From a virus: DNA of 35,619 nucleotides. Shown piece after piece: positions 1 to 35,619 of this stretch. The translations under genes and the position numbers were made by a program. The stretch's first letter is position 1. Each line of letters begins with the position of its first letter. Under the pieces are notes generated by a model. The model saw only the letters and a program-made list of their open reading frames with translations. It was not told where the DNA came from and searched no databases. The DNA lies in IMG/VR virus record IMGVR_UViG_3300042292_000631, positions 1 through 35,619 of that record, one strand, 5' to 3'.

Positions 1-147
1 GTGGTGGCAGTTGTATTTAATAAACGGCTGCCAAGTCTTAATATCTGTAGGATCCTCAAGCGGGAGTACGGGGGACAAGAGATAGACGGTGCTTAAGTGA
101 AGCTGATCTTCAGGGGTATCGATAAAGCGTTGAAAAAATAAATCTGA
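1..147. repeat. Terminal direct repeat, copy 1 (circular overlap)
   Basis: These 147 bases recur at 35473-35619 with a single difference: G at 127 and A at 35599. An open reading frame runs through both copies in the same frame, and joining base 35472 to base 1 gives one uninterrupted gene. This is what an assembler leaves at the ends of a circular or circularly permuted molecule, so the non-redundant genome is 35,472 bp. A true short terminal repeat of the virion DNA is possible but less likely, because the copy lies inside a tail gene. Confidence 0.95.
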
Positions 148-819
148 AAAGCTGGGTGTTTTCTTGGGGGGCGAATACTTGGCAAGGGCTATAATTTCTG
201 GCTCCCGATCTGATGGCGATAAGAATCCAGGGTTAATGCTGACTAGCGTGGTATCGATGGATGCGGGAGAGATTGAGATCGAGTTTGTTAGGGATACTCG
301 CGGCTGATTTAAAATTATATCGCAGGCAAGCAGGAGGCGTTTTGTCTCTGGCTTTTCCGCCAGAAGATTAGTGTTTGCGTCTGCTACGCCTAGCCTTTGG
401 AAAAATTCAGGAACCTTCTCGAAAATTCCGATAATGTTCTGGTTATCTGTGCTGGAAATTGACTCAGGGCTTGCGTCAGTTCCTATCTTTCGGAACTGTA
501 GCCTTACTGCTGCCCGCTCATCCAGATAGATGGCGACGCGATCCGTCATTAGGGGTGGGAGTTTTTTCGCCGCTGCGTAATCTAATCTAACACGATCTTG
601 AATCTTTAAGGGTACATCTGAAAATTTCATCATAATTTTAGGCGGAAATCCGTTGACCAAGCCGGGCAAAAAGAAGGCACGCCAGTAGGAAAGGTTTGTG
701 ATTGGATCCTTATAGTATTCAGTCGTAATTTTCCACGGGTGCGGGCGTGGTGGCGCTGGCGTATAATTAAAAGTAAAAGGCAAATACTGCTCCGCTTTTT
801 GCAGGAGCTTAAGCCACAT
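1..819 (-). CDS. Tail-region structural protein, first 273 codons of a gene crossing the contig join
   Basis: The ATG is at 817-819, 14 bases after the stop of the preceding gene. The frame is open for 273 codons to base 1 and continues at 35472 down to the stop at 35281, giving a 336-residue protein in the circular genome. I recognise no domain. It starts MWLKLLQKAEQYLPF and has an aromatic- and proline-rich beginning, with no signal peptide or membrane segment. It lies between tape-measure-proximal genes and fibre-like genes, so a distal tail or baseplate part is the contextual guess. The DNA here is more AT-rich than in the head genes. Confidence 0.85.
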   Translation of the reverse strand, partial: MWLKLLQKAEQYLPFTFNYTPAPPRPHPWKITTEYYKDPITNLSYWRAFFLPGLVNGFPPKIMMKFSDVPLKIQDRVRLDYAAAKKLPPLMTDRVAIYLDERAAVRLQFRKIGTDASPESISSTDNQNIIGIFEKVPEFFQRLGVADANTNLLAEKPETKRLLLACDIILNQPRVSLTNSISISPASIDTTLVSINPGFLSPSDREPEIIALAKYSPPKKTPSFSDLFFQRFIDTPEDQLHLSTVYLLSPVLPLEDPTDIKTWQPFIKYNCHH

Positions 820-833
820 TTTTGATGTGTACT

Positions 834-1424
834 TCACGTCGGCCAGTAGATCACCCGGTGCGATCCGTTGTGCACATAGGCTCTCACCTGCAAGTTGTGC
901 GTGACGAATTGAATAAAGTAGGTTTTCCTTAAATAGGCTAATGGAATTAAGCCGGAAGTAGTTTTATCCTGAATGGCGTAATTTGCGCTTCCCGTTCTTG
1001 GGATATTGTCTGCCTTTCTCCAGACGATCTCGCTAGATTTTAACTTGTAGAATTGGTCGAAAATTACCAGAGCGCAGATCAGAATTGGCCGTTCTATCGG
1101 AAGTCTGGCCGGAGGAGCTGGCACGCCATCAGCGTCCACGATGTCTTGCAGCTCACCCGTGCTTGGCTTGATTTGGGGCAGCTTGCCATTGATATAGCCC
1201 TCACCGATGGAAAAATACTTATCTCCTACGGGTCGAATTTCCAGCGGAGTAACGATCGATGGTGGCCTGTCCACCATAGCGACATGCTGGCCGTTTGGCG
1301 TAGGGTTAATTGTTACGCGATCATCTACAGAAACGAGGCGCTGGGAATCAATCCAAGCGACTAGCTTTTTGAACTTAGGCAGGATCTTGTCGCCCTTATC
1401 TGCCTTAAGAGCGTCTGGAATCAT
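834..1424 (-). CDS. Putative distal tail protein (hypothetical, 196 aa)
   Basis: The ATG overlaps the stop of the upstream gene (ATGA, 1421-1424), so the two are probably translationally coupled. No family is recognised. The middle (roughly residues 45-110) looks beta-rich and holds a proline cluster, VPAPPARLP. There is no signal peptide or membrane segment. It is the third gene after the tape measure protein, a position usually held by distal tail, tail-tip or baseplate proteins in siphophages. The function is inferred from position only. Confidence 0.75.
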   Translation of the reverse strand: MIPDALKADKGDKILPKFKKLVAWIDSQRLVSVDDRVTINPTPNGQHVAMVDRPPSIVTPLEIRPVGDKYFSIGEGYINGKLPQIKPSTGELQDIVDADGVPAPPARLPIERPILICALVIFDQFYKLKSSEIVWRKADNIPRTGSANYAIQDKTTSGLIPLAYLRKTYFIQFVTHNLQVRAYVHNGSHRVIYWPT

Positions 1425-2215
1425 TGTGAACCAGGCACGACACCTTTTTCATATAAACCGTCAGCCACCCCCTTGGAGTCTAGTAGGACGTACTCGTGCA
1501 CAACTTGCCAAGCCTCGCCCTGGCGACTGACGGCCGGAGCCTGCATCATCCAGCGTCTTGGAATTTCTTTCCCGTCCTTATCCTTTTCGCCCTTGGGGAT
1601 AGGGATTCCGGCTGGCAGTTTATCCACAATTCGGCCAGCCGTGTCCCAAATACCAGGATAAACTTGTTCCGTAAAATAAGTATGTCGCAGGGTAAGAGTC
1701 ACCTCCTTATATCTGGTAACTCCGAACATTGGGTTAGGGATTTGAGTCCCCGACCCCAAGCCGCCTCCTGTCGTTGGGCTATAAGTGGGCGGCCATTTCG
1801 CAAATCCGTCCGGGGTGAAGTATCCTCCAAAATCTACAGATAATTTTGTAATGCGCGGGTGTAGTTCAATCGGCTTGCTTTCAAAAGAGCAAAACATTTC
1901 AAAGGTACCTTTTACGCCATTTTGTAGCCATACGACCCCACCGTTTAGACTTGATGAAGCTTCCGTCATGGACTCATAAGTCACGGTCTGCTCGTAGGCT
2001 TTATCGTTTATCTGTGTATAGCTAATATTTGTGGCTTGATATTTTTCTATGCGGGGAGCGGTTTCCAGATCTGATTTTTCTGTGACAAAGTATTTTTTTG
2101 TAATGGTAGTTTTCCCGGTCGCCTGGAAACTCCCGCCGCCGCCTTGCATCTCGACGCTCGTGCCCGAGTTGGACGACCCGCCTCCACCGCCAGTGCGACT
2201 GCTACCCCTAGCCAT
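1421..2215 (-). CDS. Putative tail-tip/distal tail protein with glycine-serine N terminus (264 aa)
   Basis: The gene starts with an ATG whose last base area overlaps the tape measure stop at 2215. The first 35 residues are a low-complexity Gly/Ser tract (RTGGGGGSSNSG), then the sequence becomes beta-rich and soluble, with an aromatic-rich centre around FGGYFTPDGFAKWPP. No catalytic motif or membrane segment is visible. The position immediately downstream of the tape measure gene matches the distal tail protein or tail-tip genes of siphophages, but I recognise no family. Confidence 0.75.
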   Translation of the reverse strand: MARGSSRTGGGGGSSNSGTSVEMQGGGGSFQATGKTTITKKYFVTEKSDLETAPRIEKYQATNISYTQINDKAYEQTVTYESMTEASSSLNGGVVWLQNGVKGTFEMFCSFESKPIELHPRITKLSVDFGGYFTPDGFAKWPPTYSPTTGGGLGSGTQIPNPMFGVTRYKEVTLTLRHTYFTEQVYPGIWDTAGRIVDKLPAGIPIPKGEKDKDGKEIPRRWMMQAPAVSRQGEAWQVVHEYVLLDSKGVADGLYEKGVVPGSQ

Positions 2216-3645
2216 TAGCTAAACACCCCGGCGTTTTTGATGAGTAGATCCAGCTTATCTAGTACGCCTTGCAGGCTGGGTGGGTTTTCTAGTCTCACAG
2301 GTTGCGTGCGTTGTGCCTCCGTGCTGGATGGAATGTCACGCAGTTGCTGTTGCAACTCAGCCGCAGACTGCAGCTTTCCGACGATGGATTCAGTTTGCGC
2401 CCTAGCGAGCTGTGCGGATTGATCCCCAAATCCCCTCTGACTAAAAAGGTTTTCCTTTGCAGATTGTAATTCTAGCGCTTGTTGTTGTGCGGCAGTTACA
2501 TCCTCAATCGTTCCAGAGGTGCGTGCCTTATCTGCCGCTTCTCTTGCCCTATCCTCAAGTAACCGCATCTCGGCCTCTGGGCCAGCTCTCCTTGCCTCAA
2601 GTTCTTGGAGTGCAGGAATCAGCTCTGCCCGCTTTTGCAGTAAATCCCGCTTTTCTTTTTCAGCCTGCTTAAAGTCGGCCAGGTCTTGTTTGCGCCGATC
2701 TTCCTCGCTGTCTGCCAACATTTGATACGCTTTGTCGATCGCTGCAAGTTCGGCGTCAATTTGTTTTACTTTTTGCCTGACGGCATTTACATCCTCCCGA
2801 TCCAGCTCGGCTTGATCTGTTACAGTTTTTTGATCGCCAGCCCTCTGGGTTCTTTCTTTTTGTATGACCTCTTTTAGTTTTCTTTCTCTTTCAATAATTC
2901 TTTTTTCAATTTTGTCATAGTCTCCAGTTAGAAAGTCTAATGAGGATTGTAATGGGCTTTCTTTAATATCTGTGCCAAGATCTAGGAATCCACCCGCGAT
3001 CGATGCCAAAGCTGTGGATACTGTATTTTGAAATTGCCGCCACCTAACATTCATCGCATCCAAATTAGAAACGGTCGTATCGGACAATACTCCTGAAGCG
3101 GAGCCAAGGTTTTTGTATTCCTCTGCCGTCATTCTTAATAACGGCAAAAATCTTTGATAATCTTTAGCGAGAAGCTCATTTACAACCTTCAGCTCCTCGC
3201 CTGCTAGCGCCCCACTGCTTACAGATTCCCTTAGTTTATCAAATAATTGCTCTGGAGACAGGCTGACTAACTGCTGACCCGTGACGCCTATCTTCTCAAA
3301 TGTTTTAGCAAGGTTTGTATTTCCGCCTGCAGCGTCTTGGGCTGCCTTACCTAACTTGCCTAGCTTACTCCCAATTTCCTCGATCGATAAGTTTGCTGTA
3401 ACGCCTACGGCCGCTAGTCGTTGGACACTTTCCGCACTCACATTAAAAGCGTCGGACACGTCCTGCAGTTGACCAGCCTTTGCCAGAATGTTGTCGATCC
3501 CGGCCACTAGCCCGGCAAGACCCCCGCCGATCCCGACGATCCCCAGCATCGACTTGCCAAAAGATGAGACGTCTTTCTCAAGGCCGCGCAAGCCTGTCAT
3601 GGCCGCGGCTTTGTTCAGCACCACATCGATCGCTAGTTTTGCCAT
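2215..3645 (-). CDS. Tail tape measure protein (476 aa)
   Basis: This protein sets tail length and is threaded through the tail tube during assembly and DNA delivery. The sequence shows the usual layout: a short N terminus, a hydrophobic Gly-rich stretch at about residues 33-50 (MLGIVGIGGGLAGLVAGI), helical repeats, and a long charged coiled-coil-like part from about residue 243 to 400 (for example EKRIIERERKLKEV). It is short for a siphophage tape measure. Using the usual rule of about 0.15 nm per residue, the tail would be roughly 70 nm. The start follows the preceding stop by seven bases. The alternative, an internal virion protein, is less likely given the tail genes on both sides. Confidence 0.82.
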   Translation of the reverse strand: MAKLAIDVVLNKAAAMTGLRGLEKDVSSFGKSMLGIVGIGGGLAGLVAGIDNILAKAGQLQDVSDAFNVSAESVQRLAAVGVTANLSIEEIGSKLGKLGKAAQDAAGGNTNLAKTFEKIGVTGQQLVSLSPEQLFDKLRESVSSGALAGEELKVVNELLAKDYQRFLPLLRMTAEEYKNLGSASGVLSDTTVSNLDAMNVRWRQFQNTVSTALASIAGGFLDLGTDIKESPLQSSLDFLTGDYDKIEKRIIERERKLKEVIQKERTQRAGDQKTVTDQAELDREDVNAVRQKVKQIDAELAAIDKAYQMLADSEEDRRKQDLADFKQAEKEKRDLLQKRAELIPALQELEARRAGPEAEMRLLEDRAREAADKARTSGTIEDVTAAQQQALELQSAKENLFSQRGFGDQSAQLARAQTESIVGKLQSAAELQQQLRDIPSSTEAQRTQPVRLENPPSLQGVLDKLDLLIKNAGVFS

Positions 3646-3652
3646 GGTAGTT

Positions 3653-4498
3653 TTAGAATCCGACGGCTTTTAGATCAGCCTGATAAGCGTAATCCAACGC
3701 CCGCCGCATCTTTTCAGCTTGTATGTCAATAGCCTGCTGGGCTTGTTGATTTGAGAGGCAATTACTTACCCAAGGCACATGATTGATCATGTTGATCGTG
3801 CCGGTTAAAAAGTTTTCAGATTGATCGACCACAGTTCCAGCGGCCCGATTGCCAGCATGTCTTTTTACCCAAGCGGGCACTGCCTGCTGCTGAACTCCGG
3901 CCACGTTTGTCTCCATCCTTCCCTGCGTTCCGCCTAGCTGTGCCGCACATGCGGCCCATCCGCCTTTTGCTATGCCGACTCTTTTCTGCACTTCTTTGAC
4001 GTAGAATTTTAATTTTGCCCTTTGATCTGTGATCAATAACGGCTCCTGCCTTTTCTCAATTCTTGGTCTTTTGGGTATCGGCTTGCGAGCTGACTTATGA
4101 AACATCCCGCTCATATCGCCAACTTGCGCCTGCATAAGTCCCGGCACTCGAAGTCGAATCAATAGATTTTTAGCCAGGTCAAAGTCGCCTTTCTTAATCA
4201 TCGCAATAAAAGCACGCCCTGCCCCTATGCCCTGCTTTTCTATTTCTTGATAAACATCCGATGGCGTGCGAATTACCTTTCTAATATCCCGCGCTACTGC
4301 CCCCTCGCCTTGTGCTTTTGCGCTGTCTTGCTGGCCTCCGATTGCCTTGGATCCTCCAAAGGGCTGAGTCTGAAATGCAAGGTTCACGGCCATTAGCCTT
4401 GCCTGCGCTCGCAGCACTTGTGCCGGCGTCTTTGTTTTATAAAAACGCAACAAGGCTCGCTGAAGCTCGCGATCATCTACTGTGATTTTCTCGATCAC
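3653..4498 (-). CDS. Minor tail-region protein (hypothetical, 281 aa, GTG start)
   Basis: I place the start at the GTG at 4496-4498. It overlaps the TGA of the previous gene (GTGA) and has an AGGAGG-type ribosome binding site upstream. A longer reading up to 4741 would run over the previous gene and is rejected. The protein is basic and Ala/Gln-rich, with KPIPKRPRIEKRQEP in the middle and a helical C terminus; no family is recognised. It lies just before the tape measure gene. Candidate roles are a tail assembly factor or a minor tail protein, but this is positional inference. Confidence 0.75.
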   Translation of the reverse strand: MIEKITVDDRELQRALLRFYKTKTPAQVLRAQARLMAVNLAFQTQPFGGSKAIGGQQDSAKAQGEGAVARDIRKVIRTPSDVYQEIEKQGIGAGRAFIAMIKKGDFDLAKNLLIRLRVPGLMQAQVGDMSGMFHKSARKPIPKRPRIEKRQEPLLITDQRAKLKFYVKEVQKRVGIAKGGWAACAAQLGGTQGRMETNVAGVQQQAVPAWVKRHAGNRAAGTVVDQSENFLTGTINMINHVPWVSNCLSNQQAQQAIDIQAEKMRRALDYAYQADLKAVGF

Positions 4499-5058
4499 TT
4501 TCCCGCCCTCCTGGCACGAACGGCCTCGATCGCCAGCAACTCGCCCTCGGATAGTAGATCCACGCTGCTGCCGTTCTGCATAGCAAAAGCTACGTGATAC
4601 CAGTACGCCTGCCCGATCGGCATGTTCCAGACCTTCGCCTCGTCCCACCCGGTCGCCCCACACACGCCCGACACAATGGCCAGCGACCAGGGTAAGCCCG
4701 TGGCCTCCCGGCCGGTGCCCCTCTTTTTCTCTGGCTGCCATAACTGTGGCAACGCATTAAAGTCGTCTAAGTAGGCGCGGAACTTGGCCGTCTCGATTAG
4801 GAACTCGCACCGCCAGCTCCTCATCCAATCCAGCCACAGCCTGCGATCGGATAGATCTGGCAGAATAGGGAACGGCGTCCGGCAAATGTTGACGGCTAGG
4901 CGCAGATCTCTGGCCGATGGGAACGAGCCTCCGATGAAGTAGGGCGATTGAGCGACCTCTAGATTAAACATGTGCCACAACGAAAGCGGAAGGAGTGGCA
5001 ACCCCAGGACGCGGTGATCCTGACGATTTAGGAATGATTCAGCAAAGTGGCGATTCAT
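4495..5058 (-). CDS. Putative tail assembly protein (187 aa)
   Basis: The ATG at 5056-5058 is preceded by a G-rich GGGGGG tract. A GTG at 5073 is possible but overlaps the previous stop. The N terminus has the pattern of a family common just before tape measure genes (LPLLPLSLWHMFNLEV, about residues 20-36, then SPYFIGG), followed by Trp-rich helices. Two genes between tail tube and tape measure often encode tail assembly chaperones, and this gene with its downstream neighbour sits in exactly that slot. No slippery frameshift site was evident, so that role is only inferred. Confidence 0.72.
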   Translation of the reverse strand: MNRHFAESFLNRQDHRVLGLPLLPLSLWHMFNLEVAQSPYFIGGSFPSARDLRLAVNICRTPFPILPDLSDRRLWLDWMRSWRCEFLIETAKFRAYLDDFNALPQLWQPEKKRGTGREATGLPWSLAIVSGVCGATGWDEAKVWNMPIGQAYWYHVAFAMQNGSSVDLLSEGELLAIEAVRARRAGK

Positions 5059-5072
5059 CGCCCCCCACTGCA

Positions 5073-5393
5073 CTACGTGCCTAGTGTGCTGTCGGGATTG
5101 TGCACGCCAGTGACGCTGACCTTCACCACCTCCCCGACGGTCTTGGTGTAGTTTTCGCCAGTCTTAACGTATGTCTTGCTGTCCAGGGTAAATGTAGCAG
5201 GCACAGAGGAACCAGAGCTAATGCCTTCGATCGAAACGTTGTACCGCGGATTGTAGTAGGTGGTAACAGTAGGAGCGGTGTTTACCGTGCCGGGATCGAT
5301 GACGATCTCGGTTACCTCGCCCGTGATGCTCATTGAAATAAACTCCTCAATCCCCGTGATGCTCGTTACTCCCGTAAATCCTTTGTATGGCAT
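5073..5393 (-). CDS. Small tail structural protein (106 aa), paralogue of an early-region protein
   Basis: The ATG is at 5391-5393. The protein is short, Thr/Val/Gly-rich and predicted all-beta, as expected for a tail tube or tube-associated subunit. Its segments EEFISMSITGEVTEI (about 16-30) and NYTKTVGEVVKVSV (about 83-96) have clear counterparts in the protein encoded at 19769-20164, so the phage carries two versions of this fold. It follows another small beta protein (5404-5670) and the tail terminator gene. At 106 residues it is shorter than usual tail tube proteins, so tube subunit is a tentative call. Confidence 0.72.
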   Translation of the reverse strand: MPYKGFTGVTSITGIEEFISMSITGEVTEIVIDPGTVNTAPTVTTYYNPRYNVSIEGISSGSSVPATFTLDSKTYVKTGENYTKTVGEVVKVSVTGVHNPDSTLGT

Positions 5394-5403
5394 ATTATTT
5401 TCC

Positions 5404-5670
5404 TTAAGTGATTGTGCTGAACGTGACCGCTGTGGTTGTGAGCCTGGCAAAATCTGTGTTTGATAAGCGCAGTTCCCGGCGGAAAGTCCCTGCAGTAGCA
5501 ACGATTGGGTGGGTAAAAGTATCGGGGAGAGTTTCAGTCACAGTCTCAATCCTCTTGTACTTCTTAAAATGTTTCACGACTGCGCCGTCTGTTCCCGTGA
5601 TGTAGACGTACTCGTCCGTGTTGCTGATGTTCTGGGAAATTCCAGCCGTCACTCCGTATGTCATCGCCAT
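5404..5670 (-). CDS. Small beta-rich tail protein (88 aa), candidate tail tube component
   Basis: The ATG is at 5668-5670, with an AAGGAAAA tract upstream and a TTGACAC motif 16 bases before the start. The sequence is Thr-rich and beta-like (YVYITGTDGAVV near residue 22, RRELRLSNTDF near 64). It shares the general look of the next gene's product (DEYVYITG versus EEFISMSITG), so the two may be distant paralogues. It lies between the tail terminator gene and the tail assembly genes, where the major tail protein usually lies. Its size is unusually small for that role. Confidence 0.7.
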   Translation of the reverse strand: MAMTYGVTAGISQNISNTDEYVYITGTDGAVVKHFKKYKRIETVTETLPDTFTHPIVATAGTFRRELRLSNTDFARLTTTAVTFSTIT

Positions 5671-5689
5671 ATTGTTTTTTCCTTACGTG

Positions 5690-6088
5690 TCAACTAGGCG
5701 TGACAAAGGCGGTAAATTTAACCGAATCCTCCATTACCTTGTCGTTGCTTCCCGTGCTTTCTTCGCCCAGGTATCCGCCCATAAGAGTGGCACCGGCTAT
5801 GGTAGTTACGGCCGTCAGCTTGGTATTGAGCCAGTCAAAGTTAGTCCTGTGAGCTGTCACTGTGCTGGCTACTTCCAGCGGCGTCATAATTGAACAGGTA
5901 AAAGTAACCTTGCGAGTTGTAGCCAAAGATCCTTCCACAACTGGCACGCTAGACTCAGCGTGAACGATGCAGGCTGGGAGCTGTAACTCCGCAATCCTGT
6001 GCCCGGCCTGAACGTATAGCCCGGCTGGCTTACTGGCTGTGGATAGGTAGGCGGCTAGGCCGTCCTCCGCTGCGAGCCTTAAACTCAT
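5690..6088 (-). CDS. Putative tail terminator/tail completion protein (132 aa)
   Basis: The ATG at 6086-6088 overlaps the previous stop (ATGA). An upstream extension to 6223 would overlap the neighbour fully and is rejected. The protein begins with a helix (AAEDGLAAYLSTA), then has beta strands containing VTFTCSIMTPLEVA and ends KFTAFVTPS. This alpha-plus-beta layout, its length and its place after the head-tail connector and before the tail tube candidates fit tail terminator proteins. Family assignment is by layout rather than by a clear motif. Confidence 0.68.
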   Translation of the reverse strand: MSLRLAAEDGLAAYLSTASKPAGLYVQAGHRIAELQLPACIVHAESSVPVVEGSLATTRKVTFTCSIMTPLEVASTVTAHRTNFDWLNTKLTAVTTIAGATLMGGYLGEESTGSNDKVMEDSVKFTAFVTPS

Positions 6089-6393
6089 CGCACATCCTCT
6101 GGATCTGCCAGGATAAGTGTCGTGACGCCTTGATCGGATTGTACGCCAGTAAGTCTTTTGGGTGATCCGCCCACCGTTACGATCGTCATTAGTGCCGGCA
6201 GGCTGACGGCGGCCGTCAGGCAAACGAACTCCGCATTCTGTGGATTTACAAACCCGCCCATGCCCAGCTCTGCCGTTTGTTCGCTAGGTGTGTAGACGCC
6301 ACGGACGGCGAGGCCGGAGATGGTGGCAGTCGTCGGCATAGCCGAAATCATATCAGCCACCCCTGTGGTCATTAGGGTTTGAATTTCGGTCAC
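6085..6393 (-). CDS. Putative head-tail joining protein (102 aa)
   Basis: This is a short protein beginning with a helix (TEIQTLMTTGVADM) followed by a beta-barrel-like pattern: AVRGVYTPSEQ, PALMTIVTVGGSPKRLTGV and GVTTLILADPED. This strand order resembles the small beta-barrel connectors (lambda gpFII or HK97 gp10-like stopper group). It precedes the tail terminator candidate with a 4-base overlap. It is separated from the capsid gene by the three glycan-enzyme genes, which interrupt what would otherwise be a normal capsid-to-connector order. Confidence 0.62.
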   Translation of the reverse strand: MTEIQTLMTTGVADMISAMPTTATISGLAVRGVYTPSEQTAELGMGGFVNPQNAEFVCLTAAVSLPALMTIVTVGGSPKRLTGVQSDQGVTTLILADPEDVR

Positions 6394-6403
6394 GTCGTTG
6401 GCC

Positions 6404-6958
6404 TTATGTCAAAACTTTCACCCAGCAGTTCTGCTGAAAATCAACAGAGTTAAACGCCTCGGCCACGGCTCGATCTACCCCTGGCCACCCGCACATGTAG
6501 TCGTGCCCGGCAATCACCCCGCCTTTTTTTACCTTGGGCAGCCAAGCAGCAATATCCGCTTTCACGTTCTCGTAGTCGTGAGCGGCATCGATAAAAACAG
6601 AATCCAGACACTGATCGGGAAAGAAGTTAGCGCCCTTGAGACTGGTCATCCGTAGCGGCACGAGCTGGCGGGAGACTGGCTTTACGTTTGCCAGAAACTC
6701 CTCGTATAGCGTGCCGTTCTTAATGCACTCTTCGCCTGTATGTTCCTCGCTACCCAGCCAAGTATCGACAGCGTAGATCTCGATCCGTGGCGATTTGTTC
6801 CAAGCCTCGACAAGCAAAAACGCAGTAGACTTCCCCTTCCAGCTTCCTACCTCCACGATCTTTCCATCCATCGGACAATCGGCCACTAAGCGCCGGTAAA
6901 GATCGGGGAAACTGAACCAGTCCTCTCCGCCAATGTTTAGATGCTGTAGTTTTTCCAC
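6404..6958 (-). CDS. Class I SAM-dependent methyltransferase (Methyltransf_24-like, 184 aa)
   Basis: The enzyme should transfer a methyl group from S-adenosylmethionine. The SAM-binding motif I appears as IVEVGSWKGKST, the motif IV region as SVFIDAAHDYENVKADI, followed by a long helix and GGVIAGHDY. This pattern is typical of the Methyltransf_24 group often found with glycosyltransferases. I chose the GTG at 6956-6958, which overlaps the previous gene by 22 bases. An upstream ATG at 7027 would overlap by 91 bases and add a low-complexity N terminus. It is the last of three glycan-related genes behind the capsid gene, so methylation of a sugar on the virion is the likely job (inference). Confidence 0.85.
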   Translation of the reverse strand: MEKLQHLNIGGEDWFSFPDLYRRLVADCPMDGKIVEVGSWKGKSTAFLLVEAWNKSPRIEIYAVDTWLGSEEHTGEECIKNGTLYEEFLANVKPVSRQLVPLRMTSLKGANFFPDQCLDSVFIDAAHDYENVKADIAAWLPKVKKGGVIAGHDYMCGWPGVDRAVAEAFNSVDFQQNCWVKVLT

Positions 6959-7611
6959 CTTGTTTCCTTGGCCGTGGCCACGCGGGTGGCGTGTTGATGT
7001 TCCTTGTGAAATTCCGGCCCTGGACAAAACGTGCCGCCCTCTGCCCCAATGTTTTGAATGCGACTGACGTGCGGGAATAGTTCGCCCATCCCCGTCCGTT
7101 CACGCACCCGTTGAACCGATCCGTCCCAGAAGTTGCAATCCCAGCCTGGTAACAGATGTCTTTCAAATCGATCGCGCCAGGTTGCCCAGCCCCAAGGCGT
7201 GAACCAGTTCCTAAATCCGCAAGAGTCGTTAGGTGCGGCACCGCCGTGCTGATTGTAGCCAGATACCGTCAGCACTTTTGGGCCAGCGTTCTGCCCTGCC
7301 CACTCGAACCAGCGCAGGCAGTCTGGGCTGGGGACGGTGTCGTCCTCTAGGTGAATGTGATAATCTGAGATTCTGAATCCCAGCTCCATGCAGTAGCGAA
7401 TCATCGATCCGCAGCCCAACCGTTCCTGCATAATCATTGTCTGGATACCGGCTGCCTTGGCAATCTCTGCCAGCTCCTGCGTTTTGTCGGATGGATCTAG
7501 CACAGCCACCACGTCGTACTCACCCACGCCGTCGCACCACGCCAACGCCTTTAATACCTGGGCAAAGTATGTGGGCCGATTGTAGCCCGATATAGTGAGC
7601 GTCTTATCCAT
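6937..7611 (-). CDS. GT-A glycosyltransferase (224 aa)
   Basis: The N terminus LTISGYNRPTYFAQVLKAL (residues 5-23) is the nucleotide-sugar-binding start of a GT-A fold. HIHLEDDTVPSPD (85-97) carries the acidic DXD-type metal-binding site (E89, D90, D91). PWGWATWRDRFE (139-150) is a Trp-rich motif recurrent in related glycosyltransferases of cell-surface and phage loci. There is no membrane segment, so it acts in the cytoplasm. The ATG at 7609-7611 overlaps the end of the large glycosyltransferase upstream. The acceptor is unknown; placement behind the capsid gene suggests a virion protein (inference). Confidence 0.88.
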   Translation of the reverse strand: MDKTLTISGYNRPTYFAQVLKALAWCDGVGEYDVVAVLDPSDKTQELAEIAKAAGIQTMIMQERLGCGSMIRYCMELGFRISDYHIHLEDDTVPSPDCLRWFEWAGQNAGPKVLTVSGYNQHGGAAPNDSCGFRNWFTPWGWATWRDRFERHLLPGWDCNFWDGSVQRVRERTGMGELFPHVSRIQNIGAEGGTFCPGPEFHKEHQHATRVATAKETRWKNYSI

Positions 7612-9751
7612 TTGCCTTGAGCAAGGCGTAGGCCGCCAGATTGCCGCCCGTGCCTTTGTTATTTTGCAAGGCGTCGGCGCCCAATCCTTCCGGCCGAATC
7701 TTTAGAGAGTTGCCACGATTCAGTTCAGGCGTGTTGCAGACGAGCGTGGCTGTTCCGGCCTTCCGCAGTTCCGTGCTCATCATGTAGTCGTCAGCTAAGA
7801 ACTTGGCACGAGCCACGGGACTCAGCCCGGCAAACTCACTTGCGGGAATGGCTGGCCATAGATCGGCTTTCGGCATGTCCGAACGCCGACACATTACGCC
7901 GCCGAATCCTTCCAGAATCTCGGCATGGCCGCCGTGATCTGGGGCGATGGCGTAACCAGTGCTGCCTGTCATAAAAAATCCGCAGACGCCTAACGCCGTT
8001 TTGGGTCTGGTATCTAATTCTTCGGCAAGGGTCTGCAAAAGCAGTGGGCTGTAAAGGATGTCGTCATCCAGCCAGCAAATCTTGTCGTCGGGATCCCCGC
8101 CTACTTCCAGCGGGCCGATAAACTTTGTCGCTGGGCCATAGTCTTTAGTGCGGTGAATTTGCAATTTACCAGCATCGGCCAGCGCTTGTAGCTCTTTTGG
8201 AATATCTCCAAACCGTTCGCCTGTGCGTGCCAGCTTCTCAGGCACGGACAGAATGATCTGATCTGCCGGGCGCGATTGCGCCAGTATGCTTTGGATCGTG
8301 GGCATAATCTTGCCGATGCGGGTGGGCGTAGTGGTCAGCCCGACGATGACGTTACCCGTTTGATCGACAGGATCGGGCAGGCGTGTGGCCCCGGCTGGCA
8401 GTGTGCCTTGTGCCAAAAGATCCATATCCCAGCGCAACGCCGGGACGACCACCTCTTTGCCGCATTTCACAAAAAGCAGGATTCTGCCCAGAGTTTTGCT
8501 GATTGCGTCCTCAACGCTTGTGCAAATGTTTAGGCGTTTGCCGAATTTATCTTCGCCAGGGTTAGTGATAAATAAATGCTGTAAGCCGGCCGGCTGATCG
8601 GATGTGTCCATCATCAGCTTTGATGCGCGAACTACGTCTGCCAGCTCTCCTTGGTAAATGATGGTGATCTGTCCCCAGGCTGCGCGGAACGCCTCTTTCA
8701 GGCATCGATCCGCGTCGGCTGTTTGGCCGACTACCCGGAGCGATTGTTCCAGCAAAAAGTTTGGCATGTGGCCGTACCACTTGGCATCCAAGTTCCAGAC
8801 GACTCCGGCCGGTGGCGTGAGCTTCATAATCATCTGCAGCAGTCGCACTGCCTCGTGATAGTTACCGTCGTCCATCAGTTGCGTCGCGTAGTGACCGTAA
8901 GCCTCGCGGCGTGTGGGCTGAATCATCACTGCTTCACCCAGATATTTTCTGCGTTTGGCAGGATCGGCACACATCACTCCCGCCATGCACAGGAGCTGGT
9001 AGCGTTCCGTGATGCCTAGATCTGGATGCTCCAAGGCAAGGAGCACGGGGCCGATTGCAGTCTGGTAATCGTTCCGCAGAAACGACTCCATGCCGATGTA
9101 GTACCAGTTCATCCCGGCACCTTCTAAGACGCTGTTCAGGATCCGCTTGTTCCGATCGCTGGAATTTTTTTTGCAGTTGTTAGGTGCGTGGACGATGACT
9201 AGGCCGTCGGCCAGTCCGACTTCCATGTTTGGAATTGGCTTTACCCGTTCGTGGATGGATCGCTCCCACACGGCCGGTAGAAACCCATCGGCCTGCCGGC
9301 GGAAGATCCTCTCTCTGCGGTTTTGCCGCATTCCACTGTTTTGCACGTCGTACCGGGTGACTAGAATGTCCCAGCCTTTGTCGGCCTTTTCCCGTTCCTC
9401 AATAACGTGCCGGTGGATCTTGGCCTGGTCGCCGTCGAACAAGTCATCGCAATCTGCCCAGATGACGTACTTCCCTTTTGCCAGGTTAAACGCCTGATTC
9501 CTAGCAGCCGCAAAATTATCGATATGAGGCCATTCCCTGTTCTCTGGGCTGTTCTGGTATTCCCCCCAGACTAAAGCCTCGCCAGCGGCCTCCTGAGCGC
9601 AAATACGCACACTGTGCGCCTCATTTTTACCTACTGCCGCCACGACGACGACCTCGTCCCATAGGCCACGGGCGGATTGAATAAGGCGTTTGAGAATGTC
9701 GCCCTCGTTGGGGCCGACGATTAAAGCAAGAGACACTAGGGGGTTATTCAT
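7604..9751 (-). CDS. Two-domain glycosyltransferase (GT2-like N terminus, TPR-like middle, second GT-A domain; 715 aa)
   Basis: Residues 5-190 are a family-2-like glycosyltransferase: SLALIVGPNEGDILKRLI at the start, then the acidic motif YVIWADCDD at about 95-103. Residues about 215-360 form helical tetratricopeptide-like repeats (for example EAYGHYATQLMDDGNYHEAV). Residues about 465-690 are a second catalytic unit with GLTTTPTRIGKIMPTIQSIL, DYGPATKFIGPL (538-549) and CWLDDDILYSP (559-569), then a downstream acidic FLADDYMMSTELRKAG. There is no membrane helix. Such bifunctional enzymes can add two sugars in sequence. The gene begins 121 bases after the capsid stop, behind a hairpin, and overlaps the next glycosyltransferase. 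Confidence 0.88.
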   Translation of the reverse strand: MNNPLVSLALIVGPNEGDILKRLIQSARGLWDEVVVVAAVGKNEAHSVRICAQEAAGEALVWGEYQNSPENREWPHIDNFAAARNQAFNLAKGKYVIWADCDDLFDGDQAKIHRHVIEEREKADKGWDILVTRYDVQNSGMRQNRRERIFRRQADGFLPAVWERSIHERVKPIPNMEVGLADGLVIVHAPNNCKKNSSDRNKRILNSVLEGAGMNWYYIGMESFLRNDYQTAIGPVLLALEHPDLGITERYQLLCMAGVMCADPAKRRKYLGEAVMIQPTRREAYGHYATQLMDDGNYHEAVRLLQMIMKLTPPAGVVWNLDAKWYGHMPNFLLEQSLRVVGQTADADRCLKEAFRAAWGQITIIYQGELADVVRASKLMMDTSDQPAGLQHLFITNPGEDKFGKRLNICTSVEDAISKTLGRILLFVKCGKEVVVPALRWDMDLLAQGTLPAGATRLPDPVDQTGNVIVGLTTTPTRIGKIMPTIQSILAQSRPADQIILSVPEKLARTGERFGDIPKELQALADAGKLQIHRTKDYGPATKFIGPLEVGGDPDDKICWLDDDILYSPLLLQTLAEELDTRPKTALGVCGFFMTGSTGYAIAPDHGGHAEILEGFGGVMCRRSDMPKADLWPAIPASEFAGLSPVARAKFLADDYMMSTELRKAGTATLVCNTPELNRGNSLKIRPEGLGADALQNNKGTGGNLAAYALLKANG

Positions 9752-9768
9752 ATTTTTTGAGTGGGAAA

Positions 9769-9798
9769 GCCCGGACGCACCCCCCGATGCGTCCGGGC
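9769..9798 (-). terminator. Strong hairpin after the capsid gene (terminator or attenuator)
   Basis: A perfect 11-bp stem (9769-9779 with 9788-9798) and an 8-base loop lies 20 bases past the capsid stop in the direction of transcription. Only TTTCCC follows, so the U tract is weak. It probably ends most capsid transcripts or protects their 3' end, letting a fraction through to the glycosyltransferase genes. That would keep enzyme levels below capsid levels. Confidence 0.7.
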
Positions 9799-9818
9799 AA
9801 CCCGGATGATTCTGTTAC

Positions 9819-10697
9819 TTACACGATCCGAACAAGTGAGCTGGCCGATCCCTTTGCCGCACCGTAGATGAGGCAATAGGTGCGCTGCACGCTGCCGGTC
9901 ACGAGCGAGTAGCTCTCGCGAACCTGGAGCGACAGACCGCTCTTAGCTTCCGTCACGTTGGCAACGGTGCCGCTGAACTCAACATTCGGGATCTCGGGCA
10001 GACGAGCCGCCACGATGATCGCTTCCTGTTGGGCGATGAATCCTTTCGATACCGCAGAGGGCAACGAAGCGTAGTTAAATACGTTCACGCCGTGCACTTC
10101 GCCGATGCTGGATCCGCCGACGAGGTCGGTGGAGCGCTGGCCGTTAGCAACAACCACGGAATCTTTAGAAAGATTGGCGTAGTTGGTAGGGCTGAGAACG
10201 GCGAACCGTCCACCCATAGGTGCCTTTGCGCTGTTGAGTTGAGCCGCGATGTCGACGATGGAACCAAAGGTCACTGCACCGGCCGCGATGGTGGCGGTCG
10301 TGGTGTAGTTGCTGTTGGTGACCAACGCGAGAACGGTATCAACCATGCTCTTTCCAAGGGCGTGGGCCGCTTGCGCTGCAAAGCGCTCGACCAAGTTAAC
10401 CGAGGAGCTGGTGCGCTCGTCATCATTCAAAGCGTACGAGACGTGTTTGAAATTTGAGAGGGTCACGGCGACATCCGTCTGAGTTGCATCGCCAGCCACG
10501 TATCCGGCCGTGCTGGAATAATCCGAGGCAGACTGGATCGAGACGGTGTGGGTTATGATCGCGTCACCCTTGCGGGCGGTAGCGTCCGAGAAATCGGAAA
10601 CGCCAGAAGCGATCCATGAGTAGTTTTCAACCAGCAATTCGAGAGCACGCTGTGCTACGACTTTGCCGTTGCTCGTTGTTGCGAGGCTATTTGCCAT
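9819..10697 (-). CDS. Major capsid protein (292 aa)
   Basis: This is the shell-forming HK97-fold protein. The sequence begins MANSLATTSNGKVVAQRALE and has many Ser/Thr/Val/Ala residues. It carries the motif typical of the P22/HK97-fold group near residue 200, GEVHGVNVFNYASLP, in which a Gly-Val-aromatic turn precedes a strand and proline. The upstream sequence has a good AAGGA-type ribosome binding site (AGAAGGATAGAACT before the ATG). It follows the protease-scaffold gene by 21 bases. A hairpin terminator-like element follows it. Its high Ser/Thr content offers many possible O-glycosylation sites for the adjacent glycosyltransferases (inference). Confidence 0.93.
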   Translation of the reverse strand: MANSLATTSNGKVVAQRALELLVENYSWIASGVSDFSDATARKGDAIITHTVSIQSASDYSSTAGYVAGDATQTDVAVTLSNFKHVSYALNDDERTSSSVNLVERFAAQAAHALGKSMVDTVLALVTNSNYTTTATIAAGAVTFGSIVDIAAQLNSAKAPMGGRFAVLSPTNYANLSKDSVVVANGQRSTDLVGGSSIGEVHGVNVFNYASLPSAVSKGFIAQQEAIIVAARLPEIPNVEFSGTVANVTEAKSGLSLQVRESYSLVTGSVQRTYCLIYGAAKGSASSLVRIV

Positions 10698-10718
10698 AGT
10701 TCTATCCTTCTTTCTTTA

Positions 10719-11159
10719 TTATCGTGCGAGCTTGATTTGGTTGAAAATCTCCGCCGCACGACGGGGATCTTTTTCTGCGTTAAACTTCGCGAGAAGTTCA
10801 TTACGAGAAAGGGGTTTGGCTTCGCTGATCTCAACGGGCTGGGTGCCTTTGCTGGCTTCCAGCTCGACAGTGAGGCGAGCGAGCTTGGTTTCGAGAGCGA
10901 CGATCTTGTCGTTGGATTCCAGATCAGCCTTAGCTTCGGGAGCTGCTTCGACTGCGGGTGCTTCCACAGCAGCGGGAGCTTCCGCAGTGACAGGGGCTTC
11001 TTCCACAGCCGCTTCAAACTTGGCGGCAAATTTGCCAACCAGTTCGTCGATGCGGGCGGAGAGAGCGGCGATGGCCTGCTCGGCATTAAACGCCGGGGCC
11101 GCCGGTGCTTCGGGCGCGGCTTCGATAACCGGCGCTGATTCTTTTACGGTTGTGTCCAT
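10719..11159 (-). CDS. Possible internal start giving a free scaffold (146 aa)
   Basis: An in-frame ATG at 11157-11159 lies exactly at the border between the protease and scaffold parts and would produce scaffold alone, as lambda does with Nu3 inside gene C. There is no clear Shine-Dalgarno sequence, but the TTGACAC motif seen before several other starts lies 16 bases upstream. Low confidence. Confidence 0.3.
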   Translation of the reverse strand: MDTTVKESAPVIEAAPEAPAAPAFNAEQAIAALSARIDELVGKFAAKFEAAVEEAPVTAEAPAAVEAPAVEAAPEAKADLESNDKIVALETKLARLTVELEASKGTQPVEISEAKPLSRNELLAKFNAEKDPRRAAEIFNQIKLAR

Positions 11160-11606
11160 ATTAAGCGATTTGCGTGTGTCAACCCGTGCGGAATAAACGC
11201 CTGTCGGATTGGCCGCAGGGGTTAAAACTAGGTCTATCGAAAATAGTGTATTTACTGTTGCCAGTTGGGTGCCGTCCTCTGCCATCCTGGGCACGCCACT
11301 AAAACTGATAGAGAATCCGATCTGCCCAGGGAGCGTGCTGATCAATTCGCTGAAGTAGGAAAAACCTTCATGGCTTTCAAATAAGGTGAGATCCGCGCGG
11401 ACACGGCCGCCGTCTAAAGTAAAGTTTTCTAGGTATCCGATGATGTTTGAAACGCTAGAGCTGTGGTCGGAGAGTACCTTTACTTGGCCGAGATCGTTTC
11501 CAGCCTGGACAACTTGTTCCAGAGTGTCTGCGTCGATGACCATCCCGTGACCCAAAGCAGGGCCAGCGGTGATGACGGAAATTCCCTTAAATAGTTTTTG
11601 AGCCAT
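10719..11606 (-). CDS. Prohead protease fused to scaffolding domain (295 aa)
   Basis: Residues 1-145 look like a prohead maturation protease: a beta-rich start, VKVLSDHSSSVSNIIGYLENF with a candidate catalytic His48, GQIGFSISFSG with a candidate Ser at about 99-101, and the characteristic end LFSIDLVLTPAANPTG. Residues 150-295 are Ala/Glu/Pro-rich followed by a coiled-coil-like stretch (KIVALETKLARLTVELEAS), as in scaffolding proteins. Such fusions are known from several siphophages. The protein should drive prohead assembly and then be cleaved out. The start codon lies inside a hairpin (11602-11619). Confidence 0.85.
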   Translation of the reverse strand: MAQKLFKGISVITAGPALGHGMVIDADTLEQVVQAGNDLGQVKVLSDHSSSVSNIIGYLENFTLDGGRVRADLTLFESHEGFSYFSELISTLPGQIGFSISFSGVPRMAEDGTQLATVNTLFSIDLVLTPAANPTGVYSARVDTRKSLNMDTTVKESAPVIEAAPEAPAAPAFNAEQAIAALSARIDELVGKFAAKFEAAVEEAPVTAEAPAAVEAPAVEAAPEAKADLESNDKIVALETKLARLTVELEASKGTQPVEISEAKPLSRNELLAKFNAEKDPRRAAEIFNQIKLAR

Positions 11607-11619
11607 GCCCGCGCATGGC
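11602..11619 (-). promoter_or_regulatory. Hairpin enclosing the protease start codon
   Basis: A 7-bp perfect stem (11602-11608 with 11613-11619) and a 4-base loop places the ATG of the protease-scaffold gene (11604-11606) inside the 3' arm of the stem in the mRNA. This would hide the start codon unless ribosomes arriving from the upstream gene, which stops at 11628, open it. The stem is directly preceded by TTGACAC. Confidence 0.45.
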
Positions 11620-11627
11620 GTGTCAAA

Positions 11628-12143
11628 TTAGTTGCGTGAGCTTACGGGGCTGGGAAAGTATGGCTGATAAGCGACCGGCGTTCCGCCTGATGGTGGCGGA
11701 GTTTGATTGCTATTGATGGCAGTCATAATTGCGTTAGACAGCTCAACGGCATACTGCTTTGTTTTCATGGTTAGCGTGTGGTTGTTCATGCCGCCGAACT
11801 GAAGGGATACATACCAATCATAAGTAAGTGTTTTCTTAATAACGTACAAACCAAAGACTGCAAATATACCACCAGCGACGTAGCTGCGTGTGCAAAGAAA
11901 TGTCGTGGCAAGAATCGCAGCTATAAAGAAAAGCAACATCCCAAAAAACGTGGAAACGCCATCCTCTTTTTGATAGTAAGAAACCCCAATTACTTGAGGC
12001 ACGGAGAAGGCTTGATTATGCGGAGCACCAAAAACGATCATTTTCTGCGTCACACGAATTGTGCCGTCATCATAAAAGACAGCCTCTGTGGATTCTTCGT
12101 TTGGAGTTAGGTCAGGCTGGTCAAACTGTATCCTACTGCTCAT
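11628..12143 (-). CDS. DUF6232-like membrane protein inserted in the head operon (171 aa)
   Basis: An N-terminal part contains FYDDGTIRVTQKMIVFG (about 23-39) and a strand with VPQVIGVSYYQ. Two closely spaced hydrophobic segments follow at about 66-85 and 88-102 (FFGMLLFFIAAILATTFL and VAGGIFAVFGLYVI), then a soluble tail with a Pro-rich end. The layout, a small soluble domain followed by two membrane helices, matches the DUF6232 family of uncharacterised bacterial proteins. It lies between portal and protease genes, where no membrane protein is required. It is probably a moron acting on the host membrane. The DNA is more AT-rich than its neighbours and a hairpin sits at its 5' side. Confidence 0.7.
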   Translation of the reverse strand: MSSRIQFDQPDLTPNEESTEAVFYDDGTIRVTQKMIVFGAPHNQAFSVPQVIGVSYYQKEDGVSTFFGMLLFFIAAILATTFLCTRSYVAGGIFAVFGLYVIKKTLTYDWYVSLQFGGMNNHTLTMKTKQYAVELSNAIMTAINSNQTPPPSGGTPVAYQPYFPSPVSSRN

Positions 12144-12148
12144 TCCAC

Positions 12149-12173
12149 AAGCCTGCTCCTACCGGGCAGGCTT
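12149..12173 (-). terminator. Hairpin between portal and membrane-protein genes
   Basis: An 8-bp perfect stem (12149-12156 with 12166-12173) with a 9-base loop fills the short gap after the portal stop (12180). No U tract follows on the minus strand, so it is a weak terminator at best. The loop side contains TAGGAG, so it could also influence translation of the gene starting at 12143. Confidence 0.45.
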
Positions 12174-12179
12174 AATCAA

Positions 12180-13787
12180 CTACTTTCTCTTTTTTGTTTT
12201 TGGCTTTGCCCCGATCCCGATCGCCTTCACCACCATGTTCATCTCTTTTGGGGTAAGGTTAAAATCTGGTTCGTCACGCATTGTGAAGGTTTCTGTGGAT
12301 GGAACTGATGCCTGCACTGGCTCGATCGCTTCCGCAAGCTGGGGCTGTACGGTTGTATCCTCTGGCAACGGTGCGGCCGGTGGCGTGGCAGCCACGGGTT
12401 CAGCAGGAGCTGCGGGTGCGCCAGTGATCTGAATGTCTGCCATAGTTAGCCCAGCTTCCTGTGCCTTTTGCTTAATGTAGATCTGCTCGGCGATCTTCTG
12501 ATTTACGATCTCTTGCCAATCCGATCCGCGCTCGGCGCTAATGTCTGCCAGAGTCTTAATTCCCATCTTTAGATCTTCCCGATCGGCGGCGCTGTCCCGG
12601 CCAGCGTCGATCGTAGTGCGGGCTGGGGTGTGATAGACCGCTTCCCACCACATCGCCATTCCCCTGGGCGGAGTCAGATCGCCACGTTTAATCGCCTTGG
12701 CCAGTGCCCACTTGCGAACCCGTTTCAGCATCTGCTCGATCACTGCATCGGAAATCTCATCGAATCGACGTTGAGCCTGGGCGAGAACGAACCGCTGGCT
12801 GGGGCCAGTCAGCTCGTTAGGCGACCAGATATAGGCGTAAGGCACGCCGAGGCCGGACGCTACTGCCCTAATGTACTGATCCATGTGTTGCTGAAGATTC
12901 TGGCTTGGCCGATCGTTTTTGATCTCACGCAGTGTCTTGCCCATCGGCACGTTGACCAATGCGCCACCACCGAAAAGGTTGTCGGTCGTTAGGTTTGTTG
13001 AATCAGTTTCTGTCGGGTTAAAGAATCCGGGGCCAGAGTTAGTCGTCGATTCGATAGCCATCCCGATCTGCCCTGCCCGCTTACAGGCCAGCATCTCGTA
13101 ATCCAGAATCTCGTCACGATCCAGTAGCAGATTGATGCAGGATGCGAGCTTGGATAGCGACCGCACTTCGTCTGCCCTGTCCCGTTCTGCCAACAAAATC
13201 AGATCGGCGGCCTGCACTTCCGTAAATGTGTCGCCGTTTATGCCGGTGCGAATGTAGTAGCTTAAAGGCCGCCCAAACTTGTTCATGCGAACGCCGTCAA
13301 AAATCTTGGCGTCGTCCTTCACGTAAGACGGAGTTTCGCAGCGGTGCCCCTCCACCATCTGCAACATCGGCCAGCCGTCGCCGTTATCAGTTAAAAGAAT
13401 AAAGATCTCGTTATCGCGTAGCATGGTGCGGGTGGCCACTTGCTGCATCGCTTGGTAAGTAAGGATTCCGCGAACGTCGCAAGATCCTTCCCACATCGCC
13501 AACCACTCTTCTGTCGCTTTGTTCCAGCCCTCGTCCTTTGTGCGTGCCTGGCATTTGATGCCGGCGCCGATTGCGTTCCGCGTCATCGTGTCGATTGCGC
13601 CCCGGACGATGGCCGAGTTATAGCAAAGCCAACGGGAAAGAGCGGCGATCGATTGCCGGGATGCAGAGCTAACGTCCAGCTTTGTATCGGCCAGTTGGGC
13701 GTCTACCCAGCGGCGTTTGCGTGGATCGTGCCGGGCGGCATTAACCATGCGCGACCAGCTCGAAATCACTTTGCCGACGATGTCCAT
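12180..13787 (-). CDS. Portal protein (lambda gpB-like, 535 aa)
   Basis: The portal forms the dodecameric DNA channel at the capsid vertex and binds terminase and connectors. The sequence shows the lambda-type portal signature: RWLCYNSAIVRGAIDTMTRN near the N terminus, IFILLTDNGDG, PLSYYIRTG, and a late segment GLGVPYAYIWSPNELTGPSQ with RFVLAQAQRRFDEI. The C terminus is Pro/Ala-rich and then basic. I chose the ATG at 13785-13787, directly after the preceding stop at 13789; a farther start at 13838 would overlap that gene. Order terminase, gpW-sized protein, portal, protease matches lambda-like phages. Confidence 0.93.
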   Translation of the reverse strand: MDIVGKVISSWSRMVNAARHDPRKRRWVDAQLADTKLDVSSASRQSIAALSRWLCYNSAIVRGAIDTMTRNAIGAGIKCQARTKDEGWNKATEEWLAMWEGSCDVRGILTYQAMQQVATRTMLRDNEIFILLTDNGDGWPMLQMVEGHRCETPSYVKDDAKIFDGVRMNKFGRPLSYYIRTGINGDTFTEVQAADLILLAERDRADEVRSLSKLASCINLLLDRDEILDYEMLACKRAGQIGMAIESTTNSGPGFFNPTETDSTNLTTDNLFGGGALVNVPMGKTLREIKNDRPSQNLQQHMDQYIRAVASGLGVPYAYIWSPNELTGPSQRFVLAQAQRRFDEISDAVIEQMLKRVRKWALAKAIKRGDLTPPRGMAMWWEAVYHTPARTTIDAGRDSAADREDLKMGIKTLADISAERGSDWQEIVNQKIAEQIYIKQKAQEAGLTMADIQITGAPAAPAEPVAATPPAAPLPEDTTVQPQLAEAIEPVQASVPSTETFTMRDEPDFNLTPKEMNMVVKAIGIGAKPKTKKRK

Positions 13788-13788
13788 T

Positions 13789-14106
13789 TTAGTAGGTGGT
13801 TTCCTTAAACCGTGGGTAGGTGACGAGGCTCTGGTCACCCGTAAAGATTGCGGCCACTTCGGCGTCGTTCTTACCCTGAATCAAACGCCATCCGTCTAAG
13901 GCTGCTTTCGCCACCTCGACGGGCGTGATGCCGGCAGTGACTTGGTAGCTAAAGGATTTACCGGCCACGCTTGCGTTAATCATTGCCCGGCCTCCGTTTT
14001 GAAAAACGGTTGCCTGCCCAGCTGCGATTGCTTCCAAGGCAAGGACAAGAGCCTGGGCGTTTTTAGACGCCTGAATCCAAAGGGAAAAAAGGAGAGCACG
14101 ATCCAC
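13789..14106 (-). CDS. gpW-sized head completion-like protein (105 aa, GTG start)
   Basis: The GTG at 14104-14106 has GGAG three bases upstream; no ATG fits this frame. A helix (SKNAQALVLALEAIAAG) is followed by a beta hairpin (NGGRAMINASVAGKSFSYQV) and another helix. This matches the size, secondary structure and gene position (between large terminase and portal) of lambda gpW-type proteins, which seal the filled head and bind the next connector. Direct sequence identity to gpW is not evident, so this rests on layout and synteny. Confidence 0.65.
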   Translation of the reverse strand: MDRALLFSLWIQASKNAQALVLALEAIAAGQATVFQNGGRAMINASVAGKSFSYQVTAGITPVEVAKAALDGWRLIQGKNDAEVAAIFTGDQSLVTYPRFKETTY

Positions 14107-14128
14107 GACTCCGTTCCCATCGTGTCAA

Positions 14129-15868
14129 TCATGCCTTCGCCTCCTGGGCCATCGCTGCTTCCGCTTGAATCACCTTCCCCCACACCGCAAATCCAGCCAG
14201 GTAAGTTTCGCAATCGTATAAGTGGTCTTGCCTACCTTTGACCCGTATCCACTCATACACGTCCTTGCCGGTCTTACGGTTAATTCGATGCGCCTTTCTA
14301 TGGCTGGCCATGTGCTCGCGGTATTCTGGGCTGACGTCATGGGCCACTTCCCACAGCGGCCCCTGACCTCGTCGTAACCAAGCGAGCAAATCTTGGCAGG
14401 CCGGTGAGCTGAGAAGGAGCAGGCGACAGCCTGCATCCGTTGGCTGATCCGAGCTGTGCACCGACTTCATCCGCCCGGCTTGGCTTTCGATATAGTAGTA
14501 TTGGCGATCCTCACCCTTTACCGCGATGAATCCGTATCGCGCCGCCAATCTGTATGTGTCGTGGGCCTCATATCCTGAATCAATACAGGTGTGAATGTTC
14601 TTCACGCCTAGCTCGGCCAGCGTGTGAGCCACGTCCTCGATCGTTCGCCGACGGCCTTCCTCGATTAGTCGGCTCGATCCATCCCGAGAGAACGCACGCA
14701 CCACGAACCAGAACTCGTCGATCTGTCTGTCGATTGCAGCCAGCTTAATGTGATCCGTTTCCCATTCCTGCTTTTTGGCAAAGGCTCCTGGCGCGATATT
14801 GTTTAGCTCGTTGTCGTCAAACTGATCTTCCCAGGGCATCGCACTCCACCCGTTCACCCAACCTTGCAACCCGTGCAGATAATGCTTTTCCGTCAGAAAC
14901 TTCTTGGCGCAATCCGCAAAGGTAATCGTCGGTGAGTACCAGCTAGGAAGGCGGAACGATCGACGGCCAACCTCCGAGCTTGCGTTTGCCGCCACCCACT
15001 TACCCTGCTCAATCGACTGGCGGCGATTGCGTTCACTCCACGGTGCGTCGCACTTAGTGCAGTAGTAGGCGGCGGTTTCCGTCACCTTTCGCATATCCCA
15101 TTTCCCATCCTCCGATCGTGCCGTTTCATCCCATCGTATCTGCCCGAACTCCATCGCCTGAAACTCTCCGCAAGCATGGCAAGGGACGTGGAAAGTTTCC
15201 TGTGTCCCGGCTTGGTAGTTGATCCAGATGTCGCCGGTGTTGAGCGTTGGAGTCGAAGTCAGTACGTGCTTACGTTGCGGGAACGCCTTTGTTCGTTCTA
15301 ACGCCAGGGAGTAAGCGGCCGCATCCTTTTCGGATGGGGCCGCAAAAGAATCCAGCTCGTCCAGAACTGCGATGCAGATCGGGCGTGAACTAAGATTGGC
15401 CGGACTGTTACTGCCAACCAGAGAAAGCGTCATCGTGGCAAACTGCATCTCTAGGATCTTCAAGTCGTCCAGATCCTGCGGGAATAGTCGCTTTACTGGT
15501 TTGCACTTTTCAAAGATCGGAGTCAGTCGCGTCTCGCTGTACGACCTAGCCAAATCCGCGTTTGGCATAACCAGCAACGCGGGTGCGGGATCGTTCGCAA
15601 TCCTGTACGCCAGCCAGATGGCCAGCGTCAGCGTCTTGCCTGTTTGTGATCCCCAGCAAAGCGTCACGGTGTGAACGCCCGGATCGGCCAGTGCTTCCAG
15701 TACCCCCCGAACGTAAGGCGTCCAGGTCGTGTTATATAAACCCGGCCGAGCCGTCAGCCTGCTGTCCAGTTGGATGTTTCGCTCCGCCCACTCGATCACC
15801 CCTGGCGGCTTTTCGTAGTGCCAGCGGATCCTTGCTCGTCGGCGTAACTCCTCTTGAGCCTTGGTCAC
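14129..15868 (-). CDS. Terminase large subunit (GpA family, 579 aa)
   Basis: The enzyme powers DNA packaging and cuts the genome. The start WAERNIQLDSRLTARPGLYN (about 27-46) is typical of the Terminase_GpA family. The ATPase has a Walker A-like CWGSQTGKT (71-79) and a Walker B IAVLDELD (166-173). A zinc-binding pair CHAC and CTKC follows at about residues 230-275. The C-terminal nuclease region contains HTCIDSGYEAHDTYRL. The start overlaps the small subunit stop by four bases. Known members of this family (lambda gpA) cut at cos sites and leave cohesive ends. Confidence 0.95.
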   Translation of the reverse strand: MTKAQEELRRRARIRWHYEKPPGVIEWAERNIQLDSRLTARPGLYNTTWTPYVRGVLEALADPGVHTVTLCWGSQTGKTLTLAIWLAYRIANDPAPALLVMPNADLARSYSETRLTPIFEKCKPVKRLFPQDLDDLKILEMQFATMTLSLVGSNSPANLSSRPICIAVLDELDSFAAPSEKDAAAYSLALERTKAFPQRKHVLTSTPTLNTGDIWINYQAGTQETFHVPCHACGEFQAMEFGQIRWDETARSEDGKWDMRKVTETAAYYCTKCDAPWSERNRRQSIEQGKWVAANASSEVGRRSFRLPSWYSPTITFADCAKKFLTEKHYLHGLQGWVNGWSAMPWEDQFDDNELNNIAPGAFAKKQEWETDHIKLAAIDRQIDEFWFVVRAFSRDGSSRLIEEGRRRTIEDVAHTLAELGVKNIHTCIDSGYEAHDTYRLAARYGFIAVKGEDRQYYYIESQAGRMKSVHSSDQPTDAGCRLLLLSSPACQDLLAWLRRGQGPLWEVAHDVSPEYREHMASHRKAHRINRKTGKDVYEWIRVKGRQDHLYDCETYLAGFAVWGKVIQAEAAMAQEAKA

Positions 15869-16344
15869 AGAGCAGCCTCTACCTGGCGCATGATCTGCCC
15901 AACTTCGTTCTCGACCTCGGCCTCCACCTCAACAGCTGGGCGATTGGCACAGATCGGGGCTAACCGCTTTGCCATTCCTTTAAGTAGCGGCACAAGTGCG
16001 TTATCCCTTGCTGCCAGTACCTTGTCGGCTTCGTCCACTGGCACCATCGTGCCCTCCGCTTGGTCGATGTCTGGCCGGTCGCCCTTCATCCTGCGTAGCG
16101 CCTCGACCAGCTTTGTGTAGTTACTGATCAGCTCGGAGCGGTCGGCCCGCGTGTCGTCCTTGGCTGATTCGCCCAGGCTCGCCGCCAGATCCTCAAGCCG
16201 CTGGATCTCCACGTCCAGCCCGCCGCCCTTCGCCTTCACGAGCGGCTGGGCCTCTACCTTCTTACGCTGTAGGTAGACGGTGGCACGGGATTTGCCCGTG
16301 GCCGCCATCGCCCTTTTAACGTCGTGATTAACTGGCCTACCCAT
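15865..16344 (-). CDS. Terminase small subunit (159 aa)
   Basis: The ATG at 16342-16344 gives MGRPVNHDVKRAMAATGKSR, a start with an HTH-like segment (residues about 5-25, including ATGKSRATVYLQRKKVEA) typical of DNA-recognising small terminases. The middle is a long charged helix (VEIQRLEDLAASLGES), and the C terminus (VENEVGQIMRQVEAAL) could bind the large subunit encoded just downstream. A start nine bases farther (16353) is possible. The gene is immediately preceded by the tandem repeat array, the natural place for its binding site. Confidence 0.8.
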   Translation of the reverse strand: MGRPVNHDVKRAMAATGKSRATVYLQRKKVEAQPLVKAKGGGLDVEIQRLEDLAASLGESAKDDTRADRSELISNYTKLVEALRRMKGDRPDIDQAEGTMVPVDEADKVLAARDNALVPLLKGMAKRLAPICANRPAVEVEAEVENEVGQIMRQVEAAL

Positions 16345-16353
16345 AAGACACAA

Positions 16354-16548
16354 TTATTGCGGGGCTACACTCAAGGAATTTACGGGAGTCGTTTCCACCG
16401 CGATGTTTCTACTCAAGGAGACTCCTAGTGTAGAAAAAAAATTTCTACTCAAGAGATTTTGGCGTGTCCTACTCAAGAGAAAAAGCCGCGCTCTACTCAA
16501 GAGAATCTGTGCCCGTCTACTCAAGAGAATTTGCACCATCATACTCAA
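16354..16548 (-). CDS. Possible 8-residue-repeat peptide read from the array (64 aa, TTG start)
   Basis: The repeat array is open on the minus strand from a TTG at 16548 (or ATG at 16542) to a TAA at 16354. The product repeats LLSR every eight residues (ILLSRRAQ, ILLSRARL, FLLSRTRQ) before losing periodicity. All distances between repeat cores are multiples of three, so the frame survives. The start overlaps the previous stop. No known family matches, no strong ribosome binding site is visible, and a DNA-binding-site array explains the repeats equally well. Confidence 0.25.
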   Translation of the reverse strand: MSMMVQILLSRRAQILLSRARLFLLSRTRQNLLSRNFFSTLGVSLSRNIAVETTPVNSLSVAPQ

Positions 16549-16551
16549 GAG
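16367..16551 (-). repeat. Seven-copy direct repeat array before terS (candidate cosB/pac site)
   Basis: The core ACTCAAG on the plus strand occurs at 16369, 16411, 16447, 16471, 16495, 16519 and 16543. The last five copies share CTACTCAAGAGA or a near match and are spaced exactly 24 bases; the others are 36 and 42 bases apart. Twelve conserved bases alternate with twelve variable ones. The array lies directly upstream of the small terminase gene, like cosB in lambda. The upstream gene ends inside the first copy. Terminase-binding site is the favoured interpretation, not a proven one. Confidence 0.85.
16430..16448. promoter_or_regulatory. A-tract inverted repeat inside the array
   Basis: GTAGAAA (16430-16436) and TTTCTAC (16442-16448) are exact inverted copies around five A bases, giving an unbroken run of eight A followed by three T. 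Such tracts bend DNA. It occupies the wider 36-base gap between two repeat cores, the sort of place where lambda cosB has an IHF-induced bend. Function is inferred. Confidence 0.45.
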
Positions 16552-17006
16552 CCTTTGCCCGTCAGCTCAGTGTATTTCTTAGCGATCGGCTCTGCGTAGC
16601 GGATAAACTCTGTACGCATGTCGGATGTCCAAGCTTCAGGCTTAGATCGGTTTAGAAACCACTGACTGACCTTGATCAGCGGAAAGAAGAACGGTTTGCG
16701 TTCGCTTGGTACGGATGTCGTGATCGGATCGGGCAGCATCTCTGTCCATAGCATGATCTGACGCAAGGCGGCTGGGTCACCGTCTTGCAGCTTCTTCTGA
16801 TGTGCCGCCACACGTTCTAGCCGCTTGCCTTGCTCATCAGTTAGATCAACCGACTCAAGCAACGCAGACACGTTCTCACCTTTAGCTCTTGCGTTAGATA
16901 TGATGGCACCGGCCTGTGCTGCCAGGCCAATCACCTCACCCATCTGCTCAAGCGTTTCGGTACGCCTCTTGTTTAGCTTCTTAATTACTTCTTTGAGTTC
17001 TTGCAT
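16545..17006 (-). CDS. Hypothetical phage protein (153 aa)
   Basis: A charged helical start (MQELKEVIKKLNKRRTETLE) leads into an Ala-rich helix (GLAAQAGAIISNARAKGENV) that resembles DUF3102-type phage and plasmid proteins. A Trp/Phe-rich second half follows (KPFFFPLIKVSQWFLNRSK). There are no membrane segments. It starts inside the end of the preceding HTH gene (22-base overlap) and its TGA lies within the first copy of the repeat array. Proteins of this layout often accompany plasmid or phage replication genes, but I assign no function. Confidence 0.72.
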   Translation of the reverse strand: MQELKEVIKKLNKRRTETLEQMGEVIGLAAQAGAIISNARAKGENVSALLESVDLTDEQGKRLERVAAHQKKLQDGDPAALRQIMLWTEMLPDPITTSVPSERKPFFFPLIKVSQWFLNRSKPEAWTSDMRTEFIRYAEPIAKKYTELTGKGS

Positions 17007-17476
17007 CTGTCCCTGCCTTTCAATAGTGCGGCGTTGTTAAACTTAGGAATCTGACGACGCCGCTTGTCGTGGTGCTTCCTTGCTCTGAGGTCATATGCCT
17101 CACGAGCCTTTTGGCTTTTCTGTGCTCTGACAGGCAAACCAAGGCGATCAGTTAGACTGAGCACCCGCTTGCTAAAAGCCTGCTTGGTAATCTTGTGCTC
17201 GCTTGCGAGCTGAGTCATGGACTTGGTCGATCTGTTAAGCACTACCGCCAGCACAGACTGCTCCAACGTATCGGCCATGTTCTGAACGGCCGGATGGTCT
17301 GGCGCTTTAGTTATAAGGTAATGGAATACCTGTGTGGTCAAAGCCACTGACGACGTTGTAACAGTCAGACCCAGCTCACAGAACGCCTCATGGACTAGAT
17401 CCGCTATGCCATCGATCCGCGTGGATATGTGGGCTGAACCGCATGGGATCCGTTCTAACGCTTGCTGATCTATCAT
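16985..17476 (-). CDS. HTH DNA-binding protein, sigma-region-4-like (163 aa)
   Basis: Residues about 84-115 form a helix-turn-helix like sigma factor region 4 (STKSMTQLASEHKITKQAF followed by SKRVLSLTDRLGL), in which a check-the-list helix is followed by a recognition helix. The C terminus is very basic (RARKHHDKRRRQIPK). The ATG at 17474-17476 has a GGGGG tract ten bases upstream. It is the first gene after the TTAGTGCAGTAAT cluster and precedes the late packaging genes. It may be a late-gene regulator, may bind the cluster itself, or both; this is inference. Confidence 0.75.
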   Translation of the reverse strand: MIDQQALERIPCGSAHISTRIDGIADLVHEAFCELGLTVTTSSVALTTQVFHYLITKAPDHPAVQNMADTLEQSVLAVVLNRSTKSMTQLASEHKITKQAFSKRVLSLTDRLGLPVRAQKSQKAREAYDLRARKHHDKRRRQIPKFNNAALLKGRDRCKNSKK

Positions 17477-17491
17477 ATTAAATTAACCCCC

Positions 17492-17623
17492 TTAGTGCAG
17501 TCGTTAGTGCAGTAATGGAAACGGTCGTCTGCATTAGTGCAATAATAGGCCCTAAAGGGCCTTTATTACTGCACCTACATGCTCCACAATACTGCACTAG
17601 TGCAGTAATAGTTATTGCACTAA
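17492..17623. repeat. Iteron-like cluster of TTAGTGCAGTAAT sites with an 18-bp palindrome
   Basis: In about 130 bases between the replication gene and the HTH gene, seven half-sites matching TTAGTGCARTAAT occur: direct at 17492, 17504 and 17534; inverted at 17565 and 17612; and a head-to-head pair forming the perfect palindrome TACTGCACTAGTGCAGTA at 17590-17607. A hairpin AGGCCC-TAAA-GGGCCT sits in the middle (17547-17562), flanked symmetrically by two sites. This could be a replication origin for the adjacent primase-helicase, an operator for the adjacent HTH protein, or both. Confidence 0.88.
17547..17562. terminator. GC hairpin in the iteron-like cluster
   Basis: AGGCCC and GGGCCT pair around a TAAA loop. 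The element is nearly symmetric, with TTTATT on one side and its counterpart on the other, so it could terminate replication-gene transcripts on the minus strand. Six base pairs make it modest. Confidence 0.4.
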
Positions 17624-17625
17624 CT

Positions 17626-19584
17626 CTAGAATGGCTCATTTGTCACCTTTTTGCTGAATAAGCCATCGCTGGCTTCTTCGATTAAGCCGTCATCTTTGGC
17701 CTGCTTCACGCGGGCCTTCGCTTGCCGTTCCTGTAGCCCGGTGGCCTGTTGTACAAATGTAACAACTTGAGTGTACTTGGCGCCTTCGGGCAGCTTGGCC
17801 CAATCGATCGACGTTGCCCTGCGGCCTACTGACTTTTCAGGCGCTCCCACCTCAATCCACGCCATGCCCTTGTCGGCATGCTTTAGATGGACTAGCGGCT
17901 GCGTCTTACTGGCAATTAAATCGCTCGCAGTTACGCCAGAACGTAGCCCAGACCGCTTTCCGCGCTTGGTCACCTCTAGCTTGTACGTGTACGTGCCTTG
18001 CTCATCCTGGCCACAAGGCGACAGCATTAAAACGGCTCTTGCCCAATTCGTCAGCTCGCTCGATCCAAATCCGCTATACGCCTTGTCGTGCCCTTGGTAA
18101 CCGCTGCCGTCCCGTGTTGGCTTTGGCGTATGGTGCATAAGCATCCAAGCAAATCCTCCAGATAGGGCGAGTGGATTAAGCAAATTACGCAAAAAGCCAC
18201 CGGCAGTCTCTTGGCTGGATAAGTCGCCACCGATAAACGCCAGCAACGGATCTACCCAGGCTAGATCGGGTTTATGCTTTTCAGCCAAGCGACGCATCCT
18301 ATCGACGAAACGCTCACCCGTGGACGTGCAGTCACGCACGATTACGATGTTCTGCTTAACCCGATCCAGCTCCTCTGCGGTCAAATCCAACGCCTTCAAG
18401 ATGCCCTGCAACGCCTCCGCCACGTCGCCCTCGTCATTTTCCGCCTGCACGATCAGCGACTTCAACGGCTTGCCATGTGGAGATATGCCAAACAGATCAC
18501 GCCCGGCCGCCCAGGTAATAGCGGCCTGTAAGCACAGAACGCTCTTACCCAGCCCACTGCTTCCCACCCATAAGGCCGAACCGCCACGGCAAATCCACCG
18601 CTTGCCGAGCAGTTGCGTTATATCGGCATCCTCCTTGAAATTGACCAACTGCTCCCAGCTATACGGCTCAGGTATATCGCCATAAATCGTGCGCTCCATC
18701 CACTCCATGTAGGTCAGCGTAGGTGCGCCACACTCGACTAACTCCTGCTGTAACCCTGTGGCCGTCCTCATCGCACCGGGCAACCGCGACAGCCTGCCTG
18801 CGTCCTTGTTAGCGGGATCGGGTTTTGAGTGTTCTAGATGTTTATAGATAAAGTCCACACGTTCAGCGAACTCCTTGGCGTTGGCTGCCCTAATCTCCAC
18901 CCATGCGTGTAGGCTGCGCGATCCGCTCTTAATGATGGACGACGTAGGCAGGCCGCTGCGCTTAATGATGGCCCACTGTTCAGCCATCGTGCTTTCATCG
19001 AACTCGATTAGGCAGTGACGGTACTTTACGATCGATTCCGCCTTCCGATTCTTCCCATTGTTGGCGTTGATCGACACATAGACGCCCACTGCATCGCCTT
19101 GCCACTCCTTCAGTCCGTCGGCCTTAAACAGCTCTAGCCATTCCTCACGGCTTCGCGTCTCGCCAGCTCCATCAGGCCGCTCGCGGTCGCCGTCCTTAAT
19201 TGATCGACAGATATTGATCTGATCGCCTACGTCGAAGCATGTAGTCAGGAACTTATCGACCGGCCCGCTCTCCACGCTGATGGGCATAGGCGGCACCGGC
19301 AGATCCTCACGCACGATCGCCCCGTTCTGATAGGCATACTTGGCCTTTGGCTTCCACGCCTCCCTGGCTGGCTTGCTGAACGCGGATCTGACTGCGCTTA
19401 CGGCCTCGTTCTGCGATAGCCCTACCTTGTAGGCCCACTCCTCTGCGTTAGTCGTTGCGTCGAACTCAGTCAGCCCTTGGTCGCGCCACTGGCAGGCCAG
19501 CTTAAATAGCTGTGTGTTGCGCTCGCCTTCAGCAGCCCCATTCCGGTGGATGGCTTCGATTGCGGGTGGTAAAGGTGCGATCAT
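17626..19584 (-). CDS. Primase-helicase replication protein (RepA/DnaB-like ATPase, 652 aa)
   Basis: Residues about 23-75 look like a PriCT-type helical domain (LFKLACQWRDQGLTEFDA). Residues about 165-275 resemble an archaeo-eukaryotic-type primase: CLIEFDEST (191-199), SGSRSLHAWVE (220-230) and RLSRLPGAMR. Residues 330-490 are a RecA-fold hexameric helicase: Walker A GSSGLGKS (341-348), LIVQAEND, Walker B LAWVDPLLAF and MLMHHTPKP. The C terminus has a winged-helix-like segment. Priming and unwinding would thus be on one chain. The ATG at 19582-19584 overlaps the previous stop; the iteron-like cluster follows directly. Confidence 0.9.
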   Translation of the reverse strand: MIAPLPPAIEAIHRNGAAEGERNTQLFKLACQWRDQGLTEFDATTNAEEWAYKVGLSQNEAVSAVRSAFSKPAREAWKPKAKYAYQNGAIVREDLPVPPMPISVESGPVDKFLTTCFDVGDQINICRSIKDGDRERPDGAGETRSREEWLELFKADGLKEWQGDAVGVYVSINANNGKNRKAESIVKYRHCLIEFDESTMAEQWAIIKRSGLPTSSIIKSGSRSLHAWVEIRAANAKEFAERVDFIYKHLEHSKPDPANKDAGRLSRLPGAMRTATGLQQELVECGAPTLTYMEWMERTIYGDIPEPYSWEQLVNFKEDADITQLLGKRWICRGGSALWVGSSGLGKSVLCLQAAITWAAGRDLFGISPHGKPLKSLIVQAENDEGDVAEALQGILKALDLTAEELDRVKQNIVIVRDCTSTGERFVDRMRRLAEKHKPDLAWVDPLLAFIGGDLSSQETAGGFLRNLLNPLALSGGFAWMLMHHTPKPTRDGSGYQGHDKAYSGFGSSELTNWARAVLMLSPCGQDEQGTYTYKLEVTKRGKRSGLRSGVTASDLIASKTQPLVHLKHADKGMAWIEVGAPEKSVGRRATSIDWAKLPEGAKYTQVVTFVQQATGLQERQAKARVKQAKDDGLIEEASDGLFSKKVTNEPF

Positions 19585-19772
19585 TTTTTGACCAATCCTT
19601 CCAACGCTTTCTTAATCACGTACTCAATCACTGCCTCTTGATCTTTCTTTAACTGCTTGAGCCCAAATGCGTGCAACGCCTTGGCCGTCTTTTCGTCGTA
19701 GGTCACGTCCACCAGAACCTGCTTCGGCGCAGGCCGTGCTTTGCCAAAAGTAATTTTTCCTAGATCCTTCAT
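19581..19772 (-). CDS. Small hypothetical protein (63 aa)
   Basis: The ATG at 19770-19772 overlaps the previous stop (ATGA) and has AGGAG nine bases upstream, so a longer reading to 19814 is not needed. The C-terminal half is helical and Lys-rich (KQLKKDQEAVIEYVIKKA), the N-terminal half Pro/Val-rich with YDEKTAKALHAF. It overlaps the primase-helicase gene start by four bases. The helix-turn pattern at the end recalls ribbon-helix-helix or small replication accessory proteins, without certainty. Confidence 0.72.
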   Translation of the reverse strand: MKDLGKITFGKARPAPKQVLVDVTYDEKTAKALHAFGLKQLKKDQEAVIEYVIKKALEGLVKK

Positions 19773-20164
19773 TTGCGTTTTCTCCTTTTTTTGCGTGGCT
19801 TCACTTCCTTCCAAATTTCAAAGTCCTTGTCGCAATCGACGGACAACAACATAAGCCGCTGATACAGCCAGCCGCCCCAGCTCCACCGGGCAATCGTGTG
19901 GCTGGCTATGTCTCCTAAGTAATAAAACAAAATTGAAAGCAGTTTTATTTTTGGATTACAAATGTGAATAGGAGAATGAGTGGTATCAGTTGAAATCTTA
20001 AGCACATTACCTGCAGTCTTTGTGTACGATCGGGTAGTAGTTAAATATCCCTTTACGCTAGGCTTAAGGGAACTGTTTGGGGCGCTGCAATCGTGGGCAA
20101 TTTCTGTACATTCACCCGAAATTGTCATCGAAATAAATTCCTCCGGCTTTACGTTCTTCCTCAT
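19769..20164 (-). CDS. Chimeric protein: tail-protein-like N terminus fused to an early-region protein (131 aa)
   Basis: Residues 8-70 match the small tail protein of 5073-5393 in order: EEFISMTISGECTEI against EEFISMSITGEVTEI, and SYTKTAGNVLKIS against NYTKTVGEVVKVS. The nucleotide sequences are also visibly related at the first block. After a short linker, residues about 82-131 (LGDIASHTIARWSWGGWLYQRL onward, in pieces) look like an unrelated small phage protein ending in PRKKRRKRK. The first part is AT-rich, the second is not. This suggests an ectopic copy of a tail gene that lost its stop and fused to an early gene. Start and stop overlap the neighbours by four bases. Confidence 0.75.
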   Translation of the reverse strand: MRKNVKPEEFISMTISGECTEIAHDCSAPNSSLKPSVKGYLTTTRSYTKTAGNVLKISTDTTHSPIHICNPKIKLLSILFYYLGDIASHTIARWSWGGWLYQRLMLLSVDCDKDFEIWKEVKPRKKRRKRK

Positions 20165-20337
20165 TTTTTCTTCTCCGCGTCTCGCTTCTGGTACGTCTGC
20201 GCCCGCTTCAGCAGCTCCTTAGCTATATGCAGCGCCATATCCAGCCGACTGCGTGCTATGACCAGCCGGCCGTCGATCAGGCTTTTCTTCGCCCGCTCAA
20301 GGATTTCGATTTGCCAGGTGATGCGCTTTACGCTCAT
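20161..20337 (-). CDS. Small helical protein (58 aa)
   Basis: The ATG at 20335-20337 overlaps the stop of the GIY-YIG gene, and its TGA overlaps the next ATG, so it is tightly embedded in the operon. The sequence is almost all helix with alternating charge (MSVKRITWQIEILERAKK, then SRLDMALHIAKELLKRAQ), with no membrane segment. It is too short and generic to assign; small accessory protein of the replication operon is the safest description. Confidence 0.68.
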   Translation of the reverse strand: MSVKRITWQIEILERAKKSLIDGRLVIARSRLDMALHIAKELLKRAQTYQKRDAEKKK

Positions 20338-21056
20338 TGTAAAACCAAGAGCTGATTAGCTCTGCCACCAATCGCTTCGCTTTTAAATGGATTGTTCTTT
20401 AAAACCCATTCGTAAAGTCCTTCAGGATTAAACTTACCTGTAATTGAATTACATAAATTGCTTAAAATCCATTTTGCCGAATCAATTTGAGCGTCAGTTA
20501 GATTAAACCATTCACCAGAAACATTTTGTTCTTTAAATATCTTATGAAGTTCTTTTTCTGCCTTATGTTCCGCAGGATGCGAATAAAATAAAGATACAGT
20601 TGGATTAGCACTTTTTAAAGCCCTAAGCCTTGATTCGACACATTTTGTAATTCCAATTTTTGTATAATTTGTTGAAATATCTTTTATTAAATAAACAGAA
20701 TTTACTCTTGTTTTTTTAAACTGCTTAAACTCAGCAAGTTTTTCAGATCTAATTTGCGACCATTCTTTCTGTCTTTCATTAGCTTTTAATCTTTTTTTGG
20801 CTTCTTTTTCGTACTTTCTATGCAAAAACCATTGTTGATTTATTAGCGCAGAAATATATGCATGGATTGATGTTTTCTTTTCATCACACAATAATCTGCA
20901 TAAATGGCCTAAATTCTCGCTTTGCAAAATATAATTAAGCCTTTCTCTAGTAAGTTCGTTTAAACATACTGTTACTTGGTTTTCATTTCCATTCCACGAC
21001 TGCCTACCTTTGAGCCCAAGATGTCCGTACTGATTCACCACTGCCCCATTCCCCAC
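20334..21056 (-). CDS. GIY-YIG / T5orf172-type nuclease-like protein (240 aa)
   Basis: Residues 121-195 carry a T5orf172 (MUG113) variant of the GIY-YIG fold: VYLIKD (121-126), YTKIGIT (131-137), Arg145 in ESRLRALKSANP, Glu167 in HKAEKELHKIF, and GEWFNLT (181-187). The N-terminal half is helical and basic (residues 60-118) and may bind DNA. Such proteins occur as homing-type nucleases and as uncharacterised phage genes. The gene is strongly AT-rich between about 20341 and 20990, unlike its neighbours, which points to recent acquisition. The start overlaps a 42-residue gene. Confidence 0.85.
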   Translation of the reverse strand: MGNGAVVNQYGHLGLKGRQSWNGNENQVTVCLNELTRERLNYILQSENLGHLCRLLCDEKKTSIHAYISALINQQWFLHRKYEKEAKKRLKANERQKEWSQIRSEKLAEFKQFKKTRVNSVYLIKDISTNYTKIGITKCVESRLRALKSANPTVSLFYSHPAEHKAEKELHKIFKEQNVSGEWFNLTDAQIDSAKWILSNLCNSITGKFNPEGLYEWVLKNNPFKSEAIGGRANQLLVLQ

Positions 21057-21163
21057 CGCATGCGATCAGCTCGCGCCTCTCGCACTGCGTTGGCGTACTG
21101 CTCCGGCGTGTAAGTGCCGATGACTCGGCCGGCGAACATGGTGAGAAGATCCTGCAGGCTCAC
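21035..21163 (-). CDS. Small hypothetical protein (42 aa, GTG start)
   Basis: The GTG at 21161-21163 overlaps the stop of the winged-helix gene (GTGA), and the gene ends 22 bases inside the GIY-YIG gene. The product is MSLQDLLTMFAGRVIG followed by a helix with TPEQYANAVREARADRMR. The overlaps on both sides and the amphipathic helix suggest it is real. It is too short for functional assignment. Confidence 0.5.
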   Translation of the reverse strand: MSLQDLLTMFAGRVIGTYTPEQYANAVREARADRMRWGMGQW

Positions 21164-21447
21164 AGCACCGCCTTTGGCAGCGGCCCTGCCAGTTTCCACA
21201 CGTAGTTATTGCGGTCGTATTCCAGCGGATAGCCAAAGAAGTCACGCAGCAGATCCATGTCCCGGCTTATGGTCTTGTAAGAACATTCAAGCTCAGCGCC
21301 CAGCGAAGCGTGGCTAGGTAAGCACAAGTCGTGCCTCAGCTTAGTGGCAATCAAGCCTAGGCGCCGCAACGTTGGCCTAGTATCGCCATTCCTCAGCGCC
21401 CGCTTCCGCCGGCTCATGATCGTGGCCTTGGATGTTCTCACCTGCAC
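21160..21447 (-). CDS. Winged-helix DNA-binding protein (HTH_11/DeoR-like, 95 aa)
   Basis: Residues about 28-90 make a compact winged helix: LRRLGLIATKLRHDLC (first helices), ASLGAELECSYKTISRDMDLL (turn and recognition helix) and a wing with YPLEYDRNNYVWKL. This is the pattern of the N-terminal domain of DeoR- and WYL-type regulators, here standing alone without an effector domain. An alternative start is the Met at residue 11. It overlaps its upstream neighbour by ten bases. It is probably a regulator of the early operon. Confidence 0.8.
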   Translation of the reverse strand: MQVRTSKATIMSRRKRALRNGDTRPTLRRLGLIATKLRHDLCLPSHASLGAELECSYKTISRDMDLLRDFFGYPLEYDRNNYVWKLAGPLPKAVL

Positions 21448-21854
21448 ACCTCCACCATCGCCACTTTCGGCAACCGCATCGCGTTAAACTGCTTTTCACT
21501 GGCTGCAAACACGTCCACGACTGGCAGCTTTCCGCCGCTCGCCTTTTTACTCTTTACTGCCGTGCCTGTATCGACTGCCACCCACTCGCGCTTCCCGCCC
21601 ATCACGCGAATTTTTGACCACAGCGGAATGATGTCGGGATCGACGGCACAGTGACGGCCGGCCCGCAACCTAGTGCCAGTGCTGGACTGATAGCGACTAG
21701 ACCACTCGTCCTCTCCGGGCCAGTAGCCAGTGATGCGAACTTTGATTTTCTTCACGTCGATCTTTTTTGCGATTGGGCGCAAATCGATGAGAGCGTTACT
21801 TAGCTTAGTCGTGGTAAAGCCAAGCAGGGCGAGGATTGAAATCAGTGTCCTCAT
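21438..21854 (-). CDS. Secreted 3D-domain (double-psi beta-barrel) protein (138 aa)
   Basis: A signal peptide-like start (MRTLISILALLGFTTTK) precedes a 3D domain, named for its three aspartates: AVDPDIIPLWSKIRVMG, EWVAVDTGTAV and LPVVDVFAAS. The region GYWPGEDEWSSRYQSSTG fits the variable loop before the first Asp. This fold is shared by the catalytic domain of MltA-type lytic transglycosylases and by YocH-like cell-wall proteins, so it may act on peptidoglycan in the periplasm. It lies in the early operon, far from the lysis genes, which is unusual. Confidence 0.8.
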   Translation of the reverse strand: MRTLISILALLGFTTTKLSNALIDLRPIAKKIDVKKIKVRITGYWPGEDEWSSRYQSSTGTRLRAGRHCAVDPDIIPLWSKIRVMGGKREWVAVDTGTAVKSKKASGGKLPVVDVFAASEKQFNAMRLPKVAMVEVCR

Positions 21855-22213
21855 AGCCCTGCCCTAATCCGATCGATCAGATCGTTCTCGCGCTGCTCAG
21901 CGGCTTGCAGTGCTTTTCTGCTTTCTGTTAATTCTCGCTGCAATCGGTGACAGCGCTCGGTAAGTTGTTCAATAGCAAAATCGCCAAGATAGGGAGTTTT
22001 GTCTGAAACAAAGTTTCTCGCCCTTTCAAGCGCTTCGATAGGCTCATATCCCCTTCTAATTAATTCAGCTTTCATTTTTCTGACTCGCACTCCAAGGCGA
22101 CCCGCCGCTGGCGAGATTTTGTGGACTTGAGCACCCATCATTCCTGCATTCTTAAAAAATTTACGAACCTCATCAGTTAGGACAGTTTTTGCGATGTTTT
22201 TTGTTTCGCTCAT
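21851..22213 (-). CDS. Hypothetical coiled-coil protein (120 aa)
   Basis: The ATG at 22211-22213 overlaps the stop of the exonuclease gene and its own stop overlaps the next start. The N-terminal part is basic and Gly/Arg-rich (GRLGVRVRKMKAELIRRGY), and the C terminus (residues about 78-116, IEQLTERCHRLQRELTESRK) is a likely coiled coil. No catalytic motif is seen. It may be a DNA-binding accessory of the recombination module, but this is only suggested by position. Confidence 0.7.
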   Translation of the reverse strand: MSETKNIAKTVLTDEVRKFFKNAGMMGAQVHKISPAAGRLGVRVRKMKAELIRRGYEPIEALERARNFVSDKTPYLGDFAIEQLTERCHRLQRELTESRKALQAAEQRENDLIDRIRAGL

Positions 22214-22977
22214 AGCTTCACCTCCCGCGGGTCATACTTTTTCAACCAGCGCCACACCTTGCAGATGGACGTGAACGCCTCGAACGCGAAGCAGACCTGC
22301 TCTGCGGTGTATTTGACCTCTGCCAACTGCCCCGTCACTGGATCGATCAACACATTCCGGCAGGCCATGTGCTCGTCCGTGAAGGCGTACGCATAGGCGG
22401 ACAACTGAAGCAGATCGGTTTCATATCCAGCCGCTTTCCCGTTCTTGAATTTACGTGTCTTAAAGTCCACCACCTCGATCTCGCCGTGGATGTCGGCAAT
22501 TAGATCCACTCGGCCTGCATACCCTTCGGCCTCATTCACTAGCACGGATTCACTGGCGTGAACTTTAGTCACGCAGCACTCCCGCCATTCCTTTAGGCCC
22601 GCATAGTGCTCCTCGTAGCCTTTAACCAGTTCACCCGGCTCTTGCCGATTGATTATCATTTCAGCCAGGGAATGAATTTGCGTGCCTCTTAAAGCAGCGG
22701 CCTCCACTTCCTTGCGGCTGTCCAGCACCACTCGCTTGGCAAAGTCACTGTCGGCCTCGCCATCGTTCCGTGGTAGCGACAAGGCGGATAGAATCGCCTG
22801 CTCCTCTTTCCAGTTCATCAGCCCTTGCTTGCTGGGGCCAGCCGCTCCGAGGATGGTCGTGACGGAGGGAAACGCCCCTACCTTCCGGGCAGATCGCAGA
22901 TCACCGTGGCACGACTCACCCGACGCCAGGTAATAGTGCGATGACTCCGTCTTTGCCGTGGCAATAAGCGCAGCCAT
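22210..22977 (-). CDS. PD-(D/E)XK exonuclease (RecB/Cas4-like, 255 aa)
   Basis: The ATG at 22975-22977 overlaps the preceding TAA and has AAGGA nine bases upstream. Motifs run in order: the GTQIHSLAE segment (RecB-type His motif, about residue 102), GYAGRVDLIADI (about 154-165) and EVVDFKT (about 168-174), which supply the Asp, Glu/Asp and Lys of the PD-(D/E)XK core, then QLSAYAYAF. It should degrade double-stranded DNA to give single strands for recombination or replication. With the SSB-like gene just upstream it forms a typical phage recombination pair. Confidence 0.87.
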   Translation of the reverse strand: MAALIATAKTESSHYYLASGESCHGDLRSARKVGAFPSVTTILGAAGPSKQGLMNWKEEQAILSALSLPRNDGEADSDFAKRVVLDSRKEVEAAALRGTQIHSLAEMIINRQEPGELVKGYEEHYAGLKEWRECCVTKVHASESVLVNEAEGYAGRVDLIADIHGEIEVVDFKTRKFKNGKAAGYETDLLQLSAYAYAFTDEHMACRNVLIDPVTGQLAEVKYTAEQVCFAFEAFTSICKVWRWLKKYDPREVKL

Positions 22978-23072
22978 TACTGCCAATCCTTAATCAGTCG
23001 CATGGTCATAAGAGCCAGCACGACTGCTGTGGTTGGGAATACGATTTGAACTATCAAAGTTAAGATTTCCAT
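22977..23072 (-). CDS. Single-span membrane mini-protein (31 aa)
   Basis: The frame MEILTLIVQIVFPTTAVVLA plus eleven residues runs from ATG 23070-23072 to a TAA that overlaps the next ATG (TAATG). It is one hydrophobic helix with a short basic C terminus. The ribosome binding site is poor, but the stop-start overlap and clean membrane helix favour a real gene. Function unknown. Confidence 0.45.
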   Translation of the reverse strand: MEILTLIVQIVFPTTAVVLALMTMRLIKDWQ

Positions 23073-23123
23073 GGGGGGTATTCTTTCTGGCCAAGGCGGG
23101 ATAGAACCACCTCGGCCAAGTGC

Positions 23124-23606
23124 TCAGAACGGCACGGGAGATCCGTCGGCATCTAACTCGACGACGGCTGGTTTCGGTGCGCCAGGGCGATTGCATTTCC
23201 TGACAAAGTCTTTGTCGACTTTCACTTTGTTTGCACCCGCGGGCAGGACGGCCTGCACATTGGCGTAGGTTGATCCATCACGCTCCGCGTGTGTTACAAG
23301 GATCTGGCACGGCTTACCGATAAGCGTTTCCAGATCCAGATTCTGCGGGGGGGCTTTCTTTGCATAAGACTTTAGGTCTTTAAAGAGAGCTGCCTTTTCG
23401 TGAAGGCTGAGTCCGTAACGCCGGCCGATGGTGAACGGCCGCCCGTCCTCCATCTTCTCGGCGATCTGCCACACCAGGCGGATCTGATGCTTCTTTCCAT
23501 ACTGCGTTTCCACTACGCCGAGATCCTCAACGTCGCAGAACACTGCGTCGTGATTCCCTTCCGGGGCTGGCGTATATGTGCCCCCTCTGCTTGCTACTAT
23601 TGGCAT
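23124..23606 (-). CDS. SSB-like phage recombination/replication protein (160 aa)
   Basis: The pattern EGNHDAVFCDVEDLGVVE (about 16-33), GKKHQIRLVWQIAEKMEDG and FTIGRRYGLSLHEKAALFKDL (in pieces, about 58-78) is a recognisable phage family proposed to be an OB-fold single-strand-binding protein. The C terminus is Pro-rich and ends in acidic and hydrophobic residues (ELDADGSPVPF), similar in kind to the acidic tails of SSB proteins. It probably protects or presents the single strands made by the exonuclease gene downstream. Confidence 0.75.
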   Translation of the reverse strand: MPIVASRGGTYTPAPEGNHDAVFCDVEDLGVVETQYGKKHQIRLVWQIAEKMEDGRPFTIGRRYGLSLHEKAALFKDLKSYAKKAPPQNLDLETLIGKPCQILVTHAERDGSTYANVQAVLPAGANKVKVDKDFVRKCNRPGAPKPAVVELDADGSPVPF

Positions 23607-23652
23607 ATTCTTATTTTGCTTTCTTGGTTTGGGTTTCTTGGATTTGCTCCGA

Positions 23653-23868
23653 CTACTCGTCGTCGCAAAAATCGTTATTCCTGTGCGGTTGGTTTAAGTC
23701 TTGGAATTCACGGTCGGCCAAGTGCCAAGCGATCTCATGCTTGCGAGCCAAATCCTTGGCTTGTGCTAGGTCGCCACGATTGACTGCTTTCACAACTCGT
23801 TCGGCCGAGTTGCGGCATGCCATCACTTCGATGTTTTCGATCAAACGGAATTTAGTTAGGTCGGTCAT
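23653..23868 (-). CDS. Small hypothetical protein (71 aa)
   Basis: The ATG lies two bases after the preceding stop. The product is soluble and helical (NIEVMACRNSAERVVKAVNR, then DLAQAKDLARKHEIAWH), with an acidic C terminus ending NDFCDDE. No family recognised. It belongs to the early operon by spacing and strand. Confidence 0.65.
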   Translation of the reverse strand: MTDLTKFRLIENIEVMACRNSAERVVKAVNRGDLAQAKDLARKHEIAWHLADREFQDLNQPHRNNDFCDDE

Positions 23869-23870
23869 AA

Positions 23871-24011
23871 TTAGCCTCGGCGGTTATTGCCGTAGTAATC
23901 CGCGAAACGCTGACTCTCATATTCAGAGTCAGCCCTCTCCCGCTCATAGACGTCGTACTCGTAGTCCGGCTTTTCGTTGTTAATAGGTGTATCGTTGGTT
24001 GGTTCGCTCAT
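23871..24011 (-). CDS. Small acidic Tyr-rich protein (46 aa)
   Basis: The ATG at 24009-24011 overlaps the nuclease stop (ATGA). The product is very rich in Tyr, Asp and Glu (PDYEYDVYERERADSEYE) with no hydrophobic core, so it may be disordered or a DNA-mimic-like antagonist. That last idea is only suggested by composition. The tight coupling supports a real gene. Confidence 0.55.
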   Translation of the reverse strand: MSEPTNDTPINNEKPDYEYDVYERERADSEYESQRFADYYGNNRRG

Positions 24012-24340
24012 TTTTTCTCCTTCATCGAAAGGCGGAATGACTTAGCCGTCATCGCTACTGCCTCAGCAGTCAGGCACTTGGTTGTGAAACGCCAGATCCG
24101 CCAGCCCAGGTCGGCGGCTGCTCGATACTTCTCGCAATCTTTCACCATCCCCATGCCACGCCCGTGACGGCCGCCAAACGGTAGGAACGCACCACCGTCC
24201 AGTTCGATCGCACAGCGGGCGGATTTACAGGCGAAGTCAAAACGCCATTTGCGAGTGGGGTGGAATGTGTGCTCGGCCACCAGCTCCGGGCCGCCAGCCA
24301 CTTTCCAAAGCAGCTCAAACTTTGCGGATAGTGCGCTCAC
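24008..24340 (-). CDS. Vsr/DUF559-like PD-(D/E)XK endonuclease (110 aa)
   Basis: The fold is marked by HPTRKWRFDFAC (about 27-38, with Asp35), CAIELDGGAF (about 43-52, with Glu46 and Asp48), GRHGRGMGMVKDCEKYRAAA and GWRIWRFT. This order matches small phage endonucleases related to Vsr and DUF559 proteins, which often act as nicking or Holliday-junction enzymes. It overlaps both neighbours by four bases. The exact substrate cannot be told from sequence. Confidence 0.8.
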   Translation of the reverse strand: MSALSAKFELLWKVAGGPELVAEHTFHPTRKWRFDFACKSARCAIELDGGAFLPFGGRHGRGMGMVKDCEKYRAAADLGWRIWRFTTKCLTAEAVAMTAKSFRLSMKEKK

Positions 24341-24603
24341 AAGCTCACTCCCTGCTTTTCGATTAAGCCCTTGATGATGTCCTCGATCCGTTCCAGCCGA
24401 TTGCGTAGCTCCTTGTTTTTCTGTTGCAGATCGATCAGCGCCATAGTCATAGAAAGCGCACCGCCGCCGTAAGAGCTGGCGATGGCTGGCAATTTGCCCT
24501 CTGCTTCCAGGTCGCGAACAGTAGCCGCAGGCGGATAGAACGCCCCGGCCACGCCGCCTTGGCTTTCAGGTGCGGGGGCACCGTTGTCCTTGGCGTAAAT
24601 CAT
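24337..24603 (-). CDS. Hypothetical protein with C-terminal coiled coil (88 aa)
   Basis: The N terminus is Gly/Ala/Pro-rich (GAPAPESQGGVAGAFYPP) and the C terminus (about 55-85, LIDLQQKNKELRNRLERIED) is a clear heptad-type helix. There is no membrane segment. It overlaps its neighbours by four bases on both sides, and so is part of the same translational chain. No function can be assigned. Confidence 0.7.
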   Translation of the reverse strand: MIYAKDNGAPAPESQGGVAGAFYPPAATVRDLEAEGKLPAIASSYGGGALSMTMALIDLQQKNKELRNRLERIEDIIKGLIEKQGVSL

Positions 24604-24761
24604 CTGCCCTCCCTAAAGAATCGACGCACTTGATCGACTACCCAGCCCAGCACGATCACGGCCACCGTTAGCCCGGCGATTCCAGAGCCTACGAACAACG
24701 CCCAGCCAGTAATCAGCATGGATACCTGGGCGAGATCCCTCATGACTTCCCACGAAATCAT
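24600..24761 (-). CDS. Small membrane protein (53 aa)
   Basis: The ATG at 24759-24761 overlaps the preceding stop (ATGA). A long hydrophobic stretch (about 15-43, ITGWALFVGSGIAGLTVAV and on) could span the membrane once or twice. It ends VVDQVRRFFREGR, a basic amphipathic tail likely on the cytoplasmic side. A start at 24797 is possible but would overlap the upstream gene. The role is unknown; small inner-membrane proteins near attP sometimes alter the host during lysogeny. Confidence 0.62.
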   Translation of the reverse strand: MISWEVMRDLAQVSMLITGWALFVGSGIAGLTVAVIVLGWVVDQVRRFFREGR

Positions 24762-25021
24762 TTGCTGGCCTCGTGCTGCTGTGCCCACATACGGCACACG
24801 GCGGGGTTTGGGTGATAAACGAACGCTTCGGGGGTCAAATCGTACCCGCCGCGCAAATTTAAATTAAGTTGCTGGTAGTGAGCCTTTTTAGGCTCAGTAA
24901 TTACCGCCGTGTTACCGTTTCGGCGTAAGTCGTTGTAGTGATAAGCATCGGACGGGGTGGGATTTGAACCCACGGTCTTATTTGCTCCTTCAAAATGATT
25001 GATTATGATTGGGTGTGTCAC
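24758..25021 (-). CDS. ORF crossing attP (87 aa as drawn; start uncertain)
   Basis: As drawn, the frame starts at a GTG (25019-25021) and passes through the tRNA-like attP core, where the encoded segment TVGSNPTPSDAYHYND is simply translated tRNA sequence. The downstream half (NLRGGYDLTPEAFVYH and PAVCRMWAQQHEASK) looks like genuine protein, and the stop overlaps the next start. No good ribosome binding site precedes the GTG. Integration would remove everything upstream of the core, so the prophage form of this gene must start elsewhere. Confidence 0.5.
   Translation of the reverse strand: MTHPIIINHFEGANKTVGSNPTPSDAYHYNDLRRNGNTAVITEPKKAHYQQLNLNLRGGYDLTPEAFVYHPNPAVCRMWAQQHEASK
24901..24919 (+). 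repeat. Candidate integrase arm-type sites, left of attP core
   Basis: Two TTACCG copies (24901-24906 and 24912-24917) lie here. The second is part of TGTTACCGTT (24910-24919), which is repeated exactly at 25050-25059 on the other side of the core. Direct repeats flanking attP are typical of arm-type binding sites of lambda-family integrases. Confidence 0.45.
24949..24976 (-). other. attP core: 3' end of a tRNA gene
   Basis: Read on the minus strand, this gives a T arm (stem GTGGG, loop TTCAAAT, stem CCCAC) followed by the 3' strand of an acceptor stem, CCCGTCC, and a G at the discriminator position. The remaining tRNA body is missing upstream, so this is a fragment. It starts 90 bases from the integrase start. 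The identity element G73 and the CCGTGGG run suggest a serine-type (long variable arm) tRNA, with moderate certainty. Integration here would restore the host tRNA. Confidence 0.88.
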
Positions 25022-25049
25022 AGGTAAATCTTGCTTTAAATTGAGTAAA

Positions 25050-25059
25050 TGTTACCGTT
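25050..25059 (+). repeat. Candidate integrase arm-type site, right of attP core
   Basis: TGTTACCGTT matches 24910-24919 exactly and lies just before the integrase start codon at 25066. Binding here could also repress the integrase gene. Confidence 0.42.
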
Positions 25060-25065
25060 ATCACC

Positions 25066-26166
25066 ATGGCGTATTCTTACCAGAAACGCGGCAGCCCTTG
25101 GTTCTTTATTCGTTTTAAAGACCCGACTGGAAAATGGCGCAGTAAAAGCACCCGCTACCGAATCGACAATACGCTGCATCGCGCGAAGGCAACGGCAGAG
25201 GCCGCCAGAATTGGAGTGAACGAAAAGCGAGCGGATAGTGGCCACGATTGGGTTGATGATTTGATCGAAAATCATCCCGTTTCCCCTCTCACAAAAGTGT
25301 ATTACAGGAATTGCTGGCGTCATCTTGCTCGTTTTATTAGTGAGAAAAAAATAACTCTGCAAGCGTTTTCTCCATCCGATTGTGAAATTTATTTGAAGTG
25401 GCGCCAAAGCCTCCCGCGCACGTCCGGCGGCAAAGCAGGCAGGAACCAAGCCTGCCAAGATATTAAGATTCTTAAATGGATTCACCGCCAAGGCCGACTG
25501 CTGGGCAAGATGGATTCTGTCGCGCTTCTGGATTACCGAATTAAGCGCGGGCCGATCTCCCGCGTTAAACCTGTCTTTTCTGACAATGAGATTAAAATCA
25601 CCCGGAAAGCCTTGGCCGTGGAAGGCGTGCCCGAATGGATGCGAATTAGCTTCGAGATTGCCCTGGCCACGGGGTGCAGATTGCGAGAGACGCAGATTCC
25701 TCTGGATTGCGTGGATTTGAAAAATCGTGTGCTGACTTTCCCGACACCCAAAGGTGGAGCTGGCAAATCCTTCAGCATTCCCATACCGGCCGCCATCGAA
25801 CCCATGCTCGCCAAGATGAAGGCCGAGGGGCGCGAGGTCACTTGCGAAGTCCCCCGCACGCGAGCCTCGCTTTGCTGGCGTCGCCTGCTCGATATTTGCG
25901 GGCTTAAGCGTCATTGTTTTCATTCGCTCCGGGTAACCCGAGTGACTCGACTGCGGCTTTCAGGCTGTTCTCAATCTGTCGCCATGCGACTCGTGAATCA
26001 CTCTTCGACGTTAGTTCACGAGCTTTATCAGCGGCACTGCGTAGATGATCTCCGCGATGCAGTGAATTTAGGCCAGTCGTCCGTATCAGTCGCCACTGAT
26101 CAAAATCACCTGGAATTACCTTACCCGCGATCAGTGGGAATCCAGGCATCGCCTGCATTTGCTTAA
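25066..26166 (+). CDS. int: Tyrosine integrase (366 aa)
   Basis: The enzyme recombines attP with attB. The C-terminal catalytic set is complete: Arg205 in ATGCRLRETQI, Lys234 as the likely beta-hairpin Lys, His286 and Arg289 in HSLRVTRVTRL, His312 in LVNHSS and the nucleophile Tyr321 in HELYQRH. An N-terminal arm-binding segment (YSYQKRGSPWFFIRF) and a core-binding helical domain (about 60-160) precede it. It is one of two plus-strand genes and lies next to attP. No strong ribosome binding site precedes the ATG. Its last 87 codons are overlapped antisense by a second gene. Confidence 0.95.
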   Translation: MAYSYQKRGSPWFFIRFKDPTGKWRSKSTRYRIDNTLHRAKATAEAARIGVNEKRADSGHDWVDDLIENHPVSPLTKVYYRNCWRHLARFISEKKITLQAFSPSDCEIYLKWRQSLPRTSGGKAGRNQACQDIKILKWIHRQGRLLGKMDSVALLDYRIKRGPISRVKPVFSDNEIKITRKALAVEGVPEWMRISFEIALATGCRLRETQIPLDCVDLKNRVLTFPTPKGGAGKSFSIPIPAAIEPMLAKMKAEGREVTCEVPRTRASLCWRRLLDICGLKRHCFHSLRVTRVTRLRLSGCSQSVAMRLVNHSSTLVHELYQRHCVDDLRDAVNLGQSSVSVATDQNHLELPYPRSVGIQASPAFA

Positions 26167-26272
26167 TCCGCACGTACCCAAGCCCGTAAGCAGCGCCTAG
26201 TTGGCGAAGGGAAAGAGCTTGGTTTTGCTGGCGGAGTTTCATGGCAACAACGTTGAGACGCCCCAAGCTCAT
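25904..26272 (-). CDS. HTH protein, excisionase-like, antisense to the integrase 3' end (122 aa)
   Basis: Residues about 18-60 (ALSLRQLGAAYGLGYVRIKQ, then GFPLIAGKVIPGDFDQWR) fit the HTH_17/MerR-like excisionase pattern: a helix-turn-helix followed by a hairpin and an Asp-Trp end. It follows the small ribbon-helix-helix gene by six bases. The HTH half lies outside the integrase gene, but the C-terminal half covers integrase codons 280-366 on the other strand. It could direct excision or regulate the switch. Its C-terminal half may be only what the overlap allows. Confidence 0.65.
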   Translation of the reverse strand: MSLGRLNVVAMKLRQQNQALSLRQLGAAYGLGYVRIKQMQAMPGFPLIAGKVIPGDFDQWRLIRTTGLNSLHRGDHLRSAADKARELTSKSDSRVAWRQIENSLKAAVESLGLPGANENNDA

Positions 26273-26278
26273 AAGTAT

Positions 26279-26440
26279 CTAGCTTTGCTCTCCCGATGCT
26301 TTTGCAAGCAGTTGAGTAATGAGCTGGGAAAGCGAAATACGACGGAGAGCGGCAAGTTTTTGTGATGCTTTTTTCACGGCAACGGGCAGAACGATGTTGG
26401 TCTTTTCCGCTTTTAAACCGCTGAGTGGACGACGGGGCAT
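26279..26440 (-). CDS. Ribbon-helix-helix protein, leftward (53 aa)
   Basis: The ATG at 26438-26440 opens MPRRPLSGLKAEKTNIVLP, and the segment TNIVLPVAVKKASQKLAALR followed by ISLSQLITQLLAKAS is a ribbon-helix-helix fold (one strand, two helices), as in Arc and CopG repressors. It is too short for usual length cut-offs. It is transcribed away from a second such gene (26546-26689). An inverted repeat with ATACGCC/GGCGTAT arms covers its start codon, so autorepression is likely. Confidence 0.8.
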   Translation of the reverse strand: MPRRPLSGLKAEKTNIVLPVAVKKASQKLAALRRISLSQLITQLLAKASGEQS

Positions 26441-26468
26441 ACGCCTTTGCTACGCACACACGGCGTAT
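26439..26468. promoter_or_regulatory. Operator-like inverted repeat at the start of the leftward RHH gene
   Basis: ATACGCC (26439-26445) and GGCGTAT (26462-26468) are exact inverted copies 16 bases apart. The hexamer GCGTAT recurs at 26517-26522 in front of the divergent gene. Two RHH dimers commonly bind such paired sites. The first arm overlaps the ATG of the leftward gene. Confidence 0.6.
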
Positions 26469-26510
26469 TAGCAACACATTTTTTTTGGGCATTAACTTTT
26501 CTTTTTAAAC

Positions 26511-26538
26511 TTGAATGCGTATTTATTGCGCATACAAT
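26511..26538 (+). promoter_or_regulatory. Sigma70-type promoter with internal operator for the rightward RHH gene
   Basis: TTGAAT (26511-26516) and TACAAT (26533-26538) are 16 bases apart and match -35 and -10 boxes. Between and across them lies the inverted repeat ATGCG (26515-26519) and CGCAT (26529-26533), overlapping GCGTAT. The ATG is at 26546, only seven bases after the -10, so the mRNA would be leaderless or nearly so. Confidence 0.6.
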
Positions 26539-26545
26539 CCTCCCA

Positions 26546-26689
26546 ATGAAGAAGGCAAAAACGAACCTTACAATCGACCCCAAAGTTAAGCGGAACGGCG
26601 AGCGTCTTGCCAAAAAGAGCGGATTATCCCTTTCGGCATATATCACCACCCTGCTGGTCAAAGAGTTGGCCAAAGAAAATAGACGTTAG
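26546..26689 (+). CDS. Ribbon-helix-helix protein, rightward (47 aa)
   Basis: MKKAKTNLTIDPKVKRNGER opens a strand, and LAKKSGLSLSAYITTLLVKE supplies the two helices of a CopG-like fold. The start at 26546-26548 follows a -10 box by seven bases with no Shine-Dalgarno sequence, pointing to a leaderless mRNA. A longer reading from 26447 would add a hydrophobic, promoter-covering extension and is rejected. Its stop overlaps that of the convergent gene at 26686. With its divergent partner it forms a likely lysogeny switch. Confidence 0.82.
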   Translation: MKKAKTNLTIDPKVKRNGERLAKKSGLSLSAYITTLLVKELAKENRR

Positions 26690-26982
26690 CTTTTAGGCGA
26701 TTTGCCGGGTGCCAATTTGTAGAACGGCACCATCCGAGAGTACGAGCGACGGGGGCCGTACTTGTTTTTGTTGGCTGTCTCTACCATGACTGGAAACTTC
26801 CGTATCTCCGCTCTGCCATCCCGTACCATAGCGTTAAGCATTTTAGAGCCGTGCGACTGCGTGTAGCCCCATAGTTTCGCAATCTGCCCGGCGGTCTTAA
26901 ACTCTGGCGGAATGGCCACAGCCCTCCGCTCGACGAACTCCTCTAGCGCAACGGCCCAGTCTTTTACAGCGGAAACCGCCAT
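26686..26982 (-). CDS. Winged-helix-like DNA-binding protein (98 aa)
   Basis: The ATG at 26980-26982 has GGAGG directly upstream; a longer reading to 27156 would lie inside the phosphoesterase gene and is rejected. Residues about 25-75 (FKTAGQIAKLWGYTQSHGSK, then MVRDGRAEIRKF) form a helix-turn-helix with a wing. The basic C terminus has a Tyr/Arg-rich stretch. It is the last gene of the long late operon and ends against the rightward RHH gene with four shared bases. It may regulate the switch next door. Confidence 0.75.
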   Translation of the reverse strand: MAVSAVKDWAVALEEFVERRAVAIPPEFKTAGQIAKLWGYTQSHGSKMLNAMVRDGRAEIRKFPVMVETANKNKYGPRRSYSRMVPFYKLAPGKSPKS

Positions 26983-27713
26983 ACTCCTCCCACCGGCGTT
27001 AGGACGTTGACCGTGCAACCTTCCCCGCCGTCCACATACTCCCCGTAAGCAATCCCGTGCGCCCAGCGGGTTACAGAGCGATTGCGGCGGGCGTAGTGCA
27101 TTGATTCGATGTCGGCCAAGCAACCTATCGACCAGCCTATTGGAGCGCCTACGCAACGGCCGGCTGCTCGATCGACCCTATGCAGGTGGCCAAACACGAC
27201 TGGCTTTCGCAGCATTTCAACGTGATCGCGAACGGCCGTCTCGTTAAACATAAAGCCGTGGCCAAACATCGTGCCGCCAAAATCTAGCCAACCTTTCTCA
27301 ATATCGTACCCAGTCACCTTCGCCCGCATGTCCTTCATCGCGTTCATCAATTCAGAGATGGCGCTAGTGGCACAGTGGGCAACGATGGCCGATGGGCTGT
27401 TCTGCATTCCGTAAAGCCTGTCCTCGTGATTCCCAATCCAGAAATTCGTCACCTCTAATTGCTTTAAAAAATTTATGCCTGCATCAAAGTCCTCACGGAT
27501 CGACGCCGATCTGTCCGTAGCGTTCGGATCTCGCATGGCCCCAGATCGCAAGGCGGCAAGATCGACCGCATCGCCTAAGTGCATGACGGTATCTCCTGGG
27601 CGAATCCACCTCCGCTTCATCTCTAGTACGGCACGGCAAGCGGCCGCATTCGCCAAGTGCCCGTGGCTACAGCTAACGGCCAGCCAACGCTTCCACTTGC
27701 GGATGACCTTCAT
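26964..27713 (-). CDS. Calcineurin-like metallophosphoesterase (249 aa)
   Basis: Metal-binding motifs appear in family order: SCSHGH (14-19, with Ser where Asp is usual), GDAVD (47-51), GNHED (94-98), FGHGF (150-154) and GHLHR (175-179). The first motif has lost its Asp, which could weaken one metal site. The enzyme would cleave phosphodiesters or phosphomonoesters, and phage members often act on nucleotides or nucleic acid ends. It overlaps the MazG-like gene by four bases, hinting at a shared nucleotide-related job. Confidence 0.88.
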   Translation of the reverse strand: MKVIRKWKRWLAVSCSHGHLANAAACRAVLEMKRRWIRPGDTVMHLGDAVDLAALRSGAMRDPNATDRSASIREDFDAGINFLKQLEVTNFWIGNHEDRLYGMQNSPSAIVAHCATSAISELMNAMKDMRAKVTGYDIEKGWLDFGGTMFGHGFMFNETAVRDHVEMLRKPVVFGHLHRVDRAAGRCVGAPIGWSIGCLADIESMHYARRNRSVTRWAHGIAYGEYVDGGEGCTVNVLTPVGGVWRFPL

Positions 27714-28036
27714 TTCTTATCAGCCGCTGACGGGAATCCTTCCAACACGGCCAGGATCTGACGGCAACTTTCCCGTGATTGTGCCGCCACCACGCTCTCG
27801 TCGGCAGCGCCCATCAGTGCGATCTCCGCGATGACGGAGAGCTGCATCTTGAGGGTGTGATGGTACGTGCATAAATCTAGTATCTCGTCCCACGCATCCT
27901 TCCAGACGGGCCTGCGCCAAAGCGCACCACCGTGCTCGTCTTGGCCTTTGCGGTACTTGGCGTCCAGATCTCTGGTTAAATCGCGCAGGATCCCCGCGAG
28001 ATGCTTTTCGTGTTCGGGCGTCACCGTGAACTCCAC
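27710..28036 (-). CDS. MazG-like nucleotide pyrophosphohydrolase family protein (108 aa)
   Basis: KYRKGQDEHGGALWRRP (about 28-44) and DEILDLCTYHH (about 50-60) reproduce the helical EHGG and ExxD features of a phage group related to MazG-type all-alpha NTP pyrophosphohydrolases. Residues Glu35, Glu51 and Asp54 are the candidate metal ligands. Phage MazG proteins can clean the nucleotide pool or lower host alarmone levels. It begins inside the end of the endolysin gene (16-base overlap). Confidence 0.7.
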   Translation of the reverse strand: MEFTVTPEHEKHLAGILRDLTRDLDAKYRKGQDEHGGALWRRPVWKDAWDEILDLCTYHHTLKMQLSVIAEIALMGAADESVVAAQSRESCRQILAVLEGFPSAADKK

Positions 28037-28542
28037 GGCCGGTTGCTGACTAGGCTTGTCGCCTTGCTCTTTTTGCGGATGTCCTTGGCCTGCACTTGTT
28101 CCACAGGCTTGCGTGAGATGTCACGCCACGACTTGTATTTACTAGATTGCAGGTGACCTGTTTCCCAAGAGATTGCGGCCAGCTCAAAGCTAACGCCAAC
28201 GTGTTCGCCGAGGCGGAAAGCGGTTTCGTTGTCCCAGTCTGCAATCCACAGATCCGCGTTTTTGCCTGACTGCTTCAGGGGCACCCAATCAAACGCGAGG
28301 CCGTAGTTGTGATAGCTTTCGCCTGGCTTGGCCTTAGTCACGATCTTACTGCTGCCGTCCGTTCTGCCTTTCGCATAAAGTGCGGCCTGCTCTTCCATGG
28401 TTCTCCTACCGCAGTAGATGAGCGGCTCGATTCGACTCGTTACCATTTCATTCACCCAGCCCCTAACCTGTTTTTGAAAGCTGGCGTCCAGGGAATCGAT
28501 CGCCCGCAGGGTACGGGAACTAGCTTCCGCGAGGCTGGTCAC
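28021..28542 (-). CDS. Endolysin, M15 peptidase (VanY/L-alanyl-D-glutamate peptidase-like, 173 aa)
   Basis: The enzyme should cut peptide stems of peptidoglycan. Motifs: CGRRTMEEQAALYAKGRT (about 44-61), the zinc motif SxHxxGxAxD as SYHNYGLAFD (76-85, with His78 and Asp85), and a late SWETGHLQ (125-132, with Glu127 and His130). There is no signal peptide, so it depends on a holin to reach the wall. The C-terminal 40 residues are basic and may bind the wall. It overlaps the lipoprotein gene start by four bases. Confidence 0.87.
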   Translation of the reverse strand: MTSLAEASSRTLRAIDSLDASFQKQVRGWVNEMVTSRIEPLIYCGRRTMEEQAALYAKGRTDGSSKIVTKAKPGESYHNYGLAFDWVPLKQSGKNADLWIADWDNETAFRLGEHVGVSFELAAISWETGHLQSSKYKSWRDISRKPVEQVQAKDIRKKSKATSLVSNRPWSSR

Positions 28543-28790
28543 TGATTCCTCGCTCGCTCTCTTTCAACTTCTGCCAAGCAATCAGAAAGCGCCTTGAGCG
28601 ATTTCGCAAACAGATCTCTGTAAGCCTGTGGGCAGGGCTTGTTTGTTCGCTCGGCTTTGTCCCACTCGTAGATGAAATAGCTGATGCTGTCCGGGCTAGG
28701 CGGCGGGCCGTCTTGCGTTTGCGAGGTTGTCGCACAAGAGCACAGCGCAAGGCTAAGAATCAGTAGGAGGGCGTTTCGTCCACCAGGCAT
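28539..28790 (-). CDS. Lipoprotein of the lysis cassette (83 aa), o-spanin candidate
   Basis: The ATG at 28788-28790 follows AAAGGGA by six to eight bases. The start MPGGRNALLLILSLALCSC is a lipoprotein signal with a lipobox before the first Cys. The mature part is Pro/Ser-rich (TTSQTQDGPPPSPDS), then helical. Its 5' end overlaps the small membrane-protein gene in another frame, as Rz1 overlaps Rz. It would sit in the outer membrane and could help disrupt it. A start at 28835 would put residues before the signal and is less likely. Confidence 0.72.
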   Translation of the reverse strand: MPGGRNALLLILSLALCSCATTSQTQDGPPPSPDSISYFIYEWDKAERTNKPCPQAYRDLFAKSLKALSDCLAEVERERARNQ

Positions 28791-28923
28791 TGATGTCCCT
28801 TTGTCTTTTGCGGCGTTCCAGTTCGATCGCCTCAAAGTTGCGCTGAAGCGGTGATTTGCGTTTTAAAAACCAGAGCACGATCCCGATTATCCCGCCCAAC
28901 GCCGTGAGTATGCCGGCGATCAT
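28753..28923 (-). CDS. Small membrane protein overlapping the lipoprotein gene (56 aa)
   Basis: MIAGILTALGGIIGIVLWFL is a membrane helix at the N terminus, followed by KRKSPLQRNF and a charged tail. It overlaps the lipoprotein start by 38 bases in another frame. The positive charges just after the helix suggest a cytoplasmic C terminus, the reverse of a classical inner-membrane spanin, so I call it only a lysis-cassette membrane protein. Confidence 0.6.
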   Translation of the reverse strand: MIAGILTALGGIIGIVLWFLKRKSPLQRNFEAIELERRKRQRDINAWWTKRPPTDS

Positions 28924-28929
28924 GTGCGA

Positions 28930-29100
28930 CTACTTACGACTAAACTTAGATAAAAAATCAACTATGCGACCGAGGGTGCGCTCTGGCTCGTCGCCAGGGA
29001 TAAATGCGGCCACGGCGGCAACTGCTGCCAGAAGGGCGGTAAGTGCGCCAAGGGCGCCAAGCCAGTCGATTTTAAGTAGTTGGGGGATGAGTTGTTCCAT
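28930..29100 (-). CDS. Holin-like small membrane protein (56 aa)
   Basis: The ATG at 29098-29100 is preceded by GAGGGG, which is held in a small hairpin. The product has one hydrophobic stretch (about 13-36, WLGALGALTALLAAVAAV and on) and a soluble C terminus containing PGDEPERTLGRIVDFLSK. Size, single Ala-rich helix and place before the endolysin suggest a holin or holin-like pore former. An alternative is an anti-holin partner. Confidence 0.65.
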   Translation of the reverse strand: MEQLIPQLLKIDWLGALGALTALLAAVAAVAAFIPGDEPERTLGRIVDFLSKFSRK

Positions 29101-29101
29101 G

Positions 29102-29113
29102 CCCCTCGCGGGG
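29102..29113 (-). promoter_or_regulatory. Hairpin sequestering the holin-like gene's ribosome binding site
   Basis: In the mRNA, CCCC and GGGG pair around the stable GNRA-type loop GCGA. The GGGG arm is the Shine-Dalgarno sequence and the ATG follows one base later. Opening by ribosomes from the upstream gene may delay or limit holin synthesis. TTGACAC overlaps its 5' side. Confidence 0.4.
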
Positions 29114-29115
29114 TG

Positions 29116-29376
29116 TCAAAGGCTAAACCGACGCTTGATCAACTCCCACGCCGTGCTGACCACTGCCCCGGACACCAGTGCCAGCAGCCACAGTTTCGTT
29201 TTAATCGTGTGAGCGTCGCGCTCCATGTTCGTCAGGCGACCGTGATACTCGCCCAAGCTGGCTTGGGAGCGTTCGAGTAAATCCAGAATGACCGACTGGC
29301 GAGTCTCGATCCGGGCTATAGATTCTCGGACTAGGCTCAACCGTTCAGAAAGTTCAGCGACTTGGTCGGTGCTCAT
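29116..29376 (-). CDS. XhlA-like coiled-coil membrane protein (86 aa)
   Basis: Residues 1-60 are a charged coiled coil (LSERLSLVRESIARIETR and on), and residues about 62-78 form a C-terminal membrane helix (LWLLALVSGAVVSTAWEL) followed by KRRFSL. This layout is shared by the haemolysin XhlA family, which aids holins in many phages. The start overlaps the previous stop (ATGA). It probably assists pore formation in the inner membrane. Confidence 0.7.
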   Translation of the reverse strand: MSTDQVAELSERLSLVRESIARIETRQSVILDLLERSQASLGEYHGRLTNMERDAHTIKTKLWLLALVSGAVVSTAWELIKRRFSL

Positions 29377-29528
29377 AAAACTGCGTTTTCGCTTGCAGCC
29401 GCAATACGCACCATCTCCTCGCCTTTTTCGTTGTAGAACATTTCGATATACCCCTCTGCCTCAAGCCAGCGGAGGCTGGCAATAAATTCACGCCAGCCTG
29501 GCGTGTTGCGATCGTCGGGCGCAGTCAT
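29373..29528 (-). CDS. Small hypothetical protein (51 aa)
   Basis: The ATG at 29526-29528 directly follows the lipoprotein stop and its TGA overlaps the next start. TPGWREFIASLRWLEAEGYI, then a strand with EKGEEMVRIAA, looks like a small winged-helix-like fold. Tight packing between lysis genes supports a real gene. Function unknown. Confidence 0.58.
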   Translation of the reverse strand: MTAPDDRNTPGWREFIASLRWLEAEGYIEMFYNEKGEEMVRIAAASENAVL

Positions 29529-29651
29529 TCATTTCACCTGGCCTGCGTCGGCAGCGGCCCCCATGTCGCTGTATCGTGGCAGCGGGTTGTTATGATCTAC
29601 CGGCCGTGGCGAGCAAGAGCAGAGCACGAGGGCAAGGAGGAGGAGGGGCAT
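29529..29651 (-). CDS. Tiny lipoprotein (40 aa)
   Basis: The ATG at 29649-29651 follows the preceding TAA by one base. MPLLLLALVLCSCSPRPVDH is a short lipoprotein signal with Cys11 as the lipid-modified residue, then a Pro/Asn/Asp-containing tail ending AADAGQVK. The size resembles lambda Rz1, the outer-membrane spanin subunit. A longer reading to 29867 lies inside the preceding gene and is rejected. It is the second lipoprotein of the cassette. Confidence 0.6.
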   Translation of the reverse strand: MPLLLLALVLCSCSPRPVDHNNPLPRYSDMGAAADAGQVK

Positions 29652-29652
29652 T

Positions 29653-30219
29653 TTACGCCCTGCGATAAGCCAGCACGGGAGAGCCAAGAACGGGCGTTGA
29701 TGTTGCCACAAATAAGGAAGGCAACGCACCCGTAACATTTGCATTATGTCGAAAACACGCAGGGTTATCGGATAAAGCATTTGAGCCGCTATCAGTTGGC
29801 AAATGCCCAGTATTATTTCGTTGAGAACCAACACCAGTACCAAGTGCCACAGCGGCCAACCAAACAAAAGGAGGCTCTATGGTTGTATTGCTAATTGTTA
29901 AAACTCTGCCACCAGTTGTGCTGCTATCTACAGTGCCTCCATCAATTATTAAATCCCCAGGATTCCAAAAATCGTTTGGATTGGGGCGATATATTCCAAG
30001 CCTAATTGTAGATGATGCTACGGCCGCTTGAACGTGAATGCCAATGCCATTGACTTGGAAAACATCTCCAACTGGAATTGGAACAGCAACAAGAATCTGA
30101 TTTGTAAAAGTAAATGTTGTCGTATTATTTACAGAGTAATGCTTTACATATTGCCCGCTCCTTGGAATTACAAAAGGGGAGTTTTGGCCAAACCTAACAA
30201 CATTTCTGCTTAAAGGCAT
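29653..30219 (-). CDS. Putative receptor-binding or virion surface protein (188 aa)
   Basis: The protein is rich in Asn, Thr, Val and Gly with beta-strand patterning: VGDVFQVNGIGIHVQAAVA, STIRLGIYRPNPND, and GSQRNNTGHLPTDSGSNAL. Jelly-roll-like proteins of this kind occur at the ends of tail operons. The DNA at about 29880-30220 is more AT-rich than the lysis genes next to it, consistent with a fast-changing or recently gained host-range gene. No signal peptide or catalytic motif. Confidence 0.65.
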   Translation of the reverse strand: MPLSRNVVRFGQNSPFVIPRSGQYVKHYSVNNTTTFTFTNQILVAVPIPVGDVFQVNGIGIHVQAAVASSTIRLGIYRPNPNDFWNPGDLIIDGGTVDSSTTGGRVLTISNTTIEPPFVWLAAVALGTGVGSQRNNTGHLPTDSGSNALSDNPACFRHNANVTGALPSLFVATSTPVLGSPVLAYRRA

Positions 30220-30229
30220 TGCCTTACTC

Positions 30230-31126
30230 CTAACTAACTTCCGTCACTCTTGCCGTGCCAGCCGTGGCAAATACCGCAACGTGTGCAAGCGAAAGCTGGC
30301 CCGCTGGGCATTCCCAATAATCTCCACTTGATAGGCGAACTTGATAGGCAACGGTAGTGCAAGTCGCACCTGGGGAGATGTGAAGATTGCCTGCTCCCTC
30401 GTTAAACACCGTCAGCACTTCCCTGCCTGCTACTGCCGAGACAAGTGTGGTGGAGGCCGTGGTGCTTGTAAAATTGCTATTAGTTACAGTCGTGCCCTGC
30501 AGCGGATAGAAAGTGACTACACTGTTTGAAATTGAGGCCGTGACAGAGCCGATCTGGGCTGTACCAGCGACTAATGCAGGGAGCGAGCCGATGGTGACGC
30601 TATTGCCAACCGTGACGGAGGAGATGCTAATGGGAACCGTCCCGCTGATGGATGCGGTGACTGAGCCAATTTGGGCTGTGCCTGCTGGGATGGCAGAGCC
30701 GATAGTGACTGTGCCAGAGATGGGGAGGGGGAGTGGGCTTTCTGATGGCCCGATTGGAATGTAATTTCTATCGCTACCATCAAACATAATAGGAATTAGT
30801 GCGGGCGATGTCTCTTGATAATTATATCCAACCGCATTTGCCGTCACCGTGCCAGCAATCGTCTGTGTAGAGGGGAAGTTTGAAATCGTGACGGCTGAGA
30901 ACGTAACCGCTTGCGAAGCTGGAAAATTGCCGACCGTCACTGTCCCGGTAATTGCCGCACCCACGGTCACGGTCACATTCTCCAGTGCACTCAAGCTGTT
31001 GCTGTCCAGCGCCACGGTGACGGTGTTTGCAACGGTGACGGTGTTGACCATTACGCTGGCCACTACGGGTGCGCTTAATGTGACGACGGTGGGCGTCTCT
31101 GTGATCTGAAGGTAAATATCGCTCAT
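30230..31126 (-). CDS. Repetitive beta-structured tail fibre-like protein (298 aa)
   Basis: Residues about 20-220 are built from short Thr/Val repeats with the form GTVTVGNFPAS and GTAQIGSVTASIS; the second occurs twice. This pattern makes a rigid beta-structured shaft. The last 90 residues form a globular tip ending ATAGTARVTEVS. No membrane segment. The gene overlaps its upstream neighbour by four bases and lies among other fibre genes, so a tail fibre or tip component is likely. Confidence 0.75.
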   Translation of the reverse strand: MSDIYLQITETPTVVTLSAPVVASVMVNTVTVANTVTVALDSNSLSALENVTVTVGAAITGTVTVGNFPASQAVTFSAVTISNFPSTQTIAGTVTANAVGYNYQETSPALIPIMFDGSDRNYIPIGPSESPLPLPISGTVTIGSAIPAGTAQIGSVTASISGTVPISISSVTVGNSVTIGSLPALVAGTAQIGSVTASISNSVVTFYPLQGTTVTNSNFTSTTASTTLVSAVAGREVLTVFNEGAGNLHISPGATCTTVAYQVRLSSGDYWECPAGQLSLAHVAVFATAGTARVTEVS

Positions 31127-31458
31127 GGTATGGTAATCCTTGGGGATAGTGTCACCACGCCTTCTAGCAACCGGGTGGCGATGCCAGCGCTAGTTACTTG
31201 CACCAGGTCATACTTCGCACCGCTGGTAGGCACTAGCAGGCTGGCGGCGCTGGTCACGGTAAGCCGTAGTTGCCCACCGGCCGCTGATACCACGCTAGTC
31301 GCAATCTGGGTTACCACCGTGCCCCCTGGCATCTGGCGGATTTGAGCGGAGAATGTGCGGCTTGTCAGATCAATCGCCCCCTGAGTGGCGGTGGTAAGAA
31401 ATAGATCCCGCGTCCAGTCCGTTCCCTGCTCGATCGTGATGTCGTAGGTGGCGGCCAT
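31123..31458 (-). CDS. Putative baseplate/fibre-attachment protein (111 aa)
   Basis: The start AATYDITIEQGTDWTRDLFL followed by IDLTSRTFSAQIRQMPGG fits a small beta-sandwich family often encoded next to tail fibre genes (BppU-N-terminal-like). The rest is Thr/Val-rich strands ending VVTLSPRITIP. It probably joins fibres to the baseplate or tail tip. It overlaps the downstream fibre gene by four bases. Confidence 0.68.
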   Translation of the reverse strand: MAATYDITIEQGTDWTRDLFLTTATQGAIDLTSRTFSAQIRQMPGGTVVTQIATSVVSAAGGQLRLTVTSAASLLVPTSGAKYDLVQVTSAGIATRLLEGVVTLSPRITIP

Positions 31459-31462
31459 TAGC

Positions 31463-32692
31463 TTAGACGTCAGGTTCGCGCACTACTTCGCTGGGCACGT
31501 TAATGGTAAATGTGTCGGAGCTGAAAGTGCCACGGGTAGTCGTCCACTGGATCTCGCCCAGGAGAGATTGATCTGCGTTAGATCCGGCCAGTAGATTGGC
31601 GGCTTGTGCTGTGAGCAGATCGTCGTCCGATGCGGTGACGGTGATCGCGTAGTACACGTCGCCAGATACGGTGACGGTGCTAACGGTGGCGGCCGACCAG
31701 AAGTGGTAGGGCGATGTGTTGTTGGACGAACGAACAGCCAGCTTAATGTCTGTGGCCTGTGGATTGATCCCGGCTGTGCCGTCGTGAAAGAGAATTGCGA
31801 AGTTAATCGTATCGGCAGGACGGAGCTGGATGGTGCCGTGACGATGCGTGACCGCACGCGTGCCGAGATTTACCTGGAGATCTGTCAGGTACCAGTAGGA
31901 GTTGTCTAACCAAGAAAACATATTACTAGACTCACCCGATGTCACCGCGGTTCCTGCGGTGAGGGTGGTTTGGATCTCCTGACTAATTAAAGTGGTAGCG
32001 CTAGATTCAGGGTTGGCCACGATGTTGGAAATTTTAACAACATGATTTCCGCTTGTGACAATGGTCGAGGACGAGAAAGTCACCACGGGGTTAATTCCAT
32101 TTTTGTGCCAGTGCAGATCAGCGGTGGCCAGCTCGGTGCCGCTGTTGTCTAGAACGGCTACCGTGTAAATTGCGCGGCTAGATGGTTTGTTTTCTCCACT
32201 AGAAGAAGAGTACGAACCCCCGTCGGTTAATGAATAAAGGACGCTGTGTGAGCTAGGGGTGTTTAATGTCTGTAGCTCGACGACTACTGACTTGTCCGAG
32301 GTCTGGGTAATTGACCAATCGGCCAAAAGCCCATGCGAATAAGGATATCTGGGGAACATATAAGCGGTGGCGACGGTCACGCTGGCGTCCGTTAAAATGG
32401 CCAACAACCCCACCGATACGGCTGAACTAGTTACCGGGAAACCCTGAATATAAGACCTATTTGAAAAAAGACCGGAACCAAAAGGGGCTAGCCCCTTAGA
32501 CGCCACCGCAATAAACTGACCAGCGGTGGTTGCAACGACCGGCGGGCCACCCGCAAGGTGTTTTACAATGTAGGTGTCTCCAGCGGTCAGGCCGGAAGCC
32601 AGCAAGTAACCGGGTGGGAAATAGTTAACAAAGGAAGAATCTGTTTGCCTTGTATGAAATCCGTTATAAATAATGGCTTCAATGGCTGCCAT
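31463..32692 (-). CDS. Tail fibre-region structural protein (409 aa)
   Basis: The protein is Ser/Thr-rich and beta-structured throughout, with no signal peptide or catalytic motif. Notable segments are FPPGYLLASGLTAGDTYIV near the N terminus, SYSSSSGENKPSSRAIYTV near residue 155, and a sandwich-like C terminus with VTVSGDVYYAITVTASDDD. It lies between a large fibre protein and a small attachment protein. I infer a fibre or tip role. No family recognised. Confidence 0.72.
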   Translation of the reverse strand: MAAIEAIIYNGFHTRQTDSSFVNYFPPGYLLASGLTAGDTYIVKHLAGGPPVVATTAGQFIAVASKGLAPFGSGLFSNRSYIQGFPVTSSAVSVGLLAILTDASVTVATAYMFPRYPYSHGLLADWSITQTSDKSVVVELQTLNTPSSHSVLYSLTDGGSYSSSSGENKPSSRAIYTVAVLDNSGTELATADLHWHKNGINPVVTFSSSTIVTSGNHVVKISNIVANPESSATTLISQEIQTTLTAGTAVTSGESSNMFSWLDNSYWYLTDLQVNLGTRAVTHRHGTIQLRPADTINFAILFHDGTAGINPQATDIKLAVRSSNNTSPYHFWSAATVSTVTVSGDVYYAITVTASDDDLLTAQAANLLAGSNADQSLLGEIQWTTTRGTFSSDTFTINVPSEVVREPDV

Positions 32693-32696
32693 AAAC

Positions 32697-35087
32697 CTAC
32701 TCCACCACCAGTTTGATTTGATCCGCCGAACCGTAAGGCCGCATGGCGTACCCTACCCAGCCGCGTGCGTCGCCCTGGTTATCCACGACGTCGAAGTTTG
32801 CCAAGCGCCCGCGTAGGATAAAGTTGCGTGAGCTGGGTTTGCCTGTTGTGGCACTGGCCCAGATCCCGTAGGTCATGTAGTTCGCATCCATCTGGGTGGC
32901 GCTAGTGGCCAAGATCTCTACGCCCATGCCGTGCTTCACCGGCTCGCCCGTGACGATCATCTGCTGTGAAAGGATCGGCGTGCTGTTCCAGGTAATGTCA
33001 GAAATGTTGCCCGTCTGGGTCGCGGGTGACGCCACGGTGGTAATCGTTCCCACGTCCACGATGCAAAACCATTGAGCTGTTGCATTGGCGGCCTTACTCT
33101 GGACGTTCAGGTTCCACTGTAGCTTGGCGGTAGTACCCGCCCGGAACAGTTTGTCGTTGATCGGTATCTCAAACAGGCTGGCTTCGTATGCTTTCGGATA
33201 GAACGTGCGGCCGCCGGTGTAGTTGTCGACTTGGTAGACTAAGCCGCGAGCAGTCTCTGCCGCGATGTAGGTCGCGCCAGATGGCAGCCTAGCGCCAGGG
33301 ATAAGGCCGATCCGGGGCACAAGGATGTTCAGCCCGGACGTGTAGGCTCGCACGATGTCGACGGTGGTGACTGTAGGTAACGCTGTGCTGGGTGCAGTTC
33401 CAACGGTGACGGATAGCGCCTCTAAGAATTGCGGAGCCTGAACGGATGGGACGGATCCGATCTGTAGGATTGAATCGGTACTCGTCCAAGTGCCGAGGCC
33501 GTTTGTGAAAAGAACAGACTGACGGGCCGCCACGGGTATCTCGTAAGGCTGGGTAACCGTGGAGCTGCCGCTGATGCCTGTGGCTGGGAGAATGTCCTCT
33601 ACCACTGCTAGGCGATTAGTGAGCGAGTTTAGCTGATCCTGTAGGGATACTACTTGAGCGATCGTGTGGGTGTGCGCTTGAAACACGCTAGTCGGCCCTG
33701 CGCTGGAAATCATCACGGCCCAGCCGGTTGTGGCCCCAGCTCCGCTACCCTGATTGTCAGTAACTATTATCGACTGACTTGTTGAAGTTCGGATCGTGTA
33801 ATGGCCTAAGTCAGCGTTATCTTTATTACTCAAAATATATCCGTTTGAAATGTTTTCTCGCACTGTGACGTGGATCGCCTCTGTTCCTAGATTGTGGGCA
33901 ATCGTCCACGGGCCAGCGCCTGTCACGACTGCGGTAAAGCTCTGAATGCCGGTGATGACTTGGTCTGTAGTAAAAGGGATATAGTTGACCGGCTGCGGCG
34001 GGTTAAGCCAGTTGATCCGTTGGGCGGCTGCCAATCCTGTCCACGCACCGTCGGCCTGCACGGTCATGTTCTGTTGAAACACGGTCACGTACTGAACGTT
34101 GGGCGTAGCGACTGATCCGTAGTTGATCCCGATCTCGCACGTCAGCGGGTGGGTGACTTCAAAGTCACCACGCAAAGCGGCCAGCATTCCTTGGGTATTA
34201 AGATCCAGATCAAAGGTGACGTCACCTTGTGGCGAAATAGGAACGGCTACCGTTAGAAGGCTGTGGGTAGATCCACTCATCGCGCCAGCGAACTCGATGT
34301 CGGCGGTGTAGTTTTGCGGGTTTGTAACTAGGAAGATCTCCCCTGCCCCAACGGTGACGCAGCCTTGCAACAGCGCGGCCTCAATCTCAGTCGCCCCATC
34401 GTCCTTACTGAGTAAGGCGGTGCGAGCTGTTCCGCGATAGATTTGATAGGTGGTATCAAACGCAGGCGGGATGTAGAGCCGCTGTACTTCATTAACGAAC
34501 ACGCCCGTGGTGGGGTCGCTATAGCCGGTAACAACGCGGGTGATGGTGGGAGCGGGCGGAACGATCAGCCCGAATGCACTGGTATAAGCCAGCGGTGACT
34601 GCATGGGCCGCAGCTCTTGGTAGAATGTATTGTTTGCGGAATAGCTAGTCACCCGGACAAAGCTGTCTGGCGTGAGGTTGTTATCGACGATGGTAATGCC
34701 GCTGGTTGTCGTCCAGTTGGCCGTCCTGCCGACGATGTAGGATCCTTGATCCTCCGTAACGCTCCAGCCAGTAGCGGCCGAGATGCTGTTCAATACAGCG
34801 GCCACGCTGGCAGCCGTAGATCCCAGCGTGATAGCGCTGGACGTGACCGCATTAACCAGCACTTTAAACGTCCCAGCCGTAGGCGCCACATCCACCGGGC
34901 CGTAGCTTAGACGGGCGGAATAGATGGAAGGAGCGGTGACGGTAGTGGTGTTATTCGACGTCTCCGTCAATCGCACTGCCAGCTTAAAGTTATCGCCCTG
35001 CACAACCGTGGGCAAGGTGATCGAACCAGGCTCGATTGTGTAGCTGGCCGTTTTCTGGGAAATGTTACCGTAAAGGAGTGTGGCCAT
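32697..35087 (-). CDS. Large tail fibre protein (796 aa)
   Basis: The N-terminal 110 residues (SQKTASYTIEPGSITLP, QGDNFKLAVRLTE) match the beta domains that anchor fibres to the tail. Middle domains are Thr/Val-rich. A His-containing turn, FQAHTHTIAQV, leads into a trimeric coiled coil (VSLQDQLNSLTNRLAVVEDI, about 485-510), a hallmark of fibres. The C-terminal 280 residues form a likely receptor-contacting domain, ending GSADQIKLVVE. It is the largest protein of the phage. The start is preceded by TTGACAC at 18 bases. Confidence 0.83.
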   Translation of the reverse strand: MATLLYGNISQKTASYTIEPGSITLPTVVQGDNFKLAVRLTETSNNTTTVTAPSIYSARLSYGPVDVAPTAGTFKVLVNAVTSSAITLGSTAASVAAVLNSISAATGWSVTEDQGSYIVGRTANWTTTSGITIVDNNLTPDSFVRVTSYSANNTFYQELRPMQSPLAYTSAFGLIVPPAPTITRVVTGYSDPTTGVFVNEVQRLYIPPAFDTTYQIYRGTARTALLSKDDGATEIEAALLQGCVTVGAGEIFLVTNPQNYTADIEFAGAMSGSTHSLLTVAVPISPQGDVTFDLDLNTQGMLAALRGDFEVTHPLTCEIGINYGSVATPNVQYVTVFQQNMTVQADGAWTGLAAAQRINWLNPPQPVNYIPFTTDQVITGIQSFTAVVTGAGPWTIAHNLGTEAIHVTVRENISNGYILSNKDNADLGHYTIRTSTSQSIIVTDNQGSGAGATTGWAVMISSAGPTSVFQAHTHTIAQVVSLQDQLNSLTNRLAVVEDILPATGISGSSTVTQPYEIPVAARQSVLFTNGLGTWTSTDSILQIGSVPSVQAPQFLEALSVTVGTAPSTALPTVTTVDIVRAYTSGLNILVPRIGLIPGARLPSGATYIAAETARGLVYQVDNYTGGRTFYPKAYEASLFEIPINDKLFRAGTTAKLQWNLNVQSKAANATAQWFCIVDVGTITTVASPATQTGNISDITWNSTPILSQQMIVTGEPVKHGMGVEILATSATQMDANYMTYGIWASATTGKPSSRNFILRGRLANFDVVDNQGDARGWVGYAMRPYGSADQIKLVVE

Positions 35088-35089
35088 GG

Positions 35090-35284
35090 TTACTTGGCGG
35101 GTGGCGTGTCAATCCCTGTCTCCTGCTCGTTAAGGCCCTTAAAGAAGGCTGGATCAAATTGAACTTCAGTCGCTATCGGATACCACGGCCCTGGCTCAGT
35201 TAAATATACAAGACCTTGTTTTCTAAGCTTACGGTTCGCCTCGATAATCTTCTTACGACGCTCCTCGGTTTTGTTAAGACTCAT
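35090..35284 (-). CDS. Small basic hypothetical protein (64 aa)
   Basis: The ATG overlaps the stop of the preceding gene (ATGA, 35281-35284). The N terminus is strongly basic and helical (KTEERRKKIIEANRKLRKQG), followed by YLTEPGPWYPIATEVQ. It may be a chaperone or adaptor for the neighbouring fibre gene, on position alone. Confidence 0.62.
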   Translation of the reverse strand: MSLNKTEERRKKIIEANRKLRKQGLVYLTEPGPWYPIATEVQFDPAFFKGLNEQETGIDTPPAK

Positions 35285-35619
35285 ACAGCGTAAAATTTCC
35301 CAGCTAGGTCACGCTGTTGGTAAAAGTCTAAAGCCGCTTGGGCAAAGAAGTTATTTTCGGCTAAGATATAGTTAAATATCGGCTGCGCTACTCCACCGGC
35401 TAGTGGAAGAATTAGGCTCAATGGGGTAAATTCTTCACGCCTCTCGATCTGCTTTGCTGCGTGGACTAGATTGTGGTGGCAGTTGTATTTAATAAACGGC
35501 TGCCAAGTCTTAATATCTGTAGGATCCTCAAGCGGGAGTACGGGGGACAAGAGATAGACGGTGCTTAAGTGAAGCTGATCTTCAGGGGTATCGATAAAAC
35601 GTTGAAAAAATAAATCTGA
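35281..35619 (-). CDS. Tail-region structural protein, 3' part of the gene crossing the contig join
   Basis: This is the C-terminal part of the protein begun at 819-1. It is open from the window end to the stop at 35281. Codons in 35473-35619 duplicate those at 1-147; the one base difference changes CGC to CGT, both Arg. The unique C-terminal part includes LSLILPLAGGVAQPIFNYIL and ends RDLAGKFYAV. The full protein has 336 residues. Confidence 0.85.
   Translation of the reverse strand, partial: SDLFFQRFIDTPEDQLHLSTVYLLSPVLPLEDPTDIKTWQPFIKYNCHHNLVHAAKQIERREEFTPLSLILPLAGGVAQPIFNYILAENNFFAQAALDFYQQRDLAGKFYAV
35473..35619. repeat. Terminal direct repeat, copy 2 (circular overlap)
   Basis: This stretch is identical to 1-147 except for A at 35599 (G at 127). 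It shows that the assembly closed on itself. Confidence 0.95.

Follow-up and report, generated by a model that had tools for sequence, protein, structure and literature searches.

A putative glycan-assembly cassette with exchangeable finishing enzymes behind the major capsid gene of an uncultured lake phage

The stretch of viral DNA analysed here (IMG/VR record IMGVR_UViG_3300042292_000631, 35,619 nt, hereafter the window) carries on its minus strand a lambda-type head module in the order TerL, portal (PF05136, 1.3e-48), protease/scaffold, major capsid protein (MCP), GT1, GT2, MT, and Hc1. The MCP gene (9819..10697, minus strand; phrog_283, 1.4e-24) encodes an HK97-fold protein, whose AlphaFold2 (AF2) model (pTM 0.73) has as its top Foldseek matches HK97-fold capsids, including that of phage Che8 (PDB 8e16). 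Behind it, on the same strand, lie GT1 (7604..9751, 715 aa, ATG start; PF00535, 2.7e-8), GT2 (6937..7611, 224 aa, ATG start), and MT, a class I methyltransferase of the Methyltransf_24 family (6404..6958, 184 aa, GTG start; PF13578, 6.5e-19). They are followed by the head-closure gene Hc1 (6085..6393, minus strand; phrog_82, 0.001) and, in a short overlap with it, by the next head-tail connector gene (5690..6088, minus strand), called as an open reading frame from an internal ATG, for which a phage-family profile search gave no match. The MT reading frame as listed (6404-7027) was over-extended through a TTG; its start is likely the GTG at 6958, which has AAGGA ahead of it and from which the relatives align, and the overlap of GT2 with MT is therefore 22 nt, next to 8 nt between GT1 and GT2. 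The coordinates and family profiles thus confirm what the initial annotation had read here, two glycosyltransferases and a methyltransferase overlapping one another between the capsid and connector genes. Median dN/dS values of 0.04-0.06 for GT1, 0.17 for GT2, and 0.03 for MT indicate purifying selection, so these are not chance reading frames. No DNA near-identical to the window was found among phage records.

GT1 consists of a SunS-like part with a GT-A and a TPR domain (aa 1-360), a GT-A-like remnant (361-460), and a C-terminal GT-A-like domain (461-715). The catalytic GT-A domain (9152..9751, minus strand) carries the motifs WPHIDNFAAAR and DCDD, and the TPR domain (8672..9151, minus strand), recognized from the AF2 model and the fold match, is presumed to recognize the acceptor. 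Residues ~361-460 look like what is left of a GT-A domain, as judged by sequence, and their counterpart in four more distant loci (L039, L040, L066, and L067) is a more complete one. The C-terminal domain (7607..8371, minus strand; motifs DDD and ADDY) was poorly modelled (pLDDT <50), the AF2 model being usable over residues 1-460, and its assignment therefore comes from sequence only. Every relative aligned has an intact N-terminal motif (DxDD) and C-terminal motif (DDD, ADDY/F), which bears out the earlier reading of GT1 as an enzyme with two catalytic domains, the second one being a predicted GT-A.

The N-terminal half of the GT1 model matched the SunS/ThuS structures 7msp, 7msk, and 7msn with Z scores of 21.8, 20.6, and 20.6 over 271-277 residues; the next-best structures reached Z 16.9 and covered the GT-A part only, and the matches ranking below SunS include teichoic-acid and polysaccharide enzymes. 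Since SunS and ThuS belong to the peptide S-glycosyltransferases, this match of the model is most naturally read as pointing to a protein acceptor. At the level of family profiles, GT1 gave no match to the SunS-type family TIGR04195 of NCBIfam, and the L067 homologue scored 19.7 bits against a cut-off of 350. A search for GT1 homologues in cultured phages returned none, and bacterial homologues in Clostridia and Planctomycetota share 22-47% identity, mainly over the N-terminal part.

GT2 resembles GnT-I and POMGnT1: it scored 24.3 bits against the PF03071 GNT-I profile (E 1.6e-5), just below the cut-off of 25.4, and its profile matched PDB entries 2am3 (2.1e-6) and 5ggf (4.4e-6). Its E-D-D metal motif (EDD) is invariant in the aligned relatives. 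Among cultured phages only Microbacterium phage Magritte has a matching protein (27%), encoded near a UDP-glucose dehydrogenase gene upstream of the terminase. MT reached 69.2 bits against PF13578 (gathering cut-off 26.3), and 6g7d (1e-8) was the one solved structure related to it at E <= 0.001; we take this entry to be the mycobacterial mannoside methyltransferase MeT1. For MeT1, a sugar-blocking activity is described (PMC9883506). MT also matches phrog_2675, labelled DNA methyltransferase, a label that we consider misleading given that the motif IV region reads FIDAAHDY and not (D/N/S)PP(Y/F). No transmembrane segment was detected in GT1, GT2, or MT (maximum Kyte-Doolittle 19-mer <=1.34).

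Relatives were collected as metagenome virus contigs from GT1 searches and from MCP searches, as overlapping sets. A GT1 homologue lies within 800 nt of MCP for 78/78 distinct MCP sequences that have 700 nt or more of downstream DNA, part of this set having been found through GT1 itself, and equally in 32/32 loci with downstream DNA from the last MCP scan. The spacing from MCP to GT1 is 67-90 nt in most relatives and 123 nt in a few. Adjacency is not absolute, since in the L066/L067 group Hc1 follows MCP directly and GT1 comes second; in L067, GT1 is followed by a Methyltransf_23 gene and then by a gene without a Pfam match. In L039 and L040, whose MCPs show ~25% identity, a GT1 homologue again stands behind MCP, fused in L039 to a Methyltransf_24 domain.

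The interval between GT1 and Hc1 behaves as an exchangeable slot, with Hc1 as its right border in relatives. We compared 53 distinct contigs with a complete GT1-to-Hc1 interval, merging the script labels GT and GT2, and found glycan-type enzymes in at least eight gene sets, some of them with sugar-nucleotide-type epimerases. GT2+MT24, the arrangement of the window, occupies 26 of the 53 slots; GT2+FkbM-like and FkbM (PF05050) alone account for 8 each, GT2+GT7+epimerase for 5, and GT34-like alone for 2. Single contigs carry GT2+GT7, Anp1-like+FkbM-like+epimerase, FkbM-like+GT with PF04488+GT2+MT24, and GT2 plus an unassigned part. Two of the FkbM-like groups were named by a weak pairwise match and a K-D-(I/V)-E-G-A-E motif, not by Pfam. 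The block described from the window thus does recur beside the capsid genes of its relatives, with GT1 as its constant member. The methyl cap proposed in the initial annotation stands for about half of these phages, which have the window-type MT, while the others carry FkbM-like, GT34-like, GT7, or epimerase genes instead.

Some of these sets have been swapped among phages with ~95% or higher identity in the flanking proteins. In two relatives (L009 and L010), MT is replaced, and DNA identity is 51-53% there against 85-93% on both sides; two GT2 alleles show ~75% identity around position 7200 against 91-94% in the surrounding DNA. Within GT1, the C-terminal domain varies largely independently of the TPR and middle parts (rank correlation 0.22-0.27); in L017 it is 95% identical and the TPR domain 48%. 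This domain is exchanged independently of the N-terminal half, and the cargo is replaced, so that the parts for starting and for finishing a glycan change hands independently. A first enzyme that stays the same, with varying finishing enzymes behind it, suggests particles with a changeable sugar layer.

The gap between MCP and GT1 holds an RNA hairpin (9769..9798, minus strand) with a covarying stem of 9-11 bp and invariant ATCGGGGGGT loop/closing pairs. Its 16 distinct versions show many compensatory changes in the stem, and copies with a stem of at least 8 bp occur, among the matches listed, only at MCP|GT1 junctions of the window's phage family. L066/L067, L039/L040, and the prophage loci lack the exact motif, and an Rfam search with the hairpin returned no family. 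The hairpin may simply control translation of GT1 or cause attenuation after MCP, and early C runs of GT1 could pair with its G-run. Tentatively, and with odds that we would place well below even, these elements could form a capsid serotype system, in which a constant SunS-like initiator acts on the capsid, the slot enzymes set the outer sugar, and the hairpin ties glycosyltransferase production to that of the capsid, perhaps by means of a phage protein that binds the invariant loop.

Profile matches to the MCP occur in 28/388 Verrucomicrobiota genomes, compared with 1/398 in the phylum of Aggregatibacter and 1/294 in the phylum of a planctomycete, and the only cultured MCP relative found is Verrucomicrobia phage P8625 (26%). 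The host is therefore probably a member of the Verrucomicrobiota, judging by these profile matches, and not an actinobacterium. The carriers of the cassette are uncultured phages from lakes. With free-living lake bacteria as hosts, evasion of antibodies, one of the purposes first suggested, seems unlikely. The cassette is absent from 10 examined Verrucomicrobiota prophage regions with related head genes and, judged by annotation, from P8625. It thus comes on top of this type of head, although it is constant in its own clade, in agreement with the earlier statement that assembly does not need it.

As for the acceptor, the Ser/Thr-rich capsid protein had been named as the obvious candidate. MCPs of carriers contain on average 19.8% Ser+Thr versus 15.1% in non-carrier relatives (p 9e-6, uncorrected for phylogeny); the carrier MCPs are largely one clade. 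Carrier-specific Ser/Thr positions are 9, 49, 53, 61, 133, 136, 143, 180, and 287, and residues 49-61 lie in a long beta-hairpin of the AF2 model, which we infer to be the E-loop. The enrichment lends some support to the MCP as probable acceptor, but tail-region and fibre-type proteins of the window have up to 24-27% Ser+Thr compared with 20.9% in its MCP, the carriers are of largely common descent, and GT1-MCP co-divergence is unspecific. This co-divergence was rejected as acceptor evidence, being no stronger than that of GT1 with the portal or the protease, and an S-linked glycan on a conserved MCP Cys was rejected too, the single MCP Cys being absent in most relatives.

The reading that we prefer, with a probability of roughly 0.6, is that the genes are a cassette for building a glycan on a virion protein, most probably on the MCP made just upstream. 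The cassette would be expressed late. The SunS-like GT-A domain of GT1 would place the first sugar on a protein side chain, probably Ser/Thr, picked by the TPR domain; the C-terminal GT-A-like domain would add another sugar, GT2 would extend the chain, and MT would O-methylate an outer sugar. With the protein-directed half constant and the finishing half in an exchangeable slot, related phages would then carry different outer glycans. Swapping of finishing sets among phages with nearly the same capsid would imply diversifying selection on capsid sugars outside an animal host, and it raises the question of what recognizes a phage capsid in lake water, be it grazers, particle adsorption, host glycan-binding proteins, or other phages. 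A SunS-like initiator such as GT1 is also a candidate tool for soluble protein glycosylation.

In the proposal of a glycan on the capsid, the enzymes, the gene order, and the Che8 parallel favour a virion glycan, and it is the acceptor that may differ: it is possible, if unlikely, that the sugar goes onto a different protein of the virion (tail tube, collar, or fibre) and that late expression is the only reason for the cassette to lie in the head operon. The higher Ser+Thr content of tail-region and fibre-type proteins would suit this, as would the glycosylation of the tail tube along with the capsid reported for mycobacteriophages in PMC12619734 and PMC12363180; against it stand the position of the cassette beside MCP or MCP-Hc1 in every relative and the Ser/Thr enrichment of carrier over non-carrier MCPs. 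Modification of a host surface polysaccharide, leading to serotype conversion or superinfection exclusion, we regard as decidedly unlikely. Some prophage glycosyltransferases are known to act in this way, an integrase gene (PF00589, 4.9e-6) is present in the window, and the teichoic-acid and polysaccharide enzymes rank after SunS among the fold matches; however, the best match is a peptide glycosyltransferase, the cassette has no membrane or lipid-carrier component and lies inside the head operon, not beside the integrase, and the examined prophages of the same head family are without it. A host protein or defence factor as the target of the enzymes during infection is highly improbable, since an early-gene location would be expected and the cassette lies between MCP and head closure in relatives, even though the TPR-containing GT1 resembles peptide glycosyltransferases and cargo swapping would also suit an arms race. 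DNA hypermodification by glycosylation or methylation is scarcely credible: the phrog_2675 label is countered by the MT motif IV region, by the lack, among those ORFs of the window that were scanned, of a gene for hydroxymethylation or any other base modification, and by the presence of Methyltransf_24 in the Che8 virion-glycosylation locus.

The decoration of a virion protein, as preferred here, has several partial parallels. With SunS and ThuS of the glycocin systems, GT1 shares the GT-A plus TPR architecture and the fold, but it falls below the family score cut-off and lies in a head operon, and SunS modifies Cys (PDB title) whereas the MCP has no conserved Cys. From a Gtr serotype-conversion cassette the window differs in having three soluble genes only, without a membrane flippase or a polytopic glycosyltransferase. 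Gene swapping in metagenomic islands, with divergent genes, glycosyltransferases included, at fixed places in near-identical phages, is described for environmental phages (PMC7468147), but the glycosyltransferases are treated there under superimmunity and anti-restriction and not as a capsid-linked slot. A064R of PBCV-1 is the analogue known in most detail for a GT-GT-methyltransferase that finishes a capsid glycan. Together with A061L it adds terminal O-methylated sugars to the glycan of the major capsid protein, and mutants are antigenic variants (PMC9614988). By description, the multi-domain GT-GT-methyltransferase layout is alike, although PBCV-1 is a eukaryotic algal virus with N-glycans and an unrelated capsid.

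Among phages, PMC12619734, PMC12363180, and PMC11256854 present Che8, Corndog, and Myrna as mycobacteriophages with virion-glycosylation loci (citing Freeman et al. 2023), and PMC11256854 and PMC12363180 report the Che8 capsid as glycosylated. The Che8 genome ends with gp108 (a fusion of PF00535 GT2 and PF13578 Methyltransf_24/TylF), gp109 (GT2), and gp110 (GT25), and its locus therefore combines a GT2-family enzyme with Methyltransf_24, like the PF00535 and PF13578 genes of the window. Unlike Che8, with genes 108-110 at the genome end, the window has its cassette in the head operon; gp108-110 gave no significant match to the GT1, GT2, and MT profiles, and Pfam recognized in them no TPR domain such as that of GT1. 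We found no description of an exchange slot in the mycobacteriophage glycosylation loci. The same kinds of enzymes are thus encoded by non-homologous genes at a different place, and the cassette may be regarded as a form of virion glycosylation by analogy, not homology, with a putative acceptor. To our knowledge, the phages whose own enzymes have been shown to glycosylate the virion are few, and most of them infect actinobacteria; the genomes compared here point to such a system across a whole clade of phages of the Verrucomicrobiota, a mostly uncultured phylum.

The gap between the major capsid protein gene and the 715-aa glycosyltransferase gene GT1 carries an RNA hairpin (9769-9798, minus strand) that occurs in 16 distinct, covarying versions, with ATCGGGGGGT invariant throughout. 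Compared against Rfam, the hairpin had no match, and among the matches listed it is specific to its phage family. GT2, the GnT-I-like glycosyltransferase gene (6937-7611, minus strand), exists as two alleles with about 75% DNA identity around 7200, in phages otherwise about 91-94% identical in that region.

Between the methyltransferase and head-closure genes, the related contigs L127, L129 and L138 share a stretch (L127 11361-11675) of about 310 nt devoid of coding-strand ORFs of at least 60 aa. An optional gene between portal and protease (11628-12143, minus strand; weak DUF6232, hydrophobic segment) is carried by the window, L057 and L068, with a distant version in L066 and L067, and is missing from most relatives.

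Two minus-strand genes (19769-20164 and 5073-5501) encode a common EEFISMxIxGExTEI-like stretch, as if a structural-protein segment had been duplicated beyond the structural operon. Finally, a tyrosine integrase gene (25066-26166, plus strand; PF00589, 4.9e-6, just under the cut-off) makes it probable that the phage is temperate.
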